This document shows positions 1-49,718 of a DNA stretch of 49,718 nt, piece after piece; positions within the stretch are counted from its first letter, which is position 1, and each line of letters begins with the position of its first letter. The stretch covers positions 1 to 49,718 of the forward strand of contig CADAVI010000018.1 in NCBI GenBank assembly GCA_902791295.1, read 5' to 3'. Below the pieces are notes generated by a model that saw nothing but the letters and a program-made list of their open reading frames with translations, did not search any database and was not told the DNA's origin. Both the position numbers and the translations under genes were made by a program. Origin of the DNA: an uncultured Bacteroidales bacterium (GTDB taxonomy: Bacteria > Bacteroidota > Bacteroidia > Bacteroidales > Bacteroidaceae).

Positions 1-198
1 GGTGTATTCATCCACCAATTTGTTGAAGTCCTGAATGCTGATGTTCTCTCCATAGATTTGTCCCACGCGCTGGTGGCGTTCGTTTTGAGTGTATCCGAGC
101 GAACGGACAAACTCTTCTGCAATGAAAGCAAACAGGGCAAGAGCCACGATGATAACGAGGAACTTACCATGCTTCCTGACTGAATTTAATGCGGCCAT
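1..198 (-). CDS. PpiD/SurA-like peptidylprolyl isomerase, N-terminal part only
   Basis: Only the first 66 residues are inside the window; the gene continues past position 1. It starts at ATG 196-198 (reverse strand) with a short basic N-terminus (MAALNSVRKHGKF) followed by one hydrophobic segment (about residues 12-24, LVIIVALALFAFI). The next part (GQIYGENISIQDFNKLVDEY) resembles the start of the SurA-type chaperone domain in Bacteroidetes PpiD-like isomerases. Such proteins are anchored in the inner membrane and help outer membrane proteins fold in the periplasm. It lies downstream of lptC and a CorC-like gene on the same strand, a usual Bacteroidetes neighbourhood, but has its own -7 box at 259-266. 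The parvulin domain cannot be checked because it is outside the window. Confidence 0.75.
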   Translation of the reverse strand, partial: MAALNSVRKHGKFLVIIVALALFAFIAEEFVRSLGYTQNERHQRVGQIYGENISIQDFNKLVDEYT

Positions 199-258
199 AA
201 TTTATTTTTTTTATATTTTTACCTAAGACATTTATTGCATTATGCAAAAACTCGAACG

Positions 259-266
259 CAAAAATA
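259..266 (-). promoter_or_regulatory. -7 box TATTTTTG for the PpiD-like gene
   Basis: The reverse strand reads TATTTTTG, matching the Bacteroidetes TAnnTTTG element, 60 nt before the start codon at 198. No clear -33 TTTG is seen at the usual spacing. Confidence 0.45.
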
Positions 267-312
267 GAAAAAAAATACGACTTGGCGGCTCTGCTGTGCA
301 GAGTTTTTTTGC

Positions 313-1533
313 TTATTCCGTGATTTTGAGGTGAACGAGTTTGATTTGCGTGTTTGTGGTCTCTACAATCTTGAACTCAAAATGCTTGTAGGTGATGATT
401 TCGTTAAGTTTCGGGAAACTTTGGTACACAGCCAAAATGAACCCGCCGACGGTTTGGTATTCATCGCTCTCGGGAAGATTGAGAGAGAAGAGCTCATTGG
501 CTTTTTCAATCTCCAGGCGTCCTGAAAGCAAATATTCTCCGCCGCCGAGATCTTTGGCCACATAGTGCTCCGTGTCGTGCTCATCCTGAATGTCACCGAA
601 AATCTCCTCCACGAGGTCTTCAAGGGAGACTATGCCGGCCGTGCCGCCAAACTCGTCCACGACGACGGCCAAAGTCTTCTTCCGGGTGATGAAGGTGGAG
701 AGCAGTTTCTGCGCCGGCATGGTCTCCGGGATGATGGGCAGGTGGCGGATGTGCTTTGTCCAGTCGTCGGTGCTCTTGAGGCGGAACATTTCAGAGGAGT
801 GAAGATAGCCCACAATGTCGTCAATGTCTTCCTTATATATAATAAGTTTGGAAATGCCGTTGTCGATGAAAAGGTTGAGCACCTGAGTGAAACTCGCCGT
901 GAGGGGGGCTGCAACAATTTCCGTGCGGGGCACAACGCAGTCGCGAACACGTACTTCGCCGAAATCCAGCGCATTTTGGAACATGATGACCTCGTCTTCC
1001 ACATCTTCTTCATCGCTTTGCGCGTCGATATTGCTCTGAATGAGGTGGTCCAGGTCCGTCTTGGTAAAGTTTTTCTTTTGCACATTCTTCATCTTCAACC
1101 CGAAACAACGCAGCAGCAGTTTGGCCAACAGACTGGTGAAACGGCTCACGGGCCATAAGATAAAGTAGAAGAACAGCGCAGGCACAGCACAGAAATGCAT
1201 GGCGCGGTTGGGGTTGATGCGGAAAAGCATCTTGGGCAGAAATTCTCCGATGAAGAGCACGATGACGGTGGCCACCAGTGTGTTGACCAGGGGATTGCTC
1301 CGAATGAGGTGCGCCATAAGGATGCCGTAGATGACCAGGGCGATGTTGTTGCCGACAAGCAGGGTGGTGATGAAATCGTTTTGGCGCCGGTAGAAGCGGT
1401 CGAGGATACGCGTGGTGAGACTGCGGTGCTCACGCTCCATCTCCAACAGCATTTTGTTGCTGGAGACGAAAGCTATTTCCAATCCGGAGAAAAAAGCGCT
1501 GAGAAGCAGAATGAGGCAAATGCTTGCAATCAT
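313..1533 (-). CDS. CorC/HlyC-family membrane protein with CBS domains (CNNM type)
   Basis: This 406-residue protein has the layout of the CNNM/CorC family: an N-terminal DUF21 membrane domain (about residues 1-145, with hydrophobic stretches such as LILLLSAFFSGLEIAFVSS and VGNNIALVIYGILMAH), a pair of CBS domains (about 190-315, with DCVVPRTEI and VVDEFGGTAGIVSLEDLVEE) and a C-terminal CorC_HlyC domain (about 325-405). Family members are linked to divalent cation efflux or resistance; the old name hemolysin is misleading. The start overlaps the lptC stop by 4 nt, indicating translational coupling in an envelope operon. Annotators sometimes call such genes GldE; I see nothing that ties this one to gliding. 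Confidence 0.85.
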   Translation of the reverse strand: MIASICLILLLSAFFSGLEIAFVSSNKMLLEMEREHRSLTTRILDRFYRRQNDFITTLLVGNNIALVIYGILMAHLIRSNPLVNTLVATVIVLFIGEFLPKMLFRINPNRAMHFCAVPALFFYFILWPVSRFTSLLAKLLLRCFGLKMKNVQKKNFTKTDLDHLIQSNIDAQSDEEDVEDEVIMFQNALDFGEVRVRDCVVPRTEIVAAPLTASFTQVLNLFIDNGISKLIIYKEDIDDIVGYLHSSEMFRLKSTDDWTKHIRHLPIIPETMPAQKLLSTFITRKKTLAVVVDEFGGTAGIVSLEDLVEEIFGDIQDEHDTEHYVAKDLGGGEYLLSGRLEIEKANELFSLNLPESDEYQTVGGFILAVYQSFPKLNEIITYKHFEFKIVETTNTQIKLVHLKITE

Positions 1534-2138
1534 AGGCGTCGGGAAGATGGAGTGTCGGACGGGGTGTCGGTGCCGGTGGAGTCGTTCTCAATGTCACCGG
1601 CAGGGAAATCACCGACGGAGTTGCTCACCGCATAGCGTGTCATCGTCTCGTTGGAGCGGAAGTCTGTGCCATGCAGCGTGCGGTCGGGTGTGACAATACG
1701 CATAAACTGGTGATTCCACATTTCATGGCGGTCCATGTCCCAAAACAGCTCTTCGGTGAAGAAGCGCGTGTTCTCCACGTTGCGGATGCGCACTCTGCCG
1801 CGCAATTCCCACAAGCGTTGATCGTGGAGATAGGCCGTATCGGCTTGCACATACATATCAACATGAAAGGTGGTGTCAAAGCGTTCCATCAGCATGCCTT
1901 TGTAAAAACGCCATGTGGAAGGTCGCTCGGGATGATTGAAAATATCCCATTCTTCGGCTACAAGCCGGTAGCGAATGATGCCGCTGTCAGAGATGAGCGT
2001 GCTCACACCGATGGCGTGCATGAAAGGGAGAGAATCATTCTCATTGACAGCCTCCGCCACATGTTCCTCGCTGTTGCTGCATGAGAAAAAACAGCAGAGC
2101 CAACAGAGCGTCAGACAAAAGTGTTGGAACCGTTTCAC
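1530..2138 (-). CDS. lptC: LPS export periplasmic protein LptC
   Basis: The protein is 202 residues, with an N-terminal lipoprotein-like or membrane segment (FCLTLCWLCCFFSCSNSEE) followed by an LptC-type periplasmic beta-jellyroll region: SGIIRYRLVAEEWDIF, then a segment containing MYVQADTAYLHD and LRGRVRIRN. LptC bridges the LptBFG ATPase to LptA in lipopolysaccharide transport. The cysteine in FFSCSN could be a lipid attachment site, so Bacteroidetes LptC may be lipid anchored rather than transmembrane; this is inference. It overlaps its upstream (2135) and downstream (1533) neighbours by 4 nt each. The C-terminal tail after about residue 175 is Ser/Thr/Asp/Pro-rich and probably disordered. 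Confidence 0.85.
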   Translation of the reverse strand: MKRFQHFCLTLCWLCCFFSCSNSEEHVAEAVNENDSLPFMHAIGVSTLISDSGIIRYRLVAEEWDIFNHPERPSTWRFYKGMLMERFDTTFHVDMYVQADTAYLHDQRLWELRGRVRIRNVENTRFFTEELFWDMDRHEMWNHQFMRIVTPDRTLHGTDFRSNETMTRYAVSNSVGDFPAGDIENDSTGTDTPSDTPSSRRL

Positions 2139-3511
2139 TCAATCTTATACTTCATGAACCAGCGTTCGTTGAACGAGACCCCCACATGAATCATATAGTA
2201 ATTCTCAGTGATTAATCTGGTGCTGGAAGGTTGACGGCGGAGCCATTGGAAAGAGACGTTGACCGTCGAACGGTTGTTGATGCGGTTGGTGATGGGCAGG
2301 CTAACACCAGCGGTAATGCCGTATTCTGACGGGCCGTCCTGCGTCGTGCCTGTGCCGGAGTAATTGACCTTCATGTAGGGGGTGGAGTAGAACGCACCGA
2401 TGCGGTAGCGACAACGTTCGAGATAACCGGGATTGTGGCCCCGATTGAGTACGGCAGGGAAGAACTCTGCACCGAGATTGATGCGGTGTCGGTCGGAAAA
2501 GTAACCGACAGAGTTCTTGTATTGCAGCTGCCCGTTTTTATTGGTGTACGACTCGGGGATGCTGCAGCTCCCCCATTTTTCGTAACGATAATCTGCAGCA
2601 ACGGACAGCATGCCGCGATTCTCCCAGGCAACGCCCAGACCGAAAGCGTGGGGGATGTCAATGGCATCGGAAACGGACACTTTGGTGGTGTCCTTCATTG
2701 AGGTCCAACGTTCAAGTTTTGCATCGGTGCCCGTATTGTGTCCCAAACTGGCCGTGAAACCTGTACGCAACAGGTTGTTGCCGTTAAGGATAATGGGCAG
2801 TTGCAGGCCGAAGTCCAACTTGTAGGTGAGAATGTCGGCAGAGTGCTTTTGGTAAATCGTACTGTAGACCGCGGCTGTGCTGCCTCCGACAAGGAACGAC
2901 TGAATCATATTGTGCTCGTATGAGCCCCAGATGATATTGACATCGGCACCGACGGACAGCAGACGTATGGGACTGCGGAGTTTGCGGAAAGGTTGCCATC
3001 CGATACCGACAAAGGCGCGGTGCGTGCCTCCGCTGCCGTCAAAATCCTGAAAGTTGTCAATCTCAGACGATGTCGTGCGATCCTGGCCGACTGAGGACTC
3101 GTGTCGGAAATCGTATTTGATGGTGGTGTAGGGCATGAAGCCGAAACTCATACCCAGGCCGGGTCTGAGACGGAATCCGGCCACGACGTATTCAAAAGAA
3201 GCCCCTCTGGTGTAGACGCGGCTGCCGCCTTGCGACTGTTTGCCGAAAGAAAACGACGCTCCGACATCGAAGAGGAAGGAGAGGGAATCAATAGTGGCGT
3301 AGGAGGCCGGATTGAGGCTGTTGAGGCGGTTGGAAGAGTGAAGTGCAATGCCTACGCCGCCCATGCCGCGGTTGAATCCGGTCACGCCGTCACCGGCCAG
3401 GCCGATGCCGAAACGGGAATAAGTGGAGTAGGTGCCGCTGCTCTGTGCCGTTATCCCCAGTGCGAAGAAAAGCAGCACTGTGAGGAAGAAATATTGTCTG
3501 TAAAAACTCAT
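2135..3511 (-). CDS. Outer membrane beta-barrel-like protein of the lptC operon
   Basis: The 458-residue protein begins with a clear signal peptide (YFFLTVLLFFALGITAQ) and continues as alternating aromatic/polar beta-strands with many Gly and Tyr residues (SRFGIGLAGDG, GRMGGVG-like turns, INLGAEFFP). This fits a PorV/FadL-like Bacteroidetes outer membrane barrel. The last residues end in an aromatic strand, MIHVGVSFNERWFMKYKIE. In related genomes this gene sits between a pantothenate kinase and lptC; here the kinase is not upstream, because the divergent DUF4105 gene starts at 3648. It is first in the operon and has a -7 box only 8 nt before its ATG. Its ligand and function are unknown. Confidence 0.7.
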   Translation of the reverse strand: MSFYRQYFFLTVLLFFALGITAQSSGTYSTYSRFGIGLAGDGVTGFNRGMGGVGIALHSSNRLNSLNPASYATIDSLSFLFDVGASFSFGKQSQGGSRVYTRGASFEYVVAGFRLRPGLGMSFGFMPYTTIKYDFRHESSVGQDRTTSSEIDNFQDFDGSGGTHRAFVGIGWQPFRKLRSPIRLLSVGADVNIIWGSYEHNMIQSFLVGGSTAAVYSTIYQKHSADILTYKLDFGLQLPIILNGNNLLRTGFTASLGHNTGTDAKLERWTSMKDTTKVSVSDAIDIPHAFGLGVAWENRGMLSVAADYRYEKWGSCSIPESYTNKNGQLQYKNSVGYFSDRHRINLGAEFFPAVLNRGHNPGYLERCRYRIGAFYSTPYMKVNYSGTGTTQDGPSEYGITAGVSLPITNRINNRSTVNVSFQWLRRQPSSTRLITENYYMIHVGVSFNERWFMKYKIE

Positions 3512-3519
3512 TTCGAGCG

Positions 3520-3527
3520 CAAAGATA
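3520..3527 (-). promoter_or_regulatory. -7 box TATCTTTG of the outer membrane protein/lptC operon
   Basis: The reverse strand reads TATCTTTG ending 8 nt before the ATG at 3511, so transcription would begin within a few nucleotides of the start codon. No -33 TTTG lies at about 19-21 nt. Confidence 0.6.
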
Positions 3528-3633
3528 CAGAAAAAACGGCATTTAGCGATTTACGACGGGCAAATTATTTTCCAAATGCCTTAATTTTCTTCTTTTTCTT
3601 CTCCGACATGTCCTTTGTCTCCTTTTTTTTATG

Positions 3634-3641
3634 TACCTTTG
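3634..3641 (+). promoter_or_regulatory. -7 box TACCTTTG of the DUF4105 gene
   Basis: TACCTTTG ends 6 nt before ATG 3648, implying a leaderless or nearly leaderless mRNA. It is divergent to the box at 3520-3527. Confidence 0.6.
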
Positions 3642-3647
3642 CGCCAG

Positions 3648-4844
3648 ATGAATCGCGTTATAGCCCTCTTATATATTTTTTTTGCGCACTTGATGATCGG
3701 TTCGGCGACAGTTCGCGGGGCAGAGGTGGAAGTGAGCCTGCTGACCTGTTCGCCCGGTGTCAAGAGCTATGAGCTCTACGGACACACGGCGCTCCGGGTG
3801 AAGCAAAGCGGGTCGGGGATTGACGCTGTGTTCAACTACGGTGTATTCGACTATACCCAGGACAATTTCACTTGGAACTTCATTCTTGGCCGGTGCGACT
3901 ACATGGTGATGCCCGTGAGTTATGACGCATTCTTTCAGGAATATGAGCGGCGCGGATCCTCCATACTCTCGCAGCGTCTCAATCTGACAGAGGCGGAGGC
4001 CGTGAAGTTGTTCGGCCTGCTCAAAGAGAACGTCAAGCCGGAGAATATGGTCTATCGCTATGACTTCTACCGCAACAATTGCACCACAAAAGTGCGAGAC
4101 ATCTTGGAGCAGGCTGTTGACGGCGAGATCGTCTATCCGGAACCGCCTTTCCATATGATGTATCACCGGCATGAAACCTACAGGGAGATGATACATCATT
4201 ACACCCGCACCTCCAAGTGGTGTGAGACGGGGCAGGATTTGTTGCTCGGATGTCATTCGGATACGGTGCTGTCGTCCCGTGCCATGCTTTTCCTGCCGGA
4301 ATATTTGTCATCGGCATACGACGGTGCCGAAATTCGCAGCGAGAGCAAAGACACCAGACCCCTTGTGGCCGAGCGCAAAGAACTGCTGCAGAAAGGGCGT
4401 CAGACTGACGAGCCGGGTTTCCCGTTCACTCCTTTGCAGTGTTCCGTCATCCTGTTTGCCTTTTCCCTGCTGGTGTTGACGCTGGAAGTGTTTTTTAAGC
4501 GGCAGATGTGGCTGATTGACATCGTGCTGTGGGGCGCTGTGGGTGTGGCCGGTCTGTTGCTGTGTTTCCTTTTCTGTTTCTCAAAGCATCCGACGCTGGA
4601 CAGCAATTTCCAAATATGGCTGTTCAATCCTCTGCCTCTGGTCGGATTGTGCTACATTGTCCCGGCAGCAAGAAAGAAGCAGCGCACGTTGTGGCACGGC
4701 TTTGAGTTTGCCTGGCTCTTTTTCTTTGTATTGTTTATGCCTTGGGTGCCGCAAGACTATGCTTCGGGTGTTTTCCCCCTGGCGTTGTCTTTGATGACGC
4801 GCCCAATAAGTTATTTCCTCGCTTACCGACGTGATGAACAATAA
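3648..4844 (+). CDS. DUF4105 (Lnb N-terminal periplasmic domain) membrane protein
   Basis: I place the start at ATG 3648 rather than an upstream codon at 3615, because the -7 box lies at 3634-3641 and a signal peptide follows directly (MNRVIALLYIFFAHLMIGSA). Residues of about 25-190 form the DUF4105/Lnb-type domain, with YELYGHTALRV, FNYGVFDY, FILGRCDYMVMP and the Asn-Asn-Cys motif in YDFYRNNCTTKVRD. These His, Cys and Asn positions recall NlpC/P60-like catalytic folds. The C-terminal third (about residues 260-395) holds four or five hydrophobic segments. The protein is therefore a periplasmic domain tethered to the inner membrane. Its biochemical activity is not established. It overlaps the next gene by 11 nt, suggesting coupled expression. 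Confidence 0.8.
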   Translation: MNRVIALLYIFFAHLMIGSATVRGAEVEVSLLTCSPGVKSYELYGHTALRVKQSGSGIDAVFNYGVFDYTQDNFTWNFILGRCDYMVMPVSYDAFFQEYERRGSSILSQRLNLTEAEAVKLFGLLKENVKPENMVYRYDFYRNNCTTKVRDILEQAVDGEIVYPEPPFHMMYHRHETYREMIHHYTRTSKWCETGQDLLLGCHSDTVLSSRAMLFLPEYLSSAYDGAEIRSESKDTRPLVAERKELLQKGRQTDEPGFPFTPLQCSVILFAFSLLVLTLEVFFKRQMWLIDIVLWGAVGVAGLLLCFLFCFSKHPTLDSNFQIWLFNPLPLVGLCYIVPAARKKQRTLWHGFEFAWLFFFVLFMPWVPQDYASGVFPLALSLMTRPISYFLAYRRDEQ

Positions 4845-6339
4845 GACGCTGACGATATTGGCCCTCGGTGCCGCTTGTCTGGCACAGCCCTCAAGTGCAC
4901 AACAGACAGAAGTGCCCCGGCTGGTGGTGAATGTGCTGATTGACGGTCTGCGTACCGATTATCTGCAGGCCTATGCTCCTCTCTTCGGAGATCGCGGATT
5001 CAAACGCCTCGAGCAGGAAGGCAGGGTGTACTCTCAGGTGGAGTATCCCTTCAGAGACCCCGACAGAGCCAGTGCGGCTGCCTGTTTCGCCACCGGCGCC
5101 ACGCCCTACGACAACGGCATTGTGGCCGAAAGGTGGTTGGACCGCAAGACGCTGCAGCCCGTTTATTGTGTCGACGACAAAAACTACCCCGGCAATCTGA
5201 CGCCGGAGGCCTCGTCGCCACAGAAGCTGTTGGTGAGCACAATGGGAGATGAGCTGAAAGTGGCCTCGATGGGGCACAGCCTGGTATACAGTATTGCTCC
5301 CGGTCGTGAAACAGCCGTATTGCTGGCCGGACATGCCGGTGACGGCGCTTTTTGGATCAACGATCTCACCGGGCAATGGTGTTCCACCTGTTATTACGGG
5401 CTATATCCTCAGTGGGCCGTGTCTTATGACAACCATAAGGGACTAAAAAACAGGATATCCTCTACGACGTGGACACCGTATGTGGAACCGGCTGAAGATA
5501 AGGACTCAAAGAAAAAGGACGATTTTTTGCACCGCTTCACCGGTGACAGAAAATTCCGTGAGTTCAAGACCAGCGGACTGGTGGGAGAGGAAGCCGTAGC
5601 GTTTGCCATATACCTCCTGCAAAATACAGGGTTGGGCATCGATGTCGCTACCGATATGCTTTCACTGGGCTTGTATGCCGGCAGCTTTGACCACCAGAGT
5701 GTTCAGGATTTTTCAAAAGAGCATCAGGATACGTATGTACGTTTGGACCGTGACCTGGCCACCCTGATGGATGCCATAGATCAAAAGTTGGGTCGCGGCA
5801 AGGCGCTCTTTGTCGTGACCGGCACAGGAGTGACGGAGCCGGAAACGCCCCAGGACCTGTCGCGCTACCGTATTCCGACGGGCACATTTAACATCACCAG
5901 AGCCTCCATGCTGCTCAATATGTATCTTGTGGCGGTTTATGGGCAGGGCCAGTGGGTAGAGGGTGTGATGGGCCAGGAACTGTTCCTCAACAGAGAACTC
6001 GTAGAGAAGCAGACGGTCAACCTCTCGGAGATGTTGCAGCGCAGCAAAGATTTCCTGCTGCAGCTCTCTGGTGTGAAGGACGTGGAAACATCGCATCATC
6101 CCGTATTCGGTGACCTCTATATCAAAGTGTCTCCGGGATGGACGTTGGTGAATGATGAGACCGGACAGCAGACTGTGACGCGGGAGAGCTTTACCAGCTT
6201 CCCGCTGTATTTCCTCGGTGCCGGAGTGGTGAAGGAGCGTGTAAGTGAGCCCGTCACTGTAGATCGCGTGGCTCCCACTGTCAGCAAAGCCATCCATATT
6301 CGGGCGCCCAACGCCAGTGGCAAAGCGCCGCTTTTCTGA
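4834..6339 (+). CDS. Secreted alkaline-phosphatase-fold protein (PF01663-like), probably without catalytic residues
   Basis: The 501-residue protein starts at ATG 4834, with a signal peptide ending at about residue 23 ([10 protein letters not shown]). [13 protein letters not shown] (33-45) is the first strand and first metal-binding Asp of type I phosphodiesterase/alkaline phosphatase folds, and [11 protein letters not shown] (86-96) matches the conserved TGxxPxxHGI turn. The other expected catalytic features are missing. The nucleophile region reads [14 protein letters not shown], with no Thr or Ser where it is expected; the DxxGH metal motif is FDHQSV near residue 286; and the DHG motif is TGTGVTEPE near 329. 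A structural or binding role, perhaps with the DUF4105 protein it overlaps, is more likely than phosphatase activity; this is inference. Confidence 0.75.
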
Positions 6340-6394
6340 AACGGCGTCTCGTGAGTGCAGTGAGATGTTATATAGAATAAAAAGAAATTACGAT

Positions 6395-9300
6395 ATGAAT
6401 TTTTCTCAAATATTAGTTAAGATTTTCGGCGACAAGAAAAGCCGTGACCTGAAAGCCTACCAACCTTTGGTGGCGATGGTTACTGACATTTATCCCAGTG
6501 TTCAGGCGCTTTCCAATGACGAATTGCGTGCCCGGACAAAAGCACTGCAGCAGCAGATACGCTCTGCCGCCAAAGAGCAGCAGGACGAAATCAACAGTCT
6601 GAAAGCCTCCATTCCCACAACGGAAATCCAGGACCGTGCGCCTATTTTTGCCAAAATAGACCAGTTGGAGAAAGAGGTGCTGGATATATATGAAAAGCAG
6701 TTGGATTTGGTCAGAGCCGAAGCTTTTGCCATCGTGAAAAGTACTGCAGAGCGCTTTGCTCACAACGAGAACATCGAGGTGACGGCCACCGATTTTGACC
6801 GCGAATTGGCAGCCACGCACGATTTCGTGGATATCGTCGGCGACAAGGCTATATACCATAATCACTGGGTGGCCGGCGGCAACGAAACTGTGTGGGATAT
6901 GGTGCATTTCGATGTGCAGCTTTTTGGCGGTACGGTGCTGCATCAAGGCAAAATTGCCGAGATGTTCACCGGTGAAGGCAAGACGCTGACGGCCACGCTG
7001 CCCGTGTTCCTCAATGCCCTGACGGGTAACGGTGTGCATGTGGTGACGGTGAATGATTATCTGGCCAAACGCGACTCCGAGTGGATGGGGCCCATCTATA
7101 TGTTCCACGGGCTGTCGGTGGATTGCATAGACAAACATCAGCCCAACTCTGAAGCCCGTCGCAGGGCTTATCAGTGCGACATCACCTTCGGCACCAACAA
7201 TGAGTTCGGCTTCGACTATCTGCGCGACAACATGGCTCAGGATCCTTCGGAACTGGTGCAGCGTGCCCACAACTATGCTATTGTGGACGAGGTGGACTCC
7301 GTGCTCATTGACGATGCCCGTACGCCGTTGATTATTTCCGGACCCGTGCCCAAGGGCGATGACCAGATGTTTGAAGAATATCAGCCTTTGGTGGAGCGCC
7401 TGGTGGGCGTTCAGCGCACTTTGGCAACGCAATATCTGGCAGAGGCCAAGAAACTGATTGCTGAGGGCACGGCGGAAGGCGACAAGCAGAAAACGGCCGA
7501 CGGCTTCCTTTCACTTTTCCGCTCCCATAAGGCGCTGCCCAAGAACAAAGCCCTCATCAAGTTCCTGTCCGAGCCGGGTATCAAGAGCGGTATGTTGGCT
7601 ACGGAGGAGATATATATGGAGAACAACAACCGACGCATGCCGGAGGCTGTGGAGCCGTTGTTCTTTGTGGTGGACGAGAAGCAAAACAGCGTAGACCTCA
7701 CGGATAAGGGTAATGAATGGCTGGCAGACCAGGTGAAGGACGCCGCCCTGTTTATCCTGCCAGACATTGCCTCCAAGATGGCGGAAATCGAGGCTATGTC
7801 TTTGCCTGACGAAGAGCGACTGGCGAAAAAAGACGAAGTGTACAACGACTATGCCATCAAGAGCGAACGCGTCCACACACTGCAGCAGTTGCTCAAGGCC
7901 TACACGATGTTCAACCTCAACGACGAATACGTCATTCAGGACGGTGAGATTAAGATTGTGGATGAGCAGACGGGCCGTATCATGGAGGGTCGCCGCTGGA
8001 GCGACGGACTGCATCAGGCCGTGGAAGCCAAGGAGCACGTCAAGGTGCAGGCTGCCACGCAGACCTATGCGACTATCACCCTGCAGAATTACTTCCGCAT
8101 GTATCACAAACTGGCCGGTATGACCGGAACGGCTGTGACCGAGGCCGGGGAGTTTTGGGATATCTATAAGTTGGATGTTGTGGAAGTGCCGACCAACCGT
8201 AAGGTGATTCGCAAGGACTACAACGACAGAGTTTATAAAACGCAGAGAGAGAAGTATAAAGCCGTTATTGAAGAAGTAGAACTTCAACGCAATTCCGGGC
8301 GACCGGTATTGGTGGGTACCACCTCTGTGGAAATCTCCGAGATGCTCTCCAAGATGCTCTCCATGCGTAAGATACCCCACCAGGTGCTCAACGCTAAACT
8401 TCATCAGAAGGAAGCAGACATTGTCAAAGAAGCCGGTCGCAGTGTGGACGGTCTGGGCACCGTGACGATTGCTACCAACATGGCCGGACGCGGTACGGAT
8501 ATCAAACTGACCCCCGAAGTGAAGGCTGCCGGCGGTTTGGCCATCATAGGCACGGAGCGTCACGAAAGCCGTCGCGTGGATCGGCAGTTGCGCGGCCGAA
8601 GCGGCCGTCAGGGCGATCCCGGCAGCAGCGTGTTCTTCGTTTCGCTGGAGGACAAATTGATGCGTCTGTTCGCTTCGGAGCGCATTGCCAAGGTGATGGA
8701 CCGTCTGGGCTTTGAAGACGGCGAGATGATTGAGCACTCCATGATTACGCGTTCCATAGAGAATGCCCAGAAGAAGGTGGAGGAGAACCACTTTGGCGTG
8801 CGCAAGCGCCTGTTGGAGTATGATGATGTGATGAACAAGCAGCGTACGGTAATCTACTCCAAGCGCCGCCACGCTCTGATGGGAGAGCGCTTGGGCATGG
8901 ACATCTCCAATATGATTTGGGACCGCGTATGCAACATCATAGAGAATAACGACTGGGACGGATGCCGTGAGCAGTTCCTGGAAATCCTGGCCATGGAGGT
9001 GCCTTTCACCCGTGAGGAAAGGGAAACGATTGACATTAATCAGCTGGCAGAGACTGCTTACCAAAAAGCAATGGAGCGCTTCAAGCAGAAATGTCAGATT
9101 ATAGCCAACAACTCCATGAAGGCTGTCTCTATGATTAAGGAGAACCCCGACATGCCCCACTATGAGAACATCATGGTGCCTGTGGTGGACGGCCGGCGTG
9201 CCTACCAGATCAGTGTCAATATCGATGAGGCTTACGACTCTCAGTGTCAGGCTGTATGCACGGCGTTCCACAAGGCCCTCATCCTGCACACTATCGATGA

Positions 9301-9712
9301 TTGCTGGAAGGAAAACCTGCGTCTGTTGGACGAGCTTAAGCACTCCGTGCACAACGCCAGCTACGAGCAGAAAGATCCCTTGTTGATTTTCAAATTGGAG
9401 AGTGTGAAACTCTTCGACGATATGGTAAACCGAATCAACGACAGGGTAGTCAGTGTGCTGATGCGTGCCCAGGTGCCGGAATTGCAGATACGCACCGAAG
9501 CCGCTCCTCAGCAGCCCCAGCGCCCTCGTCAGCAATATACGGAGAGCCACCAGTCGCTCACGGATGAGGGAATGCGTCAGGCCGCAGGACGCGATACGCG
9601 AGACCAACAGCCCGTACAACCGATTCGGGTGGACAAAATGCCCGGACGTAACGATCCCTGCCCGTGTGGCAGCGGTAAGAAGTTTAAGCAGTGCCACGGG
9701 CGGAATCTGTAA
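6395..9712 (+). CDS. secA: Protein translocase ATPase SecA
   Basis: SecA drives preproteins through SecYEG using ATP. I place the start at ATG 6395 ([19 protein letters not shown]), the usual Bacteroidetes N-terminus, giving 1105 residues; an upstream in-frame codon at 6317 lies inside the preceding gene. Walker A is [11 protein letters not shown], the DEAD-type motif is [20 protein letters not shown], and motif VI is [20 protein letters not shown]. The Bacteroidetes insert after the first helicase motif is present. The C-terminal SecB/ribosome-binding zinc finger is intact ([14 protein letters not shown]). There is no -7 box in the 55-nt gap upstream, so it is probably co-transcribed with the two genes before it. 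Its 3' end overlaps the next gene by 22 nt. Confidence 0.97.
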
Positions 9713-11361
9713 GTCTTGTCGCTCAGGGCCTGACCCGTCGCATCGGTGACAGATACCTCTTTCGCAACCTTTCGCTTTCTATAGCGGAAGGGCAGCGGGT
9801 GGGGCTGATTGCCCAAAACGGCACGGGCAAGACTTCCCTTCTGAATATCCTGGCCGGTGTGGACGCTCCGGACGAGGGTGAGGTGGTTTTGCGTTCTGGC
9901 CTGCGTATCGGCTACCTGCCGCAGCAGGTCGATTTTCAAGAGGACGACACTCGCTCCGGAGGCCAGATTAAGAGGGCGGCAATTGAGGCCGTACTCAAGA
10001 AGGAACCCGATTTGCTGATTCTCGACGAGCCGACCAACCATCTCGACCTCGGTATGGTGGAGTGGCTGGAGAGTTACCTCCGCCGCGGGGGCATCACTCT
10101 GCTTATGGTGACGCATGACCGTTATTTCCTTGATCGTGTTTGTAACATGATTTTGGAACTGGATGACGAGCATCTGTACACCTATCGCGGCAACTATGCT
10201 TATTATTTGGAGAAACGGCAGGAGCGGATTGACAACAAAAGGGCCGAAATTGCCCGGGCCAATAATCTGTACCGTACGGAACTGGCATGGATGCGTTCCA
10301 CACCGCAAGCCCGTTCGCACAAAGCACGTTACAGGGAAGATGCCTTCTACGACATAGAGCAAAAGGCCAAAGAGCGCGTTGCGGAAGACAAGGTTCGTCT
10401 GGAGGTGAAGAGCGGCTACATCGGCAGTAAGATATTCGAGGCAGAATACGTCTCTAAAGCCTTTAAGGACGGCCCCGTGATACTTAAAGATTTTTACTAC
10501 AACTTCTCCCGATACGAGAAGATGGGTATCATCGGCAACAACGGCACGGGGAAATCCACTTTCGTCAAGTTGCTTCTCGGATTGGAGACACCCGACTCCG
10601 GTCGATTCAATGTGGGTGAGACGGTCACTTTCGGGTATTTCTCTCAGGAAGATATGCAATTTGATGAGGGGATGAAGGTGATTGATGCCGTCACGCGCAT
10701 TGCAGAATACGTGGATTTGGGCGGCGGTCGCAAACTCTCGGCCATGCAGTTCCTGCAGCATTTTATGTTCACGCCGTTGCAGCAGCAAAACTACATCAGT
10801 AAACTGTCAGGCGGAGAGCGACGCCGTCTGCATCTGTGCACGGTGCTTATGAAGCAGCCCAACTTCCTGGTGTTGGACGAGCCTACCAATGATCTCGACA
10901 TTATGACGCTGCAGGTCTTGGAGCAGTATCTGCAGGACTTCCGCGGTTGTGTCATCGTGGTGTCGCACGATCGTTACTTCATGGACAAAGTGGTGGATCA
11001 CTTATTGGTGTTCAAGGGCAACGGCGTTATTGATGATTTTCCGGGAAACTATACGCAATACCGGGAATCTCTGGCACATGCTTCGGCTCAGAGTGGCAGC
11101 GTGACACCAAACACGGTAAAGCCGCGACTGTCAGAACCGAAAAAGCGCCTTTCCTATAAGGAGCAAAAGGAGTTGGAGGCTCTGGAACAGGCTATAGGGC
11201 TCTTGGAGCAAGAGAAGAAAGACATTGAGCAACGGCTCAGCGGCATGGATGTCAGTGTGGAGGAAATCACGCTCCTGTCCAAACGTTTACCTCAATTAGA
11301 GGAGGAAATGGAGGAAAAAACGTTGCGCTGGATGGAACTGGAAGAGAAGAAAGACAGTTGA
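9691..11361 (+). CDS. ABC-F family ATPase (Uup-like) with an internal deletion in the first ABC domain
   Basis: ABC-F proteins are soluble twin ATPases that act on ribosomes or, for Uup, on DNA/ribosome maintenance. The start is GTG 9691, inside the end of secA, and puts the expected 10-12 residues before [12 protein letters not shown]. The second domain is complete: Walker [10 protein letters not shown], signature LSGGERRRL, Walker [13 protein letters not shown]. The first domain has Walker [11 protein letters not shown] (42-51), then IGYLPQ (73-78), RSGGQ (88-92) and [12 protein letters not shown] (108-119). Only about 40 residues separate Walker A from the signature, against about 95 in the second domain. 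Most of the helical subdomain is therefore missing, in frame, and total length is 556 rather than roughly 620-650. A C-terminal coiled coil (about 485-556) is present. Confidence 0.85.
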
Positions 11362-11388
11362 ATAAATACACAAAACGTTTATAATACA

Positions 11389-12414
11389 ATGAAACACCAT
11401 TTTTGTTTGTTGCTGGCCTCTGTTGCCGTATTGGCATCCTGTGCCAAAGGAGAGTATCGTATCAGCGGTTCTTTGAAAGATTTCAAGGGATATGGCTATG
11501 AGGTGGATTCCGTTGTGTTACATGTGGACGATGGGAATGTTCCCGTGGTGAACGAAGAGAGAATTGCTGCTGCAATTGTCGAGACGGATTCGTTCTATAT
11601 AACGGGGAAAACGGATAGGAACGTTTTGGCAGAGGTGACGTTTTACCTCAAAAAAGCCGGGGAGCAGAGCCCTTTCCGGGTTCCGGTCGTGTTGGAGCCC
11701 GGACAGATGACCTTTGATTTGCGCGAGGGATTTTTTGCCGGCACACCTTTGAACAACGATTTTCGGGATTTTCGCAGGAAGTTGATGCACATGTCTTCTG
11801 TCGAAGAAGCTTTGGATGTACTGGACACAGTGATGGCTACCCATAAAGCAGACCCCGCCGGTGTCTTGTCCCTGTCTCTTCTTGTACCGTATATTTCTCC
11901 CGCCCAGTCACTTTCTTATATCAATAATCTTTCCGCAGAAATGCAGCAAATTTCTATGATAAAGGAGATGCGCAGTCAATTGGAGGCGAAGGGTAAAAGT
12001 GCGGAAGGTCAGCCGTTTATTGACTTTGAAGCCTTATATGATGGCAGGGTGCAGCGGCTTTCCGATTACGTGGGGAAGGGTAAGTTTGTATTGGTAGATT
12101 TTTGGGCTTCATGGTGTGGTCCTTGCAGAGCGGAAATCCCTAACTTGATTAATATTTACAACCGTTACAAAGGTGACAAATTCGATGTTATCGGTGTGGC
12201 AACATGGGACAAGCCCAATGACACGAAACGCGCCATTGCCGAGATGGGCATTCCGTATCCTCAAATCATGAACGCGCAAAAGGCGGGCAGTGACGCATAC
12301 GACATTGAGGGCATTCCCGAGATAATTCTTTTCGGTCCGGACGGCACCATTCTCAAGCGAGGATTGCGCGGAGAAGCGATTGAAGCAGAGGTAAAGGCGG
12401 CGCTTGGCCTTTAA
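11389..12414 (+). CDS. TlpA-like thiol-disulfide lipoprotein with DUF4369 domain
   Basis: The 341-residue protein begins with a lipoprotein signal (LLASVAVLASC, lipidated Cys 17). Residues of about 20-110 fit DUF4369, a beta domain common on Bacteroidetes thioredoxin-like proteins. A thioredoxin/AhpC-TSA domain occupies about 205-341, with active site FWASWCGPCRAEIP and the cis-Pro loop IEGIPEIILFGPDG. It probably reduces disulfides or supports cytochrome or thiol homeostasis at the periplasmic face. The gene follows the ABC-F gene by 27 nt with no promoter box, so it is likely the last gene of the secA transcript. Confidence 0.85.
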   Translation: MKHHFCLLLASVAVLASCAKGEYRISGSLKDFKGYGYEVDSVVLHVDDGNVPVVNEERIAAAIVETDSFYITGKTDRNVLAEVTFYLKKAGEQSPFRVPVVLEPGQMTFDLREGFFAGTPLNNDFRDFRRKLMHMSSVEEALDVLDTVMATHKADPAGVLSLSLLVPYISPAQSLSYINNLSAEMQQISMIKEMRSQLEAKGKSAEGQPFIDFEALYDGRVQRLSDYVGKGKFVLVDFWASWCGPCRAEIPNLINIYNRYKGDKFDVIGVATWDKPNDTKRAIAEMGIPYPQIMNAQKAGSDAYDIEGIPEIILFGPDGTILKRGLRGEAIEAEVKAALGL

Positions 12415-12535
12415 GCGCTTGGCAGATACAAAGGAAAACAGGTGCGAACAGTCGGGAATGAACATATTTTTGCTTTTTTCGCTTGATTCGTGAAACTTTT
12501 CTTAAAAAAATGACAGATGTATGTGCGAAAATTGT

Positions 12536-12543
12536 TATCTTTG
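12536..12543 (+). promoter_or_regulatory. -7 box TATCTTTG of the BACON lipoprotein gene
   Basis: TATCTTTG lies 45 nt before ATG 12589 in an AT-rich intergenic region of 174 nt. No -33 TTTG is found at the usual spacing. Confidence 0.55.
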
Positions 12544-12588
12544 CTTGACGTTAAGTGTAAAATAACATTAAAAACATATCATTTACCT

Positions 12589-14463
12589 ATGAAAAACAAA
12601 TTTCTGATGTCATTGATGGCGCTCGTCTGCGCTTTCATGGTGTCGTGCTCGGATGATGAGGGCGATATCAAGTTCCTGAGTGATGACAATGGTAACGTTT
12701 ACACGATTATGTGTCCCTCCGCCGAGTCATGGCAGCATTTCATCGTCAGCTCAACGGTAGATTGGACGGTGGAAACAGACGAATCCTGGATTCATTTGGC
12801 AAAGACGTCTTATTTGGCCAAGGAAACCACCGGCATGTTTAAGGTGGGCCTTTTCTCAGGTTACACATCACGCACCGGTACGATTCGTGTTAAGGCCGGC
12901 GATAAGACCATCGTCATCACTGTAATCCAAATGGGTTCGCCTGTGGTGTCGTTCTATCAGAAGAATTATCAGTTCACCAACAAGCGCACCAGCTTCATTG
13001 CAGAAATTAACACTAATGCTTCGCTGGAAGCCAACATTGAGTATGTGGAGCGTAACGGCTCGGAAGAGACGCTCATCACTACCGAGCAAGATTGGTTGAG
13101 CTGCAATCTTCAGGAGAGCGGGACGGAGTACAGAAAGCAGTTGGTACTGACTGCTCAGGCTAACACGAACGAACAGCCCCGTTACGCCCGTGTCATTATA
13201 AAGGATATTCAGTCGGTGACCACAGATACCATTCGTGTTGAGCAGTTGGAAACTGATGTGTTCCGTGTGGTGGACAGCGACGATCCTTATGCTGCCTCTT
13301 ATGTGCTGAGTTCCTACGAAGCTGCCACGGTGAACTTCTATATCGACAAAAATGTAAAATACACCGAGGCAATTTCCGATGAGTCATGGATAACGAAGAA
13401 CACGACCAAGTTTGCTCGTGAGGAATTGAGCTACAACGTTGCTGCCAGCGAGGAGTTCAACACCCGTGAAGGTACGATTACTCTGACGTACGGTGATGAG
13501 GAGATTGTGCTTACAATCCAGCAGCCCGGTCATCCCATGTTCACTTTCTATGCGACGACCAGAAACAGAGAGATTACCGAGGTCACAGGTATTGATTGCG
13601 ACGGCGTCGTCGGTGATGCTCAGAGGAAGGTGAAGTATTGGACCAACTTTGCAGACTTCGACATTACCTCCAATAATCCGGATTGGATTCCTGAGTCGGA
13701 GCAGAGTTGTGTGAAGGGTATGGATGGAGCCACCACGGCTGTATGTATCCAGGTCGCCAAGAACAACGGTGAGAAACGCAACGGTTCTATCACGGTGACC
13801 TGTCAAGGTGATGACAGTTATAACAAGACTCTAAACATCACTCAAAATCAGTTTGAGGCTCGTGCAGACATCAGCCGCACCACCCGTACCATGTTCTTGG
13901 GTTATGATGATGAGTACACGGCTTTGAGTATTTTGGACGACGAGGAGAATCATCCCAACTTTGAGTACGAGTCCATTGTATGGTCTTCATCCGACGAGAG
14001 TCTTGCCACTGTCGACGAAAACGGTAAAATCACAACTCTTGCCTCCACCGCCAGCGGCAAGACCGTAACGATAAAGGCAACCATCGCGCTTAAGGAAGGT
14101 TATAGAGTTGCCACGCTGGAGAAGACCTGCGCGCTTACCGTAGCAGATGCCTATCTGTATGATGCAGATGACAAGACAAAGACTAAGGTTGAGGAGCTGG
14201 AGTTGGTAGTGGGTGATCAGGATCTTTCCGAGTCCATTCTTACTGTGAATGCCGTGAACTTTACGTCGCAAGCTGTTGCATGGAAGTCTAACAATCCTGA
14301 CGTTGCAGCAGTTACTGTAGATGAAAGCAAGTGTATCATTGAGGCCGTTAATGCCGGTGAGACAACAGTTGATGCCATTATTACCACCGGTGACACGGAG
14401 CTTCCTTCCATCACTGTTAGCTGCAAGGTTAAAGTGACAGTTCCTGAAAATTTAGGAGAATGA
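12589..14463 (+). CDS. Surface lipoprotein with tandem BACON and Big2-like Ig domains
   Basis: I place the start at ATG 12589, giving MKNKFLMSLMALVCAFMVSC with lipidated Cys 20; a codon at 12517 lies upstream of the promoter box. After the signal, SDDEGD resembles an acidic lipoprotein export signal placing the protein on the cell surface. The 624-residue protein has about four BACON-like repeats (roughly 37-115, 118-218, 220-315, 318-425), with the hallmark VDWTVETDESWIHL and GTITLTYGDEEIVLTIQQPG patterns. Two bacterial Ig-like (Big2) domains follow (about 428-530 and 535-624; VWSSSDESLATVDENGKIT and VAWKSNNPDVAAVT). BACON domains often accompany glycan-degrading enzymes, but no catalytic domain is visible, so it may bind glycan, mucin or host surfaces. 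Confidence 0.8.
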   Translation: MKNKFLMSLMALVCAFMVSCSDDEGDIKFLSDDNGNVYTIMCPSAESWQHFIVSSTVDWTVETDESWIHLAKTSYLAKETTGMFKVGLFSGYTSRTGTIRVKAGDKTIVITVIQMGSPVVSFYQKNYQFTNKRTSFIAEINTNASLEANIEYVERNGSEETLITTEQDWLSCNLQESGTEYRKQLVLTAQANTNEQPRYARVIIKDIQSVTTDTIRVEQLETDVFRVVDSDDPYAASYVLSSYEAATVNFYIDKNVKYTEAISDESWITKNTTKFAREELSYNVAASEEFNTREGTITLTYGDEEIVLTIQQPGHPMFTFYATTRNREITEVTGIDCDGVVGDAQRKVKYWTNFADFDITSNNPDWIPESEQSCVKGMDGATTAVCIQVAKNNGEKRNGSITVTCQGDDSYNKTLNITQNQFEARADISRTTRTMFLGYDDEYTALSILDDEENHPNFEYESIVWSSSDESLATVDENGKITTLASTASGKTVTIKATIALKEGYRVATLEKTCALTVADAYLYDADDKTKTKVEELELVVGDQDLSESILTVNAVNFTSQAVAWKSNNPDVAAVTVDESKCIIEAVNAGETTVDAIITTGDTELPSITVSCKVKVTVPENLGE

Positions 14464-14486
14464 AACATACTTCAGCAGATATAAAA

Positions 14487-14517
14487 AATCCCCGGCCTTT
14501 TGGTCGGGGATTTTTTT
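14487..14517. terminator. Bidirectional rho-independent terminator
   Basis: ATCCCCGGCC pairs with GGTCGGGGAT around a TTTT loop (one G-T wobble), followed by seven T on the plus strand and preceded by an A-run that serves as T-tract on the minus strand. It separates the convergent genes ending at 14463 and 14535. Confidence 0.9.
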
Positions 14518-14534
14518 AAGACGAATGAAAATGT

Positions 14535-17384
14535 TCACTCAATCTCCTGTAGGAAGATGGCATCAAGAGCCCATGTGGCGGCATCGTTGGTGAAGAAATA
14601 CCCCTGCCCGGATGATGTAGTGTTGTTGGTGTGGAACAGATATCCAAGGGTGCCGAACGGGTGATGACGACGCATCTCTTCTTTAGCAATATATAACTTT
14701 TCTCTGTTGCCGGTCTGCCAGAAGGCGTAGAGACCGAGGCGGGGACAGGGGAAACTGTTGTGCGTGATTTCCTTGGCCTTTTGGCGATAGTTGGCAGCAT
14801 GGTCCAGCCAAACCTGTTCCCAGGGCTTGTTGTTGATGGAGAGCATCATCTCGTTCATGAACTCAAAGCCGCCCATAATGGTGCACAGATGGTTGGTATG
14901 TTGCACCGCAGTGTCACCTTCCCATGACAGTATGCCGGTGGCGGGATCATAACCTAATGCCAATGGTCCCGAGAAAAGGCCGTGGGGCATATCTGTGATG
15001 CTCTTCATGCCGATGAGTATCTTGTCACGATAGCGGGTGTTGCCGGTGCGTTCCCATTCTGTGAACCAGTTGCCTGCATAGGCCAACCAGTCCGGGCCGA
15101 TACGCAGACGTGCCGGAGCTGTACACGGATATTCTGCACTGCGCGGCTGAGCCAGACGCAAGGGGTCGAGGGTGTAGAGCAGGGTGTCTGCATCACGCAC
15201 TTCACGCATGATGTCACCCAGGCGTTCGTCTGCAGTGAGATAAAACATAAAACGATTCCAAAAAGCCTGTGATATACGGGCTTCTTTGGCTCCGCAGCCC
15301 CAATGCAACACGTTGTGCCGTGAGCCCAACCCGGCATGCGGACCGCGATGATAGGTGTCCACCTCGGAGCAATGGCGTGTCATACGGGTGGCCAGGTGCC
15401 AGACGCCTTCATCGCCGCTGCGCAAATATTGATACCAGAGCATTGCCGGTGTGCCCAGCTCGGTGTTGTCCCAGGCATATCCGCCGACATCATAGCGCCA
15501 TTCACCTCTGCTCTCATCATAGGTGTGCATGAAATCTCCATAGTTGAAATAACCGTACCATCCGTGTTCTTCCTGTTGTCTTTCATAAAAATGCATCAAA
15601 GAGTCCAGTTCTCTGTCGTATGCGCTGCCTTTGACCAAAGACCAAAGTCCGAAGGCACGTTTTGAATGCATATATTCCGGTTGCGGCGTATAACTTGCGT
15701 AGCGTGTCTCCGTGAATGGCTTGCCTTCAGGCAGAGACGTAATCCACAGCGTACTGGTGCGTGCAGTCCCTATCGGGGTGGACATACCGGGTTGTACGTC
15801 CTCGTAGGCGGCCTCCAGTCCATGAGGTATGGTGTCGTAGTGGGCAAAATTCATAGATTCCGCCTCCGGACTCCATAGAGCCACTGTGATGACGGCAGTG
15901 TCACTGCGCGCATTGTCCACCTGCAGGGTGGAGGGATAGGACTGCCAGAAATCTTCCAGCAGTACCGACACACTGCGGTGTTTGTCGCTGACGGCGACCA
16001 GTCCGGGAGCACGGTGGCCTTCAATGGTGCCGATCCAGGGTGAGGCTCCGGTGGCGCGCTTGCGAATGCTGTAGCCGTTGGGGTTAAGCTGGGAGAGTCG
16101 GAATCCGTCCCATGAGGCCAGTTCTTCCAATATGGTGCGACTCTTTTCGTTTGCGGGATTGCCGATGCTGTCCAGTGTGATGACTCGTCGTGCAACAAGC
16201 GGCTTGACGGCCATGTCGCGTATGCCGTCTTCCTGAGCAAACCAGATGTGGCGCTCGTGCATTTTGTCCTGCAGAGGCACCTTGACCTGCAGACTCAATT
16301 CGTGCAGTCCTTCGCGTGCGGTCTTTTCGTCAATGAAGGAGGTGAAGACGACTTTCTCTTCCGGGCAGCCTTTCCATGAGTATATTCTCATGGTGAAGTT
16401 TTGCCCGTCGTATCGTACACATTTTGAGAATTTACCTTCACGCTCTGTATGTGCGGAGAGTATCTCCTGTCGGCGTCCGTTGAGCACAACGGCGGGTACG
16501 ATGCTCTCTGTAGTGGCTGTAGTGACCTTTCCCGGGAGACACCCGCTCACGGCGAGCCATTTGATGCTGCCGTCCGGCCAGTAGGCCAAAGCCCATTGGT
16601 CCGTCTCGGCTTCCTGAATGACAATGTGTTGACCAGGCCTCAACTCACCTGCGGCAAAAGGAATGCCGAAAGTAAATGGCATGCCGGGTCGCGCTTCCCC
16701 GTTACAGTTCATTTCTGCCAGAGAAAAACGGTGGATGACGGCATCCTTTGAGGTCTTGACTTTCTTGACCGACGGTTCTTGCTGAGTGATGCGGAAACGG
16801 CGTATCTGCGCATGGCTCTGAGTGGTCCGAAATCCGAAGTGGCCTTGGGTGAGGGGATGAAGATCCACATAGTTGACCAGGGTGTCTCCGTCGATGACAT
16901 AGAGCGCACGGCCGTCCCGGCTTTCCAAATGGATGCGATACCAGTGGTCAGGTTTGATCAGATGTCCCTGATCCTTGTATTCTCTGATAATGGCAGGATG
17001 GGCTTGCCCGTCGTAGCGGCGAAAGCGGCTTGTGGTGTTGTCGTTGCCACCGTAGCCGAAATAGTAGAGTGACATGGATGACGCTTTTTCGAATACGCCA
17101 CCGCGTTTCTTCGCTTCGGACAACGCTTTGTCTGCCATCCAAAAGCAGTTCAGGTCGGACACCCGGCCGTCGCTCATGATGCGCGCTTCGTAGTCGATGC
17201 TTACATCTCCTCTGAGCAGAGTCTTATTCCACAGGGTGAGGCCTTTCGGCGCCCTGATGTCGCATACGGAGTCTTTGCTCCAACTCACTTTGGCCTCTTT
17301 GGCCTCACTCTCAATAACCCAAGAACTCTCCGCATAAGCCGAGAGTTCCAGAGTTAATACTATGAGAGAAAACAATGCTCTCAT
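14535..17384 (-). CDS. Putative rhamnogalacturonan exolyase (PL26/PcRGLX-like) with N-terminal DUF6250 domain
   Basis: The 949-residue protein has a signal peptide (ALFSLIVLTLELSAYAES). Residues of about 22-205 look like DUF6250, a LamG-like beta-sandwich (FWMADKAL, YYFGYGGNDNTTSRFRRYDG, HFGFRTTQSHAQIRRFRI). From about 215 the sequence matches exo-rhamnogalacturonan lyase/YetA-like proteins: FTFGIPFAAGELRPGQ, WALAYWPDGSIKWLAVSG, then an alpha/alpha-barrel-like part with HWYGYFNYGDF-type aromatics (EEHGWYGYFNYGDFMHTYD) and RMTRHCSEVDTYHRG. It likely cleaves pectic rhamnogalacturonan-I chains in the periplasm or outside the cell. There is no SusC/SusD pair or regulator beside it, so it does not sit in a classical polysaccharide utilisation locus here. 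It follows the DUF4923 gene by 33 nt. Confidence 0.7.
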   Translation of the reverse strand: MRALFSLIVLTLELSAYAESSWVIESEAKEAKVSWSKDSVCDIRAPKGLTLWNKTLLRGDVSIDYEARIMSDGRVSDLNCFWMADKALSEAKKRGGVFEKASSMSLYYFGYGGNDNTTSRFRRYDGQAHPAIIREYKDQGHLIKPDHWYRIHLESRDGRALYVIDGDTLVNYVDLHPLTQGHFGFRTTQSHAQIRRFRITQQEPSVKKVKTSKDAVIHRFSLAEMNCNGEARPGMPFTFGIPFAAGELRPGQHIVIQEAETDQWALAYWPDGSIKWLAVSGCLPGKVTTATTESIVPAVVLNGRRQEILSAHTEREGKFSKCVRYDGQNFTMRIYSWKGCPEEKVVFTSFIDEKTAREGLHELSLQVKVPLQDKMHERHIWFAQEDGIRDMAVKPLVARRVITLDSIGNPANEKSRTILEELASWDGFRLSQLNPNGYSIRKRATGASPWIGTIEGHRAPGLVAVSDKHRSVSVLLEDFWQSYPSTLQVDNARSDTAVITVALWSPEAESMNFAHYDTIPHGLEAAYEDVQPGMSTPIGTARTSTLWITSLPEGKPFTETRYASYTPQPEYMHSKRAFGLWSLVKGSAYDRELDSLMHFYERQQEEHGWYGYFNYGDFMHTYDESRGEWRYDVGGYAWDNTELGTPAMLWYQYLRSGDEGVWHLATRMTRHCSEVDTYHRGPHAGLGSRHNVLHWGCGAKEARISQAFWNRFMFYLTADERLGDIMREVRDADTLLYTLDPLRLAQPRSAEYPCTAPARLRIGPDWLAYAGNWFTEWERTGNTRYRDKILIGMKSITDMPHGLFSGPLALGYDPATGILSWEGDTAVQHTNHLCTIMGGFEFMNEMMLSINNKPWEQVWLDHAANYRQKAKEITHNSFPCPRLGLYAFWQTGNREKLYIAKEEMRRHHPFGTLGYLFHTNNTTSSGQGYFFTNDAATWALDAIFLQEIE

Positions 17385-17417
17385 GGTGTTATCGTTTAGA
17401 TGATTAATATCGTGCTG

Positions 17418-18074
17418 TTATTTCGTGTATTTAAGACCGAGATAGAGACCGTCAATATTTTTCAGCATGCTGGAAACGACAGACAGGGTGGAATTGCTGC
17501 TGCCCACAATCTGCTGTACAAGTTCAATCAGTTTGGAGGCATCGCTGGCCACCTGCAATGTGTTGCCCGTGATTTTCACGTTCAGCACGAATTCTTTGGA
17601 GAGTTGGCTGATGAGCTGGCCGCCCAGTTTTAGCGACAGGTTGTGTCCGTTGACGCTCCACATAAAGGGAATGCTCTTGGGCGAATTGGCGTTGTAGGTC
17701 AGGCTGCCGGTCTTGTCTTTATTGAAAGTGATGGAAATCTTGCCGGGTGTGAATCCGAACTTCGTCAACTGGTTTTGCAGCGTTTTTTCCACCTTGGCGC
17801 TCATGGCTGTCGTAGCGATGTTCTTCAGCACGTCTTCGCTCTCAAATACGACGGCGGGCTGGGAATAAATCCAGGTGCCGACCAATGTGTTCTCGTTGAC
17901 GGTAGCCGTACCGAGCAGGTTGGCGACAACGTCACCGACGACGCTGCTGCCCGTTACCGTTGTGGCGGCAGAGGAGGCTGCGCTGGTGGCCATGTTCTTA
18001 AGCAGTCCGCCGAGCTGGGCGTTGGCACTGTTCACAATGAGGGCCATAAAGGCCAATGCAAATAACTTTTTCAT
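17418..18074 (-). CDS. DUF4923-family secreted lipid-binding-like protein
   Basis: The 218-residue protein has a signal peptide (KKLFALAFMALIVNSANA). The mature part opens with a low-complexity Gly/Ala/Ser/Thr stretch (LGGLLKNMATSAASSAATTV) and continues as a beta-rich DUF4923 domain (LVGTWIYSQPAVVFESED, FNKDKTGSLTYN, FMWSVNGHNLSLKLGG). The function is unknown. The gene lies 66 nt downstream of valS and 33 nt upstream of the putative exolyase on the same strand. No TAnnTTTG box is visible in the 66-nt gap, so it may be read from valS or from a non-canonical promoter. Confidence 0.7.
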   Translation of the reverse strand: MKKLFALAFMALIVNSANAQLGGLLKNMATSAASSAATTVTGSSVVGDVVANLLGTATVNENTLVGTWIYSQPAVVFESEDVLKNIATTAMSAKVEKTLQNQLTKFGFTPGKISITFNKDKTGSLTYNANSPKSIPFMWSVNGHNLSLKLGGQLISQLSKEFVLNVKITGNTLQVASDASKLIELVQQIVGSSNSTLSVVSSMLKNIDGLYLGLKYTK

Positions 18075-18140
18075 AACGTTTTTTTTTTATCGTCGTTATA
18101 CTGTATGTTTTTTCTTTAGACCGTGTGCGGGGCCGAAAGT

Positions 18141-20798
18141 TTATTTCTTCAGCGCCGCAATACTCTCCTTGAGGGCCTGTATCTTGCTCTCTGCGTCGGC
18201 GAACTTCTTGCGTTCCATCTCTACAACTTGCGCAGGTGCATTCTGTACGAAGCGCTCGTTCTGCAGTTTTTTGCCGATACCGGCCTTAAAGCCTTCCAGG
18301 CGTTCAATCTCGGCTTCGGCCTTTTTGATTTCGGCCTCGGCATCGATGAGTCCTGCCATCGGTATGCCATATTCTCTGGTGCCCACGAGGAAGGTCTGTG
18401 CATTGCTGTCTTTTTCCTTCACCTCGACGATGTCCTCCAGGTTGGCCATCTTCATGGCAGCAGCCCTGTAGGTGCCGTTCAGGTTTGCACCTACTACCTG
18501 CAGCGTGAGACATTCCTTGGGAGCGATGTTCTTCTGTGCACGTACGGTACGCACGCCGCTGACGATGAGTTTGATGTCCTCCACATTTTTCAGCACCGCC
18601 TGTTCGCCTTCTGTCGGGGCATCCAGTTTGAGGTTTTCGCGCATGATACTTTCACCCGGCTTGCGCTCCTCGAGTGCTTGCCACAATTCTTCCGTGATGA
18701 AGGGGATGAAGGGGTGCAGCATCTTCAGCAGCACGTCGAAGAAGCGAAGTGTGGCCTCGTATGTGGTGCGGTCGATGGGCTGTGCCTCGCCGTTGACGTA
18801 GGCGGGCTTCACCATCTCCAGATACCAGCCGGAGAATTCGTCCCAGAAGAGTTTGTAAACAACCATCAGGGCCTCGCTGAGACGGTACTTCGAGAAGAGG
18901 TCGCTGAGCTCTACGTTGGCTTCCTTCAGTTTGGCATCAAACCATGCGACAGCCAGTTCTGCTGCCTCGGTCTGCTCTGTGTCGGCCACCTGCCAACCCT
19001 TCACCAGACGGAAGGCGTTCCATATCTTGTTGTTGAAGTTGCGGCCCTGTTCGCAAAGGGCGTCGTCGTAGAGGATGTCGTTGCCGGCAGGAGCGGAGAG
19101 CAGAATGCCCATGCGCACACCGTCGGCGCCGTAGCGGGCAATGAGGTCGAGGGGGTCGGGGCTGTTGCCCAGGCTCTTCGACATCTTGCGGCCGAGTTTG
19201 TCGCGCACGATACCGGTGAAATAGACGTGCTTGAACGGCATCTTGCCCTGATATTCGTAGCCTGCCATAATCATGCGGGCCACCCAGAAGAAGATGATGT
19301 CGGGACCGGTCACCAGGTCGGCAGTGGGGTAGTAGTAGTTTATCTCCTCGTTGTTGGGCTCTGCGATGCCGTTGAATAGCGAGATGGGCCAAAGCCACGA
19401 GGAGAACCAGGTGTCGAGTGCTCCCTCGTCCTGCACGTAGTTGCCTTCCGGAGCCGTTTCCGAGACGATGATTTTGTCGTTGGGATAGTTCTCCAGGCCG
19501 GTTTCCTTCAGCAGGTCGGCGTCGTAGTATGCGGGGATGCGGTGACCCCACCACAGTTGGCGTGAGATGCACCAGTCCTTGATGTTCTCCAGCCAGTTGC
19601 GATAGGTGTTCTTGTATTTTGCGGGATAGAACACGATATCATCCTGCATCACGGGCGGCAGGGCAATGTCGGCAAAGTGCTGCATGCGGATGAACCACTG
19701 CAGTGAGAGTCTGGGCTCGATGGGCACGTTGGTGCGCTCCGAGTAACCCACCTTGTTGTCGTAGTCTTCCACGTGGTCCATCAGGCCGGCCTCGATAAGG
19801 TCTTCGGCAATTTGCTTGCGGCAGTCGAAGCGGTCCATGCCCTGATATTTCCTGCAGTTTGCCTGCTGCTCGGGCTCAATGCCACTGAGGTCGATATGGG
19901 CATCGGGCGTGAAGATGTCGTAAGTGGTCAGATTGTATTTCTGTCCCAGCATGTAGTCGTTGGCATCGTGGGCAGGCGTCACCTTCAGACAACCGGTGCC
20001 GAATCCGATTTCCACGTAGCGGTCTTCAATCACGGGCACCACGCGTCCCACGATGGGCACGATGAGGTGCTTGCCCTTGAGCCATTGGTTCTTCTCTTCC
20101 TTGGGATTGATGCACACGGCCACGTCGCCCATGATGGTCTCCGGGCGCGTGGTGGCCACAACGGCGTATTTGCCGGGCTCCTCTGCCACCATGTATTTCA
20201 TGTAGTAGAACTTGGAGTGCTCATCGTGGTAGATGACTTCCTCGTCCGAGAGCGCCGTCTGCCGTTCGGGGTCCCAGTTGACCATGCGCAGGCCGCGATA
20301 GATGAGGCCCTTGCGGTAGAGATCGCAGAAGACGGAGATGACGGCCTTCGAGCGTTCTTCGTCCATCGTGAAGGCGGTGCGGTCCCAATCGCACGAGCAG
20401 CCCAACTGCCTCAACTGCTTGAGGATGATGCCGCCGTGCTCTTCCGTCCAGGCCCAGGCGTGCTTGAGAAACTCCTCGCGGGTGAGGTCGCTCTTGTTGA
20501 TGCCCTGCTCTTTGAGGCGCTTGATGACTTTGGCCTCGGTGGCGATGGAGGCATGGTCGGTGCCGGGCACCCAGCAGGCGTTTTTGCCCTCCATGCGGGC
20601 GTGGCGCACCAGGATGTCCTGGATGGTTTCGTTGAGCACGTGGCCCATGTGCAGCACGCCGGTTACATTTGGCGGCGGGATGACCACGGTGTAGGGCTCG
20701 CGTCCGTCGGGCTTCGAGGCGAAGAGCTTGTGCTCCAGCCAATATTGATACCATTTACTTTCAACCTCGTTGGGGCTGTATTTGGTTGCTAATGCCAT
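18141..20798 (-). CDS. valS: Valyl-tRNA synthetase
   Basis: The enzyme charges tRNA-Val with valine and edits misactivated threonine. The start is ATG 20798 ([20 protein letters not shown]), giving 885 residues; the open frame continues to 20990 but that extension overlaps mazG and its promoter and is not conserved-looking. The class I signature is HMGH in [18 protein letters not shown], and the KMSKS loop is intact ([17 protein letters not shown]). The CP1 editing domain contains [15 protein letters not shown]. The C-terminal tRNA-binding coiled coil (about 815-885) is present. The promoter (-33/-7) is at 20862-20893, giving a leader of roughly 60 nt in which I see no T-box or other riboswitch. 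Confidence 0.97.
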
Positions 20799-20861
20799 GA
20801 GTATTGTTGTTTTGTAGTAATTCTGATGATTTTTTCCTGATAAAATACAGTTATCAGCGCG

Positions 20862-20893
20862 CAAAGTTACGGAAAAATTCGTAATTTTGCAAA
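20862..20893 (-). promoter_or_regulatory. valS promoter (-33 TTTG, -7 TAACTTTG)
   Basis: On the reverse strand TTTG (20890-20893) precedes TAACTTTG (20862-20869) by 20 nt, a canonical Bacteroidetes arrangement. Its -33 element overlaps the region just after the mazG -7 box, so the two divergent promoters are interlocked. Confidence 0.7.
20882..20889 (+). promoter_or_regulatory. -7 box TAATTTTG of mazG
   Basis: The box ends 8 nt before ATG 20898, predicting a leaderless or very short leader mRNA. It lies within the valS promoter on the opposite strand. Confidence 0.6.
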
Positions 20894-20897
20894 TGCT

Positions 20898-21680
20898 ATG
20901 CATACAAAAGAAGAAAAAATGGCGGCTTTTGGCCGACTGCTCGACGTCATGGACGAGTTGAGGGAGAAATGTCCCTGGGACAGGAAACAAACTAACGAAT
21001 CTTTACGCTCCAATACCATAGAGGAGGTCTTTGAACTCTGTGACGCGCTCATGCGGGAAGACAATCACGAGATTTGCAAGGAGCTGGGCGACGTGCTTCT
21101 TCATGTGGTGTTCTACGCCAAGATCGGATCGGAGAAGGGCGAGTTTGATATCGCCGACGTCTGCAACAAGCTATGCGACAAACTCATTTTCCGTCATCCT
21201 CACGTCTATGGCGAGCAGAAAGCCTCTTCCGCCGGTGAAGTGAAGGTGATTTGGGAGCAGGTGAAGCAGAAGGAGAAGGACGGCAACAAGACCGTGCTCG
21301 GCGGCGTGCCCGAGGCGTTGCCTTCCATCATCAAGGCTTACCGCATTCAGGACAAAGCCCGCGGTGTGGGCTTCGACTGGGAGCACCGCGAGGATGTTTG
21401 GGACAAGGTGCACGAGGAGATAAACGAACTCCGTGCCGAGATGGACAAAGATGATGTCCAACGCAGCACGGAGGAATTCGGTGATTTTCTGTTTTCTCTA
21501 ATCAATGCAGCCCGACTCTATCACATCAATCCGGACAATGCTCTGGAGAAGACCAACCGTAAGTTTATCAAGCGTTTCAATTACGTGGAGGCTGCCGCTA
21601 AGGCTTCCGGTCGCCCTTTGACTGATCTTTCCCTTGAGGAGATGGACAGCCTTTGGCGTCGGGCGAAGCTTGAGGCTTAG
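20898..21680 (+). CDS. mazG: Nucleoside triphosphate pyrophosphohydrolase MazG
   Basis: MazG hydrolyses NTPs to NMP and pyrophosphate and cleans nucleotide pools. The 260-residue protein shows the family pattern twice. The N-terminal half has [19 protein letters not shown] with the metal-binding EExxE/D helices ([26 protein letters not shown]). The C-terminal half has [19 protein letters not shown] with [15 protein letters not shown]. The last conserved segment [17 protein letters not shown] is present, so the C-terminus is genuine even though its last 83 bases also encode the tail of the gene on the opposite strand. Confidence 0.93.
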
Positions 21681-22134
21681 CGCCGCCTTTGCGGCCGCCT
21701 CTGTGCTGGGGTGCCTTGCCCTTGTTGTGGCCGCCCCGAATCATGTTGTGGTAGAAGCGCTCTTCGGCTCTGATGACGCGGAACATCTTCTCGGCGGTGA
21801 TGGCGTTGGCGCCTTTCTCGTAAAACTCTTTCTTGGTCTGAGCCTCTTTGGCTTCGATTTCGGCCAGCTGTGAGAGCACGGCACCGAAGTTCTCGCGGCT
21901 GTTCTTCTTCAGCTCGAATTTCTGACGGCCCAGAGCGAAGAGGCTCTTCTTGTATTCGCGGTAGATGGGCATGAAGGTTTCGGCCTGGCTCTCGCTCAGC
22001 AGAGCCTCGTTGATGATGTAGGCTTCCTGACGCTTTTCGAAGGCCTTAAAGTTCGGGTGGTCCTGTTTCTTCCCTTCTGCGTAGCCGGCAAACGTCACGG
22101 CCGAGAGCAGAAGCATGAGAAAAATCTTTTTCAT
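21598..22134 (-). CDS. Spy/CpxP-like small periplasmic protein with overprinted tail
   Basis: The 178-residue protein has a signal peptide (IFLMLLLSAVTFAGYAEG) and then a charged alpha-helical region (about 25-135: EALLSESQAETFMPIYREYK, EIEAKEAQTKKEFYEKG, MFRVIRAEERFYHNMI). This resembles the LTXXQ/Spy-CpxP fold in which helices bind unfolded periplasmic proteins. From about residue 140 the sequence is Gly/Lys/Pro/Gln-rich. The last 27 residues lie antisense to the 3' end of mazG, so this tail may have arisen by loss of an earlier stop. The gene is third after an ECF sigma gene and a single-pass membrane protein gene (12 nt gap), which suggests an envelope stress role. Confidence 0.65.
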   Translation of the reverse strand: MKKIFLMLLLSAVTFAGYAEGKKQDHPNFKAFEKRQEAYIINEALLSESQAETFMPIYREYKKSLFALGRQKFELKKNSRENFGAVLSQLAEIEAKEAQTKKEFYEKGANAITAEKMFRVIRAEERFYHNMIRGGHNKGKAPQHRGGRKGGAKPQASPDAKGCPSPQGKDQSKGDRKP

Positions 22135-22146
22135 AGTCCTGTCTTT

Positions 22147-22473
22147 TTAGTATTGGGTTAGGTAATACTCGATGTCTACATTGTGGAGCGTGACGTATTC
22201 CAGCATTTCTTCTTCGTAGAGCGTTTCCGCATCGTTCTCGGCGACGACGGGCTCTGTCTGAAGCAGTCCGAAGCTGGCCACCGCCACCACGCCGACGGCT
22301 GTGGCTGCAACGGCCAATCTCTTCCACAGGGGCATCGTCTTCGGGGCTTCTGCAGCGCGCTTGCTTTCGGCCTCCTCCTCACGGATGCGGGTCATCAGCC
22401 TTTCGGGAAATGACTCGAAATACCCTTCGGGTGCGATCCACGGATTATGCTTGTTTGTTGCTCTCATAGACAT
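22147..22473 (-). CDS. Single-pass membrane protein, candidate anti-sigma factor
   Basis: The 108-residue protein has a charged cytoplasmic N-terminal part (about 1-48, including PWIAPEGYFESFPERLMTRI), one transmembrane helix (about 52-70, LAVAATAVGVVAVASFGLL) and an acidic periplasmic tail (about 75-108). The opening motif APxGYFESFPERL is common in small Bacteroidetes proteins encoded beside ECF sigma factors. Position directly after the sigma gene (28 nt) and the topology suggest an anti-sigma factor, but it lacks a recognisable zinc-binding anti-sigma motif. A second ATG at 22467 is an equally good start. Confidence 0.6.
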   Translation of the reverse strand: MSMRATNKHNPWIAPEGYFESFPERLMTRIREEEAESKRAAEAPKTMPLWKRLAVAATAVGVVAVASFGLLQTEPVVAENDAETLYEEEMLEYVTLHNVDIEYYLTQY

Positions 22474-22501
22474 CTATAAGACAGGAGTGGAGAATAATGG
22501 T

Positions 22502-22978
22502 TTAATCTGTGTCGTTAAAAAATTTTTTGATTTTTTCTACAGCCAGATGATACGAGGCCTTGAGTGCGCCCACACTGGTGTCCAGGATGTCCGACATCTC
22601 TTCGTATTTCATCTCTTGGTAGTATTTCAGCAGGAACACCTGTTTCTGCTTGGCCGGCAAATTGTTGACGGCTTGCTGCAGTTGGCGTTCCGTCTCATCG
22701 CCGTCGAAGTAGGGGTCGGAGGCCACATCGGGCAGCGCCCCATCGGTGTCGAGCCGCCTCTTCTCGATGAAATTCAGTGCCTCGTTGGTGGCGATGCGAA
22801 ACAGCCACGAGCCCACTTTGGCATCGCCCCGGAAGCTGTCGCGTGCCTGCCACGCTTTCATGAACGTGTTCTGCAGCACGTCGTCGGCGTCTTCGTGGCG
22901 TCCCACCATGCCGCGTATGTGCATATAGAGCCGCTCCTGATGCTCTTTCACTATGAGAATGAATTCCTGTTCGTTCAT
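22502..22978 (-). CDS. ECF-type RNA polymerase sigma factor
   Basis: The 158-residue protein starts at ATG 22978 (MNEQEFILIVKEHQERLY); the open frame upstream to 23071 is not needed. Region 2 is at about 10-75 (MHIRGMVGRHEDADDVLQNT, KAWQARDSFRGDAKVGSWLF, RIATNEALNFI). Region 4 is at about 105-155 (LPAKQKQVFLLKYYQEMKY, EEMSDILDTSVGALKASYHLA). It recruits RNA polymerase to a stress-type regulon. Downstream genes encode a single-pass membrane protein and a Spy-like periplasmic protein, suggesting that the trio forms one envelope-sensing unit. No canonical housekeeping box is obvious in the 41 nt before the start. Confidence 0.9.
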   Translation of the reverse strand: MNEQEFILIVKEHQERLYMHIRGMVGRHEDADDVLQNTFMKAWQARDSFRGDAKVGSWLFRIATNEALNFIEKRRLDTDGALPDVASDPYFDGDETERQLQQAVNNLPAKQKQVFLLKYYQEMKYEEMSDILDTSVGALKASYHLAVEKIKKFFNDTD

Positions 22979-23019
22979 AGCGGAGCTTTCTCGGAAGAGA
23001 GAGTGGAGAAAGGGGGTGC

Positions 23020-23319
23020 TTACTTGACGTTCACCTTGCGAACCGTCTTGCCAACCTTCAGGATATAGCATCCGCGGGAGAGGTTCAGCTTCAAAGTGGC
23101 CTCTTCGCTCTCAAGTGCCAGCGATGAGATGCGCACACCGGCCAGGTTGAAAATCTCCAACTTCTGTCCCTGAGCGTTGGTCACCTTCACGCTGCTTTCC
23201 TTTATCGTGATGCTCACGCCCTGCATCTCGTCTTCAATGACGTCGTCGGGCTGCTCCATGCTCATAGCAGGAAGTGCCGTAAAAAGCGTCATTAAGGCTA
23301 AAATCCAGAACTTTTTCAT
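23020..23319 (-). CDS. Very short secreted protein consisting mostly of a sorting-domain-like C-terminus
   Basis: The 99-residue protein has a signal peptide (KFWILALMTLFTALPAMS), a short acidic linker (EQPDDVIEDEMQG), and then a segment of about 60 residues with the pattern of type IX secretion-like C-terminal domains: KLEIFNLAGVRISSLALES, then LSRGCYILKVGKTVRKVNV. There is no cargo domain, so the protein would be little more than the sorting-like domain itself. It has its own promoter at 23343-23374 and lies between the S1 gene and the ECF sigma gene. What it does is not known. Confidence 0.6.
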   Translation of the reverse strand: MKKFWILALMTLFTALPAMSMEQPDDVIEDEMQGVSITIKESSVKVTNAQGQKLEIFNLAGVRISSLALESEEATLKLNLSRGCYILKVGKTVRKVNVK

Positions 23320-23342
23320 CCTTTTTTCAGGTTTTTACAACG

Positions 23343-23374
23343 CAAAGATACAGAATTTATTTTATTCGGCCAAA
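23343..23374 (-). promoter_or_regulatory. Promoter (-33 TTTG, -7 TATCTTTG) of the 99-residue secreted protein
   Basis: On the reverse strand TTTG (23371-23374) and TATCTTTG (23343-23350) are 20 nt apart, a canonical spacing. The start codon follows 23 nt after the -7 box. Confidence 0.7.
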
Positions 23375-23394
23375 CTTTTTTTCAAAAAAATCGT

Positions 23395-23440
23395 AAAAAA
23401 AACAAAGAAAGAGGGCTGTGACCCGATGATCACAGCCCTT
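23395..23440 (-). terminator. Rho-independent terminator after rpsA
   Basis: AGGGCTGTGA (23412-23421) pairs perfectly with TCACAGCCCT (23430-23439) around an 8-nt loop. The A-rich stretch at 23395-23411 gives a T-tract on the minus strand. Confidence 0.85.
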
Positions 23441-23470
23441 CCTTAATATAATAAGGTGTGCGCGTGCGCG

Positions 23471-25249
23471 TTATTCACCTTTCTTCATCTTGGCCTTCAG
23501 TTCGGCCAAAGCGTCGATGTCGCCCAGGGTGGTGGCGGCTGCCTGATTCTGGATTACGGGAGTTTCCTCCTTCTTGGCGGCCTTCTTGGGAGCGGCAGCC
23601 TTCTTCTCTGCGCGGGCGGCATCTTCGAAGATGCGGCTGTGAGAGAGGATGATGCGGTGGCTCTCCTTGTTGAACTCAATCACCTTGAACTGGAGCTTCT
23701 CGCCCTGCTTGGCCTGAGAGCCGTCCTCCTTCTGGAGGTGCTTGGGTGTGGCGAAGCCTTCAACGCCGTACTCAAGCTGAACCACGGCGCCCTTGTCCAT
23801 CATCTCGGTGATGGTGCCCTCGTGGATGCTGTCCACGGTGAAGACGGTCTCAAAGACGTCCCAAGGGTTCTCCTCCAGCTGCTTGTGGCCCAGAGAGAGA
23901 CGGCGGTTGGCCTTGTCGATTTCCAGCACGCAAACCTCGAGCTCCTGACCTACCTTGGTGAACTCGCTGGGGTGCTTCACCTTCTTGGTCCATGAGAGGT
24001 CGCTGATGTGAATCAGGCCGTCAACGCCTTCTTCCAACTCAACGAATACGCCGAAGTTGGTGAAGTTGCGCACCTTGGCGGTGTGCTTGGAGCCCACGGG
24101 ATACTTCGTCTCGATGGTCTCCCAGGGGTCTTCCTTAAGCTGCTTCAGACCGAGGCTCATCTTGCGCTCCTCGCGGTCGAGGGTCAGGATGACAGCCTCC
24201 ACTTCGTCGCCCACCTTCATGAAGTCGTTGGCGGAGTGCAGGTGCTGGCTCCACGACATTTCGCTCACGTGAATCAGACCCTCCACGCCGGGAGCGACTT
24301 CCACGAATGCGCCGTAGTCGGCCATAACGACCACCTTGCCCTTGATCTTGTCGCCCACCTTGAGGTTGGGGTCGAGCGCCTCCCAAGGATGGGGAGTGAG
24401 CTGCTTCAGACCCAGGGCGATGCGCTTCTTCTCCTCGTCGAAGTCGATGATGACGACGTTGATCTTCTGGTCGAGCTCCACCACTTCGTGGGGATCGCTC
24501 ACGCGGCCCCAGGAGAGGTCGGTGATGTGAATCAGACCGTCCACGCCGCCCAGGTCGATGAAGACGCCGTAGTTCGTGATGTTCTTCACCACGCCTTCGA
24601 GCACCTGGCCCTTCTCCAGCTTGGAGATGATTTCCATGCGCTGCTTCTCCAGCTCGGCCTCGATGAGAGCCTTGTGGCTGACAACCACGTTGCGGTATTC
24701 CTGGTTGATCTTGACAATCTTGAACTCCATGGTCTTGCCCACGAAGATATCATAGTCGCGGATGGGCTTCACGTCAATCTGGCTGCCGGGCAGGAAAGCC
24801 TCGATGCCGAAGACGTCCACAATCATGCCGCCTTTGGTGCGACACTTGATGTAGCCCTTGACAATTTCCTCATTTTCGAGGGCCTGGTTGACGCGATCCC
24901 AGCTGCGGCTGGCGCGTGCCTTGCGGTGAGAGAGAATCAGCTGGCCTTTCTTGTCCTCCTGATTTTCGATGTACACCTCCACCTTGTCGCCCACCTTCAG
25001 GTCGGGGTTGTAGCGGAATTCGCTCATGGGGATGATGCCGTCGCTCTTGTAGCCGATGTTCACCACCACTTCGCGCTTGTTCATTGCGATGACGGTGCCG
25101 TCCACTACGTCGTGCTCACCGACGTTGTTCATTGATTTGTTGTAAGCCTCTTCCTGAGTCTCACGGCTCTGCTCTGAGGCGACGCTCCCGTTCTCGTAGG
25201 CTTCCCAGTCGAAGTCTGCGTTGGGGGCAATGTTCTTGTAATCTGCCAT
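23471..25249 (-). CDS. rpsA: 30S ribosomal protein S1
   Basis: S1 binds mRNA on the small subunit and is important for initiation without Shine-Dalgarno pairing, which suits this genome. The 592-residue protein carries six S1 (OB-fold) domains. Clear copies include GTVIAMNKREVVVNIGYKSD, GVVKNITNYGVFIDLGGVDG, GKVVVMADYGAFVEVAPGVE, AKVRNFTNFGVFVELEEGVD and GTITEMMDKGAVVQLEYGVE. The C-terminus is a Lys/Ala-rich tail (EKKAAAPKKAAKKEE). The start MADYKNIAPNADFDW is the usual Bacteroidetes S1 N-terminus. Transcription starts from the promoter at 25317-25347 with a leader of about 60 nt. Confidence 0.96.
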   Translation of the reverse strand: MADYKNIAPNADFDWEAYENGSVASEQSRETQEEAYNKSMNNVGEHDVVDGTVIAMNKREVVVNIGYKSDGIIPMSEFRYNPDLKVGDKVEVYIENQEDKKGQLILSHRKARASRSWDRVNQALENEEIVKGYIKCRTKGGMIVDVFGIEAFLPGSQIDVKPIRDYDIFVGKTMEFKIVKINQEYRNVVVSHKALIEAELEKQRMEIISKLEKGQVLEGVVKNITNYGVFIDLGGVDGLIHITDLSWGRVSDPHEVVELDQKINVVIIDFDEEKKRIALGLKQLTPHPWEALDPNLKVGDKIKGKVVVMADYGAFVEVAPGVEGLIHVSEMSWSQHLHSANDFMKVGDEVEAVILTLDREERKMSLGLKQLKEDPWETIETKYPVGSKHTAKVRNFTNFGVFVELEEGVDGLIHISDLSWTKKVKHPSEFTKVGQELEVCVLEIDKANRRLSLGHKQLEENPWDVFETVFTVDSIHEGTITEMMDKGAVVQLEYGVEGFATPKHLQKEDGSQAKQGEKLQFKVIEFNKESHRIILSHSRIFEDAARAEKKAAAPKKAAKKEETPVIQNQAAATTLGDIDALAELKAKMKKGE

Positions 25250-25316
25250 ATTTGTTAAAGGGTTAATAAATTAAGTTAATGGTTCTCTTTTGCCCTGTTT
25301 TAAACAGATGCGGGCG

Positions 25317-25347
25317 CAAAGATACGGTATTTTTTCCGAACGGCAAA
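25317..25347 (-). promoter_or_regulatory. rpsA promoter (-33 TTTG, -7 TATCTTTG)
   Basis: TTTG (25344-25347) and TATCTTTG (25317-25324) on the reverse strand are 19 nt apart. Just downstream, around the expected start site, is the small palindrome CTGTTTTAAACAG (25295-25307), which could fold at the 5' end of the S1 mRNA. Confidence 0.75.
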
Positions 25348-25410
25348 ATCTTTTCCCGGAAAAATGCCGTAATCTTCACGATTTTAATGTTTCGCATCCG
25401 CGAGAGTGTG

Positions 25411-27348
25411 TCACCAGCGTCCGCCACCGCCGCCGGGGAAGCCACCGCCACCGCCTCCTCCTCCGCTGTTGTAGTTGGAGAGCGTGACGCTGCTGCCGCC
25501 GCTGAAGGCGCTGTAGCCGTTGCCGTTCCAGAAGGCGGTGCCGCCGGTGGTGACGCTCTTGCTGAGGGCGGGTGTGCCGGTGGTATATACGGCCATTGTG
25601 GAGCCCATTGAACTGTTGGAGGGTATTTTGAAGGCAAAGGCTGCTGTGGAACCGTTGTAGAGACCGTACCACGCGCCTTTGGTGTAGGATGAGGCCGACT
25701 TGGCCGTGCCGCCCGATATGCTGGCGCCGCTCTCGAATCCGCCGATGGCCACCACGTTGCCGCCCGTGATGTAGAGTTGCTTGCCGCCTTCGGTGTTGGC
25801 GTCAATGCCCACTTCGGGCGCTCTTGCTGCTACGGCCACCACGTTGCCGCCCTTGATGTAGAAGTTGCCGTTGGCGTCGAGGCCGTCGTTGCCTGTGGAG
25901 TTGCCGTAGAGATAGCCGCCGCTCACGGTGACATCGCCGGAAGCATTGACGGCGTCGTCGCCGGCTTCGGCATAGACATAGCCGTTGGTGATGTCCAGTG
26001 TGCTCTTCGTCTCGATGCCTTCATGGTAGGCGGACTTGGCATAGAGGCTGCCGCCGCTGATGCTCATGGCGCCCGTGCTCTTAACGGCCTTGGGCGACAC
26101 GGAGAGGTTGTCGCTCAGCCGCTCCGTGGCGGACGACGATGTCGTGGTCCTGACGGTGGTGTTGCTGCTGCTTGAGCAGTAGGCAATCTGTCCGCCTGCG
26201 GTCACGATGAGGCTGGCTTCGCCGCTGATGCTCAGCGTGCCGTCGCTCTTGATGCCCTTGCCGCCGGCGCCGGTGTTGGTGAGTGTGGCGGTGCCGCCGC
26301 TGAAGGCGGTGTTGCCGTCGGCGCTGAGGCATGCGCTGCCTTTTATCTCAAGGTCGTCCGTGTCCCATGCTGCCGTGCCGGAGGCGCTGACGTTCACCGT
26401 GCCGTCGGTCATCCTGATGTCGCCGGCGGCCTTGATGCCCTTGGTGGCAGCGGCGGTGGCCGTGATGCCGAGTGTGCCGCCCTCCAGGTAGATGTTGCCC
26501 GAGTCCTCGTCCTCGTGGCCGGTGGTCTCGCCGGTGGACGCGGTGCCGTCCAGGTCACACTGGATGCCGTCGTCGCCCACGCCGCTGATGCTCACCGTGC
26601 CGCCCGTCATTTGGAAGTATCCGTTGCAGCTGATGCCGTCCTTCACGGCGCCGGTGATGTTGAGCGTGAGGTTCTTCACGCTGATGTAGTCGCCGCTCTT
26701 GACGGCGTGCGCCGTGTTGCCGGCGACGTTCAGTGTGCCGTTGCCCTGCAGCTGCAGTTGTCCTTTGCTGTAGATGCAGCCCTTCTGACTGCCGCCGGAG
26801 CCGTCGGCCAGGGTGTTTTCGGTGCCCTTCTTCGCGCTTAGCTGTATGCGTTTCTTGTTGTTGATGCTGACGGCGGCGCCACTGGGGTTGGTCAGCGTGA
26901 GGCCCGCCAGGCTCACGGTGCACTTGTAGGCGCCTTCGAGGGCAAACTCGCCGTCGGTCGTGGTGCCGGAGAGCTGGTAGGTGATTTCATCGCCATCGAC
27001 GGCGTCGGTGTTGCTCTGCACCAGGGTGACGTGGGCGCCGCTGACACCGGGCGTGACGTATTGCGCCACATTGCCGGCCACGCTCACGGCGGCCGTCGTG
27101 CCGTCGTAGCTCACGCTCACGAGGTTGGGTGTCACTTCCGTAGCGTCCACTTCTATTGCTCCGATGTCGGCTACAGCGAACTTCTTGCCCTGTATGGTGA
27201 CGGCGGCGCCGCCCTCGGAGTAGGTCATGTCTCCCGTGTCGGCGGCGGCGAAGCGGTAGGTCACCTGTCCGGTTTTCACATTGAGCGTCTGTGCCCCGCC
27301 TGTCAGCGTCAGCATAAGGCAGAGGGCTGTGGTGTATAGTTTTTTCAT
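25411..27348 (-). CDS. Secreted beta-helix carbohydrate-binding protein (Cthe_2159-like) with Gly-rich tail
   Basis: The 645-residue protein starts at ATG 27348 (MKKLYTTALCLMLTLTGGAQ, signal peptide), overlapping the stop of the preceding gene by 4 nt. An open frame continues to 27783, but that region codes for the upstream protein in another frame. The body (about 100-560) is made of short repeated beta-strand rungs, such as GTLNVAGNTAHAVKSGDYIS, GTVSISGVGDDGIQCD and GNIYLEGGTLGITATAAATK. These are typical of the Cthe_2159 family, whose founding member is a calcium-binding beta-helix that binds cellulose or polygalacturonate. The protein ends in a Gly-rich tail (GGGGGGGGFPGGGGGRW). The gene is visibly GC-rich compared with flanking regions. 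It is paralogous to the gene at 28810-29811. Confidence 0.75.
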   Translation of the reverse strand: MKKLYTTALCLMLTLTGGAQTLNVKTGQVTYRFAAADTGDMTYSEGGAAVTIQGKKFAVADIGAIEVDATEVTPNLVSVSYDGTTAAVSVAGNVAQYVTPGVSGAHVTLVQSNTDAVDGDEITYQLSGTTTDGEFALEGAYKCTVSLAGLTLTNPSGAAVSINNKKRIQLSAKKGTENTLADGSGGSQKGCIYSKGQLQLQGNGTLNVAGNTAHAVKSGDYISVKNLTLNITGAVKDGISCNGYFQMTGGTVSISGVGDDGIQCDLDGTASTGETTGHEDEDSGNIYLEGGTLGITATAAATKGIKAAGDIRMTDGTVNVSASGTAAWDTDDLEIKGSACLSADGNTAFSGGTATLTNTGAGGKGIKSDGTLSISGEASLIVTAGGQIAYCSSSSNTTVRTTTSSSATERLSDNLSVSPKAVKSTGAMSISGGSLYAKSAYHEGIETKSTLDITNGYVYAEAGDDAVNASGDVTVSGGYLYGNSTGNDGLDANGNFYIKGGNVVAVAARAPEVGIDANTEGGKQLYITGGNVVAIGGFESGASISGGTAKSASSYTKGAWYGLYNGSTAAFAFKIPSNSSMGSTMAVYTTGTPALSKSVTTGGTAFWNGNGYSAFSGGSSVTLSNYNSGGGGGGGGFPGGGGGRW

Positions 27349-27758
27349 CTTACTGCGATTTTTGCATTTATTCCCTCGCCTTTGATGATGTAGATTCCTT
27401 GTCCGAGCTGCTTGGCGGCTTCGCCCTTTGACGCGAAGCGCCCCATCCTGACGCCCGTCAGGCTGTAGGCTTCCACTTCGCCCTCCGTCTGTTCTCCCGT
27501 TGCTCTGATGTTGCCTACGGCTGTGGGCGTCTGCGAGAAGTACATCTTCTTCAGCGTTGCCAGTGTGAACGTCTGCGTGCCGACGGCATTGGTAGCCAGC
27601 AGTTTCCCACCGCTGAATATCAGTGTCAAATTCTCCACCGCCACCGAGGTCTCCGTCTCGTCGGCGTTTTGGAAAGTGAGGTAGGGGTAATCGTAGGCCT
27701 TCGTCGTGAGCGCCGCGCAGCAAAGCAGGGCGAGCATCGTTGTCTTCAGGTTCTTCAT
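27345..27758 (-). CDS. Small secreted protein with sorting-domain-like C-terminus, coupled to the beta-helix protein
   Basis: The 137-residue protein has a signal peptide (TTMLALLCCAALTTKAYD), a beta-rich middle (YLTFQNADETETSVAVENL, TFTLATLKKMYFS) and a C-terminus of about 45 residues resembling a type IX-like sorting domain (VEAYSLTGVRMGRFASK, LGQGIYIIKGEGINAKIAV). Its stop TGA overlaps the ATG of the beta-helix gene (ATGA). The two proteins are therefore made in step and may act together. The partner lacks a sorting-like C-terminus, whereas its paralogue at 28810-29811 has one fused, so this small protein may supply that function in trans; this is inference. Confidence 0.65.
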   Translation of the reverse strand: MKNLKTTMLALLCCAALTTKAYDYPYLTFQNADETETSVAVENLTLIFSGGKLLATNAVGTQTFTLATLKKMYFSQTPTAVGNIRATGEQTEGEVEAYSLTGVRMGRFASKGEAAKQLGQGIYIIKGEGINAKIAVR

Positions 27759-27784
27759 TTTTGAATTTTCTCTGATTTACCATG

Positions 27785-27792
27785 CAAAGGTA
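27785..27792 (-). promoter_or_regulatory. -7 box TACCTTTG of the small protein/beta-helix operon
   Basis: The reverse strand reads TACCTTTG 26 nt before the start at 27758. No -33 TTTG is found; the upstream region carries phased T-tracts instead, consistent with activator-dependent expression. Confidence 0.55.
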
Positions 27793-27797
27793 TGACC

Positions 27798-27897
27798 TTT
27801 TTTTGCAGAATTGCTTGTTAATTATGGACTTTTTTTTGACGCATTGTCGCTATTTTGTGTCTTTTTTTGATTTATTAATCCTATCGTGTCAAAAAAA
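27798..27897. promoter_or_regulatory. Phased A/T-tracts and inverted repeat between divergent promoters
   Basis: Four runs of 7-8 A or T occur at 27798-27804, 27830-27837, 27862-27868 and 27891-27897, about 29-33 nt apart (three helical turns). TTTTTTTGAC (27831-27840) and GTCAAAAAAA (27888-27897) are a perfect inverted pair. The region lies between the divergent AraC-type gene and the beta-helix operon and could be a curved regulatory region or operator. Homopolymer tracts are common in such AT-rich intergenic DNA. Confidence 0.35.
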
Positions 27898-27901
27898 TAC
27901 A

Positions 27902-27909
27902 TATTTTTG
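27902..27909 (+). promoter_or_regulatory. -7 box TATTTTTG of the AraC-type regulator gene
   Basis: The box ends 23 nt before ATG 27933 and directly follows the fourth A-tract. Confidence 0.5.
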
Positions 27910-27932
27910 CAGCATCAAAACACTTGTGCAGG

Positions 27933-28802
27933 ATGAACAACGCCCACGACAAGAATTTCGCCGTCCGCGAGAGGGAACTCGCCGAGAAGATTAAAAGGGA
28001 AGGCTTGATGGTGGTGCACGGTGATGCGCTGCTGCCCATCGACCCGGAACATCACCTTACTCAGAATCTGGTGATTTCACTCTGTCTGCAAGGCACGCTC
28101 AATGTGCGCTACGACATGCTGCCCGTGGAGTTCAGCGAGCACGACATCACGGTGGTGATGCCCGACCACATACTGGCGCGCATCGACCAGACGGCGGACT
28201 ATCGCTGCGTACACGTGCTGGTGTCGAAAACATTCTTCAATGAGATAAGTTTTCGCAATCCGTATCATTTTCATCTTCAGTATCATTGCTCGCCAGACCT
28301 TCATCTCGACGACGAGCAGTTCAAACTGATGAGGCATCTCATTTCCGTCCTGGAAACAGCAACGAAGATTGAGGGCGAAAAGCGCAACGAGATGTGTGCC
28401 GCCGTGATAGACCTCATCGGTGAGTTTCTTTTGGAATTCCGTCGCAAGGCCGGTGTTTCTCCCGATGTTCAGACGCCGAGCATGAGGTTGTTCGACCGTT
28501 TCTACGAGGCCATCACGCAACACTACCGGGAGAGCCACGAGGTGCAGTTCTATGCCAACCTCTTCTGCGTCTCGCCCAAATATTTCAGCACGGTGATTCG
28601 TCAGGCCACGGGCGCCACGCCCAGCGAGTGGATTGCGCGCTACATTGTGGTCAGAGCCAAACTGCTGATGCGCTCCACCGACTTTTCTATGGCGCGTATC
28701 AGTCAGGAGCTCGGTTTCCCCGATCAGACCTCGTTCACGCGCTTCTTCAAGACCAACACGGGCTTTCCGCCTACGGCCTATCGTTCTAGGCGTCGCGAAT
28801 GA
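27933..28802 (+). CDS. AraC-family transcriptional regulator
   Basis: The 289-residue protein starts at ATG 27933; a TTG 9 nt earlier is less likely. Residues of about 30-135 form a cupin-like sensor domain (NLVISLCLQGTLNVRYDMLP, SEHDITVVMPDHILARI). The C-terminal 100 residues form the two helix-turn-helix motifs of AraC proteins: HEVQFYANLFCVSPKYFSTV with TGATPSEWIARYIV, and MARISQELGFPDQTSFTRFF with FPPTAYR. It is divergent from the beta-helix operon and convergent (7 nt apart) with the second beta-helix gene, so both are likely targets. The ligand is unknown. Confidence 0.88.
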   Translation: MNNAHDKNFAVRERELAEKIKREGLMVVHGDALLPIDPEHHLTQNLVISLCLQGTLNVRYDMLPVEFSEHDITVVMPDHILARIDQTADYRCVHVLVSKTFFNEISFRNPYHFHLQYHCSPDLHLDDEQFKLMRHLISVLETATKIEGEKRNEMCAAVIDLIGEFLLEFRRKAGVSPDVQTPSMRLFDRFYEAITQHYRESHEVQFYANLFCVSPKYFSTVIRQATGATPSEWIARYIVVRAKLLMRSTDFSMARISQELGFPDQTSFTRFFKTNTGFPPTAYRSRRRE

Positions 28803-28809
28803 AGCGCGC

Positions 28810-29811
28810 TCAGGGAACGAGCACCTTACGCACTTCTTTGCCTTCCCTGACGATGTAGATGCCGCTCTTGGCGGCGTTGGTGCGTCGTCCCTGCAGGTCG
28901 TAGATGATGCGGTCGCCGGCGGCTGCTGAGGCGGAGGCTTTCAGGGCATCGATGTCGGCGTGCTGCTCCGTGTCGGCGGCAGTGAAGTTGCGCGAGCCGC
29001 CCGTCAGGCTGATGTCGCCGTCGGCCTTGACGGCCTTACCCTGGCAGCCCGTCACGTTCAGCGTGCCGCCTTCGTGGTAGAAGTTGCCGCTGTCCTCGTC
29101 CTCATGGTCGGTGGTCTCGCCGGTGGATTCCGTGCCTTCGAGCTCCACCTGCATGGCGTCGTCGCCGCATCCGCTGATGCTCACCGTGCCGCTCTCCACG
29201 AGCATGTAGTTCTTACAGTGGATGCCGTCTTTGGGGGCGGAACTGATGTTGAGCGTGAGGTTTTTAATCTCCAGATATTCTTTGCTGTACACGCCGTGAC
29301 GGGAGTTGGCCACGATGTTGAGTGTGCCCTTGCCTTTGAACTTGAGATGTCCCTTGCAGTGGAGGCATCCGTTGTAGGTCTCGTTGGCGCCGTCGGTGAT
29401 GGTGCTCGTCTTGTCCTTCTTGGCGCTCACGGCCACGCGCTTGCCGTTTTGCAGGTTGACGGCGGGGCCGGAGGGGTTGGTGATGTTCACGCCGCTGAGC
29501 TCCACGGTGCATTTGTAGGAGCCTTCGAGGTAAAATTCGCCGTCGCTTGTCGTGCCGCTGAGCACGTAGATGATTTCGCCGTCGGTGTTGCTTGTGGTGG
29601 GGTCAATACCGGCGAAGTCTTCACTCTGCGTGATTTTGACGTGGGCGCTCTCGCCGCTCTCCACGCTGACGTAGGAGGCGATGTTGGCGGCTACGGTGAC
29701 GGTGGCCGATGTGCCGCTGTAGAAGATCTCCACCGTGTTGTCGTCCACGGCGTAACCGTTTGTGGCCAGCATTGTGGCGAAAAGTGAAAGCAGGAGCAGT
29801 GTTTTGTTCAT
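28810..29811 (-). CDS. Second Cthe_2159-like beta-helix protein with fused sorting-like C-terminus
   Basis: The 333-residue protein has a signal peptide (TLLLLSLFATMLATNGYA). A first domain (about 25-85) precedes beta-helix rungs closely matching the 25411-27348 protein: SGTTSDGEFYLEGSYKCTVE, KNLTLNISS, DGIHCKNYMLVESGTVSISG, EDEDSGNFYHEGGTLNV. It is about half as long, as if later rungs were lost, and ends in a short sorting-like segment (IIYDLQGRRTNAAKSGIYIV, then REGKEVRKVLV). It is probably exported to the cell surface and binds glycan. Promoter at 29844-29851; 22-nt direct repeats lie just upstream. Confidence 0.72.
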   Translation of the reverse strand: MNKTLLLLSLFATMLATNGYAVDDNTVEIFYSGTSATVTVAANIASYVSVESGESAHVKITQSEDFAGIDPTTSNTDGEIIYVLSGTTSDGEFYLEGSYKCTVELSGVNITNPSGPAVNLQNGKRVAVSAKKDKTSTITDGANETYNGCLHCKGHLKFKGKGTLNIVANSRHGVYSKEYLEIKNLTLNISSAPKDGIHCKNYMLVESGTVSISGCGDDAMQVELEGTESTGETTDHEDEDSGNFYHEGGTLNVTGCQGKAVKADGDISLTGGSRNFTAADTEQHADIDALKASASAAAGDRIIYDLQGRRTNAAKSGIYIVREGKEVRKVLVP

Positions 29812-29843
29812 GGCAGGATGTGTTTTTGGATGTTTTGCCGCAG

Positions 29844-29851
29844 CAAAGTTA
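29844..29851 (-). promoter_or_regulatory. -7 box TAACTTTG of the second beta-helix gene
   Basis: The reverse strand reads TAACTTTG 32 nt before the start at 29811. No -33 TTTG is seen; direct repeats occupy that position. Confidence 0.55.
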
Positions 29852-29870
29852 CGACTTTTCTTTCAGATTT

Positions 29871-29928
29871 CGTAAGTTGTCTGTTGATTTTTCTAAGTTA
29901 TCTGTTGAAAAATACAAGTTATCTTTTC
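29871..29928 (-). repeat. Direct repeats of about 22 nt upstream of the second beta-helix promoter
   Basis: Units at 29871-29892, 29893-29914 and a partial unit from 29915 share AAGTTATCTGTTGA-like sequence. The 22-nt period equals two helical turns. They lie roughly 33-90 nt upstream of the predicted start site, where AraC-type activators often bind. Confidence 0.5.
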
Positions 29929-29945
29929 TCATAAACCCCTTCTGT

Positions 29946-29986
29946 GGCTTCTCAGAGGCTTCTTAGAGGCTTCTCAGAGGCTTAGA
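29946..29986. repeat. 11-nt tandem repeat, 3.7 units
   Basis: GGCTTCTCAGA, GGCTTCTTAGA, GGCTTCTCAGA and GGCTTAGA follow each other without gaps. No coding role is apparent. Confidence 0.8.
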
Positions 29987-30117
29987 AATTGAAGATTTCC
30001 GCCGTAGTTTTAGGGCGTTTTGGGCGAGTTTTGGAGTGAAAGCGGGGGAGACGTTATTTGTGAATGACCACACACAAGTTGTTTCTTTTATTGATAATCA
30101 GTAATTTGTAGACGCAA
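29987..30117. other. Non-coding AT-rich stretch
   Basis: This is part of the 690-nt gene-free interval from 29812 to 30500. I see no open frame with plausible protein content, no tRNA and no promoter box here. Confidence 0.6.
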
Positions 30118-30266
30118 GTGGGACAGTGGGACAGTGGGACAGTGGGACAGTTAGAAATCACACTATTATACACCAAAAATAGTTCTATATTTATATATAA
30201 ATATAGAGTGTATTTTTGACCTTTTTGTATCTGTTTTTGAACTGTCCCACTGTCCCACTGTCCCAC
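30118..30266. repeat. Nested inverted-repeat element of about 150 nt
   Basis: Four copies of GTGGGACA (30118-30149) face three copies of TGTCCCAC (30243-30266). The segments 30126-30152 and 30240-30266 are perfectly complementary over 27 nt. Inside, CAAAAATA (30174-30181) pairs with TATTTTTG (30211-30218), enclosing the perfect 22-nt palindrome at 30185-30206 (centre TATA/TATA). The whole could fold into one long hairpin in either strand. It is non-coding and lies between two divergent genes; it may be a REP- or MITE-like element. No flanking target duplication is evident. Confidence 0.8.
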
Positions 30267-30321
30267 CCTCAAAAAAAATTGAAAAATTGCTCAAAAATTT
30301 TAGACCGCAATGTCGCCGCCG

Positions 30322-30329
30322 TATCTTTG
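30322..30329 (+). promoter_or_regulatory. Extra -7 box TATCTTTG upstream of the HAD gene
   Basis: The box lies 171 nt before the HAD start, ahead of the main promoter at 30447-30477. It could be a second promoter giving a longer leader, or drive a small RNA. No -33 element is seen. Confidence 0.35.
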
Positions 30330-30446
30330 CAGCGTCGATTCCGAACTGACGCTCTGAGTGAAGAACGACAAGCGATCTTTGACTTTTTGCTACAACAATT
30401 CCACGGGGCCTCTAACTGGAGAAAATCGGTTTTTGAACCTCTCTCC

Positions 30447-30477
30447 TTTGCCGTATCGAAAGATTTTCGTACCTTTG
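30447..30477 (+). promoter_or_regulatory. Promoter (-33 TTTG, -7 TACCTTTG) of the HAD gene
   Basis: TTTG (30447-30450) and TACCTTTG (30470-30477) are 19 nt apart; ATG 30501 follows 23 nt later. This supports the start at 30501 rather than the in-frame codon at 30216. Confidence 0.75.
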
Positions 30478-30500
30478 CGGCCGCAAAGACAACGAAAGAC

Positions 30501-31163
30501 ATGAGTAAGACCCGATACACCGCCGTCATCTGGGATCTGGACGGCACGCTGCTCGACACGCTCGAGGACCTCTTCCTCTCCGTGAACCTCGCCCTCCGCA
30601 CCTTCGGCGAGGCCGAGCGCCCTATGAAGGACATACGTCTCTTTGCCGGCAACGGCGTGCGCCGCCTCGTGGCGCTCTCCACACCGGGCGGAGAAGAGCA
30701 TCCCCGCTTCGAAGAGATATTCCGCTGCTTCAGGGACTACTACGTGGAGCATTGCGATGACCACACGGGCCTCTATCCCGGCATGAAGGAGACGCTCAGG
30801 GCGCTGCATGCCAGGGGCTACCGCATGGCCGTGGTGAGCAACAAGCTGCAGGCCGGCGTGGACGAGCTCTGGCGCGAGCACTTCAGCGACACCGTGGAGC
30901 TGGCCGTGGGCGAGCGCCCGGGCGTGCCCCGCAAGCCCGCACCCGACATGGTGCTGGGAGCGCTCCGCGAGATGGGTTTGAAGCCGGAGGAGGCCGTCTA
31001 TGTCGGCGACTCGGAGGTGGATCTGGCCACGGCGCGCAACGCGGGGCTCGACTGCATCACCGTGCTTTGGGGCTTCCGCGACCGCGACTGGCTCGAAAAA
31101 CAGGGCGCCCGATGCTTTGCCGAACGCCCTGAGGATATTGTGACCATGCTGTCCCGCGACTAA
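30501..31163 (+). CDS. HAD-family phosphatase, phosphoglycolate phosphatase-like
   Basis: The 220-residue protein shows all HAD motifs: motif I VIWDLDGTLLDT (nucleophile Asp and acid/base Asp), motif II VVSNKLQ, motif III around RKPAPDMV, and motif IV YVGDSEVDLATARNAG. The helical cap inserted between motifs I and II has the size seen in Gph-type enzymes. It likely removes phosphate from 2-phosphoglycolate or another small phosphate ester; the substrate cannot be read from sequence. The stop overlaps the convergent lolA-like gene by 4 nt. Confidence 0.85.
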   Translation: MSKTRYTAVIWDLDGTLLDTLEDLFLSVNLALRTFGEAERPMKDIRLFAGNGVRRLVALSTPGGEEHPRFEEIFRCFRDYYVEHCDDHTGLYPGMKETLRALHARGYRMAVVSNKLQAGVDELWREHFSDTVELAVGERPGVPRKPAPDMVLGALREMGLKPEEAVYVGDSEVDLATARNAGLDCITVLWGFRDRDWLEKQGARCFAERPEDIVTMLSRD

Positions 31164-31789
31164 CGCAGATCGACCACTTCGGCCGTGGGATAGTCGGCCT
31201 GCCTGAAGCGGAAGTCGTCGTCGCTGAAGTTCTGCTTCACGGCGTACTCGTAGATGGCGAAGCGCGTCCAGTTGCCGTCGTTGCGGGCACGCAGACACAT
31301 CGGGGTGTAGTCCTCGGCGATGTCAATCACCACGCGCTCGGGGCGCGAAGCCGACGAGACGGCCGTCATCGTGATTTCCCACACCTTCTGTCCGCGCAGT
31401 TTGCTGCGCTTCATGGAGAGCTTGTAGCCCTTCTTGTAGGCGCCGAGCAGGGCGGCGGGCGACGACTTGCGCAGCTCCGTCTGCGTGGGGCGCGTCATGT
31501 TGACCTCGTTGCTGCTCTTGAGCCAGGTCCACTGTGTCTCGCCGTCGTACCAGGTGACGTGCTCCGGCGTGGTGAGCGTGTATTTGTCGCCCTTCATCGT
31601 GAGATGGCCGTGGGTGGTGCCGGCTTCCTTCGTGCCCTCGAAATGGGTGATGGTGAACTGGCCGCGCACGCCGCCGGAATTTTCGAGTTTGTTGACGGCC
31701 GCGTCGAGTATGGCTTTCGGGTCTTCCTTGGCCGAAAGGGTGAAGGCGGCTAAGAGCGACGCCAGGAGAAAGATTTGACGTAGGTTCAT
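31160..31789 (-). CDS. lolA: LolA-like outer membrane lipoprotein carrier
   Basis: LolA ferries lipoproteins across the periplasm. I place the start at ATG 31789 (MNLRQIFLLASLLAAFTLSA, signal peptide), giving 209 residues; the longer frame to 31861 runs into ftsK. The mature protein has the LolA layout: AILDAAVNKLENSGGVRGQF, HLTMKGDKYTLTTPEHVTWY, DGETQWTWLKSSNEVNMTRP. It follows ftsK by 17 nt, a common Bacteroidetes pairing. Divergence from proteobacterial LolA is large, so the symbol rests on family resemblance. Confidence 0.82.
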   Translation of the reverse strand: MNLRQIFLLASLLAAFTLSAKEDPKAILDAAVNKLENSGGVRGQFTITHFEGTKEAGTTHGHLTMKGDKYTLTTPEHVTWYDGETQWTWLKSSNEVNMTRPTQTELRKSSPAALLGAYKKGYKLSMKRSKLRGQKVWEITMTAVSSASRPERVVIDIAEDYTPMCLRARNDGNWTRFAIYEYAVKQNFSDDDFRFRQADYPTAEVVDLR

Positions 31790-31806
31790 GATAACTTGGG
31801 ATTGTG

Positions 31807-34311
31807 TTAAGCGTTCTTCAGGTTGTCGAGGCGAAACTGAAGGTCCTCCTCCGACATGCACAGCACCTCGCGCGGCTTGCTGCCGTGGGCGGGGCCGACG
31901 ATGCCGGCCACCTCGAGCTGGTCCATCAGGCGTCCGGCGCGGTTGTAGCCGATGGCAAACTTGCGCTGAATCATGCTCGTGGAGCCCTGCTGCGTCTGCA
32001 CCACCAGGCGGGCCACCTCCTCAAACATCGGGTCGAGATGGCTGATGTCCACATCGGGTCCCTCGCCGTCGTCGCCCTCCATGGGCACGTCGGGCAGCGG
32101 ATAGGGGCGCTGGTAGCCCTGCTGGGCGGCGATGAAGCGTGCGATGCGCTCCACCTCGGGCGTATCGACAAAGGCACACTGCACACGCACAGGGTCGCTG
32201 CCCGTGAGGTAGAGCATATCGCCCTTGCCCACCAGCTGGTTGGCGCCCGGGCGGTCGAGGATGGTGCGCGAGTCAATCATCTGCGACACCTTGAAGGCCA
32301 TGCGTGCGGGGAAGTTGGCCTTGATGGTGCCCGTGATGATGTTGGTGGTGGGGCGCTGCGTGGCGATAATCATGTGGATGCCCACGGCACGCGCCAGCTG
32401 CGCGATGCGGCAGATGGGCAGCTCGATTTCCTTGCCGGCCGTCATGATGAGGTCGCCGAACTCGTCGATGACCACCACGATGTAGGGCAGGAAGCGATGG
32501 CCCTCGGTGGGGAGCAGTTTGCGCGACTTGAACTTCTCGTTGTATTCCTTGATGTTGCGCACGCCAGCGCTCTTGAGCAGCAGGTAGCGGTTGTCCATCT
32601 CCACGCAGAGGCTCTTGAGCGTGCGCACCACCTTCTGCGTGTCGGTGATGATGGCTTCCTCGTCGTCTTCGGTGCCTTCCACCTGTGCCAGGAAGTGGTT
32701 GACGATGGGGGCATAGACGGAGAACTCCACCTTCTTGGGATCGACCATGACGAGCTTCAGTTCGGCGGGGTGCTTCTTGTAGAGCAGCGAGGTGATGATG
32801 GCGTTGAGGCCGACACTCTTGCCCTGACCCGTGGCGCCGGCCACCAGCAGGTGGGGCATCTTGGCCAGATCGGCCATGTAAATCTCGTTGGTGATGGTCT
32901 TGCCGAGCGCCATAGGCAGCTCGAAGGTGCTCTCCTGGAACTTGCGCGAGTTGAGGATGCTCTCCATCGACACCATCTGAGGCTTGGCGTTGGGCACTTC
33001 GATGCCGATGGTGCCTTTGCCGGGAATGGGTGCGATGATGCGGATGCCCAGTGCCGAGAGGTTGAGGGCGATGTCGTCCTCCAGATTGCGTATCTTGGAG
33101 ATGCGCACACCGGCGGCGGGAGTAATCTCGTAGAGCGTGATGGTGGGGCCCACGGTGGCCTTGATGCTCGAAATCTTCACGCCGAAGTCCTGCAGCACGC
33201 GGATGATGCGGTCCTTGTTCTGCTGCTGCTCCTCCATGTCGATGCCCACATTCTCCGTCTTGTGCCGGTCGAGCAGGTCGATGGTGGGGTAGTGGTAGTT
33301 GGAGAGGTCGAGCTTGGGGTCGTAGGGCTCCAACGCGCCGTATTTGTCGGGTTCGGCTTTTTCCTCCTCCGAGCCCTTTCGGATGGAGAATTCGGCCTCG
33401 CCGGCTTCCTCCGTTTCCTTCTTCTCCTTCGCTGCGGCGGGAATGGTTTCCAGGTGTTGCTGCTCCAGTGTCTCGTAGTTAATCTCCAAAGGCACGTCGG
33501 CATCCCCGGCGGGTTTCCCGGCGTCGGCGGGCAGGTTGAAGTCTATCACGGTGGAGTGCTGGTCGGAGAGGGGCGTCACGGCGCTGTCGTCGCGGTCGTA
33601 TCCGTCCTCTTCGCCTTCGTTCTCATGATTGCCGCGCAGCCCGTGGATGAGGTCTTTGGGGTGCATCATTTGGCGGATGAGGGTGATGGTCTCGTCGGAG
33701 AGATAAATGAGATAGGCAATGAGTGCGGCGATGAGGATGAGCCAGGTGCCCATCATGCCGATGTTTTCCTGCAGGATGAGAATCTCCTGATGGCCGATGT
33801 TGCCCCCGATGTTGACAGCGCTGTCCATTCGGTCAAGCAGGTCGCGGAAGATGAGGTCGCCGAAAGCCGACACCAGGAGCAGCAGGGCGGTGCAGTTGAT
33901 GAACCACTTCCACAGACGCACCTTGTAGATGCGCATGATGCGCAGCGAAGCCACTACGAGAAAGAGGGGGATGAAGAGGCTGGCGATGCCGAAGCAGTGC
34001 TCCACGAAAAACCTGGAGGTGTGCATGCCTGCGGTGCCCATCCAGTTGGAGGCGCGTTCGCCGGGAGCCCAGCTCTGGTCGATGCCTCCGGTGAAGATGT
34101 GGGAGACGATGGAGAGCAGCGTGAAGACCGACACGATGAAGAGCACGCCGCCTATGCCGAAACGCAGTTTTTCGTTGCGCTTGAGGGTCTCTTCGGGTGT
34201 CACCTCGGCGTTGGTCGAAAAGAACTCGCGGAAGAAGGCCCGCCAGGAGCGGCGGGGCGTGCTTTCCTCGTCTTTCTTTTTCCTGCTTTTATCTGTTTTT
34301 GGATTTGCCAT
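31807..34311 (-). CDS. ftsK: DNA translocase FtsK/SpoIIIE
   Basis: FtsK pumps DNA through the division septum and helps resolve chromosome dimers. The start is ATG 34311 (MANPKTDKSRKKKDEES), giving 834 residues. About four membrane segments lie between about 55 and 195 (FGIGGVLFIVSVFTLLSI, IASLFIPLFLVVASLRI, WFINCTALLLLVSAF, MMGTWLILIAALIAYLIYL). An acidic linker follows (about 235-340). The motor has Walker A VAGATGQGKSVGLN and Walker B IVVVIDEFGDLIM. The C-terminal gamma winged helix is intact (STSMIQRKFAIGYNRAGRLM). It is co-directional with lolA just downstream. Confidence 0.95.
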   Translation of the reverse strand: MANPKTDKSRKKKDEESTPRRSWRAFFREFFSTNAEVTPEETLKRNEKLRFGIGGVLFIVSVFTLLSIVSHIFTGGIDQSWAPGERASNWMGTAGMHTSRFFVEHCFGIASLFIPLFLVVASLRIMRIYKVRLWKWFINCTALLLLVSAFGDLIFRDLLDRMDSAVNIGGNIGHQEILILQENIGMMGTWLILIAALIAYLIYLSDETITLIRQMMHPKDLIHGLRGNHENEGEEDGYDRDDSAVTPLSDQHSTVIDFNLPADAGKPAGDADVPLEINYETLEQQHLETIPAAAKEKKETEEAGEAEFSIRKGSEEEKAEPDKYGALEPYDPKLDLSNYHYPTIDLLDRHKTENVGIDMEEQQQNKDRIIRVLQDFGVKISSIKATVGPTITLYEITPAAGVRISKIRNLEDDIALNLSALGIRIIAPIPGKGTIGIEVPNAKPQMVSMESILNSRKFQESTFELPMALGKTITNEIYMADLAKMPHLLVAGATGQGKSVGLNAIITSLLYKKHPAELKLVMVDPKKVEFSVYAPIVNHFLAQVEGTEDDEEAIITDTQKVVRTLKSLCVEMDNRYLLLKSAGVRNIKEYNEKFKSRKLLPTEGHRFLPYIVVVIDEFGDLIMTAGKEIELPICRIAQLARAVGIHMIIATQRPTTNIITGTIKANFPARMAFKVSQMIDSRTILDRPGANQLVGKGDMLYLTGSDPVRVQCAFVDTPEVERIARFIAAQQGYQRPYPLPDVPMEGDDGEGPDVDISHLDPMFEEVARLVVQTQQGSTSMIQRKFAIGYNRAGRLMDQLEVAGIVGPAHGSKPREVLCMSEEDLQFRLDNLKNA

Positions 34312-34337
34312 AGTCTGTGAGTACAATAATTCGGGCA

Positions 34338-34345
34338 CAAATTTA
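34338..34345 (-). promoter_or_regulatory. -7 box TAAATTTG of ftsK-lolA
   Basis: The reverse strand reads TAAATTTG 26 nt before the ftsK start at 34311. Confidence 0.5.
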
Positions 34346-34409
34346 TAAAAAAATATTCAAATGGAGAAATTCGCGGGCGGGGCGCTGGGCGTCTTTCAAC
34401 ATTTTTTAG

Positions 34410-34417
34410 TATTTTTG
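34410..34417 (+). promoter_or_regulatory. -7 box TATTTTTG of the exonuclease/methyltransferase operon
   Basis: The box ends only 4 nt before the GTG start at 34422, so the transcript probably begins at or next to the start codon. Confidence 0.6.
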
Positions 34418-34421
34418 TGGC

Positions 34422-35036
34422 GTGAAAAGCCTTTATTCACATTACGACAAGACCAAAATCAACGAATTGCCCCGAGTTAACTTCCCGGGGCGCATTGTGG
34501 TGGTCAACGGAGAGGCGGAGGCCGAGCGGGCTGTAGATTATCTGATGCGTCAGGACATCATCGGCCTGGACACGGAGACGAGGCCCAACTTTAAGAAGGG
34601 CGGCATGAACGCCGTGGCGCTGTTGCAGATTTCGAGCCGCGAGGTGTGTTTCCTCTTCCGTCTGTGTCAGATGGGGTTGCCCGACTGCCTCGTCAAACTG
34701 CTGGAAGACAAGCAGCAGCTGAAGGTGGCGCTCTCGTGGACGGACGACATACACCAGCTCCACCGCCGGCGCGACTTCCTGCCCGGGCGTTTCTTCGAAC
34801 TGCAACGCTACGTGCAGGCCATCGGTATAGAAGACCTCTCGCTGCAGAAACTCTACGCCAATGTCTTCGGCGAGAAGATAAGCAAGGCGCAGCAGCTCTC
34901 CAACTGGGAGGCGCCGTCGCTCACGCAGGCTCAGAAACTCTACGCCGCCACCGATGCGTGGGCCTGTATCAGACTGTATGAAGAACTTAAAAGACTTCAG
35001 CATGAAGGATTTGAAATTATATCTGAAGAGGGGTAA
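34422..35036 (+). CDS. 3'-5' exonuclease domain protein (DEDD family)
   Basis: The 204-residue protein starts at GTG 34422; the next Met falls at residue 42, close to the catalytic motif, so the GTG start is required. Exo I is IGLDTETRPNF (Asp and Glu), Exo II is VALSWTDDIHQLHR, and Exo III is YAATDAWACIRLYEEL (Tyr...Asp). This is the single-domain RNase D/WRN-type exonuclease found in many Bacteroidetes, likely acting on structured RNA or on DNA ends. It overlaps the RlmI-like gene by 35 nt, so translation of the two is linked. Confidence 0.85.
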   Translation: MKSLYSHYDKTKINELPRVNFPGRIVVVNGEAEAERAVDYLMRQDIIGLDTETRPNFKKGGMNAVALLQISSREVCFLFRLCQMGLPDCLVKLLEDKQQLKVALSWTDDIHQLHRRRDFLPGRFFELQRYVQAIGIEDLSLQKLYANVFGEKISKAQQLSNWEAPSLTQAQKLYAATDAWACIRLYEELKRLQHEGFEIISEEG

Positions 35037-36228
35037 GGAGGAAAGCCTCGGGCGCTTCCATCCCTGGGTGTTCTCCGGTGCCGTGCAGCGCATCGAGGGC
35101 GAACCCGAAGAGGGTGATGTCGTGAGCGTCTATACGGCCGACGGCCGCTATGTGGCCAAGGGGCACTGGCAGGTGGGCAGCATCGCCCTGCGCGTGCTCA
35201 CCTTCGGCAAGGAAGACATCGACGCCCGCTTTTGGGAAGAGCGCCTCGCTGCAGCCTGCAGCGTGAGGGAGGCCGTCGGCGTGGTGAGGAGCGACAACGA
35301 TGTGTATCGTCTGGTGCACGGCGAAGGCGACTTCCTGCCCGGCCTGGTCATCGATATCTACGGCGAGCTGGCTGTCGTGCAGGCGCACAGCGTGGGTATG
35401 CACTGCGACCGCATGATGATTACCGAAGCGCTGGTGCGTGTGATGAAAGGCCGTCTGAAAGCCGTCTATTACAAGAGCGAGACCACATTGCCCTTTAAGG
35501 CCGACCTGCATCAGGAGAACGGATTCCTCTGGGTGGAGGGCGAAGAAGACCCGAACAGGGCCGGCGCGGAGATTCCCATAGATAAAAAAGGTCATGTGGC
35601 GACGGAGAACGGCCTCAAGTTCCGCATCGACTGGTATCACGGACAGAAGACGGGATTCTTTGTGGATCAGCGCGACAACAGAGCGCTGGTGGAGCGCTAC
35701 GCCAAAGGCCGCAAGGTGCTCAATATGTTCTGCTACACGGGCGGTTTTTCCGTCTATGCCATGCGGGGCGGCGCCACACTGGTCCACAGCGTGGATTCCT
35801 CGGCCAAAGCCGTCGAACTGGCCAGCGCCAACGTGGCGCTCAACTTCCCCGGAGACAGTCGTCACGAGGCTTTCGCCCGCGATGCATTCGACTTCCTGGA
35901 CGGCATGCAGGAGCGTTACGACCTGGTGATTCTCGATCCGCCGGCATTCGCCAAGCACAAGGACGCTCTGGTGCGCGCCCTCAAGGGCTACACCAAGCTC
36001 AACGCCCGCGCCATGAGCAAGATGCCCTCGGGGAGCATACTCTTCACCTTTTCCTGCTCGCAGGCCGTGAACAAGGAGCAGTTCCGCACCGCAGTGTTCA
36101 CCGCTGCCGCCATCACCCGGCGCAAGGTGCGCATCCTTCATCAGCTGCATCAGCCGGCCGACCATCCCGTCAACATCTATCACCCCGAGGGAGAATATCT
36201 CAAGGGCCTGGTGCTCTACGTAGAATAA
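35002..36228 (+). CDS. RlmI-like 23S rRNA methyltransferase (class I SAM, PUA domain)
   Basis: RlmI-type enzymes methylate a cytosine of 23S rRNA. I chose ATG 35002 (MKDLKLYLKRGKEESLGRFH), which fits the usual family N-terminus; ATG 34978 is also possible. Domains: PUA (about 1-80, HPWVFSGAVQRIEGEPEEGD), central domain (about 85-185), and a Rossmann methyltransferase with DGQKTGFFVDQRDNR-type entry (HGQKTGFFVDQRDNR), SAM loop LNMFCYTGGFSVYAM, catalytic DLVILDPPAFAKHK and FTFSCSQAV. Length 408 is standard. Confidence 0.88.
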   Translation: MKDLKLYLKRGKEESLGRFHPWVFSGAVQRIEGEPEEGDVVSVYTADGRYVAKGHWQVGSIALRVLTFGKEDIDARFWEERLAAACSVREAVGVVRSDNDVYRLVHGEGDFLPGLVIDIYGELAVVQAHSVGMHCDRMMITEALVRVMKGRLKAVYYKSETTLPFKADLHQENGFLWVEGEEDPNRAGAEIPIDKKGHVATENGLKFRIDWYHGQKTGFFVDQRDNRALVERYAKGRKVLNMFCYTGGFSVYAMRGGATLVHSVDSSAKAVELASANVALNFPGDSRHEAFARDAFDFLDGMQERYDLVILDPPAFAKHKDALVRALKGYTKLNARAMSKMPSGSILFTFSCSQAVNKEQFRTAVFTAAAITRRKVRILHQLHQPADHPVNIYHPEGEYLKGLVLYVE

Positions 36229-36238
36229 TGTAAAGACG

Positions 36239-36967
36239 ATGAAGGAAGAGCGCTATTTCTACGACCCGCAGCTCAAGGGCGAATTGCCCGAAGAGGAAGC
36301 CCGGCACGCCGTGCGTGTGCTCAGGATGGGTGAGGGTGACGAAATCTTCCTGATGGACGGGCGGGGTTCGTTTCATCGCGCCGTCATCACAACGGCGGCC
36401 AACCACCACTGTCTGTATCGCATCGTCGAGTCATTGCCCCAGGAACCCCTCTGGCGGGGACATCTGCATCTGGCCATCGCGCCGACAAAGATGAACGAAC
36501 GCATGGAGTGGATGGTGGAAAAGGCGGTCGAAATAGGCGTGGATGAGATTACGTTCATCCATACGGACAATTCGGAGCGTCACGACATCAAGCTGGAGCG
36601 TATGCGCCGCATCGTGCTTTCGGCCGTGAAGCAGTCGAGGAAGGCATGGGTGCCCGAGCTTAACGGGATGACGTCTTTCCGGAGTCTTGTCGGAGGCATC
36701 GGAAAGGAGACCGGGGCTTATATCTGTCACTGCCACGAGGGAGAAAAGGCGCATCTGGACGACGTGCTGCGTAAGGGAGACCCGCATGAAGGCGAAACGC
36801 TGGTGATGGTGGGGCCCGAAGGTGACTTCTCTCGGGAAGAAGTGGAGGAGGCCCTCAAAGCGGGTGCAGTGCCCGTCTCTTTGGGCGGCAGCAGGCTGAG
36901 AACGGAAACGGCCGGACTGGTGGCCGTGCATATCATGCATTTAAACAACGAAATACGCCATGCGTAA
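36239..36967 (+). CDS. rsmE: 16S rRNA m3U1498 methyltransferase RsmE
   Basis: RsmE methylates U1498 of 16S rRNA. The 242-residue protein has the N-terminal PUA-like part (FYDPQLKGELPEEEARHAVR, VLRMGEGDEIFLMDGRG) and the C-terminal SPOUT knot: KMNERMEWMVEKAVEIGVDE, then MVGPEGDFSREEVEEAL and VSLGGSRLRTETAGLVAVH. It lies 10 nt after the RlmI-like gene, so two rRNA methyltransferases share one operon. Its 3' end overlaps the next gene by 8 nt. Confidence 0.95.
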   Translation: MKEERYFYDPQLKGELPEEEARHAVRVLRMGEGDEIFLMDGRGSFHRAVITTAANHHCLYRIVESLPQEPLWRGHLHLAIAPTKMNERMEWMVEKAVEIGVDEITFIHTDNSERHDIKLERMRRIVLSAVKQSRKAWVPELNGMTSFRSLVGGIGKETGAYICHCHEGEKAHLDDVLRKGDPHEGETLVMVGPEGDFSREEVEEALKAGAVPVSLGGSRLRTETAGLVAVHIMHLNNEIRHA

Positions 36968-38336
36968 AGTTAAAGGAAGAAAATTCTATGTAGTGTTGGC
37001 TCTGGTGGTGGTGGCCGCCTTCGGTATTGTCTTATATCTGAACCTGCGTCCGGACAACGGATACCGCAGTGCCATTCCCCGAGACGCTAAAGCCGTGATG
37101 GTGCTCGATTTTACGCAAACGGCCCAGAATCTGGGGTTCACCGTCAAAGACCTGATGCTGCACTACGACAAGATGTCAAACACCGGTGTGGATTTCGGGA
37201 AGCCGCTCTACGGTTTTGTGGCGCAGAACGGCAATATGGGTTTGGTGGCATCAATTGCCAATCCGGAACAGCTGGACGAGAATCTCCATAATATGGGATT
37301 CGAGACGGAGACGCGGCGAGGCCTGATATGGTGTGTCATCGGCAACTTCCTGATGTCGCACGACGACGAAAAGGTGCTGGTGATGGGACCGACAACCATC
37401 AATATGTCGCATGATCTCTACGAGCAGATGGCAGAACTCATGATTCAGGGCAGCAGCGAGAGTGACATCCTCGTGTCGTTGGACGAACAGCCCGGCGAAA
37501 TAAAACTCTACACGCACGCCGATGTCTTGCCCGAGAGTGTGACGAACCATATCGCGATGCACCTGCCGGAGGGTGCCGATCTCTCCAAGGTCGAGGTGAA
37601 GGCCGCCGTCAGGGTGACGAACAGGAAAGTGGCCTTTGAAGCCAATCTGGATTTCGAGGACGACCGTCTGAAAGACTATTTCGTGGAGTTCAACAGAAGT
37701 TTTCACCCCATCAACGGACGTCTGCTGAATCTGGCGCCGGCGGATCCCGTGTTTTGGGCCTGTGCCAACATAGAAGGCGACCACCATCTGGAACTGATGC
37801 GCCACTACAAGAGGCTCCGTCCGGTGTTGGCCGCACTGAACACACAATTGGATGCCGACCAAATCATCAATGCCGTTGAGGGCGATGTGAGTGTGAGCGT
37901 TCCGATGATTTCTCTCGACGGACTGCATGCGCTCGTGCTGGCCGAGCTGAAGAGTGCGGAATTCTCGGAAGATGCCGCGTTGGAGTGGAGGGGTGAAGAG
38001 TGGCAGTCAGGCATCTGCAGGAATGCAGACAGGAAGGGCGCCCGTCTCTATTTCATGAGCAACGACGCCAAACTGGCCGCCAAGGCCGGATCGCTGGGCA
38101 GCAGTGCGGCCTATCAGCAGCTGAAAGACGAGATTGTGGGTTGTGTGTTCTTCGCTTCGGTCAACCTCTCGAAGATGCTCTATGTCGTGACGCCCTACGC
38201 CGCGATGTTCGCATCAAATCCGAAACTCTACGAGACGCTGGACGCCCTGGACAGGCTTAACGTGAAGATGAGGGACTGCACGCACTTCAACATTGAGCTC
38301 AATCTGAAAAAAGATATAAGAAGACTGGTGCTTTGA
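36960..38336 (+). CDS. DUF4836-like membrane-anchored protein
   Basis: The 458-residue protein has a short basic N-terminus and one hydrophobic helix (about 9-27, FYVVLALVVVAAFGIVLYL), then a large soluble part, probably periplasmic. Segments such as YRSAIPRDAKAVMVLDFTQT, DFGKPLYGFVAQNGNMGLVA and VEGDVSVSVPMISLDGLHAL fit DUF4836 of Bacteroidetes. No enzymatic motif is visible. The gene overlaps rsmE and ends 4 nt before the convergent sigma-factor gene, with no hairpin terminator between them. Confidence 0.7.
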   Translation: MRKVKGRKFYVVLALVVVAAFGIVLYLNLRPDNGYRSAIPRDAKAVMVLDFTQTAQNLGFTVKDLMLHYDKMSNTGVDFGKPLYGFVAQNGNMGLVASIANPEQLDENLHNMGFETETRRGLIWCVIGNFLMSHDDEKVLVMGPTTINMSHDLYEQMAELMIQGSSESDILVSLDEQPGEIKLYTHADVLPESVTNHIAMHLPEGADLSKVEVKAAVRVTNRKVAFEANLDFEDDRLKDYFVEFNRSFHPINGRLLNLAPADPVFWACANIEGDHHLELMRHYKRLRPVLAALNTQLDADQIINAVEGDVSVSVPMISLDGLHALVLAELKSAEFSEDAALEWRGEEWQSGICRNADRKGARLYFMSNDAKLAAKAGSLGSSAAYQQLKDEIVGCVFFASVNLSKMLYVVTPYAAMFASNPKLYETLDALDRLNVKMRDCTHFNIELNLKKDIRRLVL

Positions 38337-38340
38337 TAGT

Positions 38341-38931
38341 TCAGCCCACGAGCTGGAGTTCGCGTTCGGCCACCAGCTTGCGCAGGTTAATCAGGGCGTA
38401 GCGGATGCGACCCAAGGCGGTGTTGATGCTGATGTTGAGGATTTCGGCAATTTCCTTAAAAGGCAGATCTTCCACGAAACGCAGGCGTATAATCTCCTGC
38501 TGATTCTCGGGCAGAAGGGCAATGAGGCCGTTGAGCGTTGTGCTCAGCGCCTTGCGGCGGAAGTCGTCTTCTACGGTGTTTTCCGAAAGTGCCAGATTGT
38601 TATAGAGGAAATCGGCCTTCTCGTCGGAAACCGGTGTGGCTCCGTGATTGCGGCGTGAACCGTCCACTACGAGATTGTGGGCCACACGCATCAGCCATGC
38701 GGAGAATTTGCCCGTCTGCTGATACTGGTGAGTGCGGATGGCTACGATGGCCTTGGTGAACGTCTCCTGGAAGATGTCGTTCGCCTGATCCTGATTGCCG
38801 CCGGTGAGGCGAAGGATATAACTGAAAACAACCTGCTGATTGCGTTCCAAAAGAACATCAAAAGCTTCGTCGTTGCCTTGCTCGTACAGCGTGATCAACT
38901 GGTGATCCGTCTGTTCCTTAAAATTACTCAT
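38341..38931 (-). CDS. ECF-like RNA polymerase sigma factor
   Basis: The 196-residue protein has region 2 at about 10-85 (LITLYEQGNDEAFDVLLERN, LTGGNQDQANDIFQETFTKA, FSAWLMRVAHNLVVDGSRR) and region 4 at about 130-190 (LIALLPENQQEIIRLRFVED, FKEIAEILNISINTALGRIR). No anti-sigma gene is adjacent, unlike the sigma gene at 22502-22978, so control may be transcriptional or through a distant partner. Promoter box at 39007-39014. Confidence 0.88.
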   Translation of the reverse strand: MSNFKEQTDHQLITLYEQGNDEAFDVLLERNQQVVFSYILRLTGGNQDQANDIFQETFTKAIVAIRTHQYQQTGKFSAWLMRVAHNLVVDGSRRNHGATPVSDEKADFLYNNLALSENTVEDDFRRKALSTTLNGLIALLPENQQEIIRLRFVEDLPFKEIAEILNISINTALGRIRYALINLRKLVAERELQLVG

Positions 38932-39006
38932 GTCTGTTTTACTGAGTGTTGGTTTGGAGTAAGGCTGTTTCGATAGGCTTTATGTGTTTTTTTAGGTTTG
39001 CGAGTG

Positions 39007-39014
39007 CAAAAGTA
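39007..39014 (-). promoter_or_regulatory. -7 box TACTTTTG of the second sigma-factor gene
   Basis: The reverse strand reads TACTTTTG 75 nt before the start at 38931. No -33 element is visible. Confidence 0.45.
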
Positions 39015-39053
39015 TAAAAAATGTATGATGTGGGGCATTTGCGACAGACTTTT

Positions 39054-39084
39054 TTTGCGAAATGATGTTTTTTTTGTAATTTTG
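39054..39084 (+). promoter_or_regulatory. Promoter (-33 TTTG, -7 TAATTTTG) of the DHH/DUF4827/hemW operon
   Basis: TTTG (39054-39057) and TAATTTTG (39077-39084) are 19 nt apart, and ATG 39093 follows only 8 nt later. Confidence 0.7.
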
Positions 39085-39092
39085 CGCCCGAA

Positions 39093-40124
39093 ATGGAGCA
39101 AATTCTTAACCCTGAAGCCAAAAAAAAGTGGTTTTCGCTCATCGAAAATGCACATAAAGTGCTCTGCGTGGGTCATGTGAACCCCGACGGAGACGCTTTG
39201 GGCAGCACGCTGATGATGATGAAATGGATGCAGCGCAAGGGCAAGGAAGCCCATGCGGTGATGCCCAATCACTACCCGGATTTTCTGGCTGCAGTGCCGG
39301 GCGCTTCGGAAATCGTCACCTACGATGTGAATCCCGGCAGGGTGAAGGATTTGGTGCGCGAGGCGGATCTCATCATCTGCTGCGACCACGGAAACAGGGA
39401 ACGCACCCGGGATTTGGCACCTGTGCTGGAGACAAATCCCTGTGCCCGCATCATGATAGACCATCATTTAGAGCCGGAAGATTATTGCGACCTTGTTCTT
39501 TCACGGCCGGAGATGTGTGCCACCTGCGAGCTGCTCTGCCATCTGATGACGGAACTCGGCGAAATGGGAAGTCTGACACTGGAAGAAGCCGAATGCCTCT
39601 ATTGCGGCATGATGACCGACACGGGGGCTTTTACCTACAACTCCAACCGTGCGGCGGTGTACGACTGCGTGAGCCGGCTGATGGAGCGCGGTGTGGACAA
39701 GGATATGCTCTACCGGAAAATCTTTTGGACGATGACGCCTCAAAGGTTGCGCCTGCAGGGTTACTTGCTATACACGAAGATGAAACTGATTCCCGGAACG
39801 CACGCAGCCTATATGACGCTTACCAACAAAGAACGTCGTCTGCTCGGCACAAAAAACGGCGATACGGAAGGCATTGTCAATCTGCCTCTGCAAATCAGCG
39901 GTATGAAACTGACCTGTCTGATGTGCCAGGATACCGAACACCCGGAGCAGTACAGAATTTCCCTGCGCAGCGTGGACGACTTCCCGTGCAACCAACTCTC
40001 TGCCGACTTTTTCAGCGGCGGGGGGCACAAGAATGCTGCCGGCGGCCGATTCATAGGTAGTGAGGAGGAAACGATAGAACAATTCAAGAAGGCTGTGAAG
40101 GCCTACGAACACTTATTGAAATGA
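39093..40124 (+). CDS. DHH-family phosphoesterase (NrnA-like oligoribonuclease/pAp phosphatase)
   Basis: NrnA-type enzymes degrade short RNA oligonucleotides and may dephosphorylate pAp. The 343-residue protein has the DHH domain motifs GHVNPDGDALGSTLMMMKW, LIICCDHGNRER, the signature MIDHHLEPEDYCDL and MMTDTGAFTYNSNR. The C-terminal DHHA1 domain carries SADFFSGGGHKNAAGGRF. All metal-binding residues appear present. Its stop overlaps the next start (ATGA). Confidence 0.92.
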   Translation: MEQILNPEAKKKWFSLIENAHKVLCVGHVNPDGDALGSTLMMMKWMQRKGKEAHAVMPNHYPDFLAAVPGASEIVTYDVNPGRVKDLVREADLIICCDHGNRERTRDLAPVLETNPCARIMIDHHLEPEDYCDLVLSRPEMCATCELLCHLMTELGEMGSLTLEEAECLYCGMMTDTGAFTYNSNRAAVYDCVSRLMERGVDKDMLYRKIFWTMTPQRLRLQGYLLYTKMKLIPGTHAAYMTLTNKERRLLGTKNGDTEGIVNLPLQISGMKLTCLMCQDTEHPEQYRISLRSVDDFPCNQLSADFFSGGGHKNAAGGRFIGSEEETIEQFKKAVKAYEHLLK

Positions 40125-40816
40125 GAAAGACAATATCGATAACTGTGGCGCTCCTGCTGGCATGGATCTGTTTTTCGTGCAGTGGCGAGGAAACCTATGC
40201 CAAGCAGAAGAAGAAGGAAAAGGAAACAATTGAGGCATTCCTCCAACGGGAGATGGTTATCCTGTCTGCCGACGGAACGGTGTTGCTTCGCCTTCCCAAG
40301 ATCAATGTCATCAGTGAGGCACAGTTTGTGGCTCAGGACAGCACCACCGATGTTCTGACCAACCAGTATGTGAGGATGTCGGCTTCCGGTGTCTATATGC
40401 AGATTATCAGCAAGGGCTCCGGTGATTATTTGAAAAGCGGAGAGAGCGTACGGTTAGCCTGCCGTTTTCTCGAATTCAACATATCGGCCGATAGTGTTCA
40501 GACCAGCAATTGGGGTAACCCGTATGTGACCAATCCGGAGATGATTGATGTGAGCAACGATTCGGGTACCCTCACAGCAACCTTTGCTACCGATGTCTAT
40601 TGGGGCAGTATTTTCAATAACGTTTATGGCAGCACCAGTGTTCCTTCCGGTTGGATTCTGGCGATGAGATATGTCCGCTTGGGCAATGCGATGAGAAACG
40701 GAGGAGAACCGGCACATGTGCGTCTGATTGTGCCCCACAGCGCAGGACAGGCTAATGCTATGCAGAATGTCTATTCCTGCTTCTATGATTTGACCTTCGA
40801 AGAGGATTATCAGTGA
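40121..40816 (+). CDS. DUF4827-family lipoprotein
   Basis: The 231-residue protein has a lipoprotein signal (VALLLAWICFSCSGEE, lipidated Cys near residue 20), then a charged helix (AKQKKKEKETIEAFLQRE) and a beta-rich domain (YVRMSASGVYMQIISKGSGD, YLKSGESVRLACRFLEFNI, WILAMRYVRLG). This matches DUF4827; FKBP-like features have been suggested for related lipoproteins, but I see no catalytic signature. Coupled by 4-nt overlaps to the genes on both sides (ATGA upstream, GTGA downstream). Confidence 0.75.
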   Translation: MRKTISITVALLLAWICFSCSGEETYAKQKKKEKETIEAFLQREMVILSADGTVLLRLPKINVISEAQFVAQDSTTDVLTNQYVRMSASGVYMQIISKGSGDYLKSGESVRLACRFLEFNISADSVQTSNWGNPYVTNPEMIDVSNDSGTLTATFATDVYWGSIFNNVYGSTSVPSGWILAMRYVRLGNAMRNGGEPAHVRLIVPHSAGQANAMQNVYSCFYDLTFEEDYQ

Positions 40817-41919
40817 TTTATCTGCATGTTCCTTTCTGTAAGTCGCGGTGTGTTTACTGCGACTTTTTTTCTACTACAAGCGACTCTGTGTGGCACGAAC
40901 GCTATATGGAGGCTGTGTTGCGCGAAGCGGAGCAGAGAAAGGATGAACTCGGGCGTGCGCGTGCGGATACAATATATATAGGTGGTGGTACGCCCAGTCA
41001 GTTATCGCCGGTATTGCTTCAGCGCTTTTTCGAAAAACTCGATGCCCTGTGCGGCCTCTCCGATTTGCAGGAATGCACCGTAGAAGCCAATCCCGATGAT
41101 GTGACGGAGGAGTGGATGAGAGCGTTGAAGGATACGCCCGTCAACAGAGTGAGCATGGGAGTGCAGAGCCTCAACGACGGTGTGCTTGGATTTTTGGGCC
41201 GGAGGCATACGGCGAAGCAGGCGAAGCAAGCAACGGAAATATTGCGAACCGTAGGATATGAAAACATAAGTCTGGATTTGATGTTTGGGCTTCCCGGGCA
41301 GAATATCAGCCGATGGGAAGAAGACGTTAAAGGAATACTTGATTTGTCTGCACCTCATCTCAGCGCTTATGCTTTGCAAGTTGAAGAAGGAACCGTGTTG
41401 GCTAAACGGCTCGCACAGGACAAGACCTTGATACTGCCTTCGGATGACGAAGTGGCTGAGATGTACGACCTTTTGGTGCAGGCTTTGGCTGATGCCGGCA
41501 TGGAGCACTATGAAATCAGCAATTTCGCCAAGCCCGGATATCGGGCGCAGCACAACAGCGGTTATTGGAAAGGTTTGCCCTACGTGGGACTCGGACCCGG
41601 TGCGCACTCCTTTGACGGCGTTTGCTGCCGGCGCCGGAATCTCGCATCGCTTGAATCGTATTGCAATGCTCCGTTTGCTCCGTTTGAGGAAGAGTTGCTT
41701 ACGGAAGATGAGCGTTACAACGAGACGGTAATGACCCGCCTGAGGACCTCGGACGGCTTAATCCTTGCCGAGTTGGACGAAAAACGCCGGAATTATACTT
41801 TGAAAACGGCAAAACCTCATTTGAAACGCGGGATGATGACGCTGGAAGATGGCGTTTTGAGGCTTTCGGAGCCCTGTTTTTTCGTTTCAAATGACATAAT
41901 CAGCGATTTCATGCTCTAA
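40813..41919 (+). CDS. hemW: Radical SAM protein HemW (coproporphyrinogen III oxidase-like heme chaperone)
   Basis: The start is GTG 40813, overlapping the previous stop (GTGA), which gives VIYLHVPFCKSRCVYCDF directly at the N-terminus as in other HemW proteins. CxxxCxxC (CKSRCVYC) binds the 4Fe-4S cluster, with a SAM-binding IYIGGGTPSQL and a further conserved MGVQSLNDGVL. The C-terminal HemW domain includes YEISNFAKPGYRAQHNSGYW. The HemN-type fourth cysteine region is absent, so a heme chaperone role is more likely than coproporphyrinogen oxidation. Length 368 is normal. Confidence 0.92.
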   Translation: MIYLHVPFCKSRCVYCDFFSTTSDSVWHERYMEAVLREAEQRKDELGRARADTIYIGGGTPSQLSPVLLQRFFEKLDALCGLSDLQECTVEANPDDVTEEWMRALKDTPVNRVSMGVQSLNDGVLGFLGRRHTAKQAKQATEILRTVGYENISLDLMFGLPGQNISRWEEDVKGILDLSAPHLSAYALQVEEGTVLAKRLAQDKTLILPSDDEVAEMYDLLVQALADAGMEHYEISNFAKPGYRAQHNSGYWKGLPYVGLGPGAHSFDGVCCRRRNLASLESYCNAPFAPFEEELLTEDERYNETVMTRLRTSDGLILAELDEKRRNYTLKTAKPHLKRGMMTLEDGVLRLSEPCFFVSNDIISDFML

Positions 41920-41992
41920 AACATAAAGTTTGTAGTGCGCGTTTTCGTGAAAAAATCGTATCTTTCGGCCGAATTTGTCAAATCTAACACAC

Positions 41993-44146
41993 ATGAAAAC
42001 GTATCAGACTCATGAAATTAAGAACATTGCCCTGCTCGGCAATGACGGTAGTGGTAAGACAACACTCACTGAAAGCCTGCTTTATGAAGCGGGTATCATC
42101 AAGCGTCGCGGACGCATCACCCAGCACAACACCGTTTCTGATTATTTTCCTGTAGAGCAGGAATACGGCTACAGCGTTTTCTCCACCGTATATCATGTGG
42201 AATGGAACGGGAAAAAGCTGAACATCATCGACTGTCCGGGCAGTGATGACTTTGTCGGCAGTGCTCTGACTGCCCTGAATGTGACTGATACCTGCGTCCT
42301 GTTGCTTAAAGGTGCCAACGGCGTCGAGGTCGGCACGCAGAATCATTTCAGATATGCCGAAAAACTCAAAAAGCCGGTTATTTTCCTGGTGAACCAGCTG
42401 GACGACGAGAACTGCGATTTCGAACATATTGTCAACCAGTTGCGTGAGATTTACGGCAACAAGGTCGTTCCCGTGCAGTATCCGATCAAGACGGGCCCGG
42501 ACTTCAACAGCCTGATAGACGTGCTGCTCATGAAGAAATATTCGTGGGGTCCGGAAGGCGGTGCCCCCACCATTGAGGAAATCCCTGATTCCGAGAAGGA
42601 GAAGGCGATGGAGATGCACAAAGCCCTTGTGGAGGCCGCCGCAGAGAATGACGAGACGCTGATGGAGAAGTTCTTTGAGAGCGAAACGCTTACAGAGGAC
42701 GAGATGCGTGAAGGTATCCGTAAGGGCTTGGCAGCCAGAGGTATGTTCCCCGTATTCTGTGTCTGCGCCGTGAAAGATATGGGCGTGCGCCGTCTGATGG
42801 AGTTCCTGGGCAACGTGGTTCCTTTCGTGGACGAGATGCCCAGAGTGCACAATACACGTGGTGAGGAGGTGGTGCCTTCTGCCGACGGTCCTACGAGTCT
42901 CTACTTCTTCAAGACGGCAGTGGAGCCTCACATCGGAGAAGTGCAGTATTTCAAGGTGATGTCGGGTCGCGTGAAGGAAGGCGACGATTTGCAGAATGCC
43001 GATCGCGGCAGCCGTGAACGTATCGGCAGTCTTTTCTGCTGTGCAGGTGCCACGCGCATCAAAGTGGACGAGCTGGTGGCCGGTGACATCGGCTGCACCG
43101 TGAAACTGAAAGACGTAAAGACCGGCAACACACTGAACGACAAGAATTGTGAGCATCGCTTCAATTTCATCAAATATCCCAATGCCAAATACAGTCGTGC
43201 CATCCGTGCGGTCAACGAGAGTGAGACGGAGAAGATGATGAACGCGCTGCAGAAGATGCGTGAAGAGGACCCAACGTGGCAGGTGGAGCAGTCGAAGGAA
43301 CTGCGCCAGATTATCGTGCACGGACAGGGAGAATTCCATCTGCGCACGCTCAAGTGGCGTATGGAGAACAATGAGAAGATACAGATTGTCTTTGACGAGC
43401 CGAAGATTCCTTACCGTGAGACCATCACGAAGGCTGCACGTGCTGACTATCGTCATAAGAAGCAGTCGGGTGGCGCCGGACAGTTCGGTGAGGTGCATCT
43501 TATTGTAGAGCCTTACTACGAAGGTATGCCTGCTCCGGAAGTGTATAAATTCGGCAATCAGGAATATCGTGTCAACGCCAAGAGTACAGAGGTTGTGGAC
43601 CTGGAGTGGGGTGGGAAGCTCGTCTTCGTCAACAGCGTCGTTGGCGGTGCTATCGACGCCCGTTTCATGCCGGCCATTCTCAAGGGCGTGATGCAACGTA
43701 TGGAGCAGGGCCCGTTGACCGGTTCCTATGCTCGAGACGTGCGTGTCATTGTTTACGACGGCAAGATGCACCCCGTGGATTCCAATGAGTTGAGTTTTAT
43801 GCTGGCGGGCAGAAACGCTTTTTCACAGGCTTTCCGCGAAGCCGGCCCCAAGATTCTGGAGCCCATTTACGATGTGGAGGTCTTCGTACCGAGCGACAAG
43901 ATGGGTGACGTGATGAGTGATTTGCAGGGCCGTCGTGCGATGATTACCGGTATGGAGAGCGAAAACGGTTATGAGAAGTTGACCTGCAAGGCTCCTCTTG
44001 CAGAGATGTCTTCCTATTCGACCGCATTGTCCAGCCTGACCGGCGGTCGTGCGAGCTTCATCACCAAGTTTGCTTCTTACGAACTCGTTCCCGGCGATGT
44101 GCAGCAGAAACTGGTGGCTGCCTACAAGGGTGCCGACGAAGATTAA
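41993..44146 (+). CDS. fusA2: EF-G paralogue (EF-G2-like) with degenerate GTPase motifs
   Basis: The 717-residue protein starts at ATG 41993 and has the full EF-G domain order (G domain 1-275, II 300-395, III about 405-480, IV about 480-600, V about 605-690). The P-loop is GNDGSGKTTL (16-25). The G3 motif, normally DTPGHVDF, reads DCPGSDDF, so the catalytic His is Ser 84. The G4 motif is NQLD (134-137) instead of NKxD. Bacteroides thetaiotaomicron has an EF-G2 reported to support translation without GTP hydrolysis and to be needed for gut colonisation; this gene fits that type. The housekeeping EF-G is not in this window. The region before the start has only a near-miss -7 box (TATCTTTC, 41959-41966). 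Confidence 0.85.
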   Translation: MKTYQTHEIKNIALLGNDGSGKTTLTESLLYEAGIIKRRGRITQHNTVSDYFPVEQEYGYSVFSTVYHVEWNGKKLNIIDCPGSDDFVGSALTALNVTDTCVLLLKGANGVEVGTQNHFRYAEKLKKPVIFLVNQLDDENCDFEHIVNQLREIYGNKVVPVQYPIKTGPDFNSLIDVLLMKKYSWGPEGGAPTIEEIPDSEKEKAMEMHKALVEAAAENDETLMEKFFESETLTEDEMREGIRKGLAARGMFPVFCVCAVKDMGVRRLMEFLGNVVPFVDEMPRVHNTRGEEVVPSADGPTSLYFFKTAVEPHIGEVQYFKVMSGRVKEGDDLQNADRGSRERIGSLFCCAGATRIKVDELVAGDIGCTVKLKDVKTGNTLNDKNCEHRFNFIKYPNAKYSRAIRAVNESETEKMMNALQKMREEDPTWQVEQSKELRQIIVHGQGEFHLRTLKWRMENNEKIQIVFDEPKIPYRETITKAARADYRHKKQSGGAGQFGEVHLIVEPYYEGMPAPEVYKFGNQEYRVNAKSTEVVDLEWGGKLVFVNSVVGGAIDARFMPAILKGVMQRMEQGPLTGSYARDVRVIVYDGKMHPVDSNELSFMLAGRNAFSQAFREAGPKILEPIYDVEVFVPSDKMGDVMSDLQGRRAMITGMESENGYEKLTCKAPLAEMSSYSTALSSLTGGRASFITKFASYELVPGDVQQKLVAAYKGADED

Positions 44147-44189
44147 CGTTTCGTAAACTCGAAACCCGCAAAATTGCTACAAAAAGGTT

Positions 44190-44220
44190 AAAGGCGACTC
44201 TTTTGGGGGTCGCTTTTATC
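44190..44220 (+). terminator. Rho-independent terminator after the EF-G2-like gene
   Basis: AAAGGCGAC (44190-44198) pairs with GTCGCTTTT (44209-44217) with one G-T wobble, and the right arm ends in a T-run. Confidence 0.75.
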
Positions 44221-44241
44221 GTATAAGGCAAATAAAACTGT

Positions 44242-44249
44242 TATCTTTG
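44242..44249 (+). promoter_or_regulatory. -7 box TATCTTTG of rprX-rprY
   Basis: The box ends 4 nt before ATG 44254, implying a leaderless or near-leaderless mRNA. No -33 TTTG is seen. Confidence 0.6.
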
Positions 44250-44253
44250 CAGT

Positions 44254-45654
44254 ATGAAACGTTGGTTGATTTGGACCATTAGCATCCTTATGGTGGCAAG
44301 CTTTTTGGTGCTGCTTTATTCGCAGTTCCGCTATGCTGAAGAGATGGTACACATGCGCGTGGAGCAGTTCGATGCCAATGTGTTCCGTTCTCTGGATCAG
44401 GCCAGTCGCGATTTGGAGCGTGCGGAAACCATTGATTATCTTCAGGAGATTGACGACGAGAAAAGCATCGCCGACGACATCTTTCATATCGCTCCGATGC
44501 CGATGAGCCTGTCTTTTCAAAAGAAGGTGCGCAACGCTTATCTTTATGAGCAGGAGGTGCTCGGAGATGTTATTCTCCGAGTGCTTTATCAGGCCAGTGC
44601 GCTGCCTTTCCGCGAGCGCATCAACGTAAAGCGCATGGAGCAGTTCATACGCACTTCGCTGGAAGGTAACGGTATCACGATGCCGTTTCATTTCATCGTG
44701 TACGATACGGAGGGTAGGGAAGTCTATCGCTGTGATGATTATGACAGCGCCGGTGAGCAGTATGCGTACACGCAGACACTCTTCCGCAACGATCCTTCCG
44801 GTAAGATGGGCGTGGTGCGTGTGCATTTCCCCGGTATGCAGCGCTATATTCTCGGTGCAGCCAATATGGTGGCTCCGGCCATTATCTTTACCGTCATTCT
44901 CTTGCTGACATTCCTCTTCACCGTATATCTTGTCGTACGTCAAAAGCACATCACAGAGATGAAGAATGACTTCATTCACAATCTTACGCATGAGTTTAAG
45001 ACGCCGATTTCCACCATCAGCATTGCTGCGCAGATGCTCTCCGACAAAAGCCTGAAGAAGACGGAGGAGATGTATGAGCGGTTTGCCGGTGTCATTGTCT
45101 CTGAAACAAAACGCCTGCGTTTCCAGGTGGAGAAGGTGCTGCAGATGTCGCTCTACGATTCCGGCAACATTGCTTTCAAGTGGCAGGAGCTCGACGCCAA
45201 TGCACAGATTGACGGCGTGATAGAAACCTTCTCGCTGAAAGTGCGTCAGAACGGCGGCGAGATAGAAGCTCATTTAGATGCGGAGGAAGCGGAAGTCCGT
45301 GTGGACGAGATGCACTTCACGAACATTATATATAATCTGATGGACAATGCTGTGAAGTACAGTCGTGAGGGTGTGCCCTTGCATCTGACCGTCAAGACTT
45401 GGAACAAAGACCGCCACCTCATGATTTCCATCGGTGACAACGGCCTGGGCATCGCCAAGAGCGACCTGAAGAAGATCTTCGACAAGTTCTACCGGGTGCA
45501 TACGGGCGATCGTCACAATGTGAAGGGCTTCGGTCTCGGTCTGGCCTATGTGCACAAGATGGTGCTGCTCTTCCAGGGCAACATTCATGCCACCAGCGAA
45601 CTGGGGAAGGGCACCGTGTTTACAATATCAATTCCACTAATATCTAACGAATAA
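44254..45654 (+). CDS. rprX: Sensor histidine kinase RprX
   Basis: The 466-residue kinase has two membrane helices (about 5-23, IWTISILMVASFLVLLY, and about 205-230, MVAPAIIFTVILLLTFLF) flanking a periplasmic sensor domain of about 180 residues. The HisKA box is FIHNLTHEFKTPISTISIAA with the phosphoacceptor His. The ATP-binding part has the N box NIIYNLMDNAVKYS, G1 ISIGDNGLGIAKSD, the F box, and G2 GFGLGLAYVHKMV. Sequence and order (kinase followed by regulator, 11 nt apart) match Bacteroides RprX/RprY. Confidence 0.9.
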   Translation: MKRWLIWTISILMVASFLVLLYSQFRYAEEMVHMRVEQFDANVFRSLDQASRDLERAETIDYLQEIDDEKSIADDIFHIAPMPMSLSFQKKVRNAYLYEQEVLGDVILRVLYQASALPFRERINVKRMEQFIRTSLEGNGITMPFHFIVYDTEGREVYRCDDYDSAGEQYAYTQTLFRNDPSGKMGVVRVHFPGMQRYILGAANMVAPAIIFTVILLLTFLFTVYLVVRQKHITEMKNDFIHNLTHEFKTPISTISIAAQMLSDKSLKKTEEMYERFAGVIVSETKRLRFQVEKVLQMSLYDSGNIAFKWQELDANAQIDGVIETFSLKVRQNGGEIEAHLDAEEAEVRVDEMHFTNIIYNLMDNAVKYSREGVPLHLTVKTWNKDRHLMISIGDNGLGIAKSDLKKIFDKFYRVHTGDRHNVKGFGLGLAYVHKMVLLFQGNIHATSELGKGTVFTISIPLISNE

Positions 45655-45665
45655 AATCAAAGACT

Positions 45666-46370
45666 ATGGAACAGAAACATCGTATTATGCTTTGTGAGGA
45701 CGAGGAGAGTCTCGGCGTTTTGGTGCGTGAATATCTGCAGGCCAAGGGCTACGATGCAGATCTTTATCTGGACGGAGAGGCCGGTTACAGGGCTTTCACC
45801 ACAAGCAGCTTCGATTTGTGTCTGCTGGACGTCATGATGCCCCGCATGGACGGTTTCACGCTGGCTAAGGAAATCCGCATGATTAATCCCGATGTGCCCA
45901 TCATTTTCCTCACGGCCAAAAATCTGAAGGAGGATATTCTTGAAGGCTTCAAACTCGGTGCAGACGACTATCTGACCAAGCCTTTCTCCATGGATGAACT
46001 GGTATATCGCATCGAAGCCATTCTGCGCCGTGCCGGCGGCAAGCAAAACAAGCCCCAGAACATTTACGAACTGGGTTCCTACACCTTCGACACGCAGCGC
46101 CAAACGCTCACACGCGGAGAAACGCAGACGCGCCTGACCACAAAGGAGAGCGAGTTGCTCACTCTGTTGTGCATGCACGTGGGCGACATCCTCCAAAGAG
46201 AGGTTGCCCTGAAATCCATCTGGGTTGAAGACAACTACTTCAACGCCCGTTCAATGGATGTTTATATCACGAAACTCCGCAAACTGCTGAAGGACGACGA
46301 CCGCATCCAAATCAACAACGTGCACGGTAAAGGCTATCGCCTTATTCTGCCGCCTTCTTGCTCAAAATGA
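45666..46370 (+). CDS. rprY: Response regulator RprY (OmpR/PhoB family)
   Basis: The 234-residue regulator has a receiver domain with acidic pocket CEDEES, phospho-acceptor in LCLLDVMMPRMDGFTL, and the Thr/Lys pair in IIFLTAKNLK and DDYLTKPFS. The winged-helix DNA-binding domain (about 135-232) includes LTTKESELLTLLCMHVGDIL and VYITKLRKLLKDD. RprY is known in Bacteroides/Porphyromonas as a regulator linked to stress and energy metabolism. Its last 29 nt overlap a small membrane-protein gene on the opposite strand. Confidence 0.93.
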   Translation: MEQKHRIMLCEDEESLGVLVREYLQAKGYDADLYLDGEAGYRAFTTSSFDLCLLDVMMPRMDGFTLAKEIRMINPDVPIIFLTAKNLKEDILEGFKLGADDYLTKPFSMDELVYRIEAILRRAGGKQNKPQNIYELGSYTFDTQRQTLTRGETQTRLTTKESELLTLLCMHVGDILQREVALKSIWVEDNYFNARSMDVYITKLRKLLKDDDRIQINNVHGKGYRLILPPSCSK

Positions 46371-46509
46371 TGTGGGCGATGAGGCCGCCGATGATGCACA
46401 CGAGTGCAAAGCCCTGTACCCAGTTGTAGTCAACCCAGTCCAGGAAATAACTCAGAACCAAAATGAGTGTGCCGAAAACAATGGCGCAAACGCCGGCGTA
46501 TTTAGTCAT
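46342..46509 (-). CDS. Small two-helix membrane protein
   Basis: The 55-residue protein starts at ATG 46509 (MTKYAGVCAIVFGTLILVLS). Two hydrophobic helices (about 5-22 and 33-49, FALVCIIGGLIAHIIL) are joined by a short WVDYNWVQ loop, with a charged SKKAAE end. The function is unknown; I infer conservation from its clean membrane-protein content, not from a search. The 3' end overlaps the end of rprY by 29 nt, so antisense effects on rprY are possible. Confidence 0.7.
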   Translation of the reverse strand: MTKYAGVCAIVFGTLILVLSYFLDWVDYNWVQGFALVCIIGGLIAHIILSKKAAE

Positions 46510-46653
46510 AGCAATATAGATTTTGATGTTTATTTCTTTAATTTCGGATACAAAATAAACAAAAAAGTATGATTTGAGCAACTTTTCGTCTCAGATTTTA
46601 GCTCTTTTGGCAAATTATTTCCGATAAATGACGTGCGGTTGCCGGAATTTTCG

Positions 46654-46661
46654 TACCTTTG
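46654..46661 (+). promoter_or_regulatory. -7 box TACCTTTG of the rpsF-rpsR-rplI operon
   Basis: The box ends 50 nt before the rpsF ATG at 46712. The AT-rich leader shows no clear structured S6/S18-binding motif. Confidence 0.6.
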
Positions 46662-46711
46662 CAGCGCATTTTGCAAATTTATTACATTATTAACCCATTT
46701 TTAAGCGTATT

Positions 46712-47047
46712 ATGAACCAATACGAAACCGTTTTCATTTTAACTCCCGTTTTGTCTGATGATCAGATGAAGGAAGCGGTAGAAAAGTTCAAGGGCGTTTT
46801 GACCAAGCTCGGTGCTGAGATTATCGGCGAAGAGAATTGGGGCCTGAAGAAGCTTGCCTATCCCATCCAGAAGAAGAGCACGGGCTTCTACCAGTTTATC
46901 GAGTTTAAGGCTGAGCCCGAGGCTATCAAGTCTCTGGAGATTGCTTACCGTCGCGATGAGAAGGTGCTTCGCTACCTCACCGTCAAGATGGAGAAGTATG
47001 CCGTTGAGTATGCAGAAAAGAGAAGAAACAACAAAAAGGAGGCTTAA
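46712..47047 (+). CDS. rpsF: 30S ribosomal protein S6
   Basis: The 111-residue protein matches bS6 throughout: [60 protein letters not shown], with the usual Lys/Arg-rich end. bS6 pairs with bS18 on the platform of the small subunit. There is no Shine-Dalgarno sequence before its ATG, unlike the two genes that follow. Confidence 0.97.
47036..47042 (+). promoter_or_regulatory. Strong Shine-Dalgarno sequence AAGGAGG before rpsR
   Basis: AAGGAGG is at 47036-47042, 8 nt before ATG 47051 and within the end of rpsF. Such sequences are absent before nearly all other genes in the window, as expected for Bacteroidetes, so this one is unusual. Confidence 0.8.
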
Positions 47048-47050
47048 GAC

Positions 47051-47320
47051 ATGGCACAGCAAACATCTGAAATCCGTTATCTGAACGCTCCCGCTATTGA
47101 CGTCAAGAAGAAGAAGTATTGCCGTTTTAAGAAGAGTGGTATCAAGTATATTGACTACAAGGATCCTGAATTCCTGAAGAAGTTCCTAAACGAGCAGGGT
47201 AAGATTCTTCCCCGCCGCATCACCGGTACTTCTTTGAAGTTCCAACGCCGTGTGGCTCAGGCTGTAAAGCGTGCGCGCCACTTGGCTCTGTTGCCCTTCG
47301 TAACTGATTTGATGAAGTAA
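47051..47320 (+). CDS. rpsR: 30S ribosomal protein S18
   Basis: The 89-residue protein matches bS18: [59 protein letters not shown]. In Bacteroidetes ribosomes, bS18 with bS6 and bS21 forms the pocket that sequesters the anti-Shine-Dalgarno end of 16S rRNA. It lies 3 nt after rpsF and has its own strong Shine-Dalgarno sequence. Confidence 0.97.
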
Positions 47321-47326
47321 ATTAAA

Positions 47327-47333
47327 AAGGAGG
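47327..47333 (+). promoter_or_regulatory. Strong Shine-Dalgarno sequence AAGGAGG before rplI
   Basis: AAGGAGG is at 47327-47333, 7 nt before ATG 47341. It is the second such site in this operon. Confidence 0.8.
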
Positions 47334-47340
47334 ACGAATC

Positions 47341-47852
47341 ATGGAAATTATTCTGAAAGAAGATATCATCGGTCTTGGTTTCAAGAACGACATCGTGAAT
47401 GTAAAGGCCGGCTACGGTCGTTCGGTAAGGGTGTCATCGCCAGCGAGAGTGCCAAGAAGCAGCTGGCTGAGGATCTCAAGCAAAAGGCTGTCAAACTGGC
47501 TAAGATCAAGGCTGAGGCAGAAGCTCTTTGTGAGAAGCTCAACGCCGTTGCCCTGACCATTTCCACCAAGGTGAGCGCCACCGGTGTGATTTATGGCAGC
47601 GTGAACAGCCTGCACATTGCCGATGAGTTGCAGAAGCTCGGCTTCAACATCGATCGCAAGACCATTATTGTGAAGGATGTGAAGACCGTTGGCAACTATG
47701 TGGCTCAGGTGAAGTTGCACAAGGAAGTGACTGCTCAGGTGCCTTTCACTGTGATTGCAGAGGGTGGTGTTCAGCCCGCTCCCGCCGCAGAGGAGGCAGC
47801 TCCCGCTCCCGAGGCAGAAGCCGCAACTTCTGCAGAGGCCGCCGCAGAATAA
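47341..47852 (+). pseudogene. rplI: 50S ribosomal protein L9, frameshifted by an internal deletion
   Basis: The first 27 codons read as intact bL9 (MEIILKEDIIGLGFKNDIVN, VKAGYGR). After CGT at 47419-47421, only TC remains before GGTAAGGGTGTCATC (GKGVI) in another frame. Family members have six residues (NYLIPT or similar) between GYGR and GK, so about 16 bases seem to be missing. From 47424 the frame is open to TAA at 47850-47852 and encodes the rest of L9 (KLNAVALTISTKVSATGVIY, IADELQKLGFNIDRKTIIVK) plus an Ala/Glu/Pro-rich tail. As it stands, translation from ATG 47341 runs in the wrong frame and stops near 47556. It may be a true mutation, since L9 is dispensable in some bacteria, or an assembly error. 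Confidence 0.88.
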
Positions 47853-47883
47853 GTTTCGTCTCAGACGAAAAAATAATATGAGG

Positions 47884-47918
47884 AGTCCCGCGTGCAAATG
47901 CTGCATGCGGGACTTTTG
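47884..47918 (+). terminator. Terminator after the rpsF-rpsR-rplI operon
   Basis: AGTCCCGCGTGCA (47884-47896) pairs with TGCATGCGGGACT (47902-47914) with one G-T wobble, followed by a short T-run (47914-47917). Confidence 0.7.
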
Positions 47919-47943
47919 GTTAAAAATTAAATCTTGTAGTATT

Positions 47944-49479
47944 ATGAACAATCCTGCATTGGAAAAAGGTTATGAAGGCGGAGGTTTCCGCAGAATGACG
48001 GGTGCGGTGATGGGGCCTCTGTGTGCCCTCATGCTTTGGCTGATGCCTATTGACGGGCTTTCGGAGCAGGCACACCATCTTTTGGCCGTGATGTCGCTGG
48101 TTGCCATCTGGTGGATCACGGAGCCGGTGCCCATTCCTGTCACTTCGCTCCTTGGACCGACATTGTGTGTCCTTCTTGGCATAGCATCAGCCGAGGATGC
48201 ATACAAGCAGTTTGCCAATCCCATGATTTTCCTCTTCATGGGTGGCTTCCTTATAGCCAAGGCCATGATGGTCAACGGGTTGGACAAGCGTATCGTCTAT
48301 GGCATCATGTCGATGAAGTGGGTCGGCGATTCGCCGAGGCGCATCTTCCTGGCCATCGGTTTGGCCTGCATTCTCTGTTCCGGTTGGGTCAGCAATACGG
48401 CTACGGCTGCGATGATGTTTCCCATCGCTCTCGGTTTGCTGGAAGCCATTCGTGAGATGATGGCGGCCAACGGCAAAATCATCGACCTCTCCAACTACAA
48501 ATATGCAACAGGTCTTATGCTGATGACGGCTTACGCCTGCAGCATCGGCGGTGTGATGACGCCCATCGGCACGCCCCCCAACCTCATCATGCTCGGTTTT
48601 CTGGAGCAGTTGGCCCCTCAGGCCCCCAAAGTTTCGTTCATTCAGTGGATGGTGTGGGGTATTGTGTCCATGCTTTGCTATTTTGTGGTGGCATCTGTTG
48701 TATTGTGGCGTCTGTTTCCTTCCGATGTCAGCAACATTGAGGGTGCCCGTGAATTTATTCGCCGTTCGGTTAATTCTTTGGGCAAGTGGACTCTTGCCCA
48801 AAAGAATACGATGCTGGCATTCTCCGTTGCTTTCATCCTGTGGGTGGCTCCCGGGGTGTTGAACATCTTCTTTGATGACAAGTCGCTTGCGATGCAGTTC
48901 TATCAGAGCCACTTTCCCGAAGCCGTAGCGGCTATGACGGGCGGTCTGCTGCTGTTCTTCATGCCCGTCAACTTGAAGAAAGGGCAGATGACGCTGTCGT
49001 GGAGAGACGGAATGGAAGGTATAGAGTGGGGCACACTGCTGCTCTTCGGCGGCGGATTGGCTATGGGCGGCATGATGTACACCACCGGGCTTTCGGCGTG
49101 GGTCGGTGCCGGCATCAGCGATATGCTGGGTGGTCATCCCTCAGAGTGGCTTTTTGTCAGCGTATTCTGTGTGACGGCATTGGTTTTGTCGGAACTCACC
49201 TCGCATACGGCGTCAACCAATCTCCTTGCGCCCATTGCCATCGGTACGGCGATATCGTTGGGCTTCAGTCCCATCCCAGTCGCCGTCGGCATTGCGCTCT
49301 CGTCGTCGCTCGGTTTCATGATGCCGGTGTCCACTCCGCCCAATGCCATTGTCTATTCTTCTGGCTATGTGCCCATTACGAAGATGATAAAATCAGGCTT
49401 CATCATTGACTTGATTGGCATTTTACTGGTTACTATTCCCGTAGTCATGCTGCTGGTGAAGTATGTGACAGGTGTATAA
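47944..49479 (+). CDS. DASS/SLC13-family sodium-coupled anion transporter
   Basis: The 511-residue protein starts at ATG 47944 (MNNPALEKGYEGGGFRRMTG); the open frame upstream lies in rplI. It has about eleven hydrophobic segments and the paired SNT-type motifs that bind sodium and the substrate carboxylate: WVSNTATAAMMFPIALG and SELTSHTASTNLLAPIAIG. In the second the Asn of SNT is replaced by His (SHT), followed by TNLL. GGVMTPIGTPPNLIML and LGFMMPVSTPPNAIVYSSG are the two hairpin tips. Substrates in this family are C4-dicarboxylates, citrate or sulfate. No obvious partner gene is adjacent. Confidence 0.88.
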   Translation: MNNPALEKGYEGGGFRRMTGAVMGPLCALMLWLMPIDGLSEQAHHLLAVMSLVAIWWITEPVPIPVTSLLGPTLCVLLGIASAEDAYKQFANPMIFLFMGGFLIAKAMMVNGLDKRIVYGIMSMKWVGDSPRRIFLAIGLACILCSGWVSNTATAAMMFPIALGLLEAIREMMAANGKIIDLSNYKYATGLMLMTAYACSIGGVMTPIGTPPNLIMLGFLEQLAPQAPKVSFIQWMVWGIVSMLCYFVVASVVLWRLFPSDVSNIEGAREFIRRSVNSLGKWTLAQKNTMLAFSVAFILWVAPGVLNIFFDDKSLAMQFYQSHFPEAVAAMTGGLLLFFMPVNLKKGQMTLSWRDGMEGIEWGTLLLFGGGLAMGGMMYTTGLSAWVGAGISDMLGGHPSEWLFVSVFCVTALVLSELTSHTASTNLLAPIAIGTAISLGFSPIPVAVGIALSSSLGFMMPVSTPPNAIVYSSGYVPITKMIKSGFIIDLIGILLVTIPVVMLLVKYVTGV

Positions 49480-49484
49480 AAAAG

Positions 49485-49513
49485 AAGAGGCCCGTCAATT
49501 TGACGGGCCTCTT
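49485..49513. terminator. Terminator between convergent genes
   Basis: AAGAGGCCCGTCA (49485-49497) pairs perfectly with TGACGGGCCTCTT (49501-49513) around a 3-nt loop. The A-run before it provides a T-tract for the minus-strand gene, while the plus-strand T-run is weak, so it may mainly serve the gene at 49538-49717. Confidence 0.8.
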
Positions 49514-49537
49514 GGAATAGTCTGTAATGTGTGTAGT

Positions 49538-49717
49538 TTATTCAGCTACTACGCTGTCGGCTACTACTGCGCTGTCGCAAACTGCGCTGTCGCAAACAGC
49601 AACGGTGTCAACGCTTACACTGTCGCTGTCAACGGCCTCAGCCTGAGCGGTCTTGTTACCACAAGAAGCGAAAGAAACAGCAACTACAGCTGCGAAAACA
49701 AAAGCTAACTTTTTCAT
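49538..49717 (-). CDS. Small lipoprotein with Asp-Ser repeats
   Basis: The gene is 59 codons plus stop, read from ATG 49715-49717 (reverse) to TAA 49538-49540. The N-terminus is a lipoprotein signal (KKLAFVFAAVVAVSFASC, lipidated Cys 19 followed by GNKT). The mature part is short, acidic and repetitive: AEAVDSDSVSVDTVAVCDSA, then VCDSAVVADSVVAE. Bacteroidetes genomes carry many such tiny surface or periplasmic lipoproteins of unknown role. A perfect 15-nt duplication (49566-49580 and 49581-49595) encodes the VCDSA repeat. Its promoter lies outside the window. Confidence 0.75.
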   Translation of the reverse strand: MKKLAFVFAAVVAVSFASCGNKTAQAEAVDSDSVSVDTVAVCDSAVCDSAVVADSVVAE

Positions 49718-49718
49718 T

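Follow-up and report, generated by a model that had tools for sequence, protein, structure and literature searches.

The rpsF-rpsR-rplI operon described here lies on the forward strand of a 49,718-nucleotide stretch of DNA, the whole of which was analysed and is called the window below. It belongs to a Bacteroidales genome (G000) of 2.26 Mb in 145 contigs, with a completeness of 85%, whose closest named records are metagenome assemblies of Bacteroidales, Bacteroidaceae and Prevotellaceae, several of them from cattle or buffalo gut. The three genes are accompanied by two Shine-Dalgarno (SD) heptamers, AAGGAGG, in the following arrangement:

46712..47047, + strand: rpsF, encoding bS6 (Pfam PF01250, E 2.3e-31), whose final codons encode KKEA and are followed by the stop
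47036..47042, + strand: AAGGAGG, the strong SD of rpsR, within the 3' end of rpsF, spacer 8 nt
47051..47320, + strand: rpsR, encoding bS18 (Pfam PF01084, E 1.5e-26), whose ATG lies 3 nt past the rpsF stop
47327..47333, + strand: AAGGAGG, the strong SD of rplI, intergenic, past the rpsR stop, spacer 7 nt
47341..47852, + strand: rplI, encoding bL9, frame-broken, as judged from partial L9 profile matches and alignments

Upstream of the operon, the element TACCTTTGC stands before rpsF (46654-46662) and is also found before rpsU (locus L062); it resembles the Bacteroidetes -7 promoter element; no clear -33 element was seen before rpsF. At the other end, alignment to the relatives L003, L375 and L007 reveals a 16-nt gap near 47420 in rplI: the N-terminal part is L9-like, and the downstream part carries on in a different frame. 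The PF01281 match, the sole L9 N-terminal match of the genome, covers positions 1-27 only, and the NCBIfam L9 match, positions 1-28, falls under its cut-off. Intact rplI genes are present in relatives; the break may reflect either an assembly error or a true loss of L9.

Duplex energies with the 16S tail were computed with duplexfold of ViennaRNA, not with the free_scan program of the authors who described the class (Jha 2021 / PMC9976891), and an SD was called strong at -7 kcal/mol or below. Both sites of the operon reach -12.2 kcal/mol, each pairing over 8 contiguous nt, and they lie, as the original prediction had it, 7-8 nt ahead of the two starts (spacers of 8 nt to the ATG at 47051 and of 7 nt to that at 47341). 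The further claim that no other gene of the window has a comparable site holds for the first start codons of its 41 putative genes, defined as longest open frames with putative starts: only rpsR and rplI pass the threshold, and two more genes reach it only when later ATGs are allowed. The heptamer itself is present in the window in a near-chance number (7 observed on both strands, 5.6 expected); what is unusual is its position.

Genome-wide, AAGGAGG followed at 4-10 nt by ATG occurs 52 times (50 distinct sites); a control with the pattern written backwards gives 23. Inspection of 49 of these sites by open frames and by eye (the site on C143 being left out) identified about 10 plausible gene starts, most other ATGs lying, on this by-eye reading, inside other reading frames. 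The plausible starts are those of rpsR, rplI, tsf, nqrD and rnfC, named by family matches, of four other genes and of a putatively queH-like gene with no NCBIfam match. Given this number, the genome uses strong SDs sparingly, and the avoidance originally proposed stands as rarity, not as outright avoidance. AAGGAGG ahead of ordinary genes, whose frequent occurrence would have spoken against a special role at rpsR, is rare (about 10 plausible starts among the 50 sites), though not absent. Two such genes of this genome, nqrD (L054) and rnfC (L055), belong to the homologous Nqr and Rnf ion-pumping complexes, one gene of each being preceded by the motif.

Conservation was evaluated at three taxonomic levels and among named records. 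For the genus, 50 genomes were matched (the present one included), yielding 44 loci, 43 of which could be read, the start being off the contig in L006. A strong rpsR SD is found in all 43 (30/30 and 13/13); among the first 30 loci AGGAGG is invariably present, in 21 cases as the full AAGGAGG. In these same 30 loci, the only ones searched for rplI, the gene was found 27 times, with a strong SD in 26. For Bacteroidales outside the genus, 98 of the 144 non-own matches were taken, following the listing order of their S18 score instead of a random draw (G213 was skipped, G352 entered the first set ahead of its turn, and G312, having no rpsU, was omitted from the second). Strong SDs precede rpsR in 63 of the 98, rplI in 71 of the 93 where it was found, and rpsU in 23 of the 96 whose start was read; the 35 genomes with no strong rpsR SD count against a feedback role. 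Mock windows placed further upstream of rpsR were strong in 0/30 loci of the genus and 3/49 of the first order sample. Among 80 named loci, where rpsR was not found in 3 and rplI in 13, strong SDs occur at 75/77 rpsR and 62/67 rplI genes, Bacteroides fragilis and Phocaeicola being among them. A wider phylum sample, in which 69 of 143 non-own matches were obtained as loci and 66 genomes were read (one appearing twice, as L084 and L162), has a strong rpsR SD in only 17/66 genomes, with mock windows strong in 4/28 and 3/39 rows, so that the trait is uneven outside Bacteroidales. The expected enrichment ahead of rpsR and rplI in relatives is evident in the genus and the order, that ahead of rpsR being patchy in the wider phylum sample.

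In the genus, the rpsR SD falls within the final rpsF codons in 30/30 loci. The motif could thus be a by-product of the C-terminal peptide of S6, since the codons for KKEA encode it in the window, and the rplI motif a product of chance, the heptamer being about as numerous in the window as chance predicts. Across the order, however, the tail residues change while motif and spacing persist, sometimes outside rpsF. An SD core is present in 34 of the first 49 Bacteroidales loci, always 7-10 nt from the rpsR ATG, while the distance from the rpsF stop to that ATG ranges from 2 to 26 nt; the residues of the S6 tail vary among KEA, KED, KEN, MEE, VEE and EEK, and in 3 of the 34 loci the SD overlaps the rpsF stop (L118) or comes after it (L127, L146). 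The rpsR SD tracks the start of rpsR, not the tail of S6. Codon usage points the same way, GAG being chosen for Glu in the register of the SD much more often than nearby: in 30/30 genus loci, as opposed to 271/490 Glu codons in the rest of rpsF and rpsR, and for 30 of the 32 Glu codons in the 34 order loci whose rpsF stop lies 0-4 nt ahead of the ATG, as opposed to 178/568 elsewhere. Simple binomials on these counts overstate the bias, the genomes being related, but its direction is plain. As for chance, the rplI SD of the window lies outside the codons of both rpsR and rplI, and its counterpart is strong in about three quarters of the Bacteroidales read. S6 tail variation, GAG bias and rplI SD conservation led us to reject the combination of coding by-product and chance, which we regard as very improbable. 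On comparative grounds, both AAGGAGG motifs are real, selected SD elements of internal genes of the operon.

A possible way in which such elements are read has been outlined in Flavobacterium johnsoniae, where, according to PMC9976891, bS21, bS18 and bS6 hold on to the 16S tail, Tyr54 of bS21 is a pocket residue, and ribosomes devoid of bS21 favour strong-SD messages. The premise of the original prediction, namely that these three proteins hide the anti-SD, is already in print (PMC9976891 and PMC8710568). Of 295 Bacteroidales genomes analysed here, 32 matched the 16S-end pattern, and every one of these has the anti-SD ACCTCCTTT intact, the 16S end of the window genome being unmatched. Tyr54 is present in 94 of the 97 genomes read; the three exceptions are a truncated G236, G308 with divergence near its end, and G275, where Phe takes its place. 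Covariation of SD and anti-SD in nature was also sought within the order, but every match to an open 16S-end pattern was canonical and offered no variation to compare, with 263 of the 295 genomes giving no match.

We favour a reading in which the rpsR and rplI SDs would be recognized by ribosomes whose 16S tail lies outside the bS21/bS18/bS6 pocket, either immature 30S particles or subunits with too little bS21 or bS18. A build-up of such pocket-deficient particles would raise initiation at rpsR and rplI and, as bS18 is itself a pocket protein, the rpsR SD would close a feedback loop. We hold the balance to be about even on this proposal, whose basis is the position of the sites, their conservation, selection at the nucleotide level and an anti-SD that is intact wherever it could be read in relatives; pairing of these SDs in the cell, its attribution to pocket-deficient ribosomes and a regulatory effect are what we infer. 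Against it, reporter assays in Prevotella bryantii point to little effect of SDs, although PINA_1201 deprived of its own retained 0.45 +/- 0.37 of its level (PMC3155529).

In the window genome rpsU, another pocket-protein gene, has no SD (-0.4 kcal/mol). Among 96 Bacteroidales, strong SDs are found at both rpsR and rpsU in 4 genomes, at rpsR only in 59, at rpsU only in 19 and at neither in 14. The hypothesis of mutual exclusion was fixed after a first set of 48 genomes (1, 33, 7 and 7, in the same order) and then tried on a second one, consisting of 48 usable genomes out of the next 50 (3, 26, 12 and 7). One-sided Fisher tests, which treat genomes as independent, gave 3e-4, 1.8e-4 and, for the pooled data, 6e-8; these values are not relied on, and few switches are left once the tree is considered. 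In a tree built on S6, S18 and S21, omitting the S6 tail, 17 of its 18 rpsU-only genomes fall within one group of 24, G319 being separate; the rpsR SD requires a minimum of 10 changes, that of rpsU 9 and that of rplI 11, with only 9 of the 93 inner branches starred, and an independent-pair test of the alternation rests on just 1-2 supported pairs. The alternation is read as a clade-level difference, probably involving about two moves to rpsU; a statistical demonstration of exclusion is not claimed. In the rpsU-only clade (L216-L293, L343-L360), the SD of rpsU often reads AGAAAGAGAG or AGAAAGAGGT, which match the 16S tail if a single base is skipped; this is an unusual form, perhaps a bulged extended SD.

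The rplI SD behaves differently. No exclusion between rplI and rpsU was found in the pooled genomes (both 19, rplI only 51, rpsU only 3, neither 18), nor is there a significant association of rpsR and rplI SDs across Bacteroidales (both 50, rpsR only 12, rplI only 21, neither 10), and 15 of the 18 genomes having an SD at rpsU rather than rpsR keep that of rplI. A regulatory link between S18 and L9, as originally envisaged, does not emerge from these distributions. That rpsR and rpsU, two pocket-protein genes, seldom both have an SD, with no such exclusion for rplI, we count in favour of reading by pocket-deficient ribosomes; the 14 genomes with neither SD, and the concentration of the alternation in one clade, are counted against it.

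Strong SDs are not a mark of pocket proteins alone, being conserved in the genus at rplE, rplF and rpmD. Since no L14 match was found in the window genome assembly, 12 same-genus str/S10/spc/alpha clusters were used as a stand-in: rplE and rplF have a strong SD in 12/12, rpmD in 11/12 and rplW in 4/11. Gene names in these clusters are presumed, largely from synteny, L5, L6, L30, L23 and L24 having been checked by NCBIfam. The whole S10/spc cluster seems to be missing from the G000 assembly; of 18 same-genus assemblies examined, 5 likewise have no L14 match. The rpsR and rplI genes are members of a small group of ribosomal-protein genes which keep strong SDs in Bacteroidales, where most genes have none. 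Start-region RNA structure was rejected as the reason for these SDs, as the predicted folding energies of ribosomal genes with and without an SD overlap.

The composition of this set lends itself to a different explanation, according to which they merely add strength or coupling, as ordinary elements, at a few operon-internal genes (rpsR, rplI, rplE, rplF, rpmD, sometimes rplW, and perhaps tsf, nqrD and rnfC). They would help ribosomes that have just terminated on the preceding gene to reinitiate at the correct AUG, and S18 or S21 would not be sensed. All six ribosomal-protein genes with an SD are indeed internal cistrons by gene order, non-pocket proteins are among their products, the rpsR ATG closely follows the rpsF stop, its SD sitting within the end of rpsF, and the rpsR and rplI SDs vary with no significant association. 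Most internal cistrons, on the other hand, do without an SD: 29 of the 33 str/S10/spc/alpha genes have a strong one in at most one genome each (between 4 and 12 genomes having been read for each gene). The presence of an SD also does not follow predicted start-region structure, Bacteroidetes do not seem to employ SDs for reinitiation (the conclusion of PMC6728339), and coupling gives no reason why rpsR and rpsU should so seldom both have an SD. Taken by itself, this explanation falls somewhat short of an even chance in our estimate, and a non-regulatory role of this kind is nearly as likely as feedback through pocket-deficient ribosomes. Specific feedback by S18 is further weakened by the SDs of rplE, rplF and rpmD, none of which encodes a pocket protein, and of rplI, about equally strong and conserved in the genus, as well as by the pairing of the window rpsR over 8 nt, not the 9-13 of rpsU.

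The core observation and the idea of feedback are already known. Strong SDs in Bacteroidia, Bacteroidales included, at rpsR, rplI, rplE, rplF and other genes were described by Jha et al. 2021, as restated in PMC9976891 and PMC8710568; the former also places strong SDs ahead of rpsR in Bacteroidales, with rplI and others as further SD genes, and suggests that bS21 and/or bS18 may regulate their own translation. With -12.2 kcal/mol and an 8 nt spacer, the window rpsR falls within this class, frequent across the order, and shows no essential difference from its published description: genes, order, kind of motif and the suggestion of self-control by bS18 or bS21 are the same. What is added here is nucleotide-level selection within rpsF codons, the survey of SDs in the genus and the alternation of rpsR and rpsU within the order. 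A literature search at abstract level, with Jha et al. 2021 and supplements outside its scope, found no report on that alternation or on codon bias at the rpsF end; no priority is claimed.

Compared with the autoregulation of F. johnsoniae rpsU described in PMC9976891, the present case shares an SD on a pocket-protein gene, an intact anti-SD in the relatives read and a conserved bS21 Tyr54. It differs in that the SD is on rpsR, the window rpsU having none, and pairs over 8 nt, whereas an extended pairing of 9-13 bp is said to set rpsU apart from other SD genes; nor is rpsR a single outstanding SD gene, AAGGAGG being found also at rplI, tsf, nqrD and rnfC, and SDs at rplE, rplF and rpmD in relatives. 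The S6:S18 complex is reported to bind the rpsF leader in E. coli and B. subtilis (PMC4647458), a comparable autocontrol of the same operon by S6/S18. The element described here, in contrast, is an SD inside the operon, and an Rfam scan of 46300-48000 (E <= 1) found no rpsF-leader RNA family, its sole match being one DnaX under its gathering score; the leader was rejected as an explanation.

A broader, frankly speculative and on balance unlikely scheme would have a single SD-based sensor of pocket occupancy moved between genes, residing at rpsR in most lineages and at rpsU in one clade and one separate lineage. With the other SD genes (rplI, rplE, rplF, rpmD) it would form a small regulon translated preferentially by pocket-deficient immature 30S particles, linking the supply of 50S proteins to the state of 30S assembly.

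The difference between rpsR and rpsU within the order supplies natural pairs of lineages in which feedback may be tested, and the findings caution against regarding the SD as a dead signal in Bacteroidales. If SD pairing works in the cell, a small group of messages in these bacteria is translated by ribosomes in a different state, which would be a clear example of ribosome specialisation among common inhabitants of the gut.
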